Assembly (NCBI GenBank): GCA_021325235.1
Contig: JAJPHN010000040.1
Span: 1-64,000, forward strand
Direction of reading: 5' to 3'
Origin: Terriglobia bacterium
GTDB lineage: Bacteria; Acidobacteriota; Terriglobia; Bryobacterales; Bryobacteraceae
DNA: 64,000 nt
In this document: piece after piece, positions 1-64,000 of the stretch
Position numbering within the stretch: the stretch's first letter is position 1
Layout of the letters: every line of letters starts with the position of its first letter
Translations under genes and position numbers: made by a program
The notes under the pieces: model-generated
What the model was told of the DNA's origin: nothing
Database searches by the model: none
Seen by the model: only the letters and a program-made list of their open reading frames with translations

Positions 1-31
1 CCGGCTCATGCGCGTGGAAACGAATAACCGG

Positions 32-107
32 GGGCGGCTAGCTCAGCTGGGAGAGCACCACGTTCGCAACGTGGGGGTCGTGGGTTCGAATCCCATGCCG
101 TCCACCA
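32..107 (+). tRNA. tRNA-Ala (anticodon CGC), CCA encoded
   Basis: A complete cloverleaf can be drawn. The acceptor stem 32-38 pairs with 97-103, the anticodon stem 58-62 with 70-74, and the seven-base loop 63-69 carries CGC at 65-67. The T-arm contains GGTTCGAATCC. The 3' A and CCA are encoded at 104-107. The third acceptor pair is G34:U101, the G3:U70 wobble that alanyl-tRNA synthetase recognises, which confirms alanine. It reads GCG codons. It sits at the edge of a decayed accessory stretch, a common situation for island integration, but no copy of its 3' end was found elsewhere in the window. Confidence 0.97.
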
Positions 108-228
108 CTGTAAACGCATGAAGATAAATGAGTTAGCATAAATTTTCCACAAGCAACCTCGTCGTACACGTCCACCCGGCGTCTCAGATTACCGGTTTCG
201 CGACGTAATCCGAGCGCATCGGGACCAA

Positions 229-632
229 CTAGCGCCTTGTTGGGCGCTTCGTCGGACACTGGTCATCGCCGGACCTGGGGTGCGAGCCGTTCCGGTCGAG
301 TTTGCGAATCGCGCCGGCGTGAATCTCTGAAACATTTATGTCAACGTCAATGTTCTTCTTGCCGGTCGAGATCTCTTTCTGGTAAACGCGATGCCGGAGC
401 TGGCCCTCGACTTCGATGTGAGCGCCTTTACCGAGGGTGGCGGCAAACCCTGCGAGCTTGCCCCAGACCACGATGCGGTGCCATTCCGTGCGGCTCTCGT
501 ACGCGCCCGATTCATTTTCCTGCTGGTTTGCGTAGCCAGAGAAAAGGAAGTTAGTGAGCTGGTGTCTTCCAGCTGGTGTGTTTCGGGATCGGGACCGATG
601 AACCCGATGAGATCGACGTGATTCTTGAACAT
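229..632 (-). pseudogene. ssb: single-stranded DNA-binding protein, frameshifted
   Basis: Reading from the ATG at 632-630, the start MFKNHVDLIGFIGPDPE followed by SFSLAT is the N-terminal beta-strand pattern of bacterial SSB (OB fold). The frame then loses similarity. In another frame from about 530 down to 229 the SSB pattern resumes with SRTEWHRIVVWGKLA, KGAHIEVEGQLRHRVYQ and the DVDINVSEIHAG strand. One frame change at about 530-545 joins the halves. The remaining C-terminus is short and ends in basic residues rather than the acidic tip typical of SSB. The gene is either inactivated or carries an indel error. An intact housekeeping ssb would have to be elsewhere, since SSB is essential. 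Confidence 0.75.
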
Positions 633-739
633 ATTTCGTTGGCGTCCGTCCAGCAGATATGGAATGCGGCTGTCACTATCAGCGGACGCAAGCGCGTTTG
701 AATAACCGCTCACGCGGCGACGCTACGCGTTCTGGCGCA

Positions 740-1048
740 TCAGCTCCCGTCGGCGAACAGACTTTTGAGCCAAGTGCGCTGATTCGGGGTATCTGGGACG
801 GGTAGTCGCGAGCGCGGGAGATGGCGTCGAAAGCGTTCGCCACAGAGCAACCGTTAGATGCCAGTATGCTGCTGCAATCACCGAAGCGCGGCCGATTCCG
901 ACTGCGCAGTGTATGACGATACGTTTGCCCTCTCGGCAGAGTTGGCTCAGACGACTGATGAAGGCGGCTGCGTCTGCGATATCGGCTGGGGTTTGGCGGT
1001 CCGCGAAAGCTCACCCAGTTCCCCGGCCACTGAGTTATACAAGGACAT
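740..1048 (-). pseudogene. dual-specificity/tyrosine phosphatase-like gene, multiply frameshifted
   Basis: Translated with frame changes, this stretch gives MSLYNSVAGELGE, then TPADIADAAAF and RIVIHCAVGIGRAS, then LASNGCSVANAFDAISRARD, then DTPNQRTWLKSLF and a TGA at 742-740. HCAVGIGRAS is the HC-x5-R phosphatase loop. The AISRAR helix and the PxTPNQ segment follow in the order seen in small cysteine phosphatases of the family with the HCRxGIGRS loop. At least three frame changes within 300 bases are needed, so it cannot make a full protein. The substrate is unknown. It lies next to the broken ssb, on the same strand. Confidence 0.6.
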
Positions 1049-1241
1049 CAGAGGCCGAGGAATTCATTCTAAGCGAAGGGAGTTGGCTACTTAAATTCGT
1101 TCTGGAGATACAGGATCCGTTCTGCTGCACCACAGTAACACCGCGAAATGGTGTAAATTGTGTAGGCTGTTGGTTCCTATCCGAACACCAGCGATTACCG
1201 ATTCCGCAAGCGGGAAAAGGACCGATAAGCAAGGAGATTGC

Positions 1242-1952
1242 ATGACTGGAGAAGAAGGAAAACCAGCTAGCGCGCTTGGAAGCGCGGTGGGCAACGCAAA
1301 GAGCCCATGTCAGAACTGCGCGGGCGGCCCGAGCATCAAATTCAGCGGCATGTTTTTATTCGAACCGAAGGGGAACTGCGTGGTGGTGCACGTTCCGCAA
1401 GTGGCTTCGCACGGATATCTTTTTAAGCATCCGGGCAGCAAAAAACCAATTGGCATGGAGCGGAACGATGTGTGGAGTATTAGCTGTCACACGCCGCAAC
1501 AAGGCGATATCAGTTCCCTTACTTGTCCAGAACTCGACTCGTTCACAGGTCTCGAGACGAACCTTCGCTACTGCCAAATCATAATGCCGTTGCCCTGTTG
1601 CGTCAAGCCGATTCAGCCCGAACAGGTGAGTATTCAAGGGCCCGTAAAGCAGACTGGCGACAATACTATTTATCACTATTTTGTGCTTCACTATTCAGCG
1701 GATTCTGTGCTGACAGTGACATCCGATTCCGGTTGCAATCTGGCGTTGTCAAAAGGGGCATTGGCCAAGTTTCACGCAGAACCGATGTCAGGGCATGGGA
1801 GGGCTGCGCCTGGTCACGTCCAATGTGCCTTTAGAGAGCTGAGCCGCATGTGCCGTAAGTCGGATACTATAACGGTTCATCAACCGCTGAAAATGAAGGC
1901 GACCGGAGCCCAGGTCGCGCACTGCTTTTCGATTAAGGCTTCCAACACATGA
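1242..1952 (+). CDS. unknown protein, first of a tandem paralogous pair
   Basis: This 236-residue protein has no recognised family. The start at ATG 1242 is chosen because AAGGAG at 1231-1236 lies five bases upstream. No signal peptide or membrane span is apparent. It shares a colinear set of motifs with the next gene: FSGMF near the N-terminus, GPVxKTG in the middle, a FHAEP/FYAEP segment, an F(R/N)EL(S/C)RM segment and a near-identical end, GAQVAHCFS. The pair therefore arose by duplication. Its stop overlaps the next start (ATGA at 1949-1952), so the two are probably translationally coupled. Base composition is less G+C-rich than the core genes to the right, suggesting acquisition. It converges on the CHAT gene. 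Confidence 0.8.
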   Translation: MTGEEGKPASALGSAVGNAKSPCQNCAGGPSIKFSGMFLFEPKGNCVVVHVPQVASHGYLFKHPGSKKPIGMERNDVWSISCHTPQQGDISSLTCPELDSFTGLETNLRYCQIIMPLPCCVKPIQPEQVSIQGPVKQTGDNTIYHYFVLHYSADSVLTVTSDSGCNLALSKGALAKFHAEPMSGHGRAAPGHVQCAFRELSRMCRKSDTITVHQPLKMKATGAQVAHCFSIKASNT

Positions 1953-2644
1953 TTCAGGTTTACTTCAGCGGGATGTTCTCGTTCACCGAGCAGGAAAACA
2001 CAATCGTTGCGCGCGCGCCGATTGTCGGGCGGTCGGTTGGTTCTCAGATGTCGGACCACGTATATCTGTGGGGCACGCTGCAGACCAGCGGCGGCGATCC
2101 GACGAGAGATTTGAAACAAATTGCACTCGGCGAAACCATCCAGTTATCGCGTCCATCACAGGGCGGAAAACGTGGGCTGTTATCCAAGCTGAACATTCCC
2201 TTACTCAAAGGAGCTTCCGGCGCGATCGATACTACCCTTCAGTACTATCAGGTCAGGCTGCCGCTGCCGGATGATGCACAAACAGCGCGCGACGTGCAAG
2301 TGGATCTTAACGGACCGGTACAGAAAACGGGTCGCGTTTCGATACAAATACTCGCCTGTTTTACTTACGGCAACCTCACGGTAATGCCGGATACTGGAGC
2401 ATCATCTTCTTTGCCCGACCAGGCGCTCCATTTTTATGCGGAGCCGTCGTGCGGAGATGAAATGAAGCCGCCCATTGTTTTTAATGAACTGTGTAGGATG
2501 CACAAGCTCAGCACATCCATAATTGTGGACAATCCGGTGGAACCCGTTCACGTGGGAGATCTGGACCAAATGAGCCTGAGCGAACTGAAGGGCTGCCAAC
2601 ACGGCGCCCAAGTCGCACACTGCTTCTCCGTCCGGGCGAGCTGA
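1949..2644 (+). CDS. unknown protein, second of a tandem paralogous pair
   Basis: This 231-residue protein has no recognised family and begins MIQVYFSGMFSFTEQENT. It aligns end to end with the preceding gene (motifs FSGMF, GPVQKTG, FYAEP, FNELCRM, and the C-terminal GAQVAHCFSVRAS). The extra residues lie before the conserved C-terminus and include GDLDQMSLSELKG. It looks like a soluble beta-rich protein, with no signal peptide or membrane span. The ATG overlaps the upstream stop by four bases. Its end is 11 bases from the convergent end of the CHAT-domain gene, so the two transcripts probably overlap at their 3' ends. A functional link to the CHAT protein is only a guess from position. Confidence 0.8.
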   Translation: MIQVYFSGMFSFTEQENTIVARAPIVGRSVGSQMSDHVYLWGTLQTSGGDPTRDLKQIALGETIQLSRPSQGGKRGLLSKLNIPLLKGASGAIDTTLQYYQVRLPLPDDAQTARDVQVDLNGPVQKTGRVSIQILACFTYGNLTVMPDTGASSSLPDQALHFYAEPSCGDEMKPPIVFNELCRMHKLSTSIIVDNPVEPVHVGDLDQMSLSELKGCQHGAQVAHCFSVRAS

Positions 2645-2655
2645 ATTTCGCCACC

Positions 2656-5600
2656 TCAAGTGCCCGAGCCGAACAACACAAAAGCCGCCCAATAGAAGGG
2701 GTGTGCCGTCGAGGTATCGGCGCGTAATTTCTCCATCGTCTTCCCCAGCGCAACTGAGGGCGACATGCCGGATAAGAGAAGCCCGTAAAACGAATCCACG
2801 GTTCGCGCGGCCACCGTGGAATCAACCGGCCAGCGCGTCGCTAAAACATAAGGAATCCCGCACGCGATAAACGGTCGAACTAAACTCTCAGCACCGACGA
2901 CCTGCTCGGCAGAATTTCCCGCAGTGGAGCAAGCGGAAAGCACCACCAACCGGCAGCGTGGTAAGGCGTCGCGAGTGACAGTGAGCGGATTCGTTTTGCC
3001 GTTTCCAGTGGGCAATTCCAAGATAGTCTGCCCATGGCGCACGGCCGAATGGCCGGCGTAATGAATCAATTCCGTCTCACGCAGTATCCGTGGCAGATCC
3101 ATCCATGGTGCCCCGCCACCGCTGAATACGGTCGAATGCACGAAATGTTTGCGGAACGAAGCCTCTTCCAGACGCAAATCGCTTAGCGGGCGCTCGCCGG
3201 GCTCCATAGGAGGCATGAGTAAGGTGGCGCGGCTTGCCGGTCCAACCCCGGCCAAGTGCTCGCTCACGTGGTTGCGGTAATTGAAGCCAGGCGACAACAC
3301 GATCTGGAAGCGCTGCGATAAAAGTGCATGGCGAGAATCCTGGAGCACCTCCCACGGCAGCGACCAGAGTGCGCCTTCCGCTTCGATCGTGATCGGCCCG
3401 GCGGCCGGGAGCCAGTTCTCAACCGGAGCGATCAGGTCCGAGTACAAGGCTTGACTTTCCGAGCGAAGCACTTCGTTGGATATCGAAGCATCCGACGCAT
3501 GTTCGGTCAAACGAGCAGCTAGCAACTGGATTTCCGCCGGCTGGGCCGGAGCGGTAGCGACGTGTATGCCGGACGCGCCATAAACCCAAATCCTCAGCGA
3601 CCGGCCCAGCGTGCTATACGACAACACCGTTTCCGCGCGATCGCAGAGTAGCTGCTGCCCCAACTGCCGCTCGCCGTGCCAGGGCTCCCAGGCGATCGAG
3701 GCCGCGGGCGAGTGCTCTGCTCGCGAGTTCCCTCGCATTTGCTCGAGGACGGCAAGCGCTCCATTCTTCTCCCCACGTTCCCATAACGAGGCGGCCAGGT
3801 CGCGATGCGCGGCCTCCAGTGTGCCCATCCATCGCACGCGGTCCGCTTCGGAAGCAAGAGAAAGAAGCCCGGCATTGGCAAAGCTGATGAGCGTACGAAG
3901 CGCGGACTCGCGCTCACTCGCGCGATGATCGATACGAGCAGCTTCCGCTGACGCTTGCATCCAGTTGATCGCCAGCGGAACGTTTTCGGCGCGATGTACG
4001 AAGGCGGCCACCTGGCTGAGCCGAGTGCGTGCGATCTGCGCTCGCCGGTCCAGCAGATTGAGACGCGCGATGCCGATCTGCACCTCAGCGCGATACGAAT
4101 TGTCGGCTTGCTCTCCTTGGGAAAGTTTCTCGGCGCGTGCAAAAGCCGCCCGCGCTTCCCGCCATTCGCCTGCATCGAGTGCTGCGCTGGCGCGTTCGAT
4201 TACCGCAAATTGCTGAGCGAGCCGGTGTGAAGTCGCGGCCGCGCGCAGCTCCGCCTCCCTCGCCATCGCCAAGGCAATCGCCGGTTCGCCTTCTTCGCGG
4301 GCTGCGAGCGACAGGTCCATGTAGAACTGATACGCCCGCATGGGCCGGTGCCATCCGGCCCACCACCGATCCAGCCCGGCGACGTTCAGGTTCCAGAGTT
4401 GCTCTGAATTCCCCGCCGCATGCTCAACCGAAGCAAGGATCCCCTGGGCGCGCAGGCTGAGTTCCGGATAATTACCAAACTCTGCGAGCTTCGAGGCCGC
4501 TAGAGCATTGGCGCGCGCTTCGTCGAATCTCTCCATGGCCGCCTGGCAGGAGGCGATCTCCTCGCGAACAAAGCTGCTCAGCCAGACATAGCCTCTCCTC
4601 TCGAGTACAGGCGCCAGGTTCCCTCCGGTTTGCGCGCATTCGAGATCACGGACAGCATGATGCCACAAATAGAGTTGCTCAGCCTGGGCGCGCATCAGCC
4701 CGGGAGTGTTGTGCGCAGCCGTGAACACGCGGAGTGCGGTCTCCAGCGTCCTTTCGCCCTCCCGGAAGTCGCCGATTGCGTCCGCTTCGATGGTTTTGCC
4801 CAGAGCCACCAAGCCCGGTTCCATGGAAGCGTTTCGCGAGGTGGTAAGGATATCGCGGAGCCAGCGGTCGTGATGCGCCGTTTCCAGAACGGAAGCCAGC
4901 TTCATCGCTGCGCTCGCGGACCTGTCTCGCTGCGGCCAATGGACGAATACGGAGTCGGTAGCGGCGGCCACATCACGGTTGGCCAAATCCTCGCGATTCA
5001 CGGAATTCAATCTTCGCTTCCGGCCCCCGATCGCAGCGAGGCGCTTCTTGGCTTCGGCCGCCCAAGGCCCGTTCGGGTCGATCTTGAGATAGGTCTTCCA
5101 TTCCTGCTCGGCTGCGCTGAACAGATCCAAGCTTTCGAGAGCGACGGCGCGGTTAAAACGGGCGGTCGCGTTTCCCGGATCGCGCGCAACTACCTGGTTC
5201 AGACGCGACAGCGCGGCCTCGCAATCCTTTTTCTGATTGGACATTATGCAGCGCTCGTAATATGCGGAGGCCAGATCGATATCCAGTGATGTGTTTCCAG
5301 GCTCGAGGCGCCCGGCCTTGAGAAGAACTGCGATCGCCCTGTCCGGCTTGGAGGCAAGCAGGAACGCGCGCCCTTGCCGCTGCATCCACTCCGGATCATC
5401 AGGATGTTGCTTCAGTTGGCGAGAGATCACCGCCCTTCCTTCATCGAGCGAGGGACTCTCATCGGCCGCGCTTCCGGACCTTGTTGTGCGCGCCAGTGGT
5501 GCGGCCGGCGCACCTTCGAACCGCATTTCGAGAACGCGATTCTCACGATAGGCTTCGGCTAGATGAGAGTCCGCACGGCGGGCGGGATTGAGCCAGACAA

Positions 5601-6150
5601 AAGCGGTTAGCGAAGCAGCCAAGGCGGCGATCGCTCCGCCGGCAACCTTCCAGAATCTGGTCGGGCTACGGACGGGTACGCGAGCGAGTCCTGACGCGGA
5701 GGCGGCAGCAAGACGGTAGGCAAGTTCACGCCGGTCCGCGGAACGCGCGCTCGGTAGATCTTCGAGAAAGCGAATCTCTTCTGAGGTAGGCTCATCGCGA
5801 AACGCGGCCAGCTCTCTTTTGAGGACTTCTGCGCAGGCGTCACATCTGGCGGCGTGCTCGCGCAACTCGCGGCTCACGGACAGGGGAAGTAATCCGGCAA
5901 CCAATCCTGCCCAGTTTTCGGTCATTCGAGGGCATTCGATCTTCATACCCGCCCGCAAACCTCGGAGAACGTTCTGCGCCTCTTTCTGGGCTTCGAAGAG
6001 CTCACGGCAAGTTACGCATCCGGCAAGGTGCTGCCAGACAGGAAGATTACGGCCGCCGTTTTGCTCGCCCGGCACTTCTCCGAGAAGCGCATCCACCGCC
6101 TCATCGGAAAGATGGGCCGCCCCATGCAGGTTTCGCTCCTCATCTGTCAT
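2656..6150 (-). CDS. zinc anti-sigma / TPR / CHAT-protease fusion protein
   Basis: This 1,164-residue protein starts with two zinc anti-sigma (ZAS) signatures, H-x3-C-x2-C at H41/C45/C48 and again at H99/C103/C106. A hydrophobic span follows at about 168-188 (AGGAIAALAASLTAFVWL), then a long helical region of TPR-like repeats from about 235 to 800. The last 300 residues are a CHAT (caspase-like) peptidase domain with candidate dyad His1034 (HYAGHS) and Cys1074 (LSACST), and the DSF..LL..G.S...AL segment near the end. The predicted topology is cytoplasmic zinc domains with TPR and protease outside the inner membrane, or the reverse. Its start overlaps the stop of the upstream ECF sigma gene (ATGA), so it is very likely that sigma factor's regulator. 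Proteolytic activity is inferred from the intact dyad. Confidence 0.9.
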   Translation of the reverse strand: MTDEERNLHGAAHLSDEAVDALLGEVPGEQNGGRNLPVWQHLAGCVTCRELFEAQKEAQNVLRGLRAGMKIECPRMTENWAGLVAGLLPLSVSRELREHAARCDACAEVLKRELAAFRDEPTSEEIRFLEDLPSARSADRRELAYRLAAASASGLARVPVRSPTRFWKVAGGAIAALAASLTAFVWLNPARRADSHLAEAYRENRVLEMRFEGAPAAPLARTTRSGSAADESPSLDEGRAVISRQLKQHPDDPEWMQRQGRAFLLASKPDRAIAVLLKAGRLEPGNTSLDIDLASAYYERCIMSNQKKDCEAALSRLNQVVARDPGNATARFNRAVALESLDLFSAAEQEWKTYLKIDPNGPWAAEAKKRLAAIGGRKRRLNSVNREDLANRDVAAATDSVFVHWPQRDRSASAAMKLASVLETAHHDRWLRDILTTSRNASMEPGLVALGKTIEADAIGDFREGERTLETALRVFTAAHNTPGLMRAQAEQLYLWHHAVRDLECAQTGGNLAPVLERRGYVWLSSFVREEIASCQAAMERFDEARANALAASKLAEFGNYPELSLRAQGILASVEHAAGNSEQLWNLNVAGLDRWWAGWHRPMRAYQFYMDLSLAAREEGEPAIALAMAREAELRAAATSHRLAQQFAVIERASAALDAGEWREARAAFARAEKLSQGEQADNSYRAEVQIGIARLNLLDRRAQIARTRLSQVAAFVHRAENVPLAINWMQASAEAARIDHRASERESALRTLISFANAGLLSLASEADRVRWMGTLEAAHRDLAASLWERGEKNGALAVLEQMRGNSRAEHSPAASIAWEPWHGERQLGQQLLCDRAETVLSYSTLGRSLRIWVYGASGIHVATAPAQPAEIQLLAARLTEHASDASISNEVLRSESQALYSDLIAPVENWLPAAGPITIEAEGALWSLPWEVLQDSRHALLSQRFQIVLSPGFNYRNHVSEHLAGVGPASRATLLMPPMEPGERPLSDLRLEEASFRKHFVHSTVFSGGGAPWMDLPRILRETELIHYAGHSAVRHGQTILELPTGNGKTNPLTVTRDALPRCRLVVLSACSTAGNSAEQVVGAESLVRPFIACGIPYVLATRWPVDSTVAARTVDSFYGLLLSGMSPSVALGKTMEKLRADTSTAHPFYWAAFVLFGSGT

Positions 6151-6908
6151 AACGAAGAGCTGGTCTGCTTTCCTTTGGCGATCGGCCTTGTCGCCAATTT
6201 CGTGCGTAATTGCCTTGCGAGCCTGTGGATCGTGCTCTCCACACCTTTGACCTGTAATCCGATCCCGGGCAGCGCGGCGATGGCTTCTGCTGTGAAGCCG
6301 TGACGGAAATAAAACCAGAAGATCTGCTTATCGCGATCCCCGGTTTCGCCGCTCACGCACTGGTCGAGATGAGATTCGATTTCGCCGATCAAAATTCGCC
6401 GGTGCAGGTCCGCGTCGGTCCCGCTTTGAGCTATTGGAAATTCGTCCGTGCTGCAGGTTTGCGATAACCCTCCGTGGCGCGCAGCCATCTCTCGCTTGAA
6501 ATGGTCTCGCACCACGTTCGCGCTTACAACTTTCAGGAACGCGTAGATTGAATTCTCCGATTCGAGCTTGAAGCCGCGCAGAATCGCGCAGCGATCTTTG
6601 CACAACTTCAGCAGTGTCTCCTGAATCAGGTCGTCGACGAGTTCAGGAGAGGCAGCATGCCATTGGCGTACGTGGCGGAGCACCGAATTTCCAATCACCG
6701 CATGGTAGCGGCGGATGAATTCTTCCCATGCCGCCGGGTCGTGTTTTTCGACGCATGCTCGAACAAGGGCTTCCGTTCCAAGGCCCTGATAGTCCACCGA
6801 AGTAGCAACACTATACCACCTTTTTGCGCGTTGCTGAAAGTTTTGTCGCTGCATGGAAGGGAAGCCTCGGCTTACTTCGTTCAATGCAGTGCAAGCGATT
6901 CGCTTCAC
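6147..6908 (-). CDS. ECF-type RNA polymerase sigma factor
   Basis: Region 2 is seen in EEFIRRYHAVIG, LVDDLIQETLLKLCKD and FLKVVSANVVRDHFKRE. Region 4 appears as FWFYFRHGFTAEAIAALPG followed by VKGVESTIHRLARQLR. The longest frame starts at GTG 6908 (253 residues), but no convincing ribosome site precedes it. An internal ATG at 6854 or GTG codons further in could be the real start. The stop overlaps the start of the ZAS/CHAT gene by four bases, the usual layout of an ECF sigma and its membrane anti-sigma. The two probably form a signal-transduction unit. The sigma gene is divergent from the outer-membrane-like gene at 6974, a possible target. Confidence 0.88.
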   Translation of the reverse strand: MKRIACTALNEVSRGFPSMQRQNFQQRAKRWYSVATSVDYQGLGTEALVRACVEKHDPAAWEEFIRRYHAVIGNSVLRHVRQWHAASPELVDDLIQETLLKLCKDRCAILRGFKLESENSIYAFLKVVSANVVRDHFKREMAARHGGLSQTCSTDEFPIAQSGTDADLHRRILIGEIESHLDQCVSGETGDRDKQIFWFYFRHGFTAEAIAALPGIGLQVKGVESTIHRLARQLRTKLATRPIAKGKQTSSSL

Positions 6909-6973
6909 TCAGCTAAGGACCTTTTCGGAGGGGGTCCTGGCGCTGACTTTTCACAGTTATTTCGGAGGGAACT

Positions 6974-7612
6974 ATGCAGAAGCTAGTAAGTCGTATGTGT
7001 GTGCCGGCGATTGTAATCATGCTAGCGGGCTCGCTTTTTGGTCAACAAAATATCGGCTCGGAGGAAACGCCCTATTGGGCCATTCAGTCCGGCGGCGGTT
7101 TCATTGCAGGTGTCTCGCAGCTCGCAAATAGCCTGCAGAATCGCTTCAAAGTAAGCGGTTCGGGACCGTTGTTCGATGTTGGAATTACGCGCATGCATCA
7201 GGACGGCTCACCGAGCTTTTCCGTTGCATTTACCCGCCTCGCTTTCGACGGTCACGCGCGCGGAGTAGCCGATGAGTTTGCCGGTAACACATATAGCGGC
7301 AGCACCAGCCTGCCCGGCGTCATGGCAACAAAGTACTTCAATTTTATGCACCGCAAGCGATTCAGCATGGGAGTAGGTCTGGGAGCTGGCATCGGCCCGC
7401 AACTTACAGTGCATTACCGCACGACTTACGGAGGTGGCGAGATACGCCAGCGTAAATGGTCGCCGAACGAGCTGCCGGTTACGCCTTTGTTCGCCGTAAC
7501 TTATCGTGCCGACATACGCCTGAATCGCTATCTGACAATCGGCCCGTTCGCGGGCGTACAGGATGCGTTGCCGGTGTTCGGCGCGACGCTGCGCCTGGCG
7601 CTTGTGCGCTGA
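6974..7612 (+). CDS. secreted, probable outer-membrane beta-barrel protein
   Basis: This 212-residue protein has an N-terminal signal peptide (VPAIVIMLAGSLFGQ, cleavage probably after residue 23). The rest alternates polar and hydrophobic residues with glycine turns (FSMGVGLGAGIGPQLTV, TIGPFAGVQDALPVFGATL) and ends in LALVR, as expected of a small barrel. The start is fixed by GGAGGG at 6965-6970, just upstream of ATG 6974. It is transcribed divergently from the ECF sigma gene with only 65 bases between, so it may be under that sigma's control (inference). No specific family is recognised. Confidence 0.75.
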   Translation: MQKLVSRMCVPAIVIMLAGSLFGQQNIGSEETPYWAIQSGGGFIAGVSQLANSLQNRFKVSGSGPLFDVGITRMHQDGSPSFSVAFTRLAFDGHARGVADEFAGNTYSGSTSLPGVMATKYFNFMHRKRFSMGVGLGAGIGPQLTVHYRTTYGGGEIRQRKWSPNELPVTPLFAVTYRADIRLNRYLTIGPFAGVQDALPVFGATLRLALVR

Positions 7613-7646
7613 GGTTGGCAGAAGCAAGAGGCACGGAGAGAAAGTT

Positions 7647-8200
7647 ATGTGCTGTAGCACGCGGAAAACTTGCGTACTGGGACTGTTTTTGCTTTGCGCG
7701 AGTGCAGTCGCCAGCTCTAACAAGCAGGCTCTTATCGTTACTACTTTCACGACGGCGAAAGCGGTGAAGCTTCCAAACGGCTATCTGTCGCTGATGATGC
7801 GTAACATCGTGGATCAGTTGAACCGTACGAAGTACTTTTCGGATGTTCACTTGGAACAGGCCGGCGTATCTGAGGCAGAAAAGCACAAACTCGTGCTCTC
7901 TGGCGAGGTCACGGCCTTCCACGCCGGCAATCGTGCGGTCCGCTATCTCAGCGGCGGCCCCTGATGTATGCCATTACGAAAGGCGGCCGCAAAGGACAGG
8001 CTGAGATCGCCCTCCATGTGAAATTGCGCGATGCGATTACGCAGCAGACGATCTTCGAGCAGGATGCGCACGCGTCTTTGAGAAACAACCCTTTGAACTT
8101 GAAGATGCAAACCGCGATGACCGGCGGCGACGCAAGTCAGACTGCCAATGGAATCGCGAAAGCGATCGCGAAGATGGTGCGCGATCATTTCGCCCGCTGA
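7647..8200 (+). pseudogene. DUF4410-like protein split by a frame change
   Basis: The first part, from ATG 7647 to TGA 7962-7964, has a signal peptide (VLGLFLLCASAVASS), a strand-helix-strand pattern and ends GNRAVRYLSGGP. The second part starts at ATG 7964 one base inside that stop (TGATG) and continues KGGRKGQAEIALHVKLRDA to 8200. Together they match the order of DUF4410-type lipoprotein-like proteins, in which G.R..RY/WL.G.G.G.A.I is continuous. A single -1 change at the CCCC before the TGA would restore one protein of about 184 residues. It could be a mutation, a base-calling error, a coupled two-gene arrangement or programmed slippage. It follows the outer-membrane-like gene by 34 bases. 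Confidence 0.6.
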
Positions 8201-8388
8201 TAACTACGGTCTCGGAATCGTGTCGAGCTGACCGGCTTGTATTGTACTCACGCTCCCACTCCGGCAGATTCCGGCTTTTTCCCCATTTGAGAGATAAAGC
8301 GGTCCGGATGAGCTGCTTTTCAGAAACAACCTTTGTAACCACCCGTCTCGCTCGGGTGCAGTCAAGTCCGAATTCGGAGGTCGAACGG

Positions 8389-9138
8389 ATGACAAATGAA
8401 GTGCCGCCGGGCGCGGCGGAGGAGAGAATGCGCCGTTTTTCGCGGGCGAGTGTCTGGAGCCTGCGGCTGGTTGTGCTCGCAACAATCTTCACAGCGAACA
8501 TGCCGGGATTCGAGGACACGCCTCCAGCGTCGCCAACGGAAGGACACGAACGTGTTCTGTTTCTGGTACCGGCGTTCGATATCACCAACCGTGAAAATCC
8601 GGAGCCGTATACGGCTGAAGAGAAGCTGGCGCTCTCGCTGCGTATGGGCCTCGATCCCTTTATGTGGGTTTCGGCGGGCGTGAATGCCGCCCTGAGCCAG
8701 AGGGCGAACCAGTTTCCGCAATATGGACAAGGTATGCAGGGCTTTGGCAGACGATATGGCGCTGCCATGCTCGATACCGTGAACGGCGGGCTGGCCTCGA
8801 CGGCGTTTCGGATGGCGCTCCACCAGGACCCACGCTTTCACCGCCTGGGACACGGCAATGTTATGCACCGGATGGCGTATGCACTCAGCCAGGAGTTCTG
8901 GACCAGGGGCGACAACGGTACGCGGCAGTTCAACTGGTCGAAGATTCTCGGAACCCTTAGCAGCAGCGCGCTGGCAAACGCGTATTATCCGCCCGCACAA
9001 CGAGGCTTGGGATTGACGATGAACCGGTTCGGCATGAACCTGATGTGGGACCCGACAGGCCTGCTCACGGATGAGTTCTGGCCGGACATGCAGCGCAAGC
9101 TCGCCCGTACGTTGCATACGCGGAGGCGTCATGAGTAG
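8389..9138 (+). CDS. conserved acidobacterial protein of unknown function
   Basis: This 249-residue protein is started at ATG 8389 because GGAGG at 8376-8380 precedes it. A hydrophobic N-terminal segment (LRLVVLATIFTANM) suggests a signal peptide or anchor. The central part has the pattern FGRRYGAAMLD, ALHQDPRFHRLG, QFNWSKILG, ANAYYPPAQRG and DEFWPDM. I recognise this as the conserved core of a family common in Acidobacteriota genomes that has no known function. Its end overlaps the following glycosyltransferase-like gene by eight bases, so the two are probably in one operon. Confidence 0.75.
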   Translation: MTNEVPPGAAEERMRRFSRASVWSLRLVVLATIFTANMPGFEDTPPASPTEGHERVLFLVPAFDITNRENPEPYTAEEKLALSLRMGLDPFMWVSAGVNAALSQRANQFPQYGQGMQGFGRRYGAAMLDTVNGGLASTAFRMALHQDPRFHRLGHGNVMHRMAYALSQEFWTRGDNGTRQFNWSKILGTLSSSALANAYYPPAQRGLGLTMNRFGMNLMWDPTGLLTDEFWPDMQRKLARTLHTRRRHE

Positions 9139-10480
9139 GCACGAAACGGTCGTCCCGGACACTGCGGCGGCCCTTTATCGCCGGGCTTGCGTCACGACCA
9201 ACTATTCCCGCCGAAAGATGATTCGGCTGACTGCAGATTCGGCGGAGCTGATGTTCGCTGCGGGGCTTCTACTCCGGCTCATTGTTTGTGGATTCTGCTA
9301 TCCACATCATTTAAGCCCTGCCAGAAACCATTGGCAGTTTGGATATGAGATGGGCCGGGTGGCGCGCTCGATCTGGCAAGGAAACGGCTTCTCATCTCCG
9401 CTCGATGACGCAACCGGGCCTACTGCGTTTTATGCGCCGATCTATCCATATTTGATTGCTTTATGCCTGAAGATCTCCGGCGGTGTAAATCCCGCGAGTT
9501 CGGTCGCGATCCTTTCGTTGAACTCTGTTTTCAGCGCAGGCACCGTCTTTCCGATATGCCGATTGGCCGACATATTGTTCGGTCGCAAGACGGCGCGGTA
9601 CGCAGGATGGACTTGGGCCTTCTATCCCTATGGCATCGATTTTTCTGCAAACCGAATTTGGGAGAACGCTCTGGCATGCCTGCTATTCAGTTGTGCGCTT
9701 TTGCAAACCGTCCAACTCTGGCAGCGATGGCGGAACCAGAAATCGGCCCTGTGGGGCGCTACATGGGGCGTTGCGGCACTTGTTAGTCCATCGCTCGTCG
9801 CACCATTCCCAATTCTCGCTGCATGGTTGGGCCTAAGAAAGCCGAGGCGACAAAACGCGCTCAGAATCTTGATTCCTGCGAGCATGTTCCTGATTACGAT
9901 CGCACCTTGGAGCTACCGGAACTATCGCGTGTTTCATCGGCTGATTCCGCTGCGCGACAACTTCTGGCTCGAGGTGCACGTCGGCAACAATGGCGATCTC
10001 TCTGACGTGACGCCCGATTCCGGGCTGCTTTCTCACAATCACCTCGAGTATGGGCGGTTCAAGACATTAGGCGAAACCGGTTACATGGCTGCAAAACGTG
10101 CAGAGTATCTCGGGAAGGCGCAGGCGCATCCTTGGTTCTTCCTTCGCATGATATTCCGGCATTTCCTGTATCACTGGACGGGATTTTGGTCGTTCGATCG
10201 CGAGTTCTTGATGAAGGAGCCATTTGAGATACAAAACATGGCTGTTTCGTGCAGCATGCTATGCCTGATGCTCGTCGGCATACGCCGGGCTGCTCGACGA
10301 CACCTCTTGGGGTCCTGCGCGCCGCTGCTGATCGCACTCGCGATTTATCCGGCCGTTTATTACGTGACACACTCATCGCCGGAATACCGCCATCCTATGG
10401 ACCCGATCGCAATCGTATTCGGCTGCTTCGCGATTGCGTGCCGGCGAGAGCCGGTTGCTGCCGTAACCCAACCGGAATAA
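9131..10480 (+). CDS. GT39/ArnT-like polytopic glycosyltransferase
   Basis: This is a membrane protein of about 449 residues with roughly eight to ten hydrophobic spans (LMFAAGLLLRLIVCGF, ALCLKISG, LACLLFSCALLQ, ILIPASMFLITIAPW and others). The pattern FYAPIYPYLIAL early and APWSYRNYRVF later is typical of the dolichyl-phosphate-mannose / ArnT-like family, which moves sugars from polyprenyl-phosphate donors to lipids or proteins on the outer face of the inner membrane. Acceptor and sugar cannot be told. The ATG at 9131 overlaps the upstream gene. The original frame extends further upstream, so the start is uncertain. Confidence 0.75.
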   Translation: MSRHETVVPDTAAALYRRACVTTNYSRRKMIRLTADSAELMFAAGLLLRLIVCGFCYPHHLSPARNHWQFGYEMGRVARSIWQGNGFSSPLDDATGPTAFYAPIYPYLIALCLKISGGVNPASSVAILSLNSVFSAGTVFPICRLADILFGRKTARYAGWTWAFYPYGIDFSANRIWENALACLLFSCALLQTVQLWQRWRNQKSALWGATWGVAALVSPSLVAPFPILAAWLGLRKPRRQNALRILIPASMFLITIAPWSYRNYRVFHRLIPLRDNFWLEVHVGNNGDLSDVTPDSGLLSHNHLEYGRFKTLGETGYMAAKRAEYLGKAQAHPWFFLRMIFRHFLYHWTGFWSFDREFLMKEPFEIQNMAVSCSMLCLMLVGIRRAARRHLLGSCAPLLIALAIYPAVYYVTHSSPEYRHPMDPIAIVFGCFAIACRREPVAAVTQPE

Positions 10481-10582
10481 GCTTTCTAAAGAATCAGCCA
10501 AAGGCATGCAATTATCGCTCAGGCGAAGATTTTGATCCTGACGAGAAGCCTGTTAAGTTGCAAAATGACATGCCGGAGTCAA

Positions 10583-10602
10583 GCCCGAAATTTTCTGTAA
10601 AT
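10583..10602 (+). repeat. IS256-family left terminal inverted repeat
   Basis: GCCCGAAATTTTCTGTAAAT reads inward and matches the reverse complement of the right end at 16 of 20 positions, with TTCTGTAAAT identical. It lies 22 bases before the transposase stop codon, as expected for this family. Confidence 0.7.
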
Positions 10603-10624
10603 TGAATCTCCCGACTGACGGCAT

Positions 10625-11821
10625 TCAGGCCGCGTTTTTCGCCGCTTCGGCGGCAGTTTCCTGTGGTTCCTCCATAGTGAAGTAAATGCGCTCCATCCAT
10701 TCCTGATTGAGTTCGATCATCCATGCGCTAACCAGGCGCAGGCAGGCCTGCTCATTGGGGAAGTTCCGGATGACACCTGTCCGTCGTTTGATTTCCTGGT
10801 TGGTTCGTTCCAACATATTGGTCGAGCGCATGCGTTTGCGATGGCGCTCGGGCAACTGGTAGACCGTCAGAATCTCCTCGCCGTGATCGTCCAGCAGCGC
10901 GGCCACTTTGGGCACTCGTCTGGCTAGCGTTTCGATCGTTTCCTGCAATGCCTTGCGTGCTGAAACCAGGGTAGGCGCTTCCGTGATAGACCTCAGCGCA
11001 GCCAGCACGAGTGCTTTGTCACGCGCAGCGGTGTGGTTGAGTACGTTGCGCACAAAATGCACCTGACAACGCTGCCAGAGCACGCCCTGGAAATGCCGGG
11101 CAATGGCTTTGCGCATTCCTTTGTGGTCGTCCGAGACCACATACCGCACGCCGCGCAGTCCGCGCCGGCTCAGGTCGCTGAACACTTCGCCCCAACTCGC
11201 TTCGCTCTCGGAATCCGACACCCACACCCCCCAGCACTTCCCGGAATCCTTCCGCGCTGATGCCCACCACGATCAGCACGCCCTGGCTGATCACTTCGCC
11301 GCGGCGCCGTACCTTCTCATACCGCGCGTCGATCATCAGATACGGATAGCTCTTCTCGAGCGCACGCTCGCGCCATTGGCGGATCTCCTCGTCCAGCTTC
11401 ATTGCCAGCGCCGAAACCTGGCTCTTGCCGATCTCCAGCCCACATAGCGCTTCCGTGATGTCCCGCACCTTGCGCGTGGAAACTCCTTCCACATACATCT
11501 GCATGATGGCCAGCAATAGTGCTTTCTCGCTGCGCTGATAGCGCTCGAACAGCTCCGTCTGGAACTGCCCCTCACGATCCTTCGGTACCAGCAGTTCCAA
11601 CTCTCCCACCCGCGTCTTCAGCACCCGCGGCTTGTAGCCATTCCGATGCCCACGCCGTTCGCTGGTCCGCTCGTAACTGTCGGCTTGCAGAAAGCTCGCA
11701 AGCTCGGCCTCCAGCACCTGCTGAACGACGCGCTCCACCAGCGCTTTCATCCCGTCGTCGCCAGATGCTGCCGCCTCTTGCCAGACCCCCTTTGTTCGCT
11801 ATCTGTGCTCTTGCGAGCCAT
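10625..11821 (-). pseudogene. IS256 (Mutator-type) transposase, two frame changes
   Basis: The start MARKSTDSEQ at 11821 matches the family. The body contains KALVERVVQQVLEAEL, RRGHRNGYKPR, VPKDREGQFQTELFERYQ and, after a shift, WVSDSESEASWGEVFSD to the stop at 10625. The DDE residues are visible: Asp in YLMIDARYEKV, Asp in YVVSDDHKG and Glu in NMLERTNQEIKRRT. The first shift is in a run of five G (coding strand, about 11788) and the second in a run of six G (about 11232). Adding one base to the first and removing one from the second restores a continuous protein of about 398 residues. Both being G homopolymers makes base-calling error a serious alternative. Confidence 0.85.
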
Positions 11822-11917
11822 CACCTCTCTCCTTTCAAACGTTTGTTAGACAAAAACATTCTAAGGAGATTCTGTTGGCTCGCTCTGCCTCGCGCTCTGC
11901 GCTCGCTTCGCTCGCCT

Positions 11918-11937
11918 ATTTACAGAAGTTTAAGGGC
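11918..11937 (-). repeat. IS256-family right terminal inverted repeat
   Basis: ATTTACAGAAGTTTAAGGGC is the inverted partner of 10583-10602. Beyond it the sequence belongs to the interrupted kinase gene, whose frame reads through it to a stop inside the element. Confidence 0.7.
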
Positions 11938-13078
11938 ACAATCTGTTTATCTTCGTCCGACTTTACCAATGATTCTTCGCCTGACGCCCCATTCGCCGCC
12001 TTCTGGGAGAGGTCCATGTGGCCATTGCGGCCGGAAGCATAAGCCAGCGGATCGCTGAAAGTAACATTTTCCGGCCGAGAGATCGAGAAACGAACCAGCC
12101 CTGCTGCAGCTGGCGGTTTGCGGAAATATAGCAAAGCGAAAAGCGCTGCGATGGACGCGAAAAGGCAGGTAAGTGCCCACGCAAGGTGACTCGTGTTCCA
12201 TGATGGCGCTAAAAGCGTGGCGCGGCTTTCGCTTTCAAACGCTCGTTTACCGGTCGCGATTTCGTATAGCACCGTGCCGAAAAGCGAAGATGTCCGTTCG
12301 CGCATCGGTCTCCTTACCCTCCAACTGCTCTGGCGCCATGTACGGCAAGGTTCCCAGGATCATGCCTTCTTCCGTCAGCGGGTCGGCAGGCTGGTTACGC
12401 GCGAGGAAGACTTCGCCATCTCCGTTTTCGCCAAACCAAAATCGACTATTTTCACCCCCGATTTCGTTAGCAAAATGTTGCCGGGCTTCAGATCGCGGTG
12501 CACCACTCCGTGCCGATGCGCGGAATCGAGAGCATCGGCGCTCTCAATCGCATAGCGAAGCATCTGCTCGATCGGCAGCGCACCTCTGGCAACCCGTTTC
12601 TCGAGCGTTTCTCCTTCGAGGTACTCCATTACCCAAAAGTCGACGCCATTCTCGCGGCCGATGTCATACAGCGTGCAGATATTGCCGATGGCTCAGCGCG
12701 GAGATGGCGCGCGCTTCACGTTCGAAGCGCTACCTCAGGCGCCCTTTCCTAGACAAGTGAAAGGGAAAGATTCTAATTGCAACGGTTCGGTTCAATCGCT
12801 TGTCATTCGCGCGATAGACGTCGCCTATTCCCCCGCGGCCCAGTTGCTTGATGATTTCGAAATGACCCAGTTTCGTGCCGGGAGCGAGTGTGGATGAGAG
12901 CGGTGAAGTTTCCAGAAATGAATCGGCACTGCTTTCCATCCAGCAGGGACTGCACTTCGGCTCGAATTTCTGCATCGTCGGGGCAAACGCGTTTTAGAAA
13001 GCCCATGCGTTTTTCGGGCGGCTCGGCTTGCGCGGCCCGAAACAATTCCTCTACTCGTTTGCAGAGGTCAGCCTCCAT
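11938..13078 (-). pseudogene. Ser/Thr protein kinase remnant, frameshifted and IS-truncated
   Basis: Starting MEADLCKRVEELFRAA at 13078, the pieces in different frames keep kinase order. They are a glycine loop (LGRGGIGDVYRA), the VAIRIF strand, [12 protein letters not shown], the catalytic loop [31 protein letters not shown], and then FGTVLYEIATGKRAF. A membrane span (LTCLFASIAALFALLYF) and the beginning of a C-terminal sensor region (RFSISRPENVTF) follow. At least four frame changes are needed. The 3' end is cut by the IS256 element at 11938. The N-terminal 50 residues resemble those of the intact kinase at 51539-54229, so both come from the same module type. Confidence 0.85.
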
Positions 13079-13288
13079 GCCTTGTTCCCTCCCGCGTCAA
13101 CTCGCGTTTGAGCCAAATTCGGGCAAGCTTCCAGTCGTGAATGACGGTGTTGGGATGTAGGTTAAGTACCTCGGCTGCCTCTTCGACGCTCATGCTCCGA
13201 AATAGCGAAGTTCCACGATCCTGGCTTTGCGCGGATCGAATTTTGCTGGCTCATTCAGGGCGTCGTCGAGAGAGACAAGCGCAGCCAT
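13068..13288 (-). pseudogene. ECF-like sigma factor remnant (region 4 only)
   Basis: From 13288 the frame reads [14 protein letters not shown]. After a one-base change it continues [21 protein letters not shown] and LARIWLKREL to a TGA at 13070-13068. This is region 4 of the ECF subfamily that precedes Ser/Thr kinase genes in Acidobacteriota. The closest comparison here is VELRYFGGMSNGEVAEAL in the intact sigma gene at 54262-54858. Region 2 is missing: the sequence passes directly into the neighbouring LuxR gene, so a deletion removed the front. The stop overlaps the kinase remnant start by 11 bases, preserving the original coupling. Confidence 0.75.
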
Positions 13289-13299
13289 GCGCACCGTCC

Positions 13300-13860
13300 C
13301 TAAATCGGCACGAGCCCGCGCCGGATCGCAATCGTCACCGCCTCAGTCCGAGTCGCCGCGCCCAGCTTCGCCAGAATCTGCGCAACGTGAAACTTCGCCG
13401 TGTGATCGGAGATCCCCAGCTTTCCCGCGATCTCTTTATTCGCCAGCCCGTCGGCCATCATCCGCAGCACTTGCCGCTCACGCTGCGTCAGCTCTTCCGG
13501 AATGTAGGCATTCTCGTCAGCAGCCAATCGAGCCGAATCCGGCAATCGCCGTTGAGCCTGCTCGCGCGTGAGCACAGTCAGATCCTGCGCCGCAGCCAGA
13601 ATCGCGGTCGCGAGCTCTTCGGCGGAAACATTCAACGGAAGCCACGCGCGCAGCTGCGCATCGAACGAAGGCGCGGCATGATCCGATAGCAGCACAACCA
13701 AGCTTTCGACCGGTGCCCGGCGCGCATGACCGATCACAACGCAAACGTCGGAAAACGCGGCGGGCGAATCGACGATCTCGATCCGCTCGTCCTGCGCGAG
13801 CAGGTCGGCGACGGCGCGTTCCTGCGTCCGGCTGTCGCCAATAATCCGAACGCGAGTCAT
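13300..13860 (-). CDS. LuxR/NarL-type regulator with degenerate receiver
   Basis: This 186-residue protein has a C-terminal LuxR helix-turn-helix ([20 protein letters not shown], then [18 protein letters not shown], about 123-180). The first 110 residues have the length of a receiver domain. However, the strand that normally carries the phosphorylated Asp reads DVCVVIGHA, with no Asp at the usual site, and the T/S and K sites are also unclear. It is thus likely to be a phosphorylation-independent regulator. Its start overlaps the stop of the upstream HtrA-like gene (ATGA 13857-13860), so the two are co-translated. Confidence 0.85.
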
Positions 13861-14783
13861 CCGCGCGACTGGCTTCGTTCCCTCACCTTTAACTCCACCT
13901 CAACCGGCTTTCCGCCTCGCAGGACAACGGCCCTGATCTCGCGTCCAACAATATCGCCGCGCAGTGCATCGTGCAGCTCGTCGATGTCGCCCATCCCTGC
14001 ACCGTTGAAGAGCACCAGAATATCGCCCAGCTGCAGACCAGCCTCGTGCGCCGGCGATTCCGGTTCCACGCTCAGGATAATCAGCCCGCGATTCTTCACG
14101 TCCTTGAGAGTGCTGCGCAGCTCATCCGGTAACCCTACGGGCTGCACACCGATTCCCAGATAGCCGCGCCGGATTCTGCCCTGCTCCAGAAGCTCGCGCG
14201 CAATTCGATCGATGGTCGTCATCGGAACTGCGATCGTGGAATGCCGCGAGAGCGCAGGTGTCGCCATGCCGATCAGCTTCCCGTCCGCCGTAACCGCTGC
14301 TGCGCCCGCCTGCGATGGATACAGATTTACATCCAATCGCAGGAAGCGATCCAGCGCTCCTCCGCGCCACATTTTTCGTCCCGGACCAGCCGCACCCAGC
14401 ACCCCCAGGCTCGCCGTTGCGCCCACATCGGCGGTCATTCCGACGATCAGCGTCAGCGAACCCGCTTCGAGCGACTCCGCGTTCGCGCTTTCGAGTACCC
14501 CGCCGCTCAGTCCCTCCGCTTTCAAAATCGCAAGATCGATTCCGGCTTCTCGCCCCAGCACCGTTGCGCGCACCTCGTTTCCGTCCGCGCTCTGCACCGG
14601 CACGCTGCCCTCGCGCCGCAAGGCATGATTAGCAACGGCGATCAGATCGTTCTTTAATTTGATGCCGCTCGTCACCCGGTAAGCTGCCGATTTCACGGCC
14701 ACAACCCCGGAAGCCGCTTCCTTCACGAGCGCTGTCAACGCGCGCGAGAACCCGGTCAACTCGTTTACAGATGAACCATTCAT
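13857..14783 (-). CDS. HtrA/DegQ-like PDZ protein with the catalytic Ser replaced
   Basis: This 308-residue protein is laid out like a trypsin-fold HtrA protease plus one PDZ domain (about 206-300: YLGIGVQPV, GLIILSVEPESPAHEAGLQ, GDILVLFNG). His53 (VANHAL) and Asp83 (GIDLAILK) of the triad are present. The GNSGG loop is replaced by PSQAGAAAV, leaving Ala159 where the nucleophile should be. No signal peptide is evident, so it may stay in the cytoplasm. ATG 14783 is chosen because it keeps the gene clear of the divergent moeA and is preceded by GAGG. A longer frame exists upstream to 14954. It probably binds peptides through PDZ and the dead protease fold rather than cutting them. Confidence 0.85.
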   Translation of the reverse strand: MNGSSVNELTGFSRALTALVKEAASGVVAVKSAAYRVTSGIKLKNDLIAVANHALRREGSVPVQSADGNEVRATVLGREAGIDLAILKAEGLSGGVLESANAESLEAGSLTLIVGMTADVGATASLGVLGAAGPGRKMWRGGALDRFLRLDVNLYPSQAGAAAVTADGKLIGMATPALSRHSTIAVPMTTIDRIARELLEQGRIRRGYLGIGVQPVGLPDELRSTLKDVKNRGLIILSVEPESPAHEAGLQLGDILVLFNGAGMGDIDELHDALRGDIVGREIRAVVLRGGKPVEVELKVRERSQSRG

Positions 14784-14860
14784 GACCTCACTATGAGCGT
14801 TTTGCGCCCTTGCTCGCATCCGCCTTTTGGGCAGGCGCCTGGAGCATGTAAAATTCGTAG

Positions 14861-16075
14861 GTGCGCGAAGCTCCGGCTCCCCCAGCGCTGCCCTTTGAAG
14901 AAGCGCGGCAAATCGTCGTTGATACCGTGCGCGCACTTCCGCATCCCCGGACAACCGAAACGGTTCCGCTCGATGCTGCTTATGGACGGCGTCTGGCTGA
15001 GGCTCTTCGCGCCGATCGCGATTATCCCGCTCTTCGCCGATCCCTCCGCGACGGTTTCGCTGTGCATGCTTCCGATCTCCCGGGCACTCTGCGCGTCCGC
15101 GGCGAATTGCGAGCCGGTGAGCATGCTGCTATCACACTCGGCCCGGGCGAGGCGATTGAAATCATGACCGGTGCACCGCTTCCCGAAGGTGCCGACGCTG
15201 TTGTCATGGTCGAGCATGTCACTCGCGTGAACGGCGATGTCAAAATCGACCGCACTGCCGAGCCGGGTCAGTTCATCAACGGCCGCGGTGCCGAAGCACG
15301 AGCCGGCACGGAACTGATTGCGCAAGGCACCAGGCTCGATGCGAGCCACATCGCAACTCTGGCCGGCGCAGGCCGTTCTTCCGTTCCGGTTTTCACCCGT
15401 CCGCGTGTGGCCATTCTTGCCACCGGCGATGAAATCGTAGCGCTCGACGAAGAACCGCAGCCGCACCAGATCCGCAACTCCAATTCGCACATGCTGGCCG
15501 CGCTGGTGCGCCGGGCGGGGGGCGAACCTTCCATCCTTCCCATCGCGCGCGATACCCGTGCCGCTCTCGATCCGCTGCTCGTGCAGGGTCTCGCCTCCGA
15601 CATGCTCGTGATCAGCGGCGGCGTGTCTGCCGGCAAGTACGATCTGGTCAAGCCTGCTTTGTGCGAACTCGGTGCGCTGTTCTATTTCGAGCGTGTCCGT
15701 ATTCAGCCCGGTCAGCCCGCGGTTTTTGGCACGCGCGCCGCCAAGCCGGTCTTCGGCCTTCCTGGGAATCCAGGCTCCTCGCTCGTCACCTTCGAGCTCT
15801 TCGCCCGCCCTGCACTCGAACTGCTCGCCGGTGAATCGGAGCCCATCCTGCCTCTGCTCTCTGCTCGCTTTGAAGCACCGTTTCGGCATAAGCTCGGTCT
15901 CACACGCTTCCTGCCCGCACGCCTCAGCGCCGATGGCCAGCATCTGCGCCACATTCCCTGGCAGGGATCGAGCGACATCCCCGCGCTCGCCCGGGCCAAC
16001 TGTTTTCTCGTTGCCGATCACGATCGTGAAAGTTGGAACACCGGCGATTCCATTCGTGTCCTGTCAAAGCCATGA
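14861..16075 (+). CDS. moeA: molybdopterin molybdenumtransferase MoeA
   Basis: This 404-residue protein inserts molybdate into adenylylated molybdopterin. Motifs are DGFAVHASDLPG near residue 65-76, IMTGAPLPEGADAVVM, the MoCF-binding domain with ILATGDEI and ISGGVSAGKYDL, then FGLPGNPGSSLVTFE. The length is normal for MoeA (about 400). It starts at GTG 14861. The stop overlaps moaC (ATGA at 16072). It heads a three-gene cofactor operon that would serve the NasA nitrate reductase encoded at 45.7-47.9 kb. Confidence 0.95.
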   Translation: MREAPAPPALPFEEARQIVVDTVRALPHPRTTETVPLDAAYGRRLAEALRADRDYPALRRSLRDGFAVHASDLPGTLRVRGELRAGEHAAITLGPGEAIEIMTGAPLPEGADAVVMVEHVTRVNGDVKIDRTAEPGQFINGRGAEARAGTELIAQGTRLDASHIATLAGAGRSSVPVFTRPRVAILATGDEIVALDEEPQPHQIRNSNSHMLAALVRRAGGEPSILPIARDTRAALDPLLVQGLASDMLVISGGVSAGKYDLVKPALCELGALFYFERVRIQPGQPAVFGTRAAKPVFGLPGNPGSSLVTFELFARPALELLAGESEPILPLLSARFEAPFRHKLGLTRFLPARLSADGQHLRHIPWQGSSDIPALARANCFLVADHDRESWNTGDSIRVLSKP

Positions 16076-16560
16076 GCAAACTTTCGCACTACAATAACTC
16101 CGGCGAAGTCTCAATGGTCGACATCTCGGAGAAAGCGCCAACGAGACGCACCGCACGCGCGCACGCTTTTGTCCGGATGAGCGCCGAGGTGTTAGCCGCG
16201 CTGCCCTCGAATAAGAAAGGTAACCCGCTCGAGGTCGCTCGCATCGCCGGTATTTCGGCCGCCAAGAAAACAGCGGAGCTGATTCCGCTCTGCCATCAGA
16301 TCCCGCTCTCGCACGTGGCGATCGAGTTCGTGCAACAGCCCGACGGCATTGTCGTCGAGGCCACCGCGGCGACAACTGCGCCAACCGGCGTCGAAATGGA
16401 AGCGCTCACCGCCGCTTCCATCGCCGCGCTCACCATCTACGACATGACGAAAGCGCTCGACAAGGCGATCGAGATACGCGAAATTTACCTGCTCGAGAAG
16501 ACCGGCGGTAAATCGGGCGAATATCGCCGGGCACAACCAGGCCGCACCAAACCAGAATGA
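16072..16560 (+). CDS. moaC: cyclic pyranopterin monophosphate synthase MoaC
   Basis: This 162-residue protein converts the MoaA product into cyclic pyranopterin monophosphate, an early step of molybdenum cofactor synthesis. The motifs KKTAELIPLCHQIPLSHV and EALTAASIAALTIYDMTKAL contain the conserved active-site residues. The ATG at 16072 overlaps the moeA stop, and its own TGA overlaps the mog start, so all three are translationally coupled. An N-terminal MVDISEKAPTRRTA segment matches the family. Confidence 0.96.
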   Translation: MSKLSHYNNSGEVSMVDISEKAPTRRTARAHAFVRMSAEVLAALPSNKKGNPLEVARIAGISAAKKTAELIPLCHQIPLSHVAIEFVQQPDGIVVEATAATTAPTGVEMEALTAASIAALTIYDMTKALDKAIEIREIYLLEKTGGKSGEYRRAQPGRTKPE

Positions 16561-17036
16561 TCCGCGCTGCCATTCTCACCGTCAGCGATTCCGCGTTTGC
16601 AGGCGCGCGCCAAGATCTCTCCGGGCCCGCACTCGCCCGGCGCTGCACCGAATTCGGCTGGACGGTCCATGCGCGTGCGCTTGTTCCCGATGATCCGCAC
16701 CAGATCTCGACCAAGCTCTCGCAATGGACCGATAGCGGCATTGCCGATCTGCTTCTCACAACCGGCGGCACCGGTATTGGACCGCGCGATCACACGCCCG
16801 AAGCCACGCGCGAGGTACTCGAACGCGAGTTACCTGGAGTAGCTGAGTTTCTGCGCCTCAAGGGGCTCGAGCAGACGCCATTCTCCGTGCTTTCGCGCGC
16901 ACTGGCAGGTACACGTGGTAAGGCCCTGATCGTGAATCTCCCGGGATCGCCCAAAGGAGCCGTTTACTCGCTCGAAATCCTCCAGCCGCTCGTGACACAT
17001 GCGCTGAAGCTCCTGGCCGGGGATACGGAACATTGA
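16557..17036 (+). CDS. mog: molybdopterin adenylyltransferase (MogA/MoaB type)
   Basis: This 159-residue MoCF-fold protein adenylylates molybdopterin before MoeA loads molybdenum. The signature TTGGTGIGPRDHTPEAT (about 67-83) and NLPGSPKGA (about 127-135) are intact. Its length fits MogA or MoaB. The two are hard to separate by eye, so the general symbol mog is used. It completes the moeA-moaC-mog operon. moaA, moaD and moaE are not in this window. Confidence 0.92.
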   Translation: MIRAAILTVSDSAFAGARQDLSGPALARRCTEFGWTVHARALVPDDPHQISTKLSQWTDSGIADLLLTTGGTGIGPRDHTPEATREVLERELPGVAEFLRLKGLEQTPFSVLSRALAGTRGKALIVNLPGSPKGAVYSLEILQPLVTHALKLLAGDTEH

Positions 17037-17083
17037 AGCTCGGGAAACGCGGGCCGAGCGCGGTGCATCTCTAAGATGAATAT

Positions 17084-18295
17084 ATGCACAAACCGCTCGG
17101 TCGAAGAGGTTGGCTGGTCAGCGCAATTCTTTTTTCGGCCGTAGTTTACGGCCAGACCCTTCCGCCCGGCTCACTGCCGCCGGGGCCTCCGCCGCAGCCG
17201 GGCCAGCTGGGTCCCGCGCCGGAAAAAACGAACTCCAAAACGCTCGAAAACAAGGCGCCCACCGGCGATGTCACTTCCGCCGAATACACCACTGATAAAG
17301 ACGGCTTCCGCATTCCGGTGTACGTGCGCAACGTACTCGTTCCCACCACCGTGCTCGATCCAGACGGCCACGGCTACGTGAACGGTTTGCAGCCCTCCGA
17401 GTTCGAGCTGCTCGATAACAACAAACCGCAAAAAATTCAGGCCGAGTTCGTGCAGTTGCCCATGTCGGTCGTGCTGGTGGTTCAGGCCAATTCGGAGATT
17501 GAGCCCGTTCTGTCCACCTTAAAGAAATCGGCCGTTCTGATGCACGGTCTCGTCACCGGCGAGAACAGCGATGTCGCCATCGTCAGCTACGACCACCGTA
17601 TCCAGACTTTGCAGGACTTCACTACCGATCCCGAAAAGCTCGACGACGCGATGCAGAAACTCACGGCCGGATCGAGCACCGCTCGCACCATCGACGCCGT
17701 ACTGGCCGCCGACCGCATGCTGAAGCAGCACGACCCGCGCAAGAGCCGCCGCCGGGTGATCATCCTCGTCAGCCGCAACTACGACAAGGGCAGCGAATCG
17801 AAGCTGCAGGAAACGGTGCGCCAGATGCAGTTCGATAACGTGATCGTCTACTGTGTGGACATTTCGCGCGCATACACCGCCGTGATGAAGCAGCCCGATT
17901 ATCCCCGCCCCGCAAATGGCGGCATTCCGCCCGAAGCTCTGCCGCCCATACACAACGGAACCAACGATCAGACCACCGTCATCCAGCAGCAGAACGGCAA
18001 CGTGCTGAATGCGGTTCCGCCGATCTTCCGCGGCATCCATGATCTCTTCAAGAAGACTCCGGCCGAAGCTCTTTCACAATTCACCGGCGGTCGCATGTAC
18101 AGCTTCGCCAAACTGAACGGCTTCGAAACAGCGATCACGGATATCGGCGCCGACCTGAATAGCCAGTATCTGCTGAGCTATGCGCCCAACAACAGCAACG
18201 AGCCCGGTTTCCACACGATTCAAGTCAGCGTGAAGCGGCCTGGCCTCAAAGTCTACACGCGTCCCGGCTACTGGACGGGCGGCGGCGTTTACTGA
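17084..18295 (+). CDS. VWFA-related acidobacterial protein, MIDAS lost
   Basis: This 403-residue secreted protein has a signal peptide (GWLVSAILFSAVVYGQ), a Pro-rich linker (residues 26-50), and then the beta-sandwich-like segment and von Willebrand A-like domain of the acidobacterial family (TIGR03436). The normal DxSxS metal site is VVQANSEIEP here, so metal binding is doubtful. The second strand (SDVAIVSYDHRIQTLQDF) and the final segment SQYLLSYAPNNSNEPGFH with RPGLKVYTRPGYW are typical. The function of the family is unknown. It ends directly against the convergent Memo-like gene with no spacer. Confidence 0.88.
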   Translation: MHKPLGRRGWLVSAILFSAVVYGQTLPPGSLPPGPPPQPGQLGPAPEKTNSKTLENKAPTGDVTSAEYTTDKDGFRIPVYVRNVLVPTTVLDPDGHGYVNGLQPSEFELLDNNKPQKIQAEFVQLPMSVVLVVQANSEIEPVLSTLKKSAVLMHGLVTGENSDVAIVSYDHRIQTLQDFTTDPEKLDDAMQKLTAGSSTARTIDAVLAADRMLKQHDPRKSRRRVIILVSRNYDKGSESKLQETVRQMQFDNVIVYCVDISRAYTAVMKQPDYPRPANGGIPPEALPPIHNGTNDQTTVIQQQNGNVLNAVPPIFRGIHDLFKKTPAEALSQFTGGRMYSFAKLNGFETAITDIGADLNSQYLLSYAPNNSNEPGFHTIQVSVKRPGLKVYTRPGYWTGGGVY

Positions 18296-19507
18296 TCAGC
18301 GGATAAACCGCATCGCCCCGAAGCTCACCACGCTCTCGGGATCGATCTGCCACTGCTGATAATTCAGCAGTTCGCCCTTGGCATCGGGCATCGCCTTGAG
18401 AAAGGTGTAAAAGGGCGCCGAGCCGCACCACTTCAGATCGTCCTGCGATTCCTGTACGAGTGACCAGTATGCCTCGCGCTCGCCTGCCGCAATGTGTGTA
18501 ATGCGAGCGCGATCGCGCTGCTCGATTGCGAGCATCTCCGCCATATTCGCCCGCGCCCGCAGCGGGTCGCCATAGCGCCGGCCCATGTGCGCCATATCGA
18601 CACCCAGAATCCAGAACAAGCCTGAGCCTTCGCGGGCGGCCATATTGCCGAGTGCATCGAAGAAGCGCGCCACGTTCTCATTCGTCTCGGGCGCGCCGCC
18701 CTGGTAGATGCTCTTTACAAAGGGCCCGCAGAGCACCGGCAAAATCTTCACATCGGGTCCGTACAGATGCTGCAGAAAGATGACCTGAAACTCGATCGAA
18801 TGCTCCACCGCGTGGCAATAATCCTCCATCCGCACGGCATCGGGCGCCGCGGCCGCAAGCTCATCGACCAGCCGCAAATTGGTGCGCGCCGTGCCCGCAG
18901 GAGTGATGAAATCCTTGCGTGTTAATCCGAACCGGTCCGGCGCTCCGTAGTGCGAAGTGCCGAGAATCACGAACGTGCGCTGCTCGTGTCCATCTCGCGG
19001 CATCGCACGATACGCCGCGCGATAGGTTTCCCAACCGCCTTCCGGGCTGGCATGCGGCGCTGCGATAGCCACCGTATTCTCGTGTCCTTCGGCTGCTCCG
19101 ATACGGGCCAGTAACAGATCGCGCAAACGCAGGCCGTCTGCGGGATATGCGCTGCCGGCGAAATTCGGCATCCGCGTCGTCTCCGCCGCGAAACTCTGTT
19201 CGCGCGCCGCTTTCATCTCGCGATAGCGATCGTTCTCGAGAAAGCCGGCTTCGTCGAGCGCATCATAAAGATGCTTTTCCAACTCGCCCACCTGTATCTC
19301 GCCCGTGATGCGCACCAGCTCCGCCCGCAGATCGATCGCGCTCTGCCGTCCATCGAAGCATTCGAGCGCCGAAACGAGCGGCGGCGGCACCAGCAGCGTC
19401 GCACCGGAATAGCCGTACGGATCGCGAATGTAGAAGCCGGGTTTCTCCGGGTCCGGCGAGGGCATGAATTCCAGATTGAAGCGCAGCCGCGGCAGTACTT
19501 CGGACAC
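18296..19507 (-). CDS. AmmeMemoRadiSam system protein B (MEMO1 family)
   Basis: This is a 403-residue protein. The C-terminal 280 residues have the MEMO1/LigB-like fold: AIAAPHASPEGGWETYRAA, FVILGTSHYG, HAVEHSIEFQ..FLQ, ILPVLCG and FWILGVDMAHMGRRYG. The His residues in APHA, SHYG and MAHMG correspond to metal-site positions of the family. The first 120 residues are an added domain (LRFNLEFMPSPDPEKPGFY, then VSALECFDGRQS) resembling the N-terminal extension found in many bacterial Memo proteins. The partner radical-SAM and AMMECR1 proteins are not nearby. The reaction is unknown. Confidence 0.88.
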   Translation of the reverse strand: MSEVLPRLRFNLEFMPSPDPEKPGFYIRDPYGYSGATLLVPPPLVSALECFDGRQSAIDLRAELVRITGEIQVGELEKHLYDALDEAGFLENDRYREMKAAREQSFAAETTRMPNFAGSAYPADGLRLRDLLLARIGAAEGHENTVAIAAPHASPEGGWETYRAAYRAMPRDGHEQRTFVILGTSHYGAPDRFGLTRKDFITPAGTARTNLRLVDELAAAAPDAVRMEDYCHAVEHSIEFQVIFLQHLYGPDVKILPVLCGPFVKSIYQGGAPETNENVARFFDALGNMAAREGSGLFWILGVDMAHMGRRYGDPLRARANMAEMLAIEQRDRARITHIAAGEREAYWSLVQESQDDLKWCGSAPFYTFLKAMPDAKGELLNYQQWQIDPESVVSFGAMRFIR

Positions 19508-19515
19508 GCTTTATT

Positions 19516-20409
19516 CTACGAACTCACCCGGTCCGCATTCGCCTGCCGCAGGCCTTCCAAGAACGAATACGGCACGCGCACATTGCCCTCGATTCCGCTC
19601 CCGAGCTGCACGTTCGGCTTTACCGCGCCGTGAAAGTCCGAACCGCCGCTTGGAACCAGATCGAGTTCTTCGGCCAGTTGCCGGTAGTGCGCCTGCAGTT
19701 CCGGACCCTGCTCGGAGTGGATAATTTCCAGCCCGACCAATCCCGCCTCGCGATACGCCAGCAGCAGTTCACGCTCTGGCTCGCGCGGCAGATCGAGCCG
19801 GATCGGATGCGCAATCACCGGCACGCCTCCCGCCGATCGCACTACGCCGATCACCTCTTCCGCTGTCTTGCTCTGCCGCGCCACGAAACAAGAAGCGCCT
19901 TCGCCCAGATACTTGCCGAATGCCTCTTCCACATTGCGCGCATAGCCCTTCTCAACCAGCAGCCTCGCGAAATGCGGTCTTCCTGCAAGCGATCGCCCGC
20001 GCGCCTCCACTTCTTCGAGCGTGATCGGAATCCCCTGCTTCTGCAGCTTGGTTGCAAGACGGTCGTTCCGGTCGCGGCGTTCCGCGCGTTCGTGCTCCAG
20101 CCAGCCGGCAAACGATTCGCTCGGTCCGCCATTCGGGAAATACGCCAGCAGATGCACCGAGCGCCCCTGATGCGGACCCTCCAGCCCCATCTTCGTATTC
20201 AGCTCGATGCCGCAGACCAGTTCCACTCCGGCTTGCTGCGCCGGTCCTCGGGCCGCCTCATAACCGCGAAATGTATCGTGATCGGTGATCGCCAGCGCGC
20301 GTAAACCCTTCTCGCGGGCCAGCTGAACCAGTTCCTCGGGTGTCAGCGTCCCGTCGGACTCGTTCGTGTGCGCATGCAGATCGATCCTTCCGTTCTCGCC
20401 CGGGTTCAC
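19516..20409 (-). CDS. PHP-domain phosphoesterase (Rnm/TrpH-like)
   Basis: This 297-residue protein has the PHP metal-binding motifs IDLHAHTNESDGTLTPEEL (residues 9-27), AITDHDT (about 39-45), VCGIELN and GGSDFHG near the C-terminus. These are the trinuclear metal ligands of the family, which includes 3',5'-nucleotide bisphosphate phosphatase and 5'-3' RNase AM (Rnm). Substrate assignment beyond this is inference. It starts at GTG 20409, whose G is the last base of the stop of the upstream secreted-protein gene (TAGTG), so the pair is coupled. Confidence 0.9.
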   Translation of the reverse strand: MNPGENGRIDLHAHTNESDGTLTPEELVQLAREKGLRALAITDHDTFRGYEAARGPAQQAGVELVCGIELNTKMGLEGPHQGRSVHLLAYFPNGGPSESFAGWLEHERAERRDRNDRLATKLQKQGIPITLEEVEARGRSLAGRPHFARLLVEKGYARNVEEAFGKYLGEGASCFVARQSKTAEEVIGVVRSAGGVPVIAHPIRLDLPREPERELLLAYREAGLVGLEIIHSEQGPELQAHYRQLAEELDLVPSGGSDFHGAVKPNVQLGSGIEGNVRVPYSFLEGLRQANADRVSS

Positions 20410-21245
20410 TATCGCTTTTTCAACTCCGCATACGTCTCAAACATGAAGGTCTCGCCGCAGGTGTGCGCCACCAGTCGCCCCGCTCCCAGGTTCTTCACTT
20501 TCTCTTTGGTGTGATTCAAGAAGAAAATCGCTCCATCGGTGCTGTCGCCCGCCTTCAGCTTCACCGGAACCAGCGCGATCGCCGAAGCCTCCGCCGCGGC
20601 CTTGAATCCGCGATTCACAAACTGCGCCGTGGCGGCTTCACGCCGCTTCTCATAACCGTTGGTGGAACGAAAATTCGCCAGACCGTAAATACTATTCTCA
20701 TAAAGCAGCTGCAGTTTGATCACATCGTCGCGATTCCCATTCTGCATCAGCTCCGCTACCACATAGTCGGCCGGCACGGCCTGCAGCACGGTGCCATCCT
20801 GCCGGACAAACGTGAAGTCCAGCGGGCGCACGGTCCAGCTAACCAGCGAACCGTTTGTCACCGTCACCTGCGCGATGCTGAACTCCTTCAGACGCGATGG
20901 CAGCTCCGCGAACATCACCGTAATGCCATTTTTCGTGACCGATTCGTATTCGAGACCGTGCGATTCGAAAATTACCGGAGGCGGCTGCGGCTGATTCGCG
21001 TTTGCTGGATTCGCCGATTCGCTCGCCTGGCCATCGGGGCCGACCGACTGTACCGGCTCACTCGAATTTGTGTCCTTCTGGCCGACGGTTCCCGGCTTGC
21101 TCTGCCCCGCTTTGGGCGCTGATGTCTCACCCGGTTTCAGCGGTTGGCTCGTACTCTGCGCCAGTGCGGCCTGCGCGCTGAGCAGCAGCAGAAAAATGCA
21201 TCCCTGCGCGAAAATAAACTTTTGCTGCGCGCGAAAAAAGAACAT
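20409..21245 (-). CDS. secreted protein of unknown function
   Basis: This 278-residue protein has a clear signal peptide (FIFAQGCIFLLLLSAQAALAQ, cleavage near residue 30). A low-complexity Pro/Ser/Gly linker spans about 31-95. A folded domain follows with strands such as GITVMFAELPSRLKEFSIAQ, LDFTFVRQDGTVLQAVPADY and a DGAIFFLN segment. No family is recognised. It resembles other acidobacterial secreted proteins with a linker and one beta-rich domain. It is coupled to the downstream PHP gene by a one-base overlap. Confidence 0.75.
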   Translation of the reverse strand: MFFFRAQQKFIFAQGCIFLLLLSAQAALAQSTSQPLKPGETSAPKAGQSKPGTVGQKDTNSSEPVQSVGPDGQASESANPANANQPQPPPVIFESHGLEYESVTKNGITVMFAELPSRLKEFSIAQVTVTNGSLVSWTVRPLDFTFVRQDGTVLQAVPADYVVAELMQNGNRDDVIKLQLLYENSIYGLANFRSTNGYEKRREAATAQFVNRGFKAAAEASAIALVPVKLKAGDSTDGAIFFLNHTKEKVKNLGAGRLVAHTCGETFMFETYAELKKR

Positions 21246-21291
21246 CCGAAAGACCCTGCTTCATGATAGACGCCGCTGCCGCAGCGCCCGG

Positions 21292-21789
21292 TTAGCTTGA
21301 TTGTCCGCTTTCGGCCAATTTCGCCGTTAAACACCAGCGCAGCACGCCGCGCGGCACTGCTCCAAACGATTCCACATCCACCCGCAGCAGAGCGCCTTTC
21401 TTGAACTCCATTTTCAGATCCAGATGCCCGAGCAGATAGCCCGCCAGATGCTCAAATTGCGGATTATGCCCGGCCAGCAGCACGGACGGCGCGTCCCGAT
21501 GCACGCGAATTTCGTCCCAAACCTGCTCCACGCTCGCGCCCGGCGCCAGCACCTTTGTTTCCACAATTTCGCCGGTATATTTCAGAACGCGTTTGGCAAT
21601 TTCCGCCGTTTGCAGCGCACGTTTCAGCGGGCTCGAGAGAATCAGATCCGGCTTCACACCCGCTTTCGCCGCCGTCTGCAGCACCTGCCGCAGCTTTTTC
21701 CGGCCCTCCTCGGTGAGCGCGCGCTCGGCATCCGGCAATCCAGCGTGCCCATCCTCGGCAATCCCATGTCGCAAAAGAAGCACTTGCAC
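21292..21789 (-). CDS. sixA: phosphohistidine phosphatase SixA-like
   Basis: This 165-residue histidine-phosphatase-superfamily protein has the phosphoacceptor RHG motif in LLLRHGIAEDG at residues 4-14, the SSPLKRALQTAEI segment, and the second catalytic histidine in LAGHNPQFEHLAGYLLG. The short length and absence of a cap domain match SixA, which removes phosphate from phosphohistidine proteins. It starts at GTG 21789, preceded by AAAGG. It is divergent from the O-antigen ligase gene. Confidence 0.85.
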   Translation of the reverse strand: MQVLLLRHGIAEDGHAGLPDAERALTEEGRKKLRQVLQTAAKAGVKPDLILSSPLKRALQTAEIAKRVLKYTGEIVETKVLAPGASVEQVWDEIRVHRDAPSVLLAGHNPQFEHLAGYLLGHLDLKMEFKKGALLRVDVESFGAVPRGVLRWCLTAKLAESGQSS

Positions 21790-21827
21790 GGTTTTCGCCT
21801 TTCATTCTGTCATACTGAGACCGTTCC

Positions 21828-23057
21828 ATGCTTCCGGGTACGGAGGCTCGCGGCCGTATCCTGCTCATCACCGCAATCGCCGCCGCGGGTCTGATTCAAA
21901 TTTCGATCGCCGCCAGCCAGATCTTTCTCGGGCTCGGGATCGCTCTGCTGCTCGTCTTTGAGCGCAGGCTTCCCTTCCCGCGCATCTGGATTCCGCTCGC
22001 CGCGCTTCTTTTCTGGACGATGCTGGCCGATCTTCTCGATCCCGATCCCTGGCTCGGCCGCGCCCAGATCAAAAAGTTTTTCGTCTTCCTGTTTATCCCG
22101 CTGATTTACTCGGTATTTCGCGAGCAATTGGAAAGGCTCTTTTATCTGGTTGCCGTATGGGCCGCCGGAGCTGCTGTTTCCAGCGGCATTGCCGTCTTTC
22201 AATACCTCCGGCACGCCCACGAGAGCTACATCGCCTACGTCGGCCAGCGCATCACCGGCTTTGAGAGCCATTGGATGACCTTCGGCGCGCTCGAGCTCAG
22301 CGTGCTCCTGATTCTCGTCGCGCACTGGTGCTTCGCAAGCCGCCGCCTGCCAGTCTGGGCTTATCTGAGCGCGGTGCTGCTTGCCGCCGCGATTCTGCTC
22401 GGAGGAACACGCAGCATCTGGCTCGCGGCCATTCCCTCGCTCCTCTATCTCGTCTGGGTCTGGCGCCCGAAGATGATTTTTGCGGTGCCGCTGCTCGCCG
22501 CAATTGCATTCCTGGCCGCTCCGCACAATGTGAAAACGCGTGTGCTCAGCACGGTGCACCCGAATGAGAACATCGATTCCAACCGTTTTCGCCAGGTAAC
22601 CTTTCGCACCGGACTCGAGATGATCAAGGCGCATCCCTGGTTCGGCGTCGGCCCCGAAGAGATCCGGCGGAATTTCGATGCCTATGTCCCGAGCGATGTG
22701 AAGCGGCCTTTGCCCAGCGGCTTCTACGGCCATCTCCACAATATCTACGTGCAGTACGCGGCCGAGCGCGGCATTCCGGGATTGCTGTGCGTGCTCTGGT
22801 TTATCGGTCTGGCCGCTTACGATTTCACTCGTGCGCTCTTTCGCATCGGCCAGGCACGCTCACAGCAGTTATTCATACTTCACGCCGCTCTCGCCGTGAT
22901 CATCGCGATCCTGATTGAAGGAGCCTTTGAATACAATCTGGGCGACAGTGAAGTACTCATGATGTTCGTCACGATTCTCGCCCTCGGCTACGCCGCCATT
23001 TCGCCGCGCGCGTTCACTTCCGCTTGCGAATATAAATCTGCCCGTTATACGTCGTGA
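21828..23057 (+). CDS. O-antigen ligase family (WaaL-like) membrane protein
   Basis: This 409-residue protein has about ten hydrophobic spans. A large periplasmic loop carries RFRQVTFRTGLEMIKAHPWFGVGPEEI, followed by GHLHNIYVQYAAERG, the pattern of the Wzy_C/O-antigen ligase family. The Arg and His of these segments are conserved in members that join glycans to lipid A core or other acceptors. It stands alone, without other glycan genes nearby. The last 44 bases overlap the 3' end of the convergent DUF4097-like gene. Confidence 0.85.
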   Translation: MLPGTEARGRILLITAIAAAGLIQISIAASQIFLGLGIALLLVFERRLPFPRIWIPLAALLFWTMLADLLDPDPWLGRAQIKKFFVFLFIPLIYSVFREQLERLFYLVAVWAAGAAVSSGIAVFQYLRHAHESYIAYVGQRITGFESHWMTFGALELSVLLILVAHWCFASRRLPVWAYLSAVLLAAAILLGGTRSIWLAAIPSLLYLVWVWRPKMIFAVPLLAAIAFLAAPHNVKTRVLSTVHPNENIDSNRFRQVTFRTGLEMIKAHPWFGVGPEEIRRNFDAYVPSDVKRPLPSGFYGHLHNIYVQYAAERGIPGLLCVLWFIGLAAYDFTRALFRIGQARSQQLFILHAALAVIIAILIEGAFEYNLGDSEVLMMFVTILALGYAAISPRAFTSACEYKSARYTS

Positions 23058-23811
23058 ACTGTACGTCCGGTCCGCCGCCGTTTATGGTGCCGCGCAGGCC
23101 GTGATCGTAGCGCAGATGATACATTCCGCCCTGTTCGCTGCGCTCGGCGTGCGAACCCGATTCCAGCTTCACATCGAAATCGCTGTAGATCGCCCCATTA
23201 TCGGTCTTCATGCGCACATTCGCTTTGAAATTGTCGGGCAGCGTGACATCGATATCGCCATTCATGGTGCTGAACGACATCGGCTTCGAGGGATCCACTT
23301 GGTCGAGCACCACCTTCACTTCCCCATTCATCGAATGCGCCAGCACCGAGCCCGAGACGTCCTTCAGCGTCACTTTGCCATTCATGTTATCGGCGTCGAT
23401 CTCACCCTGTACGCCCTCGACATAGATGTCACCGCCGCTCATGCTCTTCAGCTGCAGCGAACAGTGGCGCGGGACTGTAATCACCAGATCGGCCGGGCGC
23501 ATCATCGAGGTCTTGACCGTCACGACATTGTTCTCTTCGGTCACATCCAGCCCGCTTCCGCCGCCGTCGATACGCTTCATCCCGCGTGCTTCGGGCGGTG
23601 GCTCGTTGTCGTGTTCCTCCTCTTTCGAGCGTGCGCGCGCCTCCACAACAACCTGCTTCGTATCGGCGCCGCGTACTGTGATTCCACCGAGCATCAGGTG
23701 CGCCCGCAGCTGCACCGGACGGGACGGATCATCCAGCGGTACGTTGGCCCGCTCCTGCGCGGCCATTACTCCCGCACTTATTAATGCAATTCCAAATAAT
23801 TTTCTGATCAC
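23014..23811 (-). CDS. DUF4097-like secreted protein
   Basis: This 265-residue protein has a signal peptide (LFGIALISAGVMAAQ) and then beta-helical repeats: DADNMNGKVTLKDVSGSV, LAHSMNGEVKVVL and FSTMNGDIDVTLP. The recurrent (M/T)NG turn is typical of DUF4097/adhesin-like putative exported proteins. It starts at GTG 23811. A strong AAAGGAG at 23821-23826 lies partly inside the end of the upstream gene, so the two are in one operon. The partner and role are unknown. The whole operon is headed by an ECF sigma factor. Confidence 0.82.
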   Translation of the reverse strand: MIRKLFGIALISAGVMAAQERANVPLDDPSRPVQLRAHLMLGGITVRGADTKQVVVEARARSKEEEHDNEPPPEARGMKRIDGGGSGLDVTEENNVVTVKTSMMRPADLVITVPRHCSLQLKSMSGGDIYVEGVQGEIDADNMNGKVTLKDVSGSVLAHSMNGEVKVVLDQVDPSKPMSFSTMNGDIDVTLPDNFKANVRMKTDNGAIYSDFDVKLESGSHAERSEQGGMYHLRYDHGLRGTINGGGPDVQFTTYNGQIYIRKRK

Positions 23812-23824
23812 GAGAAAAACTCCT

Positions 23825-24670
23825 TTAGCGTTCCCGATGCAAACGAATACTGCCGTTCAAAGTGTCGAAGGAAAGCTCCGGACCGCCTTCGCCGGCGCGT
23901 GCTCCGCTTGCCCGATCGCTGTGATACACATACTTGCCGTTGTGCCGCTCGGTTACTTCCGCCGGGATTGCGCGCGCACTCACATCGAAATCGCTGTAGA
24001 TTTCGCCATGGAACGTCTTGAAGCGCAGATCCGCCGAAAGCGGCTGCACAAAGTACACATCAATCCCGCCATTCACCGTTTTGAAGTCGCACCGGTCGCG
24101 CGGATTCTTCGCGAAATGCACCGCAATGGGCCCGTTCACCGTATGAACCTCGCCCGAGCCTGTGATGCCAGTCATTCGGATGCCGCCGTTCACGTTGCTC
24201 ACTTCAAAATCGCCGCCGCCATCCACCGTCAGATCTCCGCCATTCACGGTCGAAGCGACAATCCGAGCCGTTCGTGGCACCTCGACATCGATATCAAACC
24301 GCACTTCGTAAAATCTGCGCCGGTTGTCGTGACAATCGCCATACCCTCGGCAGCGCCAGGGCGCATCGTAGTACACCGAAACGGTCCCGGGACGCGACTC
24401 CGCGGCCAGTTGCACTTCTTTCGAATCGGCCACATCGCTTTCCGTCTCGGCCCGCACAATCTTATGCGCGACCACGTGAACGTTCGAGCCCTCCACCGCG
24501 CGCAGGTGCACATAGCCTTCCACGTTGTCGACCACCACCCGCATCGGCGCGCCTTCGAGCGGCAACGTTTTTTCAATCGTCTGCTGCTCGCGTACCGGCC
24601 AGTCATGCTCGTGCGCGCGTACCATTCCCGAGCCCAGCGCCAACAGCGCCAGCATCGCTGCGATTTTCAT
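23825..24670 (-). CDS. DUF4097-like secreted protein
   Basis: This 281-residue paralogue of the next gene downstream has a signal peptide (AAMLALLALGSGMVRA) and the same beta-helix turns: STVNGGDLTVDGGGDFEV, SNVNGGIRMTGITG, HTVNGPIAVHF, KTVNGGIDVYF and DTLNGSIRL. Between them is a Cys-containing insertion (PWRCRGYGDCHDNRRR) absent from its partner. It lies 18 bases downstream of the anti-sigma gene and is probably part of the same ECF-controlled operon. Confidence 0.82.
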   Translation of the reverse strand: MKIAAMLALLALGSGMVRAHEHDWPVREQQTIEKTLPLEGAPMRVVVDNVEGYVHLRAVEGSNVHVVAHKIVRAETESDVADSKEVQLAAESRPGTVSVYYDAPWRCRGYGDCHDNRRRFYEVRFDIDVEVPRTARIVASTVNGGDLTVDGGGDFEVSNVNGGIRMTGITGSGEVHTVNGPIAVHFAKNPRDRCDFKTVNGGIDVYFVQPLSADLRFKTFHGEIYSDFDVSARAIPAEVTERHNGKYVYHSDRASGARAGEGGPELSFDTLNGSIRLHRER

Positions 24671-24688
24671 GGCGGAATCTCCTGCTCT

Positions 24689-25486
24689 CTAGCTCTTCAG
24701 CTTTTCAAGGCCCCACTTGGCGCGCTGCTGCACGGCCGCATTTACATCCGCGCCTTTGCTGAGCTTCTGCAATTCTCCGGTGGCATCGCGGTCGCGCATA
24801 TGCACCAGCGCATCAATGAGCGCAATCTGCACCAGCGGCGATTTCTGTACGCCGAGAGAATCGATCAGCTGCTTGCGAACGCCCGGTTCATCGGAAAATT
24901 TCTCCAGCGCATCGAGCGCCGACAACCGTACATTCGTGTTGCCGTCCTGATTGAGCGTATTCACCAGCGCCGTCAGCAACTGCGGATCGAGCTTGTCGAC
25001 GCGCGTGGACCAGGAAACGCCCTCCAGCCGCGAACTGGGCGACTCCTTATCGAGCATGGTCAGCGCCACGGTACGCCGCAGATCCTGCACCTCCGAACGC
25101 AGCTCGCCCGTATCGCCGGCCGGCGTGATCGCGCGCCGGAGGCTTTCGCGCCCCGCAAACCAGCCCAGCAGAAGCAACACAATCGCCGCCGCAGCCTGAC
25201 GCACCAGTCCCGACAGACCCGGCTTCCACCACGCAAATCCGCGCCCCGGCACGCTGGCCCGGCCACTGTCGATATCGTGCAGCTTCTGATAAAAGCGCGC
25301 CCGCAGCGCCGCGCTCGGCTGCTCTTCCGGCAAGCGTCCGAGCTCCTGCCAGGTCGCCTCCAGTTCCGCAAACTCGATCCGCAGTTCCGGATCTCTTTCC
25401 AGTTCTCTTTCAAACGCCTGCTTCTCGGCGGGCGTCAGCTGGTCCGCCAGATAAGCCGCGATCTGCTCGCGTAATGGCTCAGACAT
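24689..25486 (-). CDS. probable transmembrane anti-sigma factor with HEAT-like C-terminus
   Basis: This protein has 265 residues from ATG 25486. The N-terminal 90 residues are helical (REQIAAYLADQLTPAEKQAF, FAELEATWQELGRLP) like anti-sigma domains but lack the ZAS H-x3-C-x2-C motif. A membrane span follows at about 99-120 (QAAAAIVLLLLGWFAG). The outside part looks like helical HEAT-type repeats (LLTALVNTLNQDGNTNVRLS, ALDALEKF, PLVQIALIDALVHMRD). It overlaps the ECF sigma stop by eight bases. Pairing and topology support a sigma-sequestering role. The ligand of the outer part is unknown. Confidence 0.78.
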   Translation of the reverse strand: MSEPLREQIAAYLADQLTPAEKQAFERELERDPELRIEFAELEATWQELGRLPEEQPSAALRARFYQKLHDIDSGRASVPGRGFAWWKPGLSGLVRQAAAAIVLLLLGWFAGRESLRRAITPAGDTGELRSEVQDLRRTVALTMLDKESPSSRLEGVSWSTRVDKLDPQLLTALVNTLNQDGNTNVRLSALDALEKFSDEPGVRKQLIDSLGVQKSPLVQIALIDALVHMRDRDATGELQKLSKGADVNAAVQQRAKWGLEKLKS

Positions 25487-26072
25487 CGTACAACCTCTCT
25501 CCACGCAGTTCGCAAAATTTCTCTCGCAACTCTTTCAACGCGCGGTATGCCCGCACCTTCACGGTTCCTGCTTCTACCTTCAATATCGACGCAATATCCT
25601 GATACCGCAGATTGTGGAAGCGGCTCAGCACCAGCAGTTCGCGCTTGTCTTCCGGCAGCTGCGCCAGCGCTTCGCCCAGAAATCCGGCATCCTGCTTGCG
25701 CGCGAAAACTTCTTCCGGCGCCGGTTCTTCGCTTCTCATATCGTTCAGCTCCATACCCGCCACCTCGCCGCGCCGCTTCTTCAGCGCATCGAAGTACGCA
25801 TTGCGCGCCATGCGATAGAGCCAGACCGGAAAAGCCAGGCTCGGATCGTAGCTCGCCGCGTACTTGAGCACACGAAAGAACACCTCCTGCGTCAGATCCT
25901 CGGCGAGGGACCGGTCGCGGGAAAGCTGCACGAGGTAGCGAAAGAGCGCCCCGTGGTACCGCTCGAACAACACGGCCAGCTGCCCGGTCTGGCCAGCCTG
26001 CACCTGCCGCATCACGGCGCTGTCGGATTCGCTATTCACTCTCTCATTGGTGCATACTGCTGTTGCGCGCAA
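25479..26072 (-). CDS. ECF-type RNA polymerase sigma factor
   Basis: Up to 197 residues. Region 2 is YHGALFRYLVQLSRDRSLAE followed by DLTQEVFFRVLKY and VWLYRMARNAYFDALKKRR. Region 4 is LPEDKRELLVLSRFHNLRYQ followed by DIASILKVEAGTVKVRAYRA. The start could be 26072 or the in-frame GTG or ATG 12-20 codons later. It heads the operon sigma / anti-sigma / two DUF4097-like secreted proteins, a frequent order in Acidobacteriota. A cell-envelope response is likely, judged from the targets' export signals. Confidence 0.9.
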   Translation of the reverse strand: MRATAVCTNERVNSESDSAVMRQVQAGQTGQLAVLFERYHGALFRYLVQLSRDRSLAEDLTQEVFFRVLKYAASYDPSLAFPVWLYRMARNAYFDALKKRRGEVAGMELNDMRSEEPAPEEVFARKQDAGFLGEALAQLPEDKRELLVLSRFHNLRYQDIASILKVEAGTVKVRAYRALKELREKFCELRGERLYDV

Positions 26073-26109
26073 AAGTTACAAAAAAGCCTTCGCGCACCTG
26101 GCCCAAGCG

Positions 26110-27609
26110 TTACCGAGGATTTTCGCCCTGTACCGTCAACCGTGCGGCACCTTTCCGGAAGAGCAGAAGCGCCAGTCCCTGGCGGAATGCGGGCGTCTCC
26201 AGCACGGATTCGTCTCCTCGACTGCGGAACTCCGGGATAACGGTTCTTGCGCCGGTTTCCGTGTCTTCCCAAAAGCCCAGATAGTCGCCGACTCCGAGCC
26301 GAAGTCGTATTCGCGCCGGCCCGTTGCCATCGACATACGCGATGTGCACTCTTGCGCTTGAAAGCATTCGGATCTGCACGCCTTCCGCATGCACGACCGT
26401 GGTGGCATCCGGCTTCATCTCAGCGAGCGGCACGGAATCGACGAAGCGATGCAGAATGCCTAGCTGTTTCCGCAGAGTGGCACCGCCGCCCCCCGGACCA
26501 TTCGGCTCGGTATCGCTTCCGTCCTCATGTCCAGGGCTGAATGAATAATCGAGAGCATCGAAAACCGCGCCGCCCGAAAGCAGGAAATTCCAGGCCTGCC
26601 GACGGTACCCTGCATCGGTTTGCCCCAGAAAACCGGTTTCGTCATACGTCAGCGGCTTGTCGATCCCGTAGTTCAGCGTAGCGGCTTCCGGATACGCATA
26701 ATGAAAATTGAGAACGCTCGCGCCTCGCACCGGCTCGCCCACCGCGAAGCGAAAATTACAGAAATTCTGCGCAATCAGATGCCGATTCGGCAAGCGCGAT
26801 TCTTCATCCGTGATCCATCCCGCTACGCGCTCCTGCCAGGCGAGCGACTGCGCATCAGCCAGATCGACCGAATTCGGATAGAGGTTGCGCCCGGGCAGCG
26901 CCAGGTACGGATTGATCACATCCGCCAGCTGGCCGCGATCAGACCAGGGCTCGTTCTGAATCTCGAAGATCACGTTTGGAAACGCATTGGCCTCTCGCAC
27001 CAGCTTGCGCGTGTACCGTTCCTGGTACGCGAGCAGGTTGCCATTGTCGAGCGTGTTCACGTTCTTCCAGCTCACCGGGTCGGTGTGGTTCACGTTATTC
27101 GGCGCGTTGAAGACGCTCATGTTCCACTGCGCGTCTCCGTACTGCGATGAAAACAGCGTCAGCTCGACGATGATGCCGCGCTCTTCCGCTGCCCGCAGAT
27201 AATCCCGCAGCCTTTGGAAGTAGCGATCGTCCCAGCGATCGAGATCGAACCGGTTTCCGCCGCCGGCATAGCCCGGCTCCTGGCTGCGGGCCCAGGGCAG
27301 AATCAGTTTTCCCGGCGCTGGCGCCAGCGTGTTCCGCCGAATGCCAAACGACTCGCCCGGAACCTCCACGTAGCTGCCACCGAACAGGCGCGTTTCGTTC
27401 AGTCCGTCCTTCTGCAGGGTTTCCAGATACTTCGTGCCGTCGAAATCGGCATTGATGACCGCGCCATAGTGCTCGCTGCTCGTTACCAGCACGATCGTTC
27501 GGCCGCGATAAGAAAAATAATGGTGATTGCTCGGGTCGAGATGAATCGGCTCGATGCCGTTTTGCGCAGCGAGCACAGCAGCGGCCAGCAGAGCGACAGT
27601 CATCCTCAT
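26110..27609 (-). CDS. secreted glycoside hydrolase, clan GH-A TIM barrel
   Basis: This 499-residue protein has an N-terminal signal segment (TVALLAAAVLAAQ). The barrel shows the acid/base site NVIFEIQNEPWSDRG (NEP motif) and a later candidate nucleophile in KPLTYDETGFLGQT, about 140 residues on, the spacing expected for clan GH-A. The ending is a beta-sandwich-like tail. The exact GH family cannot be settled by eye. GH5-like or DUF4038/GH140-like proteins are the nearest type. Its start overlaps the stop of the upstream CocE-like hydrolase (ATGA), so they are co-translated and may act on one esterified or amide-bearing substrate. Confidence 0.75.
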   Translation of the reverse strand: MRMTVALLAAAVLAAQNGIEPIHLDPSNHHYFSYRGRTIVLVTSSEHYGAVINADFDGTKYLETLQKDGLNETRLFGGSYVEVPGESFGIRRNTLAPAPGKLILPWARSQEPGYAGGGNRFDLDRWDDRYFQRLRDYLRAAEERGIIVELTLFSSQYGDAQWNMSVFNAPNNVNHTDPVSWKNVNTLDNGNLLAYQERYTRKLVREANAFPNVIFEIQNEPWSDRGQLADVINPYLALPGRNLYPNSVDLADAQSLAWQERVAGWITDEESRLPNRHLIAQNFCNFRFAVGEPVRGASVLNFHYAYPEAATLNYGIDKPLTYDETGFLGQTDAGYRRQAWNFLLSGGAVFDALDYSFSPGHEDGSDTEPNGPGGGGATLRKQLGILHRFVDSVPLAEMKPDATTVVHAEGVQIRMLSSARVHIAYVDGNGPARIRLRLGVGDYLGFWEDTETGARTVIPEFRSRGDESVLETPAFRQGLALLLFRKGAARLTVQGENPR

Positions 27610-29441
27610 GGCGCGCTCACTACCGGTAGCACGATGGCGCTGCTGTGGTAGACACGTTGAGTTGCCTTGCGATAATCGGCTGCGCTCGCTTCGAAGATGT
27701 TTAGTACAAACGTCTGCGGATTGCGGTCGTACACCGGAAACCAGGTACTCTGTACCTGCACCATCACACGATGGCCTTTGCGGAAGACATGGTCGTTTGT
27801 ATGCAGATCGATCGTGTACGCCAGCGGCTCATTCGGTTTCAGCGGCGCAGGATGTTCGAAGCCGTTGCGAAAACGTCCGCGAAAAATCTCGTCCGCAATG
27901 ATCAACTGATAGCCACCCATTTTGGCGTGCGTTTCTTTGTCATCGGGTGCGTCCTCGGGATATACGTCGATCAATTTCACTACCCAGTCGCTGTCGGTTC
28001 CGGACGTCGAAGCCACCAGTTTCGCTACGATATCGCCCGTAACGCGCAGATTGCTCGCGAGCGGTTCGGTTTCATACGACAGCACATCGGGCCGGTGGTC
28101 GACAAAGCGCTGATCCTGCACCAGCCACACCGGCCATTCGGGACCCGGATAAGTCGGCGTGACCGGTCGCGGCCGGTACGGCACCGGATTGGCCGGATCG
28201 CTCACATATTCGTCGTAGCTCTGTTTATCGCTTGCCCCCGCAGCATCGAACGAGAGCTTTCGCCCTGCCGCAAGATACAACCGCTTCTCTTCCACTTGCT
28301 GCGCCGGCGGCCACGCTTCGTATTCGCGCCATTGATTCGTCCCGGTTTCAAACGTTGTCGCCTCGGGCAGTTTCAGCGTCCCTTCGCCGCGTAGCCAGTA
28401 TTGAAACCAGGGCGTCCAGATCTTGTCGCGATACCACTTCGCCGTATCGCTGCCGAACTCGACCGGCCCTAAACGCGCGGCATCGCGGTTCCACTGCCCA
28501 TGATTCCACGGCCCGGCAACGAAATAGTTCCAATGGTTGTGATCGAACTTCTCCATCGCCGCATAAATTTGCTGCGGCCCATAAAAATCCTCCTGATCCC
28601 ACCAGCCCGCAACGTGCAGAATCGGCGTCTTCACATCGTGGATGTACGAGATCACGGTCTGCCGTTTCCAGAACGCATCATCGTTCGGATGCGAGACAAA
28701 ATCCTGCCAGGTCGGAATCTTGCCGTGAAAGTACCGCGCGTCCGCATTGCGCAGCGGACCCAGATTCAGATACCACTCGTAGGTATCCGCACGGTCGAAC
28801 TGAAAATGGTAGTTCTCCGCCGCAGTCGTCTCGAGCAGCGCCGAGTACTCAAAGCCGTAGCTCAGGCGAAACGCGCCGTTGTGATGAAAATCGTCGCCCA
28901 GAAACATATCGGCCGGCGAGGCCTGCTCGATAATCGCTTTCACCGCCGGGTGCGGATCGAGCGCCGCCATAACTGCGGTCCAGGCGTCATACGAGGTGCC
29001 ATGCAGGCCCACTTTGCCGTTGTTGTTCGGCACGTTATGAATCAGCCATTCGACCGTGTCCCAGGCATCGGTCGTTTCGTCCACGCCATTCTTGTCGGCC
29101 GGATCATGCGGAGGGCGTTGCATCACGAATTTGCCTTCGGATTTGAACCTTCCGCGCAGATTTTGAATGACGGTGATCCACTGGTCGGCTCCGGGATCGC
29201 TCGAAAAGACCTTCTCCACGACGGACTTCTCCGGCACGCCGTACGGTGTGCGGCGCAGCAGAATCGGCAGCGGGCCTTTCGCATCCTTGAACAAAATGAT
29301 TACCGTCTGCAGGCGAACGCCGTCGCGCATCGGGATCATCACTTCCCGATACTCGACGGCGATCCTGCCCTTCTCCGGCTCTTTCGGCATCTGAGGGCCG
29401 AAAGCGGCCAGAACGAATGCGAGCGCGGCCCAGCTTTTCAT
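27606..29441 (-). CDS. CocE/NonD-family hydrolase (X-Pro peptidase S15-like)
   Basis: This 611-residue protein has a signal peptide (WAALAFVLAAFG). The alpha/beta hydrolase core has the nucleophile elbow GLHGTSYDAW (Ser), the segment ILHVAGWWDQEDFYGP (candidate Asp) and GPWNHGQW (His). The C-terminal jelly roll includes SDWVVKLIDVYPED and HRVMVQVQSTWFP, as in the CocE/NonD family, which includes cocaine esterase, acylase and X-Pro dipeptidyl peptidases. The substrate is unknown. It is coupled to the downstream glycosidase. Confidence 0.9.
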   Translation of the reverse strand: MKSWAALAFVLAAFGPQMPKEPEKGRIAVEYREVMIPMRDGVRLQTVIILFKDAKGPLPILLRRTPYGVPEKSVVEKVFSSDPGADQWITVIQNLRGRFKSEGKFVMQRPPHDPADKNGVDETTDAWDTVEWLIHNVPNNNGKVGLHGTSYDAWTAVMAALDPHPAVKAIIEQASPADMFLGDDFHHNGAFRLSYGFEYSALLETTAAENYHFQFDRADTYEWYLNLGPLRNADARYFHGKIPTWQDFVSHPNDDAFWKRQTVISYIHDVKTPILHVAGWWDQEDFYGPQQIYAAMEKFDHNHWNYFVAGPWNHGQWNRDAARLGPVEFGSDTAKWYRDKIWTPWFQYWLRGEGTLKLPEATTFETGTNQWREYEAWPPAQQVEEKRLYLAAGRKLSFDAAGASDKQSYDEYVSDPANPVPYRPRPVTPTYPGPEWPVWLVQDQRFVDHRPDVLSYETEPLASNLRVTGDIVAKLVASTSGTDSDWVVKLIDVYPEDAPDDKETHAKMGGYQLIIADEIFRGRFRNGFEHPAPLKPNEPLAYTIDLHTNDHVFRKGHRVMVQVQSTWFPVYDRNPQTFVLNIFEASAADYRKATQRVYHSSAIVLPVVSAP

Positions 29442-29480
29442 AATTCCCGGATCATACCAGCGATCCGGGAGCGACTGCGG

Positions 29481-30473
29481 TTACCGCTTGCGGCGCTTCA
29501 CGACTCCAACCGCAGCCAGTCCGCCGCCGATCAGCAGGAACCCGAGCGACGCAGGCTCCGGCGTAGGCGTGGCCAGCAATCCGTTTACGTGCGTGCCGTC
29601 GGAATAAAAGCCGACCAGATCGCCCGCATCGTTGATGCCGTTGAGCACCGTGCCGCTCACGCCGAAAGCCGTCAGAAACTGCGCATTCGGATCGCTCACC
29701 GTCTGCCAGCTGTTCGTGTTCACGTTATAGACGAAGCCGTTGGTGCCGTCGTTCGCGTTCAGGAAAGAGCCCACCAGCTGACCTTTGTTATTCATTCCGA
29801 AAATACTGGTGTTTACGCCCACGCCCATCGGGTCGTCGAGGATCTTGTACGTGCCGTTCTCGTCCAGGAAGCCGTGGGTATTGCCGATGGCGTCGCTGTA
29901 GAAACCGGCGATCCAGCCGGCGTTGTTGATCGCCGTCGCCGTAACTGAGGTCGCTCCGGTAATTGACAAATCGGTGAAATGATTCGTCGAGAGATTCACT
30001 TCATAGCCGTGCGACACGTTCAATGCGTCAACGTAGAAGCCGACCGCGATATTGGAATCATTGATGCCCAGCAGCTGGTTGAAGCCCATCGAGCCGGAAT
30101 GGTCCACCGTCGTTTGTGTGCCGCCGATCTGGGAAAAGCCATGATTTGCTCCGGCCGCATCGACGTAGAATCCGACGGTGTTGTAGGTGCCGTTTGTTTT
30201 GGTGTTGTTGATGCCGACGACCTGCGTCTGTGCGGCGCCGTTGTAGTTTTCCGCTACAAAGCCGCCTGATTTCGTCCAGGTGTAACCGTTGTTCGGAACC
30301 ACGGCGCCATCGCCGAAGTATCCGGCAATCACGCCCGCGTTGTTGATCCCAAGCAGCTGGTTGAAGTTGGGATCGGCTGGATTGTTGATGGTTTGAAAGT
30401 TGTACGTGCTGGCGCTGGCCGTGGCGCAGGCGATACAAAGCGCGCTGGCAGCCGCAAGAAAAGTTCGTTTCAT
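29481..30473 (-). CDS. PEP-CTERM protein built of six repeats
   Basis: This 330-residue protein has an N-terminal signal (LAAASALCIACATASA). Six repeats of about 40-50 residues follow, each with a GIN(N/D)xGxxxGxF core and an HGF/HGY segment (for example QLLGINNAGVIAGYF and LNGINDAGDLVGFYSD), like HAF-type extracellular repeats that may fold as a propeller. The C-terminus is PTPEPASLGFLLIGGG, a membrane segment and KRRKR, the PEP-CTERM sorting signal recognised by exosortase/archaeosortase systems. It is thus a surface or exopolysaccharide-linked protein. No exosortase gene is in the window. Confidence 0.9.
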   Translation of the reverse strand: MKRTFLAAASALCIACATASASTYNFQTINNPADPNFNQLLGINNAGVIAGYFGDGAVVPNNGYTWTKSGGFVAENYNGAAQTQVVGINNTKTNGTYNTVGFYVDAAGANHGFSQIGGTQTTVDHSGSMGFNQLLGINDSNIAVGFYVDALNVSHGYEVNLSTNHFTDLSITGATSVTATAINNAGWIAGFYSDAIGNTHGFLDENGTYKILDDPMGVGVNTSIFGMNNKGQLVGSFLNANDGTNGFVYNVNTNSWQTVSDPNAQFLTAFGVSGTVLNGINDAGDLVGFYSDGTHVNGLLATPTPEPASLGFLLIGGGLAAVGVVKRRKR

Positions 30474-30581
30474 GAGTGTGATTACTCCTCCTCTTACCCG
30501 GAAAGCGACAACCTCCGCCCAATCCCCTCAACTTTTTTTAGTTTTTTTTCAGGGCGTTGATAAGATGTTGAGCGCTTCCCG

Positions 30582-31853
30582 ATGCAGACCCGATCCTGCG
30601 CCCTGCTGGCGCTTTTCGTCTTTTCCCTGCCGCTGGCTGCGGCCGACAACTTTTATCTGAAAAACGGCGATCGCGTCGTCTTCTACGGCGACAGCATCAC
30701 CGATCAGCGCCTGTATACGGTGCTCACCGAGACCTACGTCGTCACGCGCTATCCGAAGCTCGACGTCTTCTTCGTTCATTCCGGCTGGGGCGGCGACAAA
30801 GTTTCGGGGGGCGGCGGGGGACCCATCGATCTGCGCCTCGACCGCGATGTGATCGCCTACAAGCCGACCGTGATGACGATCATGCTTGGCATGAACGACG
30901 GCCTGTATCGCGCCGAAACCGAAGCGACCGACAAGGCCTACTTCGACGGGTACCGCCACATTGTCGAAAAGATGAAAGCGGCCGATCCCGGCATCCGCAT
31001 CACCGCCATTCAGCCCTCGCCCTACGACGATGTAACGCGCCCGCCGACTTTCCCGGGCGGCTACAACGAAGTCATGCGCAGCTTCGGCAAATGGATCGCA
31101 AATTACGCAAACGAAGCCAATCTGCAGGTCGCCGACCTGAACACGCCCGTGGTCGCGATGCTGCGCAAAGCCGACCAGCTCGATCCGGCTGAGGCGCAGA
31201 ACATTATCAAGGACCGCGTGCATCCCGGTTTCGCCGGACACCTGATCATGGCCGAGGGCCTGCTCGAGGCCTGGCACGCCCGGCCCTTGGTCTCATCGGT
31301 CACGATCGAAGCCGGCCCGAAACCAAAATGCTCAGCCGAATACGCCAACGTCAGCGATCTGGCATCCGCCAACGGCGGCTTACGCTGGACCGAGACCGAA
31401 GAAGCGCTGCCGCTGCCGTTCTCCGCCTGGAAGAACGACAAGTGGACCAGCGGCCCGCTCGATCTCGTTCTGCGCAGTTCCGATGTTTCTCAAGCGCTCA
31501 ATAACGAGCCGCTCAAAGTCGGCGGCCTCAAGAGCGGCGTCTACACCCTCAAGATCGACGGCCAGAGCATCGGCAATTTCAATAACGACGAACTCGCCCG
31601 CGGCATCAACCTGGCTTTACTCGACACGCCGATGGCGAAACAGGCCCAGGAGGTCTACGAGCTGACGGTGGCGCACTGCAACGTCCACAACGACCGGTGG
31701 CGGAACGTTCAGGTTCCGCTCGCACCCTACAATCTGCCGGCTGTCCAGTCTGCGATGCAGTCAGCCGACGAACTCGAAAGGGCGATTTTGCAGAAACGAA
31801 GCCAGGCAGCGCAGCCCAAGCCGCACCAATTCGAACTCGCGCCCGCTGCTTAG
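30582..31853 (+). CDS. secreted SGNH/GDSL-family esterase
   Basis: This 423-residue protein has a signal peptide (CALLALFVFSLPLAAA). Block I is VVFYGDSITDQ with nucleophile Ser at about residue 40. The Gly/Asn blocks appear as SGWGGDKV and MLGMNDG, and block V as DRVHPGFAGH with Asp and His. This is the order of SGNH esterases acting on acetylated sugars or lipids. The C-terminal 190 residues form an added beta-rich region (GLKSGVYTLKIDG). The coding end contains the first of three short repeats noted below. Confidence 0.9.
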   Translation: MQTRSCALLALFVFSLPLAAADNFYLKNGDRVVFYGDSITDQRLYTVLTETYVVTRYPKLDVFFVHSGWGGDKVSGGGGGPIDLRLDRDVIAYKPTVMTIMLGMNDGLYRAETEATDKAYFDGYRHIVEKMKAADPGIRITAIQPSPYDDVTRPPTFPGGYNEVMRSFGKWIANYANEANLQVADLNTPVVAMLRKADQLDPAEAQNIIKDRVHPGFAGHLIMAEGLLEAWHARPLVSSVTIEAGPKPKCSAEYANVSDLASANGGLRWTETEEALPLPFSAWKNDKWTSGPLDLVLRSSDVSQALNNEPLKVGGLKSGVYTLKIDGQSIGNFNNDELARGINLALLDTPMAKQAQEVYELTVAHCNVHNDRWRNVQVPLAPYNLPAVQSAMQSADELERAILQKRSQAAQPKPHQFELAPAA

Positions 31854-31931
31854 CCGGGAAATGCAGGAACGAAGCCAGCCAACCCGCAAAACTGCGAGCC
31901 GAGAACGCAAAATTCAGGAACGAAGCCAGCC
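31791..31931. repeat. three copies of a 17-base repeat
   Basis: Copies CAGAAACGAAGCCAGGC (31791-31807), CAGGAACGAAGCCAGCC (31864-31880) and CAGGAACGAAGCCAGCC (31915-31931) are spaced by 73 and 51 bases. They span the end of the SGNH gene, the intergenic gap and the first bases of the convergent gene's stop. The 12-base core also occurs in the kinase gene near 53093, probably by chance. The role is unknown. Confidence 0.6.
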
Positions 31932-32539
31932 TACTCGGCGGCGTACGCGAGTTGATCGGGCGGATGGGTGGCCGCGCGGATCGCGCTCATCAGCTGCGGC
32001 GCCGGGCTGATCCGGTTCATCACTTCAATCACCTTCGCGGGATAGCTTGGATCCGGATTGTAATAGTGGAGGATGCCGAGTACGTCCTGATTCCGGTATA
32101 GCTGGCTCTTGCCCAACTTGAAAGCCACCAGGTTGAGTCCGGCACGCAGGGTCGGGAACGTCTGATCGCCATTGCGCCAGCCGAAGATGTTGTTGTTCTT
32201 GTAGGCCTTTCCGCCGCCCGATTCAATCACGGAGATGCTGGGCAGCAGCCGCCAGTCGAGATGGTTGTCATCCGCCGCATGGACGAAATCTTCAGCCAAA
32301 AAGCTGACGGGACAGTGCAGGCTGGCGAGGAATCGCCGCAGACGTGCCGGACGCGGGTCCGGGGGAGCGGGCGGCGCGAGTTTGGGCGAAACCTGGGGAG
32401 TGGGCGGGATCGTCTTGCCGGAGATCTTCTCGAGTTTGCTGGTAAGCGGGAGCAGCAGCAGACTCGAAACCATCAGGCAACGTTTCGTTACCAGCGGGAG
32501 GTTCGCTCGGATGTTCCTATAACCAACTCGCATAACCAT
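31931..32539 (-). CDS. lysozyme-like (glucosaminidase/transglycosylase-fold) protein
   Basis: This 202-residue protein has an N-terminal hydrophobic segment (LMVSSLLLLPL), then a Pro-rich linker (TPQVSPKLAPPAPPDPRPA). A domain follows with DWRLLPSISVIESGGGK and NNNIFGWRNG. The Glu of VIESG sits where lysozyme-superfamily enzymes carry the catalytic acid, and N-(I)FGW is typical of glucosaminidase-like members. The rest (FPTLRAGLNLVAFKLG, YNPDPSYPAKVIEVMNRI) fits the lobe around the cleft. It is probably a periplasmic peptidoglycan hydrolase, but activity is inferred. Confidence 0.75.
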   Translation of the reverse strand: MVMRVGYRNIRANLPLVTKRCLMVSSLLLLPLTSKLEKISGKTIPPTPQVSPKLAPPAPPDPRPARLRRFLASLHCPVSFLAEDFVHAADDNHLDWRLLPSISVIESGGGKAYKNNNIFGWRNGDQTFPTLRAGLNLVAFKLGKSQLYRNQDVLGILHYYNPDPSYPAKVIEVMNRISPAPQLMSAIRAATHPPDQLAYAAE

Positions 32540-32607
32540 ATTTTAACAGGTTATGTTAGCCCTGCCCGATTCGGGGGAGATAGCCGGATCGAATGTAAGT
32601 AGAAGGT

Positions 32608-34704
32608 TTAACGGGAGATAATGGCGAGCTGTTCTCGTGGGAACGCGAATTTTCGCCCGAACTCGTCGATCAGGTTCACCTGGCACTGGTAGCGGCCTGG
32701 AGCGAGCGAAGCCGTGGCAGCCTCGATCGACACCGGAAGCGTAGCGGGGCGGTCGGCATTCAGCCGGGTTACGCGGACTGGGTTCGTTTGATAAATCCGC
32801 TTGTTACCGGAATAGAGCGTGAGCGCTGCTTCCACATCGGCGCGCTGGAAATTTTCGGGCAGGCCCTCGGGAATCTTGGGGTCGTAGACTTCGACATAGG
32901 CGAGCAGGTTCGAGCCCTTAGGAAAAACCCGAGTCACGTTGGGCACGAGCTGCTGGCCATTTGCGAGTAGCGGGTTTTGGGCGAGCAGCTTCTGCTTATT
33001 CTTGACGCCCGCCACCTGCGAGCCGGCCGGCTGGCGACCGCTGCTGAGCACCAGCGAACTCACGTGCAGCGTATTTGGCGAGGCGGCCAGATCGGGGACC
33101 GTGAACGATCGCTCGAAGGTGCCGACCTTCCCCTCGCCGTTCTCGCGCGCGACAAAGCGGATCTTGTACTTGCCCGGCCCGAGCGTCACGCCGGTGTCGT
33201 ACTGGACGCTCTTCTGGGTGACCTGGCCCGCCACATCGGCGGTCACCTTTAGCGGAATCGTGTCGCGAACGCTGGCGGCGGGATGGTTCTTCGCATCGCG
33301 CACCTCGGCGATGAAATCGAGTTCGGTGGCCTGCTTGGCGCCTTTCTTTTGAAATTCGAGCGCGGAGCCGGGAATCTTGGCGGTAATGGGAACGAAGTAC
33401 TTGTCCTTTGCCAGCCGGAAATAATCCACCTCGACGGCCAATGGCAGATCGGTAATCGGGTTGTCTGCGAGCAGCGCCTGCGAAAGCTGGGCCTCTTTAT
33501 CGGAATCCTGCATGCGGCGGAAAGTCGTTGGCGCGAAATAGCCCTGCCGGTAATCGAGCTTCGGTTTGAGCGCCGCAATGCGAGGTGCGAGTTTCACCTG
33601 AATGCGCCGGTAGCGCCCGTCCTGCGCCGGATTGCTCGAGACGTAGCTCAGCACGTAGTAGCTGCCGAAATCGCGCTGCACCTGGCGCAGACCGTCGGTC
33701 AGGTCATTGGAGTCGAGCAGCGCTTTCCCGCCGGTATCAAGCGCCAATGTTGCCAGTGTTTCCTGTTGATTGTTAAAGTTTTCCTTGAGCGAGCGCTGTC
33801 CGGCGCCGCTGTACAGGTTGTTGCCGACTGCGCCGGACTGGGTGGCGTCGCCGCCCGGAACCAGTGCCGAGAGCCCCCGCGCATCGATGGGATAGAAAGC
33901 AACGTTGGAGCGGATCGCGGTATTCACCGTTGCCCGCAGCTGCGACTGGTTATCGACGCCGTTCTTCTGGATGCCGCTGGAGATATAAACCAGCGCTTTT
34001 TTTTCCGGATACTGGGCCAGATTTCGGGCCGCATCTTCGAGCGCGGCCAGTTTCAGATCGGCGTTAAAGATGTTGAACTCGGTCTCGTCGGCGACGAACT
34101 GGCCGCTCTGGTCCTGGGCATCGGCGCCTTCGTCGGCAAAGGTCGCGTTCTCGCTCGATTCGCCGATACGGAAGCGGTTGATGGCGGCGATCAGCAGGTC
34201 GCGGTCCGAGGTGAAATCCTGCACGGTCTGCAGAGTTGTGCCGTAGACCAGGATGGAAACCGTGTCGCTCGCGGTCATTTGCGTCCGCAGAAACTTAATA
34301 GCGGCTTCGCGGGCGCGGATCTGCTCGGGCGGCTGCATGGAGGAGAAATCGAACAGAATGGCGATCAGCCGCCGGTCCTGATACTTGGAGAGCAGGTCGG
34401 TTTTGGCAGCCGCTTTCTCGCGGTCGGGATTGTAGCCCTGCGGTTCAGGCTGGCGCTGCGCGAACTGCACTTCGGGAGTGGGCAGCGGGGTGTTGCCGAG
34501 CCGCTGATAATCGACCGCCTGCAACTTCTGCAGCTTGCCGTCTTCGTAGAGCTGGAAATCGTCGGCGGTGAGGTTTGGGATCGGATTGCCGTTGCGGTCG
34601 GTTACGGTCACGTTCACGATGACGATATTGGTGGTGATCGAAAACGTCGGGTGCTGCTGGGGAAACGCCAGTACGGCCACCAGCACAAGTGTCAGTATTC
34701 TCAA
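32608..34704 (-). CDS. VWFA-related acidobacterial protein (long form)
   Basis: This 698-residue secreted protein (signal LTLVLVAVLAFPQQ) starts with the family's opening strands FSITTNIVIVNVTVTDRNG and NLTADDFQLYEDGK. The VWA-like domain has LIAILFDFSSMQPPEQ, a partly conserved DxSSM metal site, and SVSILVYGTTLQTVQDFTSD-like strands. A long C-terminal beta-sandwich region (from about 390) follows, which the short forms lack. Its start overlaps the stop of the upstream TonB-like receptor by four bases, so the two are made together. A role in envelope assembly or substrate binding with that receptor is inference. Confidence 0.88.
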   Translation of the reverse strand: MRILTLVLVAVLAFPQQHPTFSITTNIVIVNVTVTDRNGNPIPNLTADDFQLYEDGKLQKLQAVDYQRLGNTPLPTPEVQFAQRQPEPQGYNPDREKAAAKTDLLSKYQDRRLIAILFDFSSMQPPEQIRAREAAIKFLRTQMTASDTVSILVYGTTLQTVQDFTSDRDLLIAAINRFRIGESSENATFADEGADAQDQSGQFVADETEFNIFNADLKLAALEDAARNLAQYPEKKALVYISSGIQKNGVDNQSQLRATVNTAIRSNVAFYPIDARGLSALVPGGDATQSGAVGNNLYSGAGQRSLKENFNNQQETLATLALDTGGKALLDSNDLTDGLRQVQRDFGSYYVLSYVSSNPAQDGRYRRIQVKLAPRIAALKPKLDYRQGYFAPTTFRRMQDSDKEAQLSQALLADNPITDLPLAVEVDYFRLAKDKYFVPITAKIPGSALEFQKKGAKQATELDFIAEVRDAKNHPAASVRDTIPLKVTADVAGQVTQKSVQYDTGVTLGPGKYKIRFVARENGEGKVGTFERSFTVPDLAASPNTLHVSSLVLSSGRQPAGSQVAGVKNKQKLLAQNPLLANGQQLVPNVTRVFPKGSNLLAYVEVYDPKIPEGLPENFQRADVEAALTLYSGNKRIYQTNPVRVTRLNADRPATLPVSIEAATASLAPGRYQCQVNLIDEFGRKFAFPREQLAIISR

Positions 34705-37700
34705 AACCGGAACCTCAGTACTACATTGAGCGTGCGCATGGCGCCGGCCGCGCTCGGCAGTCCATAATTCACCGCATTCACCACCGTATAGAGGCTGGTG
34801 TAATTCACATGGTTCAACACATTGTTCGATTCCACGCGAAACTCGAGGCGCCGCCGCTCGGCAAAGGTGAACGAGCGCGCAAACGCCAGATTCAGGTTGA
34901 ACAGACCGGGACCGGGAATCGTATTTCGCCCGGCGTCACCATAAGCGCCATCGAGCGGAGTCGTGAACGCGTTCAGATTGAAGAAGCCGGAGCCGGAGTC
35001 GATCGGCTCGCCGGTGGCTTCCGCGCGCCCTTTGCCGATGCCGCCGGTCTGCGCGAGCTGCTGCGTGTTGCCAAGCACGCGCGCTGTCAGCGGGTTCCCG
35101 GTCTGGGCCGTCACTGCTCCTGAAATCTGCCAGTCCTTGAGCAACCGCGCGGTCTTGCTGTCGGGCGCAATGTGAGAACCCGGCCCCGCTACCGGCGACG
35201 TCCAGACAAAGTTCGTTGTGAACTCGTGCCGCACATCGAAGCTCGAAAGCCCGCGCTCAGCCGCGATGTCGAGCCAGTTCTGGGCGACCGTATTGCCGGC
35301 GCCGCCGAAGGTCGAGGAATCGTCGATCGATTTCGCGAATTGATAAAACGCGCTGAACGAGAGGCCGTGATTGAAGCGGCGATTCAAGCGCAGCTGCAGC
35401 GCGTGAAAAATCGAATCACCGATCGATTGATCATAAGTGAAGCCGGTGGCGCCGCGCAGCTCAGTCGGGAGGATGGGCGTGCCGGGCTCGGCCTGATTGG
35501 GAAGAGTGCGCACATCGAGCCGCGTGCCTTTGGTGCCGAGATAGCCGATTTCGCCGAAGAAGCCGCCGCCGAATTCGCGCTGAACCGTCAGGCTCCAGCT
35601 TCCCGCATAGGGTGTTCGATAATTACGATCGACCGCGAAGGTGTTGGTCACATCGCGCGGCGAAGCTGCCAGAAAACCGCGCCCCAGCGTGAGCACGTTA
35701 TTCACGCTCGTATTGACGCTGTTCGACACCGCGAACGGCGGCTGATAGGCGAGCAGTGTTGCGAACTGGTTATACGCCTGCCCGTTGTAATAGATGCCGT
35801 AACCGGCGCGTACAATGGTCGAGCGTTTCTGATTGGGCACTTTCCAGGCCAGGCCGAGCCGCGGCGACCAGTTGTTCAGATCCGGATTGATCAGCCCGTC
35901 CGGAAAGGCGCCGGTATACTTGCCCGGCTGATCGGGCGTGGCCACCGAGACCGCCGTGTAACCGGGAGCGATGTCGAGATTCGCCATCCGCCCATATTTC
36001 TCCATGAAAGGCGAGAAGTATTCGTAGCGAACGCCCAGAATGAGCGTCAGATTCGCGCGCGCCTTCCACTCGTCCTGCGCATAGCCGTTCCATTGATTCT
36101 GCCGGAAGTATTCATTGAAGCCCGAGTACTGAATCGAGCTCGATTGCGGGAAGCCCAGCAGAAAATCGGCCAGATCGTAGCCGGTATTCGACTGCACACT
36201 GCCGCTGCCTCCGATCGCACTGGTGGCGACGCCGGTAAAGTTGAACGTTCCGCGGCCGTTCGGATCGGTGCGCGTGCTCAGATCGGCGCGTGTGTAGCCT
36301 CCGCCGAAGGTGAAGTTGTGCGTGCCATGCGTGATGGTCAGGCTGTCGGACGCCCCGAGCGATTGATTGCGGTTCAGCGTCGCGGTGCCGTCGCTCAGCG
36401 AGGCGAAGTTGGTGAAGTTGAGCGTAGGCGGACCGTAGTTGCGCGGATCGCTCGACGTGCCGGGAATGCCCAGCTCCGCTGCCACGTCAGGCCCCAGCGA
36501 GAAGTAGGGCGTCAGATTCGTGTAGTTGCGATTGAAGCGCAACTGCGCGACATTGAGCGCGGTCGGCGAGAGATTGCGCATCCACTGCAGCTGCGAGTTG
36601 AGACCGTACCCGTCGGTCTCGTCCGAATAGCCGAAGGGCTGAGCGGTCGTTCCGTTCCGATCCTGATACTGAAAGTTCAAAGCGAGCCGGTCGACGCTCG
36701 TGATCGAGCGCTGGATGCGCAGCCCGACGTTATCCGAGTTGGTTGCCTGCGCGGTCTCGTATTGATAATTGTTCGCGAGGCCCGGCTCATTCGGCAGCGG
36801 GTAGTAGTTGAGCAGGGAAAGCGCGATCGGGTTCAGCCGGTTTCGGGGAATGATGTTGTTGGCAAACGGCTGGTGCGTGGTCGGATCGAAGATCTGAACG
36901 GGAACGCTGGTGTTGGCTCCGGTCGATTGCACCGCCTGCGAAAAATTGCCCTGCCGGAAGGCCGCATCCGGCACCGTTTCTACAAAGAGCTCCGGCGTGC
37001 GCGCGCGCGTACCGAAATAGGTCAGAAAGAACTGCGTCTTGGTGTCGTGCGCAATCTTGGGGATCACCAGCGGCCCGCCGATGATGAAGCTGAAGCGCAT
37101 CTGCGCATACGCCGCCTGCGGAATGTCGAGCCCGTTCAGCGAAAACGGCTTGGCGTTGGCAGCCGAGTTTTGGAAAGTGAACGACGCTTGCCCGTGCAGT
37201 TGCTCATTGCGCCGGCGTCGGTTGCCGAATTGAGCGGGAGGCCGCCCGGGACCGCCGCGAGCTCCGGGACGACCGCGCCCTCCACCAGGACCACCAAAAC
37301 CGCCGCCCGGACCCATCGCCACAAACCCGGGTCCGCCACCGCCGCCGAATCCGCTGCTGGCACCCTGCGCAAAACCAGGCGCATAGCCGCTGTTGGTAGC
37401 TGATGCCGTGCCGTATGCCTCGAGACCGCCTCCGCCAGATGGTCCGCCCGCATCCGCTGCCGCACCCTGCGCCAGGCCAGGACTCAGGCTTCCTGAAATC
37501 AGAAACGCATCGTTGCCGGAATTACCGGTTTGCGTCCCCGCGGCTGACGTCTGCGGCTCCGCCGCCAGCAATGCATCGAGCTCGGTGGTTGCGCTGTTCG
37601 TGGTCCGTCCGCGCTGTGCCGCGGCAAACTGCTGCATGCGCTGCACCATCGGCGATTGCTTCAGATGCAGTTCGAAGTTGACCGCTCCCGCCTGGCTGGC

Positions 37701-38003
37701 GTAGTCGACCTGCTGCTGCAGCGTATCGAAGCCGAACATCTCGACCGAGACGTTCCAGGCGCCCGGACCGAGCGGCGGAAAGCCGTAGTGGCCGTCCGCG
37801 TCGGTGACCGTTGAAAAGCTCTGCGCGCCTTGCGTAGCGGTAACGGTCGCGCCCGGAATCGGCTGCCCGTTCGAACGCACGAAGCCGCTCTGTGCCAGTG
37901 CGCCTCCGGCGAGGAGAAGTAGAAAAACGAACGCCCGCAGCAAACTTGCATACAACGATGTTTGCCGCGGGCGGAAGGTTACCCGGGACCCGCTTGCTCG
38001 CAA
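34701..38003 (-). CDS. Oar-like TonB-dependent receptor with carboxypeptidase-regulatory domain
   Basis: About 1,100 residues. A signal segment (LLRAFVFLLLLAGGALAQ) is followed by a carboxypeptidase-regulatory-like domain (GQPIPGATVTATQGAQSFS, then TDADGHYGFPPLGPG) and a Gly/Ala-rich stretch at about 175-265 (GGGGPGFVAMGPGGGFGGPG). A long barrel region contains LILGVRYEYFSPF, SPRLGLAWKVP, DVRHEFTTNFVW, and ends LNVVLRFRF with a terminal Phe as in outer-membrane barrels. No obvious plug signature or TonB box is seen. The start is uncertain: the frame opens at TTG 38003, with other TTG codons just inside. It is coupled to the VWFA-related gene. Confidence 0.88.
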   Translation of the reverse strand: MRASGSRVTFRPRQTSLYASLLRAFVFLLLLAGGALAQSGFVRSNGQPIPGATVTATQGAQSFSTVTDADGHYGFPPLGPGAWNVSVEMFGFDTLQQQVDYASQAGAVNFELHLKQSPMVQRMQQFAAAQRGRTTNSATTELDALLAAEPQTSAAGTQTGNSGNDAFLISGSLSPGLAQGAAADAGGPSGGGGLEAYGTASATNSGYAPGFAQGASSGFGGGGGPGFVAMGPGGGFGGPGGGRGRPGARGGPGRPPAQFGNRRRRNEQLHGQASFTFQNSAANAKPFSLNGLDIPQAAYAQMRFSFIIGGPLVIPKIAHDTKTQFFLTYFGTRARTPELFVETVPDAAFRQGNFSQAVQSTGANTSVPVQIFDPTTHQPFANNIIPRNRLNPIALSLLNYYPLPNEPGLANNYQYETAQATNSDNVGLRIQRSITSVDRLALNFQYQDRNGTTAQPFGYSDETDGYGLNSQLQWMRNLSPTALNVAQLRFNRNYTNLTPYFSLGPDVAAELGIPGTSSDPRNYGPPTLNFTNFASLSDGTATLNRNQSLGASDSLTITHGTHNFTFGGGYTRADLSTRTDPNGRGTFNFTGVATSAIGGSGSVQSNTGYDLADFLLGFPQSSSIQYSGFNEYFRQNQWNGYAQDEWKARANLTLILGVRYEYFSPFMEKYGRMANLDIAPGYTAVSVATPDQPGKYTGAFPDGLINPDLNNWSPRLGLAWKVPNQKRSTIVRAGYGIYYNGQAYNQFATLLAYQPPFAVSNSVNTSVNNVLTLGRGFLAASPRDVTNTFAVDRNYRTPYAGSWSLTVQREFGGGFFGEIGYLGTKGTRLDVRTLPNQAEPGTPILPTELRGATGFTYDQSIGDSIFHALQLRLNRRFNHGLSFSAFYQFAKSIDDSSTFGGAGNTVAQNWLDIAAERGLSSFDVRHEFTTNFVWTSPVAGPGSHIAPDSKTARLLKDWQISGAVTAQTGNPLTARVLGNTQQLAQTGGIGKGRAEATGEPIDSGSGFFNLNAFTTPLDGAYGDAGRNTIPGPGLFNLNLAFARSFTFAERRRLEFRVESNNVLNHVNYTSLYTVVNAVNYGLPSAAGAMRTLNVVLRFRF

Positions 38004-38082
38004 ATCATGTAACGTTCCAAACCGGAGTTTTTCCGGCTCGGATGACCTCGCGACTTTCGCGCGGCCTCGCGATCAAACAGCT

Positions 38083-38391
38083 ATGGCCCACTATCTGGTT
38101 CGCGCCAAGCCGAAACCGGAACGTCTTCAGGAATTGCACGACCGGCTTCGCAGTCATGCTTTTACCGGCCTCCGCCCGTTCGGCCAGGCTCTGACCCGGT
38201 CCCTGGAAGACGCTCGTACCGAGCCCGACGGTACCGCGATCTGGGAAGAAGAGGACTACTGCTCGCCGCCCCTGGCTCAAGAGCGTGCGGCCGTGCTCGA
38301 CACGTACTTCGATGAAATTCGTGTTGAGCAGGTGGCTGCTGGTCAGGGGTGGGAGCGCATCGAGGCGCTCCCAAAACTCATCCGCGGTTAG
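38083..38391 (+). CDS. small conserved-type protein of unknown function
   Basis: This 102-residue protein starts MAHYLVRAKPKPERLQELHD and continues with a SLEDARTEPDGTAIWEEEDY segment. The pattern suggests a ferredoxin-like alpha/beta fold of the type seen in YCII or dimeric alpha-beta barrel proteins, but no family is certain. ATG 38083 gives a compact soluble protein with no signal peptide. It lies in the gap between two large TonB-like receptor genes, divergent from one and convergent with the other, so it has its own promoter. Confidence 0.65.
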   Translation: MAHYLVRAKPKPERLQELHDRLRSHAFTGLRPFGQALTRSLEDARTEPDGTAIWEEEDYCSPPLAQERAAVLDTYFDEIRVEQVAAGQGWERIEALPKLIRG

Positions 38392-38404
38392 TGTCGGCCC
38401 GGGC

Positions 38405-41400
38405 TCAGAACAGCAGTTTCAGTGCTAACTGAATCTGCCGCGCCGAAGTCGTGCCATCGGGCTGAGTGAGCGTCGAAGAAGCCTGCCCGAATGTTCCCGG
38501 CGAGGCGATCGTGTTTCCCGCTGCGCCCGGATTTTCAAACTGGATCCGGTTAAAGACGTTGTAACACTCGGCGCGGAACTGCAGTTTCCAGCGCTCGGTG
38601 AAGGTGATGTTCTTCACCAGGTTCAGGTCGGTATCGTAATAGCGCTGACCGGTGAAGGTGTTGCGGCCCAGACTGCCGGGGCGACCGAACGGCTGAACGG
38701 CGAAGGCGGCGATGGTGGGCCCGACCTGGTTGCGCGGCGACCCCGCCGGAATCGAAGGTGTACCGACCAGGTCCGGCCGGTTGCTCAGTCCGGTATACTC
38801 CGAGTCTTCATAGCTGTAGATATCGTAGGGGATGCCGCTCTGGAAGGTCGAAAGTCCGGAGAGCTCCCAGCCTCCGACCACGTGCGCCAGCAGACCCTGG
38901 CTCAGATGCTGATGGCCGGGCCCGAACGGCAGCGCGAAGACGTAGTTGACAATGAGCCGGTGCCGCAGGTCGTAATCGGAGCTGCCGCGCTCTTCTTTCA
39001 GGTTGAAGGAATTGCGCGCGATATTGCGATTGCCGAGCGTGGCCACGATCGGATCGGCCGCATCGTCGATGGCGTGCGACCAGGTGTAGGCCGCCTGGAA
39101 CTGGATATTGTTGCTGAACTGCTTATTGAAGACCATCTGCAGGCCGTTGTAGGTCGCGTTGCCAATGGACTTGATGAGGATCGGCTCGACGAAATCCGTG
39201 TTGCCTGTGACCTGTGCATAGCCCGAGAGAGGTGCGAGCCGGAGCCCGCCGCCGGAGACGTCAAGCGGCAGGGTACCGTTGGCGTGCGCCGCAGCGACCA
39301 GCCACGGCAGCGGCGGATTGCCGTCGACGGAACGGAACAGCCGGTGCGAATTCGAGCCGACATAATCGATCTCGAAGGTCATCTGGTTGCCGAGTTGCCG
39401 CTGAATACCTGCATTCCAGGATTGCGTGTAGGGGTTGCGCAGCTGCGGATCGAGCAGCGTAATGCCGCTCAGATAGCTGCCTTCCGTCACCGTGGCGGAA
39501 GGTGCAGGCTGGGTCGGAGGCGCGGCCAGATTGCTCACGGTCACGCCCGGCAGATAGTTCTGAAAAGCGGCGATAAAGGGCGGGTCGCCGCGCAGATTTT
39601 CAAACAGGTTCCCGAAGACGCGATCGTGGAAAATGCCGTAACCGGCGCGGAACGATGTCTTGCCATTGCGGAACGGATCCCAGGCCAGGCCGAAGCGCGG
39701 CTCGAAATTGTAGATGTAGGTATCGAATAGCTTGCGCCCGGTTCCCGGACCCGCGGTCTGGAACGTCTTGTCGCCAGGCGTCCAGGGAAGCTGGTTGAGC
39801 AGATTCGAGATATTGCCGTCGCGCTCGAACGGCACGCCGTCGAACTCGTAGCGCAGCCCGAAAGAAAGCGTCAGATTCGATGTTGCCTTGTACGAATCCT
39901 GGAAGAAGGCTCCGTACTCGTGCTGCACGAAGCGGAGAAAATCGGTTGCGCGGCGCGTACCGGCAGCGTTGTAGAACTGGGTCTGCGATTGCAGGTTGGT
40001 ATAGCCGAGCAGCGCGGCGGCCATAGTTTGCAGCGTCTCATCGGAAGCGTTGGCGCAGTTGGAGCCGCCGCCGGGGCAGTTCACAGCCTGCACGCCGAAA
40101 TCACCGAAAGCGGCAAAGTTGATCGTCGGCCGCGAGCCGAAGGCATCGTAGCCGTTATCGAAGACGTAGCGGAATTCGACTCCGGCTTTGATCGAGTGCT
40201 TGCCCGGAGTCCAGGAGAGCTGATCGACCCAATCCCAGGTGCCAGCGCGCCGCGCCTGACCATTGCTGTCGCCGAGCGCGCTGCAACCGAAGTTCGAGAT
40301 CGTGCTGGTACCGTTGGCGCGATCGAAGCTGTAATCGGTGCCGAAGCCAAAGGGATCGATCGCACCGTACTGGTTCAGCGTCGAGACGCCATTACAGTTG
40401 AAGCCAACGTCGGTACGGTTCAGGCCAAAGCGGAATTCGTTCACCAGATCGGGCCGGAAGGCAGCGATGAAGTTGAAGGCTCCGTTGTGCGACTGCGAGC
40501 CCTGCGCAACGCCTCCCAAGCCGGGCAGAAATTCGTCGAGCGAGTTCCCGGTCGTGGCTCCGCCGTATACATAGCGTGCGAAGATGCTGTACTTTTCGCT
40601 GATTCGGTGGTCGACGCGGAAGATCGTCGTATTTGAATCGGTCGGAGTGGCGGTCGGGAAGTAATAGAGGCCGCGGATATCGTCGATCGCCGGACCGTTC
40701 GGGTTCGGATACTTCGCAAAAACCTTCTGCATGGTCGGATCGAGCGGAAGTCCGAGCGCGTTGTCGGGCGAAGAGGGGCTCGCCAGATTGATGTTCTGGC
40801 CGTTGTAGGTGAAGACGCCGGTCTTGAAGGCCGCGGTCGGCACGATTGCGGAGTTGGTCAGCGTGGTGCGGAAGCGGTCCCATTCCGAATTCACGAAGAA
40901 GAATGTCTTGTCGTGAATGATCGGGCCGCCGAGCGATGCGCCGAACTGGTTGCGCACAAACGGATTCTGCGGATCGGGCGAAGGATTGAAGAAGTCGCGC
41001 GCCGCCATCGCGTTTACCCGATTGAATTCGTAAGCCGAACCGTGAAATTCGTTGCCGCCGCTCTTGGTCACGATGTCGACAATTGCGCCGGAATTACGGC
41101 CGAATTCCGGGAGGTAGTTGTTCGTAATAACGCGGAATTCCTGCGTGGCGTCGGGATTGAGCGTGCTGGCGCCGCCCGGAATACCGGGCACCGACGGGTC
41201 GTTGTTGTCCACGCCGTCAAGCAGGAAGTTGTTATTGCGCTCGCGCTGCCCGTTAACCGAAAATCCCCCGAGTGAGCTGTTAGTCTGCTCCACTCCGGGC
41301 GAAAGCAGCACCAGCTGATAGGGATCGCGCGTGATCAGCGGCAGTTCCGTGATGCGTCGCTGATCGACTACGTTACTGATCTGCGCATCCGAGAGATCAA

Positions 41401-41788
41401 CGGTCGCTACGGTGCTGCCGGCCACCTCAACCGCGGTCGCCACCTTGCCCAGATTCAGCGTTCCGTTCAGCGTCAAATTCTGCGCCACTGTGAGCGTGAC
41501 ATTCTGGAAGCGCAGCGTGTCGAAGTCGGTCTTCTCGACCGATACGTCGTACTGCCCGGCCACGAGGTTCGAAATGGTGTACGCGCCGGTGGCGTCCGTG
41601 GTCGCCGTGCGAACCGCCGCGGTTGCCACGTTGCGCGCATTCACGGTCGTATCGGGAATCGCCGCGCCGGTCGAATCGGTGATGACGCCCGTGATGGTGC
41701 CCGTCTGCGCGAAAGCCGCCGCTGCGAGCCCCAGGCCCAGCATCACGCGGGCTGCACGCAATGCGGCTGAGTGCGCTAGATTTGACAT
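38405..41788 (-). CDS. Oar-like TonB-dependent receptor with carboxypeptidase-regulatory domain
   Basis: 1,127 residues. Signal peptide (VMLGLGLAAAAFAQ), a carboxypeptidase-regulatory domain (GTITGVITDSTGAAIPDTTV, YTISNLVAGQYDVSVEKTDF), then a plug-like region with FSVNGQRERNNNFLLDGVDN and IVDIVTKSGGNEFHGSAYEF. These are the typical plug motifs of acidobacterial Oar-like receptors. The barrel ends IQLALKLLF with a terminal Phe. It is only a distant paralogue of the receptor at 34701, which lacks a clear plug. It probably imports or binds a carbohydrate or protein ligand. It stands as a single gene with about 185 noncoding bases upstream. Confidence 0.92.
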   Translation of the reverse strand: MSNLAHSAALRAARVMLGLGLAAAAFAQTGTITGVITDSTGAAIPDTTVNARNVATAAVRTATTDATGAYTISNLVAGQYDVSVEKTDFDTLRFQNVTLTVAQNLTLNGTLNLGKVATAVEVAGSTVATVDLSDAQISNVVDQRRITELPLITRDPYQLVLLSPGVEQTNSSLGGFSVNGQRERNNNFLLDGVDNNDPSVPGIPGGASTLNPDATQEFRVITNNYLPEFGRNSGAIVDIVTKSGGNEFHGSAYEFNRVNAMAARDFFNPSPDPQNPFVRNQFGASLGGPIIHDKTFFFVNSEWDRFRTTLTNSAIVPTAAFKTGVFTYNGQNINLASPSSPDNALGLPLDPTMQKVFAKYPNPNGPAIDDIRGLYYFPTATPTDSNTTIFRVDHRISEKYSIFARYVYGGATTGNSLDEFLPGLGGVAQGSQSHNGAFNFIAAFRPDLVNEFRFGLNRTDVGFNCNGVSTLNQYGAIDPFGFGTDYSFDRANGTSTISNFGCSALGDSNGQARRAGTWDWVDQLSWTPGKHSIKAGVEFRYVFDNGYDAFGSRPTINFAAFGDFGVQAVNCPGGGSNCANASDETLQTMAAALLGYTNLQSQTQFYNAAGTRRATDFLRFVQHEYGAFFQDSYKATSNLTLSFGLRYEFDGVPFERDGNISNLLNQLPWTPGDKTFQTAGPGTGRKLFDTYIYNFEPRFGLAWDPFRNGKTSFRAGYGIFHDRVFGNLFENLRGDPPFIAAFQNYLPGVTVSNLAAPPTQPAPSATVTEGSYLSGITLLDPQLRNPYTQSWNAGIQRQLGNQMTFEIDYVGSNSHRLFRSVDGNPPLPWLVAAAHANGTLPLDVSGGGLRLAPLSGYAQVTGNTDFVEPILIKSIGNATYNGLQMVFNKQFSNNIQFQAAYTWSHAIDDAADPIVATLGNRNIARNSFNLKEERGSSDYDLRHRLIVNYVFALPFGPGHQHLSQGLLAHVVGGWELSGLSTFQSGIPYDIYSYEDSEYTGLSNRPDLVGTPSIPAGSPRNQVGPTIAAFAVQPFGRPGSLGRNTFTGQRYYDTDLNLVKNITFTERWKLQFRAECYNVFNRIQFENPGAAGNTIASPGTFGQASSTLTQPDGTTSARQIQLALKLLF

Positions 41789-41974
41789 GAAAGAAAACTC
41801 CCCTTATCGCGAATTGCGAGAACGTTTGGTCCCAGAGTAACAGTGATATAGAGCGTAGGAAAATGGAATAGCCGCGCGATTTAGAAAAGTTTTAGACGGC
41901 GGTTAGAGGGCTGCCGGTTCGTGAGTGACCATTAACTTCGCCCTTTGTACCACAGGGTCGCCGGTTGTTTGCAA

Positions 41975-42861
41975 CTAGCCGTTCGGCGGGGATGTGCAGC
42001 TGTTTCGAAATTCAATAACGCCCGACAACGTGGCCCCTGCAATCTCGTCGCCGTAAGTCCATTTCGAAACCGCAGCTTCAACGGACGGCTTCAGCAACGG
42101 ATGCCCTTCCATTTGAATTTGCGTCGGATGGCCGTTCGGTCCAACAACGGCCGTAAAGCGGACGCGCCCGCTCACGTGCGCCATACGCGCCAGAGGAGGA
42201 TACAACACCGGCTCGCTCGAAGTGGGCTTAGGGTCGGCCGAAACTATCTCCACCGCTGGCCGCGGAGGTGGATTCACCGCCTGTCTGTACAAATCTGACA
42301 GTTTGGGAGTGGCGCGTGGAAACAGGTCATCGAAGTGGCTGGCCTCAAGATCCAGAAGCAGGGCGCCTTTGCGAAGCGGCGGACCGATCGGATCGCCAAC
42401 AGCGAAGATCGGTTTCTCCATCGGACCGGGCCCGAGCGCCGCATCTAGTTTGGCAAGTACGTGCATCGTCCAGGAAGTCTGCGCCGGCGTGTTTGCGTGA
42501 GTGCGATCGTAGAGATCGCGGTCCAGAATATCCATTCGGAGATGCCTGGTGACGCCGTTGCACTGCACCCGCATCACGACATCCGCACCGCTGAACGTAA
42601 GACAGTGCTTGCACCGCTTTTTCTCCCGATTTCGATTTGGGCCGGTTGCGTACAAGGATCACCCGGGGGCGTGATGAGCATCCGCGAAATTCGAGTTCCA
42701 TTCTCGTCGGGGGCAACCGAAATAACATCGATGTAGTGGAAGGGCGGACCGAAATCGAAAAATGTATTTCGCCCAATCACGAATTGCTGCGGTGCCAAAG
42801 GCTTCATCCTGCCTCCAGCAGCGACCAGGAAAATGCAGCAAATCAGAATCAGCGACCGCAT
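41975..42861 (-). pseudogene. secreted TonB C-terminal-domain protein, probably frameshifted
   Basis: From ATG 42861 one frame gives a signal peptide (SLILICCIFLVAAGG) and a domain ending DPCTQPAQIEIG. The other frame continues from about 42625 with KKRCKHCLTFSGADVVMRV through to a TonB C-terminal domain, YPPLARMAHVSGRVRFTAVV followed by VEAAVSKWTYG, and ends at 41975. A one-base difference in the run of A at about 42614-42618 separates them. Restored, it is an exported protein of about 295 residues with a TonB-type C-terminus, as often used by Acidobacteriota for envelope contacts. It may be an inactive gene or a homopolymer error. Confidence 0.6.
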
Positions 42862-42956
42862 GGTTGAAACTGATTCTATATCGCGGCAGCGGTTTCACTT
42901 TTGAGCGTAGGAAGATTTCCGGCTCCGACTCGATCGGATGCCACCGAGCCCTCCGG

Positions 42957-43268
42957 CTATGACGGCAGCGAGACTACGATCTGCTGCCGGTCGTTCAAAC
43001 GGGCCGGATAGGTCTCGATCCGGCAATCGCCGAGCAGAGGCTGCCCGTTCGCCAGATCAAACTTCCAGCTGTGCAGCGGACAAATCAGGACGCAGCCGCC
43101 GACCAGCCCGTCGGCGAGCGGCCCCTGCTTATGCGGGCATTCGGCCTGCGTCGCGTAGACGTTCCCGCAGCGTGTGTGGAAAACCGCAAGCCTGCGTCCT
43201 GCGATTTCGAAATTGCGGCCCTCGCCGGGAGGAATCGCGCTCAATGGTGCAATTGTTACTTCGCTCAT
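42957..43268 (-). CDS. nirD: nitrite reductase small subunit (Rieske protein)
   Basis: This 103-residue protein starts MSEVTIAPLSAIPPGEG. It has the Rieske 2Fe-2S ligands C-P-H in AECPHKQGPLADG and C-x2-H in CPLHSWKFDLANG. It works with NirB in NADH-dependent assimilatory nitrite reduction to ammonium. ATG 43268 overlaps the nirB stop (ATGA at 43265). A longer frame runs upstream inside nirB but is not needed. It is the last gene of the narK-nasA-nirB-nirD operon. Confidence 0.93.
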   Translation of the reverse strand: MSEVTIAPLSAIPPGEGRNFEIAGRRLAVFHTRCGNVYATQAECPHKQGPLADGLVGGCVLICPLHSWKFDLANGQPLLGDCRIETYPARLNDRQQIVVSLPS

Positions 43269-45706
43269 TGGATCACCGTCAGCACGGAATGGAACTGATT
43301 CGGGCCGGGCGCGTTCACCAGGTCTTTCCACGGATCGCGATACGCTGCCGAGCTGCGCGCCAGGTCCTTTTCGAGGCGCTCGGCGATGCCTTCGCTGTCA
43401 TCGACCACCACTTCGCGGATTTTCGCGATACCCACCCGCTCGACGAAACCGTACGTCCGCTCAAGGTATTTCGCGTTTTCCCGGTAATACTGCACAAATC
43501 GCGACATGTATTTCAGCACTTCGTCTTCGCTTGCCACCGTACACAGCAGATCGCCCTTGCGTACGTGCGCACCGGCTGCGCCTCCGATGTAAATCTCCCA
43601 GCGTCCGCCCTCGACCGCGACTGCGCCGAAATCTTTGACCATTGCCTCGGAGCAGTTACGCGGACAACCCGCAGTCGCCATCTTCATTTTGTGCGGCGAA
43701 TCGAGCCCCTTCATGAAGTCTTCAATGCGAATCGCCAGCGAGGTGCTGTCGCCCACGCCGAAGCGGCAGAACTCTGTTCCCACGCAGCTCTTGCACGTTC
43801 GATAACTCTTACCATAGGCATGGCCCGACGGCATATCGAGATCGCGCCAGACATTCGGCAAATCTTCCTTCTTCACGCCCAGCAGATCGATGCGCTGTCC
43901 GCCGGTGAGCTTCACCATCGGCACGCGGTATTTTTCCGCCACATCGGCAATGCGCCGCAGCTGCGCCGGATTCGTCACGCCGCCCGGCATCTGCGGCACT
44001 ACCGAAAAGGTCGCGTCTTTCTGGATGTTGGCGTGGATGCGCTCGTTGATGAAGCGCGCGTCCGATTCGGCCTCGTACTCGCCGGCCCAGATGGTTGCAA
44101 GCAGCGAAGCCAGTCCGGGTTTACTCGCCGGATCCTCTTTCCCCTCGGCCAGCGCCTGAAACACCTGCGACACCGAGCGCAGATTCCGCTCCCGGCAGGC
44201 TTTGATCAGCTCCGGCTTGGTAAGCGGCACGCCCGGCACATAGTAATGCACCGACGGATCGTCTTCTACAGCACCGCCGCAGGCCCACTCAATCACTTCG
44301 CCCACCAGCTTCTTACACGAACCGCAGCCCATCCCGGCGCGCGTCGCTTCCATCACCGCTTTCGGGCTGCGCTTGCCGCCTTTCACGCATGCCACGAGCG
44401 CGCCCTTACTCACGCCGTTGCAGTTGCAGATCTGCGTATCGGCCGGCATATCCTCAACCGTCACCTGTTTCGCCGGAGCACCGATGTCGAACAGCAGAGC
44501 AATGCGATCGTCCGGCAGCGGCGCCTCGCGATCGAAGGCCTGCGTCAGATACGCCGACTTGCTGATATCGCCCAGCAGAATCGCGCCAATCAATCGCCCG
44601 TCGCGGATGATCAGCTTCTTATACGTTCCTTTCTTCGGCTCGGTGAACTGCACGATCTCGTCGTTCTCATCCTGCGGCTCCGAAACACCCATCGACGCCA
44701 TCTCGACGCCCATCACCTTCAGCTTGGTCGCCACCTTGGAGCCGTTATACGCCGCATTCGGATTCGCGCCCGTGATGTGATCGGCCAGCACCTTCGCCTG
44801 CTCCCAGAGAGGCGCCACCAGCCCGTACACCGCGCCCCGATGCTGCGCACACTCGCCGACAACGTAAATATTCGGATCGCTGATCGAGCGCAGCTGGTTA
44901 TCGACCACAATCGCGCGCTCGACCGCGAGTCCGCTGCGCTTGCCCAGTTCGATGTTGGGTCGAATACCGGCCGCCACCACAATGAGATCGCAGGCCAGCG
45001 TGCGTCCGTCTTCGAGCACCAAGCCGTCGACATGCTCCGCGCCCAGCGCGCGAATCGCATTCGCCTTGAGATGCACGCGCACGTTCATCTTTTCCATGGT
45101 CGTCTTGAGAATGGCGCCGGCCTGCGCATCGAGCTGCTGGTTCATCAAGTGCGGCGCACGATGCACCACCTCCACTTCCAGTCCGAAATTCTGCAAGCCG
45201 CGCGCAGCTTCGAGCCCCAGCAATCCGCCGCCGATCACCAGCGCGCGCCCGCGTCCCTGCGCATACGCCGCAATCTCGCGGCAGTCGTCCAGGCTGCGGA
45301 ACACAAACAGCCCCTGCTTATACGCGCCGTCGGATGCATACAAACCTTCAATCGGCGGAATGAACGAGCTGCTGCCGGTGGCGATGATGAGCTTGTCGTA
45401 AGGCTCGCCATTGCCGTCGTCGGAAAGGACCACGCGCGTTTTCCGCAGAATCGTCTCGGCGCGCACACCCGCATGCAGAGTAATGTTGTTCTCGCGATAC
45501 CACGCCAGCGGATTGAGAAATATTTCGCTCTCTTCCTGGCTCCCGTTCAGCACGTTCGAGAGCAAAATGCGGTTGTAATTCCCGTACGGTTCGTCGCCGT
45601 ACATGCTGATCTGAAACCGGTCGCCGCCGCCGCGCGCCAATATCTCTTCCACCGCGCGCGCCCCCGCCATGCCGTTGCCGATCACCACCAGGTTCTGCTT
45701 CTTCAT
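43265..45706 (-). CDS. nirB: assimilatory nitrite reductase large subunit
   Basis: This 813-residue protein starts MKKQNLVVIGNGMAGARAVE, an FAD/NAD-binding Rossmann motif. A second dinucleotide-binding site (RALVIGGGLLGLEAARGLQ) follows. A BFD-like 2Fe-2S domain carries ICNCNGVSKGALVACV and AGMGCGSCKKLV. The sulfite/nitrite reductase domains have the 4Fe-4S/siroheme cysteines in TCKSCVGTEFC and AGCPRNCSEA. It reduces nitrite to ammonium with NADH. The start overlaps the nasA stop by four bases (45703-45706). Confidence 0.95.
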   Translation of the reverse strand: MKKQNLVVIGNGMAGARAVEEILARGGGDRFQISMYGDEPYGNYNRILLSNVLNGSQEESEIFLNPLAWYRENNITLHAGVRAETILRKTRVVLSDDGNGEPYDKLIIATGSSSFIPPIEGLYASDGAYKQGLFVFRSLDDCREIAAYAQGRGRALVIGGGLLGLEAARGLQNFGLEVEVVHRAPHLMNQQLDAQAGAILKTTMEKMNVRVHLKANAIRALGAEHVDGLVLEDGRTLACDLIVVAAGIRPNIELGKRSGLAVERAIVVDNQLRSISDPNIYVVGECAQHRGAVYGLVAPLWEQAKVLADHITGANPNAAYNGSKVATKLKVMGVEMASMGVSEPQDENDEIVQFTEPKKGTYKKLIIRDGRLIGAILLGDISKSAYLTQAFDREAPLPDDRIALLFDIGAPAKQVTVEDMPADTQICNCNGVSKGALVACVKGGKRSPKAVMEATRAGMGCGSCKKLVGEVIEWACGGAVEDDPSVHYYVPGVPLTKPELIKACRERNLRSVSQVFQALAEGKEDPASKPGLASLLATIWAGEYEAESDARFINERIHANIQKDATFSVVPQMPGGVTNPAQLRRIADVAEKYRVPMVKLTGGQRIDLLGVKKEDLPNVWRDLDMPSGHAYGKSYRTCKSCVGTEFCRFGVGDSTSLAIRIEDFMKGLDSPHKMKMATAGCPRNCSEAMVKDFGAVAVEGGRWEIYIGGAAGAHVRKGDLLCTVASEDEVLKYMSRFVQYYRENAKYLERTYGFVERVGIAKIREVVVDDSEGIAERLEKDLARSSAAYRDPWKDLVNAPGPNQFHSVLTVIQ

Positions 45707-47931
45707 CTCAAAACTCCCGTCGCCTTGGAAACTCTCGCCGCGCACACTTTGAACTCGGGCATCTTCGATACTGGATCGACCGCCGGATTCGTCAACAGAT
45801 TCGCCCGCCCGCGCGCGGCAAAATGAAACGGAACAAAAATCGTGTCGATGCGAATCGTGTGCGTCAGCCGCGCCTTCGCCATTGCGGTGCCGCGTCGCGT
45901 CGCGAGCAGCACGTCGTCGTTCTCCGCGATCCCGTAGCTCACTGCCGTGGCCGGATGAATCTCAACGAACGCCTCGCGCACTGCGTTATTCGATTTCTCG
46001 ACTCGGCGCGTCTGTGTGCCCGACTGGTAATGCGCCACTACTCGCCCGGTCGTCAGATACAGCGGATATTCCGCATCCGGCTCCTCCGCCGAATGTCGAA
46101 ATTCGACGGCCTGAAAACGCGCCCGCCCATCCTCGGTTGCAAAGCGCTCCAGAAACAGGCGCGGCGTTCCCGGATGCGCTACGTGCGGACACGGCCAGAA
46201 CACTCCCTGCTCTTCGACAATGCGCTCGTACGTGATACCCGCGTAATCGGCCACTCCGCCCGCCGAAGCGCGCCGCAGTTCGTCGAAGACTTCACGGTTA
46301 GTACTCGCCAACTGTACGCCCATGCGCTCCGCCAGCGCCGAGAGGATCGCGAGATCCGACCGCGCACCAACCGGAGGCTCGGTCGAGCGCCGCCGCAGAA
46401 TCACTCGCCCTTCCAGGTTCGTCATGGTGCCTTCTTCTTCCGCCCACTGCGTTGTCGGCAGCACAACATCCGCCAGCGCCGCTGTCTCGGAAAGAAAAAA
46501 ATCGCTCGCCACCAGCAGATCGAGCGCGCGCAGCCGTTCCTCCACATGCAGCGCCCGCGGCGCCGAGACCACCGGGTTCGAAGCAAACACCAGCAGCGCG
46601 CGAAGACCCGTCTCGCTGCCGATCGAATCGAGCATTTCGTACGCCGGCTTGCCCGCCCGCGGCAGATCTTCTTCCTTCACACCCCAGACATGGGCGACCT
46701 CCCGCCGGTGTTCGAAGTTTTCAATCTTGCGATAGCCGGGTAGCTGATCCGCCTTCTGCCCGTGCTCGCGTCCGCCCTGTCCGTTTCCCTGCCCCGTCAG
46801 GCAGCCATAGCCCGAATACGGTTTGCCGCACAAACCCAACGCCAGCGCCAGATTGATGAAGCTCGCCACATTCTCGACGCCCTTCGACTGCTGCTCCGGC
46901 CCGCGCGCCGTCAGAATCATCGCCGTTCGCGCCATCGCCAGCAGCCGCGCCGCCACTTCCAGCTGTTTCTCCGGCACGCCCGTGATGCGCTCGACTCGCG
47001 CCGGCCAGTAACGCGCCACCACACGCTGCACCGCTTCGAAACCGACTGTGCGCTCGGCAATGTAGCGCGCATCGATCAGCCGCTCTTTGATCGCAATATG
47101 CAGCAGTCCGTTCGCCAGCGCCGAATCCGTACCCGGCGTGATCTGCAGATGCAGCGTGGCCGCAGCCGCCGTCGGTGTTCGCCGCGGATCCACCACGATC
47201 AGCGACCCACCCTTCGTACGCTGCGCCTGAAAATACTGCATGATCGGCGGCATCGTCTCCGCCAGATTGCTGCCCGCCAGCAACACGCATTCGGCTCCGG
47301 CAATATCGCTCAAAGGAAACGGCAGCCCGCGATCGATCCCGAATGCCGCAATCGAAGCGGCCGCAGCCGACGACATGCAGAACCGCCCGTTGTAATCGAT
47401 CTGCGACGTCTTCAGCGCAACCCGCGCAAACTTGCCGAGCAGATACGCTTTCTCGTTGGTCAACCCGCCGCCGCCGAATACGCCCACTGAGTCGCGCCCG
47501 TGCTGCGCCTGCAACTCGGCCACCCGCTGCGCCACAAAATCGAGCGCTTCCTCCCAGGACACGCTGCACAGCGGAGCATCTTTCGATTTGCGCAACAATG
47601 GCGTGGTCAGCCGCTCCGGATGACCGAGCAGCTCCGCCGCACTCCAGCCCTTCTGGCACAAGCCGCCCTGATGCGCCGCAAATGGCCGCGCCTCGACCTC
47701 CACTCGCTCGCCTTCCACACGCAGATTCATCCCGCACTGCAGCGCGCAGTACGGACAGTGCGTGGCCGTTGTTTGTACCTCAGCCGGCGTAAGCGCCCAC
47801 CTCCTGCTTCGTCTCGCGCGGCAGTAATCCGGCGCGCATCGCCGCCGCGCTGGGCCACGTCCGCAGCCACACTCTGCGCAAACGAACCAGCGCGCCCACT
47901 CCCGCGAGCATCGCGAACGCCACCAGCGCAA
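45703..47931 (-). CDS. nasA: assimilatory nitrate reductase catalytic subunit (molybdopterin)
   Basis: The conserved part begins with the 4Fe-4S site HCPYCALQCGMNLRVEG and GGLCQKGW. Molybdopterin-binding motifs follow: YNGRFCMSSAAAAS, AECVLLAGSNLAETMP, LIVVDPRRTPTAAAA, YSGYGCLTGQGNGQGGREHG, and the C-terminal YPLYLTTGRVVAHYQSGTQT. The enzyme reduces nitrate to nitrite in the cytoplasm. The frame has no ATG/GTG/TTG between 47931 (150 bases inside narK) and the first motif. A strong AGGAGG at 47815-47820 points to a start near 47800-47808, where only CTT or ACG codons are in frame. The start is therefore uncertain. The true protein is probably about 700 residues. It depends on the cofactor route at 14.9-17.0 kb. 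Confidence 0.92.
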   Translation of the reverse strand: MRWWRSRCSREWARWFVCAECGCGRGPARRRCAPDYCRARRSRRWALTPAEVQTTATHCPYCALQCGMNLRVEGERVEVEARPFAAHQGGLCQKGWSAAELLGHPERLTTPLLRKSKDAPLCSVSWEEALDFVAQRVAELQAQHGRDSVGVFGGGGLTNEKAYLLGKFARVALKTSQIDYNGRFCMSSAAAASIAAFGIDRGLPFPLSDIAGAECVLLAGSNLAETMPPIMQYFQAQRTKGGSLIVVDPRRTPTAAAATLHLQITPGTDSALANGLLHIAIKERLIDARYIAERTVGFEAVQRVVARYWPARVERITGVPEKQLEVAARLLAMARTAMILTARGPEQQSKGVENVASFINLALALGLCGKPYSGYGCLTGQGNGQGGREHGQKADQLPGYRKIENFEHRREVAHVWGVKEEDLPRAGKPAYEMLDSIGSETGLRALLVFASNPVVSAPRALHVEERLRALDLLVASDFFLSETAALADVVLPTTQWAEEEGTMTNLEGRVILRRRSTEPPVGARSDLAILSALAERMGVQLASTNREVFDELRRASAGGVADYAGITYERIVEEQGVFWPCPHVAHPGTPRLFLERFATEDGRARFQAVEFRHSAEEPDAEYPLYLTTGRVVAHYQSGTQTRRVEKSNNAVREAFVEIHPATAVSYGIAENDDVLLATRRGTAMAKARLTHTIRIDTIFVPFHFAARGRANLLTNPAVDPVSKMPEFKVCAARVSKATGVLR

Positions 47932-49030
47932 AGCCGATCGTGAAGCTGCCCGTCGTCTGCTTCACCGTGCCCAGCAGCGAGGGCAGCAGAAAACCACCCA
48001 GACCGCCCGCCGCGCCGATAATGCCGGTCATGATTCCCACCCGCCCGGCAAATCGCTGCGGCACCAGTTGAAACACCGAGCCGTTGCCCATACCAAGCAG
48101 CCCCATCCCAGCTGCCAGGCACGCCAGCGCCACCGGAGCCGCCGGCAGGGTCGCCACCACGAGCAGAAACATGGCCGCTCCGCTCAGCAATCCGAGCAGC
48201 ATGCGATGGCCGCCAATGCGATCCGCCAGCACCCCGCCCACCGGCCTCAGGAAGCTGCCGCAGAAGACAACCACCGTCGTGAAATCACCCGACTGCACTT
48301 TCGTCAACCCGTACTGGTCGTGAAAGAAGATCGAGAGATAACTCGCCAGGCCCAGAAATCCGCCGAACGTCAGGCAATACAGGAAACAGAACCAGGCGGT
48401 GTCAGCCTGTTTCAAGAGCGCCGCATAATCCGCCCACTTCTTGCGTACCATCTTCTGCGGTGCATCGCGCGCCATCAGAAAGAACAGCACCCAGACGATC
48501 GCCACCGGAATCATCGCCATGCCGAAGACCGAGCGCCAGCCGAAGATCTGCGCCAGCCGCGGCGCAAACAGCGTCGCCAGCAGCGTCCCGGAATTGCCCG
48601 CGCCGGCAATGCCCATCGCGAGCCCCTGATACTCCGGCGGATACCACGCACTCGCCAGTGGCAGCGCCGCCGCAAAACTTGCTCCCGCCACTCCCAGCAA
48701 CAATCCGAGCGCCAGGAAATCGTGGTAGCTCGATGCCCACCGCCACGCCGCCAGCAGCGGCAGCAATGTGAACGCGAGCCCGATCAACCCCGTCTTACGT
48801 CCGCCGATGCGTTCCGTCAACCAGCCGAGCAGCGGCCGGAAAAAGCATCCGCCGAGCGACGGCAGCGCCGTGAGAAAACCCTTCTGCGCCGCCGAAAGAT
48901 GATACGCTTCCCCGATAAACGGACCGAGCGGGCCGAGAATCACCCACACCATGAAGCTGATATCGAAGTAGAGAAACGCCGACAGCAGCGTCGGCGCATG
49001 GCCGGCCTTTCGAAAATCGCGCAGGGACAC
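47780..49030 (-). CDS. narK: nitrate/nitrite transporter, major facilitator superfamily
   Basis: This protein has 416 residues from GTG 49030, chosen because GGAAAGG lies just upstream and because the longer frame upstream is low-complexity. About 12 spans are visible. NarK-type signatures are GPFIGEAYHLSAAQKGFLTA, AGAGNSGTLLATLFAPRLA and GGLGGFLLPSLLGTVKQTTG, the nitrate-porter glycine-rich motifs. It brings nitrate in for NasA. It leads the operon. Its 3' end overlaps the uncertain 5' end of nasA. It is divergent from a VWFA-related gene across 272 bases. Confidence 0.93.
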   Translation of the reverse strand: MSLRDFRKAGHAPTLLSAFLYFDISFMVWVILGPLGPFIGEAYHLSAAQKGFLTALPSLGGCFFRPLLGWLTERIGGRKTGLIGLAFTLLPLLAAWRWASSYHDFLALGLLLGVAGASFAAALPLASAWYPPEYQGLAMGIAGAGNSGTLLATLFAPRLAQIFGWRSVFGMAMIPVAIVWVLFFLMARDAPQKMVRKKWADYAALLKQADTAWFCFLYCLTFGGFLGLASYLSIFFHDQYGLTKVQSGDFTTVVVFCGSFLRPVGGVLADRIGGHRMLLGLLSGAAMFLLVVATLPAAPVALACLAAGMGLLGMGNGSVFQLVPQRFAGRVGIMTGIIGAAGGLGGFLLPSLLGTVKQTTGSFTIGFALVAFAMLAGVGALVRLRRVWLRTWPSAAAMRAGLLPRETKQEVGAYAG

Positions 49031-49250
49031 GTTCGCCTTTCCAGTCGAAAATCGGGATTCGGTTTCGCGAACGCTGCGAAGGGAAGCGGACGAGGGTGCG
49101 GAAACAGCCGCCGCAACGTTGCAGCAGCTTGAGTTACAGCTTAGCGAACGGGCCGCCCGAAGGCAAGCGCTCGCCCCGGAAAGCCGCCGCCCGGCGCCGA
49201 AAAATATTTTGATCGGCCGCATAAATGCCGCGCCGTTCTTCCGCAAAGCT

Positions 49251-49266
49251 ATGCGCTGTAACGCAT
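49251..49266. promoter_or_regulatory. small inverted repeat in a divergent promoter gap
   Basis: ATGCG-N6-CGCAT lies 36 bases before the VWFA-related gene, in the 272-base gap shared with the nitrate operon. A second short inverted repeat, TTCGC-N7-GCGAA, is near 49065. Either could bind a dimeric regulator. No regulator is known and the match may be chance. Confidence 0.25.
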
Positions 49267-49302
49267 CCGGGGTGCGCCGCGTATCTCTTGTAAGCGGTAA
49301 TT

Positions 49303-50520
49303 ATGTTGCGGTACCTTGCAGCCTTCCTGGCCGCCGGCCTTCTGCTGGCCGCCGACGATCAGCCCACTTTCAAAAGCGACGTCGCCATGACCCGCGTCGA
49401 TGCTCAGGTAACCGACGGCAATGGAAAAGCCGTGACCGGCCTCGAAGCGCGCGATTTCGTGCTCAAAGTGAACGGCAAGGCGGTGCCCATCCGCAATTTC
49501 GCGAGTGAAAACATGCCCATCGACATTCTGCTGCTGCTCGACGTCAGCGGCAGCATGCGCCCGCATGTCGAAAGCATCGCCAATGCCGCGCAGCAGGCGC
49601 TGAACGTCCTCGCCCCGAAGGATCGCATCGCGGTGATGATCTTCGACACCTCCACTCGCGTCCGTCTGCCATTCGCCAGCGATCACAGCGAGATCGAGCG
49701 CGCCCTAAACCGCATCGTTCGTTCGGAGAGTTTCAACGGCGGCACGCGAATCACGGGCGCCATGCTGAGCGCCGCGCATTACGTCGAGCACAATGCGCGT
49801 CCCGAGGCCCGCCGCGCCATCGTCATTCTGACCGATGACGAAACGCAGGATAGTGAAGACGAGCCCTCGGTCGAGCGGGCGCTCTCGAACGCCAACGCGG
49901 TGCTCAGTTTTTTACAGGCCCCTTATGAACCGCCCACCATGCACGGCGGCGGCGTTCCCCGGCGTCACGGCACCTGGGGCAGCGGAGGCGGCGGATGGCC
50001 CGGCGGTGGTGGAATCGGATTCCCCGGAGGAGGCGGCATTGGATTCCCCGGCGGCCGCGGCGGCATGGGCTATCCCGGCGGCGGTGATCGCTCTCACACC
50101 GCCGGAACCGCTAACATCGCCCAGGATTCAGGCGGCGACACGATGAATGTCGACGACGCCTCTTCGCTCGAACAAACGCTCGCCCGCCTCCGTCAGCGAT
50201 ACGCCCTCTACTTTTATCTCCCCGAGGGCGCCAGCGGTACCGATCGCGATGCTGTGCGCGTCGATCTGACCTCCGACGCTCGCATCCGGTTTTCCGACGC
50301 CGAGATTCACTATCGCCGCGTCTTCCTCTCCGGCTCGAGTACCGAGCAGGCTGGACCGACTCGCGTCACCCACGCTCCCGATCCTGCCGAATCGGCCGCA
50401 ACCACCGAAACTCAGCCGACCGACGACACGGCTCCCAAACATCATCGCGTAGCTGTGAATGAAGATTCCGGCCCGACCGTCAACACCGTCGATCCCGGCA
50501 CCAGTTCGCAGCCTCACTAG
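49303..50520 (+). CDS. VWFA-related acidobacterial protein with glycine-rich insert
   Basis: This 405-residue secreted protein has a signal peptide (YLAAFLAAGLLLA). It follows the family order VAMTRVDAQVTDGNG, TGLEARDFVLKVNGK and IDILLLLDVSGSM. The VWA metal site DVSGS is complete, and the AVMIFDT strand is present. Residues about 205-270 are a Gly/Pro-rich collagen-like repeat stretch (GGGGWPGGGGIGFPGGGGIG) containing three near-identical copies, unusual for the family. A Thr/Asp/Pro-rich tail follows. It is the only one of the window's three members with an intact metal site. Confidence 0.88.
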   Translation: MLRYLAAFLAAGLLLAADDQPTFKSDVAMTRVDAQVTDGNGKAVTGLEARDFVLKVNGKAVPIRNFASENMPIDILLLLDVSGSMRPHVESIANAAQQALNVLAPKDRIAVMIFDTSTRVRLPFASDHSEIERALNRIVRSESFNGGTRITGAMLSAAHYVEHNARPEARRAIVILTDDETQDSEDEPSVERALSNANAVLSFLQAPYEPPTMHGGGVPRRHGTWGSGGGGWPGGGGIGFPGGGGIGFPGGRGGMGYPGGGDRSHTAGTANIAQDSGGDTMNVDDASSLEQTLARLRQRYALYFYLPEGASGTDRDAVRVDLTSDARIRFSDAEIHYRRVFLSGSSTEQAGPTRVTHAPDPAESAATTETQPTDDTAPKHHRVAVNEDSGPTVNTVDPGTSSQPH

Positions 50521-50562
50521 TGGTGTGTCGCGGAGAAAGCGTTAGCAGGCAGGTGCTGCTCC

Positions 50563-50625
50563 GGTCGCTACGCTCGCGGCTCTGATTCACCGGATTCCTG
50601 ACTCGGAGCCATGAGCGCAGCGATT
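50563..50625. repeat. imperfect extragenic palindrome
   Basis: The arms 50563-50582 and 50606-50625 are inverted and match at about 15 of 20 positions (GAGCC..GAGCG.AGCGA), separated by 23 bases. It lies just after the stop of the VWFA-related gene and could form a hairpin, either a REP-like element or transcription end. There is no T-run. Confidence 0.4.
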
Positions 50626-50735
50626 GGAGGCATTCGGTTCCGTGAAACGAACTCACCCCGACACGCCACGAGTCCGTAAGGCGACGGTATCTCCGGCCAG
50701 AAGCCGGAAGCGTAGACGGCCGAAACCGGACGAGC

Positions 50736-51002
50736 CTACTTCGCGAATTCCGTCAACTGCGCCAGAAACGCAGCGGCGGCTTCTTTGTCCACCGGCTTCG
50801 TCGTACTCAAACTGAAGGCCGTGTCCGCAACCGCCATATGCGGGCTTGTACCCGGTTTCGGCCATCCCGGAATGTGCGGCAGAATCGGCAGATCCGCTGC
50901 CACCACGGCTGGCGTGTTTGGAACAGTACCCGGCGTCTGGCAAACAGCGCCGACGGGCAGGCACAAAGCAATCAAAGCAGTCTTGCTCGAGAGTTTCATC
51001 AA
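50736..51002 (-). CDS. small secreted protein, unknown
   Basis: This 88-residue protein has a signal peptide (TALIALCLPVGAVCQ). The mature part is Pro-rich (LPILPHIPGWPKPG) and ends TTKPVDKEAAAAFLAQLTEF and AK. The end resembles that of the 64-residue protein at 51317-51511 (LPVDDKSARALIDALTDYI). The upstream ATG choice uses the first Met pair. It lies opposite an excisionase-like gene. Real expression is likely from its clear signal peptide and codon use, but no function is known. Confidence 0.6.
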   Translation of the reverse strand: MMKLSSKTALIALCLPVGAVCQTPGTVPNTPAVVAADLPILPHIPGWPKPGTSPHMAVADTAFSLSTTKPVDKEAAAAFLAQLTEFAK

Positions 51003-51123
51003 AGCACCTCTGCTCGACTAAACCACGGCGCACGCAATTTTGTTTGCCGCTCTTGCCGCCGATGCCGAACGACGCTACAATGCCTGACATTTCGTTTTCT
51101 AATTCCGCACCCGGAGGACAACC

Positions 51124-51330
51124 ATGTTCCCCCCCCCACGCACCTCGCTGATGACGACCGCTGAGGTCGCCAACCGGCTCAGCGTTGCGATTCGTACGGT
51201 TTGCCTTTGGGCGGAAGTCGGCGAATTGCCGGGGCTCAAGGTAGGACGTCAATGGCGATTCGAAAGAACCGCCATTGAGCAATGGATCGCCGCCCGCAGC
51301 GGCACCATGCAGAAATCTACTTCTGCTTGA
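51124..51330 (+). CDS. excisionase/MerR-like helix-turn-helix protein
   Basis: This 68-residue protein contains LMTTAEVANRLSVAIRTVCL followed by GELPGLKVGRQWRFERTAIE, the winged-HTH pattern of the excisionase/AlpA-like 'DNA-binding domain' family (HTH_17). CGGAGGACAACC precedes the ATG. Such proteins regulate mobile-element genes or small operons. No integrase is nearby. It stands alone between two short unknown genes and overlaps the end of the next one by 14 bases (convergent). Confidence 0.82.
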   Translation: MFPPPRTSLMTTAEVANRLSVAIRTVCLWAEVGELPGLKVGRQWRFERTAIEQWIAARSGTMQKSTSA

Positions 51331-51511
51331 TACTGACCTCCGGATCGCCCGAACCGGGCACTTTTGAGCGGATGTAGTCCGTTAATGCATCAATCAGCGC
51401 ACGGGCTGATTTGTCATCGACGGGAAGTTCCGTCTTAAATGAAACGGCTATATCAAAAATGGCCTTATGACCGCCTGTACCGAACGCTTCTAGATTGCTT
51501 TGGTTATTCAC
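51317..51511 (-). CDS. small unknown protein sharing a C-terminal motif
   Basis: This 64-residue protein starts at GTG 51511, with AGGAG a few bases upstream. It has GHKAIFDIAVSFKTELPVDD and SARALIDALTDYIRSK. The PVD...A...LT(D/E)(Y/F) motif also occurs in the secreted 88-residue protein at 50736-51002, so the two are related in their C-terminal half. It lies 27 bases upstream of the kinase gene's stop in convergent-free order on the same strand, i.e. downstream of the kinase. The function is unknown. Confidence 0.6.
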   Translation of the reverse strand: MNNQSNLEAFGTGGHKAIFDIAVSFKTELPVDDKSARALIDALTDYIRSKVPGSGDPEVSIKQK

Positions 51512-51538
51512 TTTGTTCTCCTATGTTTGTGATACTTC

Positions 51539-54229
51539 TTAGAGCCCGGTTTGTAGAAGCATGGCTCTGAACTCCGGTGTACGACGCAGAGACGCAAAAA
51601 ACGGATCGACCTTCATGTAGAGAATGGCTGCATCCTTTGCGTCCACTGCTTTCTTGAGGGTTTCGATTGCAGCCCCGTTTTGCTTAAGGCTTACGTACGC
51701 ATAAGCGAGGTCCAAGGGCTCAAGTGATCCAGATTTTTCCGCGTCGCGCAAAGCGCGCGTGTAGGTTTCCGCTTTCCGCTGTTCACCCAAATATCCATAT
51801 ATAAGGGCGTATAACGGTGTCGCAGCTCCAACCTCATTTGGGGAAAGCTGTCGTTCTTCAAGTTCATGGACAGCATCGGCTTCGCGCAACGCGCGCTCCA
51901 GGAGGGAACGGCGTTCGGTCCCGCTCGCAACCGCTCCCATGTATGCGTACGCATAGGCGAGATTCTGGTGTCCCCAGGCCACATTCTTGTGCTTCAAACC
52001 CTCTTCCAGAACGCGCACATCTTCCTCCGGCTTACCTGCATACAGCAAGTACTGCCCCAAACTGAACTTCGCCGAAACATCATACGGATCCAGATCCACC
52101 GCCAGCCGCGCTTCCTTTAACCCTTCTTCGAAGCGACCGAACTGAAGCAGAAATCCGCCGTACCAGCGATGCGCGCGCGCGATCCGCGGATTCATCGCAA
52201 TCGCCTTCAGGTAATCCTTCTCCGCACCCGCCCAGTCCCACGAAGCCTGTTTCACCGCCGCCAGCGACGTGTACGTCTGCGGATACTCCGGCCCGATCCG
52301 CACCCCGCGCTCGGCATGTTCCTTCGCCTTTTCAAGCAGCGGTACTCGCGGAGACGCGTTGAATTGCAGCAGACTCAGATACACGCCCGCCAGATCGGCC
52401 TCCGCCAGCGCGAAATTCGGGTCGGCCGCCAGCGCCTTCTCGTACTGCTTCACCGCCTCGCGATCGGACGCAATGCTGCGCTCTTCCCACAGCGCGCGCC
52501 CGCGCGTGTACGCCTCCATCGCCTCTTCGCTCTGTGTGGGCGGCGCGCCCTGCTCCGCGCTTCGTACCAGCGGCAGCTTGTGCAGCCACAACGCAATCGC
52601 CGCCGGACGTAAACTCCAGCCTTCCGTCTTCGGCATCAGCACGGCATCGCGCATCGCCGCCACCGCATTTGAAGCAATCTCGCTCTGCATCTTGAGCGAA
52701 TCCGATGCCGCCGTGTCGTAATGGTTCATCCAGAGAATGTGGCCGGTCGCATTCTCGGTCACCTTCACCGCCAGGCGCGTAATGTCGTTGTCCGATTCCA
52801 CATAGCCGTCGATACTGAATCGCTCTCGCGGATGAAACGACGCATTATGCGGCCGCGGCTCGTGATACGAGCTCACCGAGATGCCCGGAATATCGTAAAG
52901 CTGCCGCTCAACCTCCCAGGTCGTCCCCTTCGACCAGTAATCGTTGCTGGGCTTGCCGGTCAGGTTTTCGAAATCGTAGATCAGCACCGACGTCTTCACC
53001 GGACGCGTCCCGATATACGCTACCGCCACGCCGCTCACCATCGCCGCCGCCACCAGCACGGCCGCCACCTTGTGCAAACGCAGCGATTTTGCGAAACGAA
53101 GCCAGTTGGAGCGCACCCAGCGCGGGTTCATGCTGCGCTGCAGCCGGTAGAGGACCGGAAGCGGCCGCGTGTTCGAATCGACCATCTCCGGGTCGAGCGC
53201 GTCCATGATCTCCTGCGTCGAAGGAAAACGCTTTGCCGGGTCCGGATCAAGCGCGCGCCGGATCACGCGGCACCAGTTCGGCGGCAGCCCGGGCTTGCGC
53301 TCAGCCGGGTCTCTGGGTTCGTTCCACAATTTCTGGTAAAGAACCGCTTCCACCGTGTCGCCCGTGAAGGCGCCGCCGCCCGTCACCATCTCGTCGATGA
53401 TCAGGCCAAGCGCGTAGACGTCGGAAGCTATACTCGGCTTCTCGCCGCGCACCAGTTCCGGGGCCAGGTAGAACGGCGCACCGGCGGCAAAATCGCTGCG
53501 CGATTCGAACAAGTCGCCCGAAGCCTCGAACGATTTCGTCAGCCCGAAATCCATCACGATCGCCCGCGGTTCGCCGTCCGGCCCGCGCGTGATCATGATG
53601 TTCGAAGGCTTCAGATCACGGTGAATGATGCCGTTCTCATGCAGCGCAGCAATGGCGCTTGCAATCTGCCGGACAAAGCGCCAGGCTTCGTTCACCGGCA
53701 GCGGTCCGCGGCGGCGCAGATACTGCTGCAGCGTTTCGCCCGACATGAGCTGCATCGTCAGACACGGAACCAGTTGGCCCGCCGACGTATGGTGCTCCAC
53801 CAGTTCATAAACGCGGCAGAGATTGGGGTGGCCGAAGTCGCGCGTGACGCGGATCTCGCGGCGGAAGCGTTCCAGCGCTTCGGGATCGGCCGCGTATTCC
53901 GGACGCAGCGTTTTCAAAGCGAGCTTGACCGAGAGGCGTTCGTCGTAGGTCTCGTAGACCTCGCCCATTCCGCCCCGCGAGATCAGCCGCACAATGCGGA
54001 AGCGATCCGCCACCAGCTGCCCGGGCAGGAACACCTGCGGAAGCGGATTCGTTTCGTCGTCCAGGAATTCAGAGGCTTCTTCGTGCGCGCGCAGCAGTTC
54101 GGAGATCGTGTCGAGCAGCGCCGGGCGTTGATGGCACGCCGCTTCCAGAAATTTGGCGCGCTCCGCTCCGCTGAACTTCAGCGCGGCGTCGAAAATCCGC
54201 TTGATCTCTTCCCATTCCGCAGACTGCAT
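51539..54229 (-). CDS. Ser/Thr protein kinase with transmembrane span and TPR tail
   Basis: This protein has 896 residues from ATG 54229, chosen because GAAGGA lies seven bases upstream. A helical N-terminal segment of about 70 residues is followed by a Hanks-type kinase: glycine loop ISRGGMGEVYETYD, LALKTL, catalytic loop IIHRDLKPSNIM, MDFGLT and APFYLAPELVRG. A membrane span follows (VAAVLVAAAMVSGVAVAYI, about 385-403). A FlgO/TolB-like adenylate-cyclase-associated segment (TSVLIYDFENLTGK) and TPR repeats (ALAADPNFALAEADLAGVYL and similar) run to the end. It is probably a sensor kinase with an exported TPR part. It is 32 bases downstream of its sigma gene. Confidence 0.92.
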   Translation of the reverse strand: MQSAEWEEIKRIFDAALKFSGAERAKFLEAACHQRPALLDTISELLRAHEEASEFLDDETNPLPQVFLPGQLVADRFRIVRLISRGGMGEVYETYDERLSVKLALKTLRPEYAADPEALERFRREIRVTRDFGHPNLCRVYELVEHHTSAGQLVPCLTMQLMSGETLQQYLRRRGPLPVNEAWRFVRQIASAIAALHENGIIHRDLKPSNIMITRGPDGEPRAIVMDFGLTKSFEASGDLFESRSDFAAGAPFYLAPELVRGEKPSIASDVYALGLIIDEMVTGGGAFTGDTVEAVLYQKLWNEPRDPAERKPGLPPNWCRVIRRALDPDPAKRFPSTQEIMDALDPEMVDSNTRPLPVLYRLQRSMNPRWVRSNWLRFAKSLRLHKVAAVLVAAAMVSGVAVAYIGTRPVKTSVLIYDFENLTGKPSNDYWSKGTTWEVERQLYDIPGISVSSYHEPRPHNASFHPRERFSIDGYVESDNDITRLAVKVTENATGHILWMNHYDTAASDSLKMQSEIASNAVAAMRDAVLMPKTEGWSLRPAAIALWLHKLPLVRSAEQGAPPTQSEEAMEAYTRGRALWEERSIASDREAVKQYEKALAADPNFALAEADLAGVYLSLLQFNASPRVPLLEKAKEHAERGVRIGPEYPQTYTSLAAVKQASWDWAGAEKDYLKAIAMNPRIARAHRWYGGFLLQFGRFEEGLKEARLAVDLDPYDVSAKFSLGQYLLYAGKPEEDVRVLEEGLKHKNVAWGHQNLAYAYAYMGAVASGTERRSLLERALREADAVHELEERQLSPNEVGAATPLYALIYGYLGEQRKAETYTRALRDAEKSGSLEPLDLAYAYVSLKQNGAAIETLKKAVDAKDAAILYMKVDPFFASLRRTPEFRAMLLQTGL

Positions 54230-54261
54230 CTTGCGTCCTTCAGCCCGCGTCGGAACTTCAG

Positions 54262-54858
54262 TCAACATTCCGGCCCCCTCCGATGCAGGCGGTCTCCGTG
54301 AAGCTGCGCGTAGAGCCAGGCTCTTGCCAGCCGCCAGTCACGCTTTACCGTTCCCTCCGCTATTCCCAGTGCCTCCGCTACTTCGCCATTCGACATTCCG
54401 CCGAAATAACGCAATTCCACCACAGCCGCCATACGCGCATCTTGGCCGGCGAGCTTCTCGAGCTGATCGTTCAGCTCGGCAATCTGGCGTAACTGACAGG
54501 GCTGCGCCATTTTAGCCCCTCCCAGCCGTACTCTGCAACTGGCCGGAGTTTTGTCGGGATCAGGTGCTTTGGCGTATTCCACCAGAACCCGCCGCAGCGC
54601 AATCGCGGCTTCTGCCTGCAGATGGGCGCGGCTGGTTACAGGCTGGTGAGCACCACTATACAAATGGATAATGAGCTCGTCCAGAAGACCGGCAGCTTCG
54701 ACCGTCTGGTGCGGTGACTGCGTGCGCAGGCGTAGGCGCGCAATTTCCTGTAAATGCGCGATTTCGGCCTCATTCGCGTCGGGATGAATAAATTCCGGGG
54801 TGGAACCAGGTACCAAGCACAGCTCTCCGGCCCTGTTTCCGAGCACGGCTGTGCCCAC
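54262..54858 (-). CDS. ECF-like sigma factor (kinase-associated subfamily)
   Basis: 198 residues if started at GTG 54858. The core includes EIARLRLRTQSPHQTVEAAG and LLDELIIHLY, then AEAAIALRRVLVEYAK, and region 4 VVELRYFGGMSNGEVAEALG with WRLARAWLYAQL. This is the TIGR02999-type sigma subfamily that sits before Ser/Thr kinase genes in Acidobacteriota and Planctomycetes. The first 50 residues are less typical, so the true start may be internal. Its pair with the downstream kinase mirrors the broken pair at 11.9-13.3 kb. It is divergent from the MgtC gene with almost no gap. Confidence 0.85.
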   Translation of the reverse strand: MGTAVLGNRAGELCLVPGSTPEFIHPDANEAEIAHLQEIARLRLRTQSPHQTVEAAGLLDELIIHLYSGAHQPVTSRAHLQAEAAIALRRVLVEYAKAPDPDKTPASCRVRLGGAKMAQPCQLRQIAELNDQLEKLAGQDARMAAVVELRYFGGMSNGEVAEALGIAEGTVKRDWRLARAWLYAQLHGDRLHRRGPEC

Positions 54859-54866
54859 CCGCTACG

Positions 54867-55286
54867 ATGGCTTGCATGCAGGAGCTCTGGTACAACCTTC
54901 AGCACGTCGTCGTGGCTTACGTGCTCACGCTCTTGGTGGGCTGGGAAAGCGAGCGCGAAGACCGCACAGCCGGTATTCGCACCTTTCCGATCGTGGGAAT
55001 GGCCAGCTGCGGCTTTCTATTGCTGTTCGGAGCACAACCGCACAGCGACGATCAGTCCCGTCTGCTGCAGGGGTTGATTACGGGTATCGGCTTTATCGGC
55101 GGCGGCGCGATTCTGCGCGAAGGGGCCACGGTGCGCGGCACGGCTACCGCGGCCAGTGTTTGGAATGCCGGCGTGATCGGGGCGGCGGTGGCGATGAATC
55201 ACTACGGAACGGCCGTTGCGCTCGCCGTCCTGAACCTGATCACCCTCCGCGCCCTGCTGCCCCTCAAACGACGGCTCGATCAGTAG
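54867..55286 (+). CDS. MgtC/SapB-family membrane protein
   Basis: This 139-residue protein has four hydrophobic spans and the family core: LTLLVGWESEREDRTAGIRT, FPIVGMASCGFLLL, GLITGIGFIGGGAILREGAT and VRGTATAASVWNAGVIGAAV. These are the conserved membrane signature of MgtC/SapB proteins, linked with Mg2+ limitation and ATP synthase control in some bacteria. The C-terminal ACT-like domain of full-length MgtC is absent, so it is the short SapB-like form. ATG 54876 is an alternative start. Confidence 0.92.
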   Translation: MACMQELWYNLQHVVVAYVLTLLVGWESEREDRTAGIRTFPIVGMASCGFLLLFGAQPHSDDQSRLLQGLITGIGFIGGGAILREGATVRGTATAASVWNAGVIGAAVAMNHYGTAVALAVLNLITLRALLPLKRRLDQ

Positions 55287-55294
55287 CGGGACTG

Positions 55295-55519
55295 TTACGC
55301 CTCGTCGTCGTCAAGTTCTTCGTCGTCGAGGTCCTCATCATCGAGTTCGTCATCGTCCAGATCCTCTTCGTCCAGATCGTCGTCGTCGAGATCGTCCTCG
55401 TCTTCATCCAGATCCTCTTCTTCATCGCTCTCGTCCAGCTCGTTCAAGCCCGTATCTTCGAGCTCGTCGAGATCCTCCAGCTCATCGTCCAAAGGCGACA
55501 GAAAAATCGCGTTGCTCAT
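55295..55519 (-). CDS. small highly acidic Asp/Glu-repeat protein
   Basis: 74 residues from ATG 55519. After MSNAIFLSPLDDELEDLDEL the rest is almost only Asp, Glu and Leu in an irregular DDELDDEDLDDEE-type repeat to the last residue. The DNA is a run of imperfect short repeats. Such proteins bind divalent cations or basic partners in some systems, but no family is recognised. It follows the PLP enzyme gene on the same strand by 35 bases and is convergent with the MgtC-like gene. A TTG 18 bases upstream is an alternative start. Confidence 0.65.
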   Translation of the reverse strand: MSNAIFLSPLDDELEDLDELEDTGLNELDESDEEEDLDEDEDDLDDDDLDEEDLDDDELDDEDLDDEELDDDEA

Positions 55520-55554
55520 AGACCCGTAGGATGCCAAATCCGAATGAAAGAGTT

Positions 55555-56706
55555 CTACTTTTTCGCTGCGGAGAATTGCAGAGGAGCCTCCCGGCCGCGC
55601 GCCGTAACCGGCTCGATGGACCGGATCCGGCCGCCCTCCACCAACAGCGCGGCATTGAAATTATTCACCGTTGGACAGACGTGCCGCGGGACCAGGTACA
55701 GTGTTTCGCCCAGCGCCGGCAGATTGGCTTCGTTTTTACACTTGAGCGGCAGGTGCTCCTCACTCGGCTTGAGCGCTTCGAGATCCGGATATCCCAGCAC
55801 CACGCAATTCGGCACGCCGCTGTCGACCGAAACGGCTTTGTGGCCGGCATCGCAGGTGACGATCCCGGTGGCCGGGTGGCTCACGACCCGGCTGACGACG
55901 AGAACGGCCGGCTGATAGCCGTAATCCGGAAGTTGTTTCAGGCTGGAAGAATCATTGTAGACGACCGTGCCGGGCGAGACCTGGTGCCGGAACGGACCGT
56001 TCCAGAGCGGCTCGAACGAAATGGCGCAGGGGAGGGCGGGCGTACCGGCACTGACGATTTCGTGCACGTCGACGCCGGCATTTTGTAAAAACGAAGCCAA
56101 TTCGACCAGCTCCCGGTAGCGGGCGTGCGCTTTCCGGGTTCGTTCCGTAATTTCGGGATCGGTCGAGTGGCCGTCGTAGAAGTGAAGACCGCGGAAAATG
56201 AGGCCATTGGCTTTGATTTTTCGGGCGAGCGCGGCGATGACTTCGTTTCGTAATACAGGGATGCCGGTCCGGTCCATCCCCGGATTCACATCGATGAAGA
56301 GGTCGACGCGGCTGCCAGTCCATTCCGGCAGCTGCTCTTCGGACTCGACCAGCGCCGAGACGCGCACGTCCGGAAATTCGTCGGCGATTTCGGCGATCCG
56401 GCGGGCGTTGCGGCCCATGTGCGGATAGGAAACCAGCACGTCGCGGAAGCCAGCTTCGCAGGCCGTAAGCAGCTCGAGCGTGGTGGCGCATTTCGCCGTC
56501 TCTACGCCTGCCTCGACGAGCAGCTTCATGGTCGCGAGGAGCTTGGCGGTTTTCACATGCGGACGCCAGCGGGCCGGATCGCCTCCGAGCGCGCGGATGG
56601 TCGCCTGGACGTTCTGACGCACCAGTTCGGGGTAGATGACAAGCGCGGGAGTCAGCAGCTCGTCCGTCTCAAAACGGTGGTCGTCCGCGCTAGAGTAGTG
56701 GTACAC
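55555..56706 (-). CDS. PLP enzyme of the DSD1/alanine racemase-like family
   Basis: 383 residues from GTG 56706. The alanine racemase-type barrel has the PLP-lysine motif WRPHVKTAKLLATMKLL, then AKCATTLELLTACEAG, LFIDVNPGMDRTGIP, LHFYDGHS, VSAGTPALP and the C-terminal TCDAGHKAVSVDSG with HVCPTVNNFN. This matches D-threonine aldolase / D-serine dehydratase-like (DSD1) enzymes, which act on D-hydroxy-amino acids. The Cys-Pro and His in HVCPT are metal-site residues in DSD1-type enzymes. A longer frame upstream overlaps the divergent gene and was not used. Confidence 0.88.
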   Translation of the reverse strand: MYHYSSADDHRFETDELLTPALVIYPELVRQNVQATIRALGGDPARWRPHVKTAKLLATMKLLVEAGVETAKCATTLELLTACEAGFRDVLVSYPHMGRNARRIAEIADEFPDVRVSALVESEEQLPEWTGSRVDLFIDVNPGMDRTGIPVLRNEVIAALARKIKANGLIFRGLHFYDGHSTDPEITERTRKAHARYRELVELASFLQNAGVDVHEIVSAGTPALPCAISFEPLWNGPFRHQVSPGTVVYNDSSSLKQLPDYGYQPAVLVVSRVVSHPATGIVTCDAGHKAVSVDSGVPNCVVLGYPDLEALKPSEEHLPLKCKNEANLPALGETLYLVPRHVCPTVNNFNAALLVEGGRIRSIEPVTARGREAPLQFSAAKK

Positions 56707-56727
56707 AGCCGGGAGTGTAACACCGCT

Positions 56728-57894
56728 TTGGATTTTTTCAAGGGCGCCAGCAGTCAGGCCGATATCGCTCGCGCGATCGTCCACAGCCGCCGTGAATTTC
56801 TGCGAACGGCGACTCGTGCAACGCTCGGGGCGGCTCTTTTCAGCTGCAGTGCTCCGCCGCTGCTCAGAGCGGCAGCGCGTACTCCGAAGGCGGTGGTGGT
56901 CACGTTCGGCGGCGGCTCGCGCGATGACGAAACGTTTTCCGAAGACGGCCAGCAGAACATCCCGCATCTTCTAAGCGAGCTGATTCCGCAATCGACGTTT
57001 TTTGCACGCGTAGTGAATCGCGGCATTCTCGGGCACTATGTTGCGACGGCGAGTCTCGCGACTGGTGTTTACGAGACGTTTAACAATTTTGCCGCAGTGC
57101 CGCCCGATTTCCCGACCGTTTTTGAATATTTTCGCCAGGATCTGAACCGGCCCGTGACGGACGCCTGGGTGGTAGCGCCGAGCAACGGCTTCAATCGCAT
57201 TGGCGAAAGCGGGCATCGCGGCTATGGCGAGGGGAAAGGCGCGGGCGTGATTCTGCCCAAGCGTCTGCTCAATGCTGCACTCAATGGAAACAATGCGAAC
57301 TATGATCATCTGCTGCGCGATAACTACGAATCGCCGCTGGCATTGCCGGCGGAAGGCGGAAACGATATCAACCTGCACGAGCTGGCCGAGACGCTGAAGC
57401 TTTCGGTGGACGATTTCAAAACGCACGCGCTCAGTCTGGCAAGTCCGGATGAACTTTCCGTCTTCATCGCCAAGCAGCTGATGCGGACGCTGGCGCCGAG
57501 TCTGCTCTGGATCACGCTGCACGATATCGATGTGGCGCACTCGGGCGCTTACTCGCTGTATGTGGAGGGGATCCAGCGCTCGGACCGGCTCTGCGCGGAG
57601 ATCTGGCGTGCGATTCAAAGCAATCCGGAATATGCTGGCAAGACGACACTGTTTATCCTTCCCGATTTTGGGCGCGATTCGGATCTGAGCCCGGGCGGCA
57701 ACGGATTTCAGCATCATCGGACGGGCGATGCGGTATCGCGCACAACGTGGATGATGGTGCTCGGGCCGGGCGTGCGCGAGAACGTAATTGTGGACCGCGC
57801 GGTAGGATCGATCGATCTGGTGCCGACGCTCGGAGCTCGGCTTGGATTCAACGCGCGCTTTTCGAAAGGCTCTGTGCTGAGCGAAGTAGCCTGA
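56728..57894 (+). CDS. Tat-exported alkaline-phosphatase-superfamily-like protein
   Basis: About 388 residues, with TTG 56728 as the likely start because the longer frame runs opposite the PLP gene. The N-terminal SRREFLRTATRATLGAALF is a twin-arginine signal. The mature part has VVVTFGGGSRDDE, HDIDVAHSGAYSLYVEGIQR and LPDFGRDSDLSPGGNGFQHH, and near the end GSIDLVPTLGARLG. These resemble the metal-site and core segments of the alkaline phosphatase/sulfatase superfamily. The usual nucleophile Ser/Thr/Cys motif is not clear, so activity is uncertain. It is followed after two bases by an unknown gene, suggesting a pair. Confidence 0.68.
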   Translation: MDFFKGASSQADIARAIVHSRREFLRTATRATLGAALFSCSAPPLLRAAARTPKAVVVTFGGGSRDDETFSEDGQQNIPHLLSELIPQSTFFARVVNRGILGHYVATASLATGVYETFNNFAAVPPDFPTVFEYFRQDLNRPVTDAWVVAPSNGFNRIGESGHRGYGEGKGAGVILPKRLLNAALNGNNANYDHLLRDNYESPLALPAEGGNDINLHELAETLKLSVDDFKTHALSLASPDELSVFIAKQLMRTLAPSLLWITLHDIDVAHSGAYSLYVEGIQRSDRLCAEIWRAIQSNPEYAGKTTLFILPDFGRDSDLSPGGNGFQHHRTGDAVSRTTWMMVLGPGVRENVIVDRAVGSIDLVPTLGARLGFNARFSKGSVLSEVA

Positions 57895-57896
57895 GT

Positions 57897-59090
57897 ATGC
57901 AGCGGGAGTGGAAAGCGGAGCAGTTTGCGGGCTGGCAGCCGGTGGCACGGCAAACAGCAGTCGAGCATCTGGCATTGCTCAATTCGCTGCCGCCAGCGTT
58001 TGCGCCGTTTCTGCTCAAAGAGATCTACTCGTTCGATTGGAAATTTCCAGCCGAGCGCGACGACATGCTGGCGCAGTTGCGATATCTCGGAGCGCTGACG
58101 CCGGAAGAACGCGAGCGCGAGATGGCCCCGTTTGCGGCGCTCAAACTTACGCCGGAATTGCTGGCGTTCGATGCGGTGAATAAGCCGGGTGAATTTCTGG
58201 AGAAACTGTCGGCGAATCTCTGGGCCACCGGTCAGATGGATAGTTTCCGCAAAGCGTCGGAAGAGTATATGGCGCATTTCCGGAAAACGCATCCGGAGCC
58301 CGCGCCCGCTACGCCGCGACTTGCGATTGTGCTGATGGGCGAAGGCGTGAGTTCGACGGACTATCCGCTGTTTCGCAAGCTGCGACGGCAGGGAACGCTG
58401 TTTCGAAACGTGCAGCACGGGAACGGATACAAGGATATTTCAGACTTGCTCGAGCGGCGCGCGGCGTCACACCCGGACGGCTATGCGCACTGGTGGATCG
58501 ACGGCGGAACTGCTGCCGCGGCCGAAAAGATTACGCCGGTGTCGTACCAGGCCCTTTCGCCTATGCGGCTGGCGCTCGCGACGAAAATCCGGCAGGCGTT
58601 CGAGGCGCGCATGTCACCCGAGACGCTGCGCACCATACTGGCCGAAACGACACCGGAAACGCTGGGACTGCACGCGAGCGGTGATGTGCTGCTCGACCGT
58701 TTCACCCTGAGCCTGTTTACCGAAGGCTCAGGAACACAGATTTACAGTACGACGTTTGTGCAATGGGCAGCGCGCGAGGTATTGCGGCGCGCGAAGCCGC
58801 TGACGCTGGTAGCGCGTTACACGCCGCGGGTGCGCGAATCGTCAATGCGGGAACTCTTGAGCGGCACTCCGATGGGCACGGATGCGGCCGGTTCGCTGAT
58901 CGATGCGGACATGGGCGCGTGGTACACCTGGATCGGGCTGCAGCGGCTGACGGGTGCAGATCAATCCAATTTTCTGGCGTGGTTTGAAGGACACGCGCAA
59001 GCAGTTGCGGTGGGCCCGGCGTTTGCGCGTGCAAAAGAAGAGGCGAGCGCCGTGACGCTCGCCGATCTCCTGACCAAAATGGCTGGGTGA
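57897..59090 (+). CDS. unknown protein paired with the phosphatase-like gene
   Basis: This 397-residue protein starts MQREWKAEQFAGWQPVARQT. There is no signal peptide or membrane span. Segments include EIYSFDWKFPAERDDMLAQL, RLAIVLMGEGVSSTDYPLF, HWWIDGG, LLDRFTLSLFTEGSGTQIYS, TTFVQWAAREVLRRA and DADMGAWYTWIGLQRL. No family is recognised. A mixed alpha/beta protein is likely. It starts two bases after the stop of the phosphatase-like gene, so the two are in one operon and probably work together. Confidence 0.75.
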   Translation: MQREWKAEQFAGWQPVARQTAVEHLALLNSLPPAFAPFLLKEIYSFDWKFPAERDDMLAQLRYLGALTPEEREREMAPFAALKLTPELLAFDAVNKPGEFLEKLSANLWATGQMDSFRKASEEYMAHFRKTHPEPAPATPRLAIVLMGEGVSSTDYPLFRKLRRQGTLFRNVQHGNGYKDISDLLERRAASHPDGYAHWWIDGGTAAAAEKITPVSYQALSPMRLALATKIRQAFEARMSPETLRTILAETTPETLGLHASGDVLLDRFTLSLFTEGSGTQIYSTTFVQWAAREVLRRAKPLTLVARYTPRVRESSMRELLSGTPMGTDAAGSLIDADMGAWYTWIGLQRLTGADQSNFLAWFEGHAQAVAVGPAFARAKEEASAVTLADLLTKMAG

Positions 59091-59092
59091 GT

Positions 59093-59692
59093 TTACTTGG
59101 CGTGCACGATGGGCAGTGCGACCAGGTGCTCGCTGAGAAACCAGGTCTGCGCCTCGTTGGTGCGGATCACGTCGCTCACCAGCAGATCGTTGGTACCGTC
59201 GTCGCCCGCTTCATCGGCTGCTTTGGCAAACTCATGCGCTTCTTTGAGAATAAGCTCGTGAGCTTCGAGCAGGCGAGATAACTGCACCGGGACCTCTTCG
59301 CGCCCGATGGGAGGACGCTCGACGCGCGTCTGTTCGGAGACATCCTGCGGCATCGCGATGGCAACCCCGCCCAGCGCCTGGATGCGTTCGGCGATGGTGT
59401 CGACCAGCTCGTCCTGCTTTTCGTAGTGCTCATCGAACAGCAAGTGGAGCTGGTAAAAAGTGGGGCCGGAGAGCTGCCAGTGATGCTTCTTATACATCTC
59501 GCGCAGCATGATGGTGTCGGCGAGCACCTGATTCAGATTGCGGGTACTATCGAGCCGTACGTTTTCTTCGAGGCCGGCCGGAATGTTAACGACCGTGCCG
59601 TAATCCTGAACAATTTTGCCGCGCTGGCCCAGGATCGGCGCGGCAGGTTTCACACCGCTATTCTCGTGAACTTCTGTTTTGGTCTTGGACAT
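59093..59692 (-). CDS. dps: Dps-like ferritin
   Basis: 199 residues from ATG 59692. The helix pattern MYKKHHWQLSGPTFYQLHLLFDEHYEKQDE is the Dps ferroxidase signature with His, Asp and Glu ligands shared between subunits. ERIQALGGVAIAMP and EAHEFAKAADEAGDDGTND follow. The N-terminal 40 residues are extended and basic to neutral. Dps proteins store iron, detoxify peroxide and, in some species, coat DNA. It lies next to frr but faces its own way downstream of it (same strand, 39 bases after frr's upstream neighbour region). Confidence 0.85.
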   Translation of the reverse strand: MSKTKTEVHENSGVKPAAPILGQRGKIVQDYGTVVNIPAGLEENVRLDSTRNLNQVLADTIMLREMYKKHHWQLSGPTFYQLHLLFDEHYEKQDELVDTIAERIQALGGVAIAMPQDVSEQTRVERPPIGREEVPVQLSRLLEAHELILKEAHEFAKAADEAGDDGTNDLLVSDVIRTNEAQTWFLSEHLVALPIVHAK

Positions 59693-59731
59693 GACGTCTG
59701 TTAGACGCTGATCCGCGACCGCAAAGCGCAA

Positions 59732-60331
59732 TTATTTCAGCTCGAGAATTTCCTTTTCTTTCGCCTTGGCGGCGGTATCGATTTTGGCGATCTCGGCGTC
59801 GGTGAGCTTCTGAATGCTTTCGAGAGCCTGGCGCTGCTCATCTTCGCTGATCGTTTTGTCTTTGAGCAGCTTCTTCAGATCTTCGTTGGCATCGCGGCGA
59901 ATGTTGCGCATGCTCACGCGGCGCTCTTCGGCGATGTGACTCAATTTCTTGGCGAGTTCGCGGCGGCGTTCCTCGGTGAGCGGCGGGATTGGAATGCGAA
60001 TAAGCTTACCGTCGTTCGATGGATTGAGCCCAAGATCGGCGTTGCGGATGGCTTTCTCGATAGGCCCGATGGTGGAAGCGTCCCAGGGCTGGACGGTGAT
60101 CATGGCGGGCTCGGGAACGTGCAATTGCGCTACCTGATTGAGCGGAACGGGCGAGCCATAATAATCGACGCGCACGCTGTCGAGCAGGCTGATGGAAGCG
60201 CGCCCGGTGCGAACGTGGCTCATTTCGTGCTGCAGATCGACAAGCACTTTTTCCATACGAGCGCGGGCGTTCGATTCCACCTCTTTGACGTTCTTGAACG
60301 TACTCGTTGGAGCGGTTGGTTCTGGTTTCAT
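59732..60331 (-). CDS. frr: ribosome recycling factor
   Basis: This 199-residue protein has the RRF core KVLVDLQHEMSHVRTGRASI, SPVPLNQVAQLHVPEP, PWDASTIGPIEKAI, SNDGKLIRIPIPPLTEERRR and the C-terminal long helices. It splits the post-termination ribosome with EF-G. It is about 14 residues longer than typical at the N-terminus (MKPEPTAPTSTFKNV), so an internal start is possible. It is the last gene of the rplM-rpsI-rpsB-tsf-pyrH-frr cluster. Confidence 0.96.
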   Translation of the reverse strand: MKPEPTAPTSTFKNVKEVESNARARMEKVLVDLQHEMSHVRTGRASISLLDSVRVDYYGSPVPLNQVAQLHVPEPAMITVQPWDASTIGPIEKAIRNADLGLNPSNDGKLIRIPIPPLTEERRRELAKKLSHIAEERRVSMRNIRRDANEDLKKLLKDKTISEDEQRQALESIQKLTDAEIAKIDTAAKAKEKEILELK

Positions 60332-60343
60332 AGAGATTTCCTG

Positions 60344-61051
60344 TTAACGGATGACGGTGCCGATCGGCTCACCCATCGCCATACGCATTATATTTCCCGG
60401 TTTCTTGAGATCGAAGACCATGATCGGCATCTTGTTGTCGCGGCACATAGCGACAGCGGAAGCATCCATGACGGCGAGCGCTTTCGAGAGCACTTCGGTG
60501 TAGGTGACGGTCTCGTACTTGACGGCGTCGCCGAACTTTTTCGGATCTTTGTCGTAAACGCCGTCGACGCTGGTGGCTTTGGCGATCAGCTGGGCGTGGA
60601 TTTCGAGGCCGCGCAGGGTAGCGGCGGTATCGGTTGAAAAATATGGATTCGACGTGCCGGCGGCGAAGATCACGATGCGCCCTTTTTCCAAATGGCGAAT
60701 GGCGCGCCGGCGGATGTAGGGCTCGGCGACCTGGTGCATCTGGATGGCGGTCATGACGCGAGTGGGAATGCCCTGCTGCTCCAGTGCATCCTGAAACGCC
60801 AGGGCGTTGATCACGGTGGCCAGCATACCCATGTGATCGCCGGTGACACGGTCCATCTGATGCGCGGCAGCGGCCACACCGCGAAAGATGTTGCCTCCGC
60901 CCAGCACGAGGCCGATCTGCACGCCGGCGCGCGCCACTTCGGCGACTTCGCTCGCGAGCGCTTTCACACGCTCGGGGTCGAGCCCGAAAGAAAGCACGCC
61001 GGCGAGCGCTTCACCGCTGATCTTGAGGAGTATGCGTTGATACTGTGCCAT
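60344..61051 (-). CDS. pyrH: uridylate kinase
   Basis: 235 residues from ATG 61051 ([18 protein letters not shown]). Phosphorylates UMP to UDP. The motifs [32 protein letters not shown] and [20 protein letters not shown], with [14 protein letters not shown], are the amino-acid-kinase fold of bacterial UMP kinases. A longer frame upstream adds eight residues without support. It lies 13 bases from frr in the conserved translation cluster. Confidence 0.97.
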
Positions 61052-61114
61052 GCATTTGCACCATTCTCGGGGCACACCACACCCCCGGCGTGTTGGACTC
61101 GTTTCTTGATTGTT

Positions 61115-62092
61115 TCAGGCCGTGACCGGCAGCGGACTCTGCTCGACTCCGGCAACATCGCCCGCGTCGCCCACTTTATAGCGTACAAAGCGGCGCACCG
61201 TGATCGTGTCGCCTAGTTTTGCGCCGACCGTCTTGATGAGTTCGCTTACCGAGATGCTGTTCTCACGAATGAACGGCTGCTCGAGCAGGCAGATATCTTC
61301 ATAGAACTTGCCCATGCGGCCTTCGGCGATCTTGTCGACCATCTTCTCTGGCTTGCCTTCGTTGAGCACGCGATCGCGCTGGATGGCGCGCTCTTTTTCA
61401 AGCACCTCAGCCGGGACATCGCTCTTCTGCACGTATTGCGGATGAACCGCGGCGACCTGCATGGCGATGTCGCGCAGCAGCGTTTTGAATTCTTCCTTGC
61501 CGAACGTAGCGGTGTTGTTCGCGTCGACTTCGACCAGAACGCCGATCTGCGCGCCGGTGTGGATGTAATCGGCGATGGTGCCATTCGCCCCGGCTTCGAA
61601 CACCTCGAAGCGCGAGACATTGATATTCTCGCCAAGTTTGGCGACTTTCGCCTTCACCAGTTCGCCGACCGTGCTCGAGCCGTCTTTCGCAAATTTCTGC
61701 TCGTAGAGGGCTTCGTGCGCCTTGAAGTTGGCGCGCTCATCTTCAGTGACCTGTTCGGCACGCACATATTTTGGCTTGTGCTGGGCGATATGCTCGGCGA
61801 CATCGGCCGCGAGCGACTGGAAATCGCCGGTGCGGGCGACGAAATCCGACTCGCAGTTGACCTCCACCAGCACGCCCAGCTTGCCGCCCTGCGCGATGTG
61901 CGAGCTGATTAAGCCCTGTTTGGTGGAACGCGACTCTTTCTTGACGGCGCTTGCGATGCCGCGCTTCCGCAAAATGACTTCGGCTTCGGCGATATCGCCG
62001 TTGGCTTCCTGCAGCGCCTTCTTGCATTCCATCATTCCGGCACCGGTGCGCTCACGAAGCTGTTTGACTAACTGTGCACTAATTTCTGCCAT
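61115..62092 (-). CDS. tsf: elongation factor Ts
   Basis: 325 residues from ATG 62092 (MAEISAQLVKQLRERTGAGM). The N-terminal UBA-like domain MECKKALQEANGDIAEAEVI, then KLGVLVEVNCESDFVARTGD and a second guanine-exchange half (QIGVLVEVDANNTATFGKEE) are complete. It releases GDP from EF-Tu. Downstream of rpsB, as in most bacteria, separated by a terminator-like hairpin. Confidence 0.97.
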   Translation of the reverse strand: MAEISAQLVKQLRERTGAGMMECKKALQEANGDIAEAEVILRKRGIASAVKKESRSTKQGLISSHIAQGGKLGVLVEVNCESDFVARTGDFQSLAADVAEHIAQHKPKYVRAEQVTEDERANFKAHEALYEQKFAKDGSSTVGELVKAKVAKLGENINVSRFEVFEAGANGTIADYIHTGAQIGVLVEVDANNTATFGKEEFKTLLRDIAMQVAAVHPQYVQKSDVPAEVLEKERAIQRDRVLNEGKPEKMVDKIAEGRMGKFYEDICLLEQPFIRENSISVSELIKTVGAKLGDTITVRRFVRYKVGDAGDVAGVEQSPLPVTA

Positions 62093-62124
62093 AGATATCC
62101 TTAAAAATCCTTTGTACAAAAGTA

Positions 62125-62155
62125 GGGCGACCTGACTCTTCGAAGCCGGTCGCCC
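62125..62155 (-). terminator. hairpin between rpsB and tsf
   Basis: GGGCGACC at 62125-62132 pairs with GGTCGCCC at 62148-62155 with a 15-base loop. On the minus strand it is followed by TACTTTTG, a weak T-run; on the plus strand by TTTT. In the rpsB-tsf gap it would act as a partial terminator or attenuator lowering tsf expression relative to rpsB, as known at this spot in E. coli. That role is inferred here. Confidence 0.55.
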
Positions 62156-62184
62156 TTTTCCTACGAACGTCGATCCTTTTGGAT

Positions 62185-63093
62185 TTAGTGTTCGCTAACG
62201 CTCGTGCTGACCACTTCCTCGGGAGCCTCGCTGGCCGGGCCTTTGCGCGGGGGCGCTTCCTGCTGCGGTTCGGCGCTTGTGGCCAGGCTTTCCGACATGA
62301 GCTGCTCGGCGTACTTCGGATCGAAGTACTGCGTGTACTCCTCGGGCGTATGCTCGGCGGCAGCTTCGTCTTCGCCGACGATCTTCTCGGCAGCGAAGTC
62401 CTGTTCTGTAGCGAGCGAGCGGCCTTCGACCACCGCATCGGCGATTTTGGTGGTGAACAGGCGAATCGCGCGCAGAGCGTCGTCGTTGCCGGGGATCACG
62501 TAGTCGACTTCATCGGGATCGCAGTTGGTATCGACGACCGCAACCACGGGAATGCCGAGCCGGCGTGCTTCCTTAACCGCGATGGCTTCTTTGTTTGAGT
62601 CGATGACGAACAGCAGATCGGGCAGACCGTTCATGTCCTTGATGCCGGCCAGATTCTGCTGCAGGTGCTTGCGCTCGCGCTCGAGCCGGATGACTTCTTT
62701 TTTCTGCCGGCCCTCGTAGGCGTTCTCCGTCGCCATGGAGTCGAGTTCTTTCAGGCGCTTGATGGAGCGCTGCACAGTCGAGATATTGGTGAGCAAGCCG
62801 CCGAGCCAGCGCTGATTCACGTAGTACTGGCCGCAACGTGTTGCCTCTTCGGCAATAGCCTCCTGCGCCTGGCGCTTGGTGCCGACAAACAACACCGACT
62901 TACCCTGCGCGGCCATTTCGCCCACAAAGCGCATCGCGTCTTTGAAGAGCTTTAGAGTCTTCTGCAGATCGACGATGTAGATTCCGTTTCGTTCACCAAA
63001 GATGTATTCCTTCATCTTTGGATTCCAGCGCTTGGTCTGGTGCCCGAAGTGAACGCCGGCTTCGAGCAATTCCTTCATGGAAATTGACGGCAA
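62185..63093 (-). CDS. rpsB: 30S ribosomal protein S2
   Basis: 302 residues from TTG 63093. S2 motifs are [61 protein letters not shown] and [20 protein letters not shown]. The C-terminal 70 residues are a Glu/Ala-rich extension beyond the common 230-250 residues, typical of several phyla. A TTG start is preferred because AGGAGG is at 63098-63103, four bases away. The ATG at 63078 would lie 19 bases away. Confidence 0.95.
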
Positions 63094-63097
63094 TTAG

Positions 63098-63103
63098 CCT
63101 CCT
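63098..63103 (-). promoter_or_regulatory. Shine-Dalgarno AGGAGG deciding the rpsB start
   Basis: A perfect AGGAGG lies four bases before TTG 63093 and 19 bases before ATG 63078, so translation most likely begins at TTG. The spacing is short, and a TTG start on an abundant ribosomal protein may limit its translation. Confidence 0.6.
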
Positions 63104-63276
63104 AAATTAGATACGCACCGGCGCGAGGAGCGCGGCCCAAAGCGGAATTTGCGCTTGCTCGCTGATCTGAGTCGGCTGCGGTGAAAGCCGCGGGCTGATC
63201 CAGAAACGATGCGGTTGGGCGCTGGAGGCCTGAAACAGGTATCCAGCGCGGGTTGCTGATGGGGACGAAAGAGGTA

Positions 63277-63675
63277 CTAGCGTTTGGAGAACTGGAAGCG
63301 CTTGCGAGCGCCCTTCTGACCGTACTTCTTCCGCTCATGAGCGCGAGCGTCGCGCGTTAAGAATCCGAGCTGCTTCAATTTCCCGCGCAGTTCGGAGTTG
63401 AACTCGATCAGGGCACGAGCGATACCGAGGCGGGCCGCTCCGGCCTGTCCCGTAATCCCGCCGCCCTGGGCGAGGATCAATACATCGAAGCGATCGGCGA
63501 GCTCGGCGGCGAGCAGAGGCTGCCGCACGTAGGCGCGCGCCGATTCCGTCACAAAATAATTTTCAAAAGGCCGATGGTTGACCGTGATCTGGCCCTTGCC
63601 CGGCCGCAGGAACACACGCGCGGTCGCCGTCTTGCGCCGCCCGGTTCCCAACTGCTGCACTAACTTCGCTGCCAT
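63277..63675 (-). CDS. rpsI: 30S ribosomal protein S9
   Basis: 132 residues: [20 protein letters not shown] at the N-terminus, [20 protein letters not shown] in the middle and the basic tail [18 protein letters not shown]-like end, reading [10 protein letters not shown]. It is 13 bases after rplM, the universal L13-S9 pair. The spacer of 183 bases to rpsB would hold the rpsB leader. I see no clear structured element there. Confidence 0.97.
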
Positions 63676-63688
63676 CCTTTTCCTTTAA

Positions 63689-64000
63689 CTAAACCGCTGC
63701 GATTGCCACCGGCTTCTGCGCTTCGTGCGGATGCTGCTCGCCGGCATAAACTTTCAGCTTGCGATACATTTGCTTGCCGAGTTTGGTTTTCGGGAGCATA
63801 CCCGAAATCGCCAGCTCGATCATCCGCTCGGGACGCGTTTCGCGCATGCGGCGCGCGCCGGTTTCGACCAGGCCACCCGGATATCCGGTATGCCGGCGAT
63901 AAACTTTCTGACCCTCTTTGCCGCCCGTCAGGCGAATCTTGGCGGCGTTGACAATGATCACGTGATCACCGGTGTCGATCGACGGCACCCAGGTGGTCTT
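63689..64000 (-). CDS. rplM: 50S ribosomal protein L13, 5' end outside the window
   Basis: 104 C-terminal residues are visible: [60 protein letters not shown], and [20 protein letters not shown]. The N-terminal 40 or so residues (WYVIDA region) are beyond position 64000. It is the first gene of the L13-S9-S2-Ts-PyrH-Frr run. Confidence 0.96.

Follow-up and report, generated by a model that had tools for sequence, protein, structure and literature searches.

A single-chain zinc anti-sigma factor with TPR and CHAT domains, very probably of the DdvA kind, and its neighbouring gene family in Acidobacteriota

What does a CHAT protease domain do on an anti-sigma factor? The question is raised by a stretch of 64,000 nucleotides of a soil-type Terriglobia bacterium (assembly GCA_021325235.1, contig JAJPHN010000040.1), here called the window. 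An earlier note had described an ECF sigma gene overlapping by four bases a gene that puts a zinc anti-sigma part, TPR repeats and a CHAT domain into one chain of 1,164 residues, and the sequence bears this out. The best explanation of the locus, taken whole, is in our view a signalling unit of the DdvA/DdvS type (probability about 0.75). The system also extends past the region 2656-6908 covered by that note, as two more genes lie at 1158-2644. The features are as follows.

6147 to 6797, reverse strand: ECF sigma factor, probable true extent (TIGR02937 above cut-off; alignment of relatives; promoter-like site downstream of the start at 6908)
6857 to 6883, reverse strand: candidate autoregulatory ECF promoter, TGAACG-N14-TTCCCTT (recurs upstream of sigma genes)
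2656 to 6150, reverse strand: single-chain transmembrane anti-sigma factor with two zinc motifs, TM helix, juxtamembrane motif, TPR superhelix and CHAT (profiles, alignment, model)
6007 to 6030, reverse strand: first zinc motif, H41-x3-C45-x2-C48 (optional in the family, present in 30 of 38 compared chains)
5833 to 5934, reverse strand: second zinc motif, C73-x25-H99-x3-C103-x2-C106 (always kept in the alignment)
5590 to 5652, reverse strand: transmembrane helix, about residues 167-187 (hydrophobic in 38 of 38; helix in the model)
5476 to 5565, reverse strand: juxtamembrane motif LAxAYxxxRxxExR...AxYxPxxxxRG, residues 196-225 (alignment of 38)
3727 to 5454, reverse strand: TPR superhelix, about residues 233-808, with Cys505 and Cys535 (profiles, alignment, model)
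2659 to 3633, reverse strand: CHAT domain, about residues 840-1164, with H1034 and C1074 (PF12770; dyad in 38 of 38)
1242 to 1952, forward strand: X1, a protein of the X family (frame open from 1158, probable ATG at 1242; X profile, E 8e-41)
1949 to 2644, forward strand: X2, a protein of the X family and paralogue of X1 (X profile, E 9e-30)

The sigma gene directly adjoins the anti-sigma gene, the overlap reading ATGA. Its product matches TIGR02937, a model of the sigma70-ECF superfamily, at 45.1 bits (cut-off 42.9), and all Pfam sigma models stay under their cut-offs on it. The open frame runs from 6147 to 6908 on the reverse strand. The earlier coordinates hold for the fused gene, but the sigma gene probably starts not at 6908 but at GTG 6797, which gives a protein of 216 residues. 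This start is preferred because the relatives start nearby and because the promoter-like site sits at 6883-6857; inspection by eye gave no clear ribosome site for it. Of 40 sigma genes, 11 are preceded by a site of this type, as compared to a mean of 0.2 and a maximum of 3 in 300 shuffles; on the reverse strand or in the coding part none of the 40 has one. The exact pattern has two matches in the genome, as does a reversed control pattern. The one further genomic site lies inside an unrelated ORF and is at chance level, therefore no regulon is claimed; with two mismatches allowed the window holds fewer matches than expected by chance.

The fused gene has no internal stop. Relatives were recovered by an alignment-based scan of genome contigs where a scan with the single sequence had found none, and 38 distinct fused chains, all from Acidobacteriota, speak against an assembly accident as the origin of the fusion. 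In all 38 the gene immediately upstream, on the same strand, encodes an ECF sigma factor. The family includes at least one cultured species, Granulicella aggregans, at whose locus (L097) no X was detected. In a tree the window chain sits on a long branch and was not placed with the rest of its family.

Both H-x3-C-x2-C motifs noted earlier are present in the letters, and it is the second that is conserved throughout: H99, C103 and C106 are kept in 38 of 38 chains and C73 in 37. The classical pattern of zinc anti-sigma factors is C/H-x25-H-x3-C-x2-C, and the second motif of the window has precisely this form, the C73-to-H99 spacing being x25 here and usually x24 among the relatives. The zf-HC2 model (PF13490) stays below its cut-off on the window head (10 bits against 22.2, E 0.98) and on the eight other heads scanned, and the zinc motifs are therefore assigned from the letters and their conservation; a relative with a single zinc motif, L171, does pass this model (34.6 bits). 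A profile of the head matched seven PDB sequences. The top one is not an anti-sigma factor; the named anti-sigma factors among the seven are RsiW, ChrR (twice) and DdvA, and 3hug_B is another, all with weak E-values (0.02-0.43). The profile of the second motif likewise matches ChrR, 3hug_B and the DdvA head weakly. We suggest that the zinc head is cytoplasmic and binds the co-encoded ECF sigma factor, holding it at the inner membrane, and that the binding part would essentially be the membrane-proximal ZAS domain, the first one being auxiliary.

The single membrane span proposed earlier corresponds to the helix at about residues 167-187, which has a hydrophobic core of 19 residues in all 38 chains (means 1.4-2.7 on the Kyte-Doolittle scale). 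The net charge over 25 flanking residues is +3.3 on the N side vs +0.9 on the C side. The charge rule is not sharp, however, as basic residues abound in the C-side flanks too (3.7 Lys/Arg per 25 residues). Cys505 and Cys535, conserved in 38 of 38 chains, lie in adjacent TPR helices of the model, which fits an oxidising compartment. The TPR-CHAT part of DdvA is periplasmic. The charge bias, the Cys pair and the helices that several split TPR-CHAT halves carry at their N-terminus suggest indirectly that TPR and CHAT probably lie outside the cytoplasm, i.e. in the periplasm, as expected if a cytoplasmic zinc head is followed by one helix. In that case the sigma-binding domain would be out of reach of CHAT: the earlier note proposed that a protease on the anti-sigma factor could cut itself or targets, whereas the membrane would separate CHAT from the head. 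A cut of the chain by its own CHAT could then only be periplasmic, and a further cut within the membrane would be required.

Structure modelling, which had been suggested as a check, was run on the chain alone (mean pLDDT 79, with weaker stretches) and recovered both the TPR superhelix and the CHAT fold. Of the TPR models only TPR_19 exceeds its cut-off; the rest, TPR_16 among them, stay under theirs. The best fold matches of the model are DdvA (8rot_A, E 4.6e-18; 8rw5, E 1.3e-17), followed by separase and Csx29 (E 3.7e-12). In sequence comparisons the profile of the chain finds DdvA at E 5.9e-19, ranked behind five designed TPR proteins, and a CHAT-only profile ranks DdvA first (E 3.1e-13), DdvA thus being the best PDB match of the window chain for both fold and CHAT; a profile of the second half of the chain missed it. 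DdvA of Myxococcus xanthus is a characterised anti-sigma factor, reported with the ECF sigma partner DdvS (PMC4374960). Structures were released in 2024 (8ROT, 8RW5, 8RLZ). The earlier view that the mechanism of such a system is undescribed is thus not supported in that form. DdvA shares with the window chain the ECF partner, the transmembrane H-x3-C-x2-C head, the TPR and the CHAT, and the order zinc motif, one membrane helix, TPR, CHAT is that of the window. On the other hand, identity over the fold match is 17%, and the aligned DdvA head shows one zinc motif where the window chain has two. We have little doubt that the window encodes a transmembrane anti-sigma factor of the DdvA kind, its binding of sigma being predicted. 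The architecture is already known, whereas the larger family with its adjoining X genes is new.

As for the CHAT domain, PF12770 matches residues 899-1162 with 112 bits (cut-off 24). The His1034/Cys1074 pair, already reported as intact, is kept in all 38 fused chains, and the corresponding His/Cys are found in 171 of 180 aligned CHAT ORF pieces, some of which are copies. Moreover, W1107 is invariant in the 38, and the HPxYW segment (H1150, P1151, W1154) is conserved at 94-97%. Judged by these residues, CHAT is rather likely to be catalytically active. The working model for a unit of the DdvA/DdvS type would then be the following. The helix leads the chain into the periplasm, and there a sensor may be formed by the TPR superhelix together with CHAT; a periplasmic cue would alter this part and sigma would be freed, to act on the promoter of its own gene and probably on a small set of further genes. 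CHAT would most likely act as a cysteine peptidase on the periplasmic side, in cis or between partners, with a role like that of the site-1 protease of RseA-type systems. Proteolytic release of a membrane anti-sigma factor is the working model for RseA/DegS/RseP as well; here, unlike there, the candidate first protease belongs to the anti-sigma chain. An intramembrane cut of the M50 type would come afterwards. The genome has four M50 proteases, which is not specific, as all 14 control genomes have them too.

That CHAT cuts its own chain is a tentative proposal. The natural site would be the conserved R-G segment, which follows the helix at a distance of about 35 residues and is left disordered by the model, with residues 221-229 under pLDDT 50. 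Among the 38 chains R205 and R210 are conserved at 97%, R224 at 89% and the G at 225 at 86%; the window deviates at the motif end with S225. CHAT accompanies all 19 matches of a profile covering the TM helix, the juxtamembrane motif and TPR. The TPR-CHAT chassis occurs also as split genes, however, and the CHAT-free half of the split systems keeps the motif, so that it may serve the pairing of the halves and not cleavage.

The strongest alternative, unlikely though it seems to us, is that the CHAT domain serves as a pseudo-enzyme or a structural cap and that TPR-CHAT is a receptor for a ligand or for force, freeing sigma by conformation or through other proteases. The CHAT of DdvA diverges at several positions conserved in the window family while retaining the aligned His/Cys pair, so that catalysis may be dispensable for such signalling, and the title of 8rw5, which speaks of a dimer, would suit a receptor. 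Nevertheless, the conservation of the dyad, of W1107 and of the HPxYW segment points to strong selection on a region resembling an active site.

A somewhat less probable alternative has an active CHAT targeting not the anti-sigma chain but the X protein or another partner. X1 and X2 share 31% identity (E 5e-23). Of the 37 fused genes that could be assessed, 31 have an X gene next to them, and in a search of 399 genomes 20 of 23 X matches had a CHAT gene beside them; at two X loci (L197 and L198) CHAT was absent from the stretch read. All 39 X proteins examined have a C-terminal Cys, this count leaving out L060_543 (the first X of L091) and four proteins with unsure ends. A precedent exists in Craspase, where Csx29 is reported to cleave Csx30, which inhibits CASP-sigma (PMC10028731). 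This is likewise a TPR-CHAT protease in a sigma-controlling locus with its substrate gene; unlike the single chain of the window, the system (Cas7-11, Csx29, Csx30, CASP-sigma) is RNA-guided and made of separate proteins, and Csx29 is not known to carry an anti-sigma head or a membrane helix. Export signals are present on about half of the X neighbours, which favours the DdvA-type unit, but X as a periplasmic substrate fits poorly with the 21 of 39, both window copies included, that have none. Furthermore, no X was detected by profile at 6 of 37 assessable fused loci, and the genes after the six chains with a zinc-free head stayed under the threshold.

That the hydrophobic segment is no membrane helix, or that the chain is inverted, so that a cytoplasmic TPR-CHAT part cuts the zinc head or X directly, is very improbable: the missing export signal in both window X proteins and 19 of 37 others would agree with it, but the hydrophobic core of all 38 chains, the own N-terminal hydrophobic helix of several split TPR-CHAT halves (L040, L043, L062, L176, L181) and the title of the DdvA structure, which names a transmembrane anti-sigma factor, speak against it.

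Returning to the DdvA/DdvS-type unit, X would be its dedicated partner, substrate or output. X1 has no match in Pfam. The family as a whole gave nothing convincing in Pfam, NCBIfam and PADLOC (matches of single members, E 0.012 or weaker), and its best E is 0.34 against PDB sequences and 0.026 against PDB folds. A more specific version, which we consider doubtful, is a three-gene periplasmic stress switch in which a built-in separase/caspase-like site-1 protease cuts at the juxtamembrane R-G segment upon a signal, X is ligand carrier, inhibitor or substrate, and the chassis is re-used with different heads across Acidobacteriota. Should this hold, the separate site-1 protease of the textbook would be replaced by a caspase/separase-type fold, built into the membrane anti-sigma factor as its first protease. 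Even without a protease role, the single solved example, DdvA, becomes a family with conserved and testable features, i.e. the always-kept zinc motif and catalytic pair, the juxtamembrane motif, heads that are exchanged, and X as a partner family not described before.

The zinc-free head is found with a diverged sigma factor on the same TPR-CHAT chassis in six loci. CHAT proteins are also reported from the gene neighbourhood of the ECF54 group, and a review discusses these sigma factors as being regulated through proteolysis, with no anti-sigma factor involved (PMC8999054). The window shares with them an ECF sigma factor with CHAT nearby; here CHAT sits on the anti-sigma factor itself. Genes of 190-300 residues lying between the anti-sigma and TPR-CHAT genes in another type of locus (L044, L049, L053 and L054) were considered as X and rejected: they resemble one another, but the X profile did not find them.

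The fused gene lies at 2656-6150 on the minus strand and overlaps by four bases a sigma gene ending at 6147, as the earlier note had described and as the ORF coordinates bear out. The zinc motifs, membrane span, TPRs and CHAT domain with His1034 and Cys1074 reported for its chain were also found. The relevant features are the following.

2656-6150, minus strand: fused gene (1164 residues)
Residues 41-48 and 99-106 of the fused chain: zinc motifs, from the sequence letters
About residues 167-187 of the fused chain: hydrophobic helix, from the sequence and the predicted model
6883-6857, minus strand: promoter-like site upstream of the likelier sigma start, 6797

The pair had been assigned the span 2656-6908. 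The sigma end stands, but 6797 is a likelier start than 6908, since sigma relatives align to the ORF (as listed from 6908) from about residue 38 and since the promoter-like site lies just upstream.

Relatives were sought in 60 relatives, 399 class genomes (Terriglobia), the genome_contigs collection and 396 phylum genomes (Acidobacteriota). The proposed search for zinc anti-sigma plus CHAT architectures gave 38 distinct fused chains from the first three sources, i.e. head to CHAT in one ORF with identical chains removed; the partial, frame-broken or split L062, L076, L077, L084, L092, L093 and L101 were set aside, as were the split L040 and L043. Among the 38, the closest pairs share 82, 78 and 74% identity. 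In every case (38/38) the gene immediately upstream, in the same orientation, encodes an ECF sigma. Fused chains beside a sigma were counted by hand in at least 26 class genomes out of 399 (best 30 places examined). H99/C103/C106, H1034, C1074, C505 and C535 are identical in all 38 chains, C73 is found in 37, H1030 in 36 and the first zinc motif in 30. His and Cys are both present in 171 of 180 CHAT ORF pieces that cover the two positions, a set that includes copies; the nine exceptions are seven proteins from Gemmatimonadota in which Tyr or Phe replaces His (L109, L116, L118, L133, L135, L141 and L145), one with Ser for Cys, and the misaligned L189. CHAT proteins of some kind occur in 168 of the 170 genomes of the window's family (Bryobacteraceae), which makes CHAT by itself a common feature of that family. 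The window's own genome has four CHAT loci, with zinc motifs at the window locus only. No CHAT-bearing anti-sigmas of Acidobacteriota were among the matches listed by a literature search, which was not aimed at X, the gene family treated below (excerpts of PMC8999054, PMC10028731, PMC8103513, PMC4374960, PMC12288465 and PMC8156234).

The AlphaFold2 model of the fused chain (17 alignment rows; mean pLDDT 79, pTM 0.69) consists of the zinc head, a helix at 167-187, a TPR superhelix to about 808 and then CHAT. Residues 221-229 are below pLDDT 50; 138-173 and, in CHAT, 984-987 and 1079-1088 are also poorly predicted. In the model Cys505 occupies the fourth position of helix 502-518, and Cys535 the fourth position counted back from the C-terminal end of helix 522-538; this placement would suit a contact within an antiparallel hairpin. 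The best Foldseek match in the PDB was DdvA, the transmembrane anti-sigma of Myxococcus xanthus (8rot_A, E 4.6e-18, TM-score by target 0.61, 17% identity; 8rw5, 1.3e-17), followed by human separase and Csx29. The whole-chain sequence profile also matches DdvA (E 5.9e-19), behind five designed TPR proteins, and DdvA is the first match of a CHAT-only profile (E 3.1e-13). The aligned His and Cys are kept in the DdvA CHAT, whereas other residues conserved in the Acidobacteriota chains are not. The head profile had seven matches to PDB sequences up to E 10, all at 0.019-0.43: RsiW, ChrR twice, the DdvA head (8rlz_A), 3hug_B, which we take to be an anti-sigma, and two unrelated proteins, one of which ranks top. 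With the second zinc motif alone ChrR came first (E 0.016).

The likeliest reading of the window unit is a transmembrane anti-sigma of the DdvA kind with a predicted periplasmic TPR-CHAT part. The zinc head must be cytoplasmic because it has to meet sigma, and with one helix this would place TPR and CHAT in the periplasm. In the 25-residue flanks the net charge is about +3.3 on the N side of the helix and about +0.9 on the C side. On this inferred topology CHAT and the sigma-binding part are on opposite sides of the membrane. The earlier interpretation is supported in part: sigma, zinc anti-sigma, TPRs and CHAT occur together as it described, but CHAT would have no access to the sigma-binding part. 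Cleavage in two steps, first in the periplasm and then within the membrane, would be possible; M50 proteases number four in the window's genome and are present in all 14 control genomes. The full conservation of His and Cys argues for CHAT being an active peptidase, which may act on the chain that carries it, on X or on another target.

X, an undescribed family of putative partner proteins, is the most original part of the finding. Its two window copies are paralogues past the 3' end of the fused gene on the opposite strand (X1, 1158-1952; X2, 1949-2644), and a Pfam scan of both gave no match. An iterated profile, seeded with seven genes that follow CHAT in other loci, picked up 48 ORFs out of 4075 unique ones, i.e. 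44 distinct genes including both window copies; all these ORFs came from CHAT neighbourhoods, so the counts show position, not exclusiveness. X genes adjoin the CHAT gene or another X gene that does, except in L101 and L043, where X is at the far end of the gene set or within it. Of the 38 fused genes, 37 could be assessed by hand (all but L070). X lies next to 31 of them, five of which had served as seeds, and the profile found none in L064, L068, L086, L090, L097 and L098. A 16-row profile gave 23 matches in 17 of the 399 class genomes, at least four of them the source of profile rows. Twenty are beside a CHAT gene, including L202, whose sigma end is off the contig; L196 is at a contig end, and L197 and L198 are without CHAT in the stretch read. 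The X gene of L197 has a Tat-like leader. Recall was about half, X being missed in 12 of 23 class genomes with X beside a fused gene. Among the 396 phylum genomes this search matched G000 and G194 only, and X outside the class is therefore not shown by it.

Six further sigma loci were fetched through the juxtamembrane comparison; L208 equals L092, whose record ends about 73 bases past CHAT, and L210 is largely L101. All four new ones (L207, L209, L213 and L214) have X, as do L199, L200 and L201. All 39 X proteins examined have a Cys within their last 30 residues; five of the 44 distinct genes, four of them with uncertain ends, are not in this set. Export signals were called in 15 of the 39, with three more borderline Tat-like, and in neither of the window's two. 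The X1 model (mean pLDDT 74) is mostly beta and had no match below E 0.001 in a PDB fold search. At L201 (11278-14678) a split sigma/anti-sigma/TPR-CHAT set is followed by two X genes, a small gene and a second sigma-like gene; the gene after X in L202 is similar in length to one in L201.

The motif after the helix reads LAxAYxxxRxxExR...AxYxPxxxxRG, with R205 and R210 conserved at 97%, R224 at 89% and the G at 86%; the window carries S225. A profile of residues 160-372 matched 19 places in 18 of the 170 family genomes (E up to 1e-20). At all 19, CHAT is found either on the matching ORF or at most about 2 kb further downstream, a count with some built-in bias, as the profile was made from CHAT-fused chains, three of them among these places. 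Three places (L045, L211 and L212) have no recognised sigma or zinc motif. Several split systems, too, keep the motif in each of their halves.

Other classes of Acidobacteriota have the TM-TPR-CHAT part too: together with a sigma and one zinc motif in L170, L171, L180 and, less clearly, L189, and in split form in L176 and L181. Six more loci (L172, L173, L174, L175, L177 and L178) have it with a zinc-free head of the pattern YLLG...DELIxxY, beside a diverged sigma-like protein. A Pfam scan of four of these six proteins gave weak sigma matches, one above the cut-off; TIGR02937 matched all six weakly, none above it. A type III-E CRISPR sigma model also matched two of the six weakly, far under the cut-off. 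Split forms are found within the class too (L040/L095, L043, L062, L200 and L201). A tree was built from 55 selected C-terminal parts; a starred set of 36 rows takes in every one of the 22 two-zinc chains, 10 of the 13 chains with one zinc motif and 4 of the 7 split forms. L043, a split form of the same class, is not in it. The split forms require five changes, of which starred branches force at least two, so genes were split or fused on more than one occasion. A starred branch separates the zinc-free group from the rest, and the window chain has a long branch without a well-supported neighbour. Another locus type (L044, L049, L053 and L054, same genus and family) has a small one-zinc membrane anti-sigma, a middle protein and then TPR-CHAT; the middle proteins (190-300 aa, two copies in L054) form their own family, and the X profile picked up none of them.

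A candidate ECF promoter, AAC(G/A)-N15-N(C/T)CCTT, is found upstream of 11 of 40 sigma genes, some of them mutual relatives, and is absent from 29. Shuffles gave a mean of 0.2 and a maximum of 3 (300 shuffles), and the reverse strand and coding parts 0/40 each, a comparison that is optimistic because the motif was derived from the same 40 regions. A divergent gene (6974-7612, plus strand), without a match in a Pfam scan, adjoins the window's sigma promoter and could share its control region; its start resembles a signal peptide. Elsewhere in the window, two overlapping ORFs (10625-11750, minus strand) look like one transposase in two frames, presumably of IS256 type. At 13300-14954 (minus strand) a regulator ORF, which we assume to have a LuxR-like end, directly follows, with a 4-base overlap, a protease ORF that we take to be trypsin/PDZ-like.
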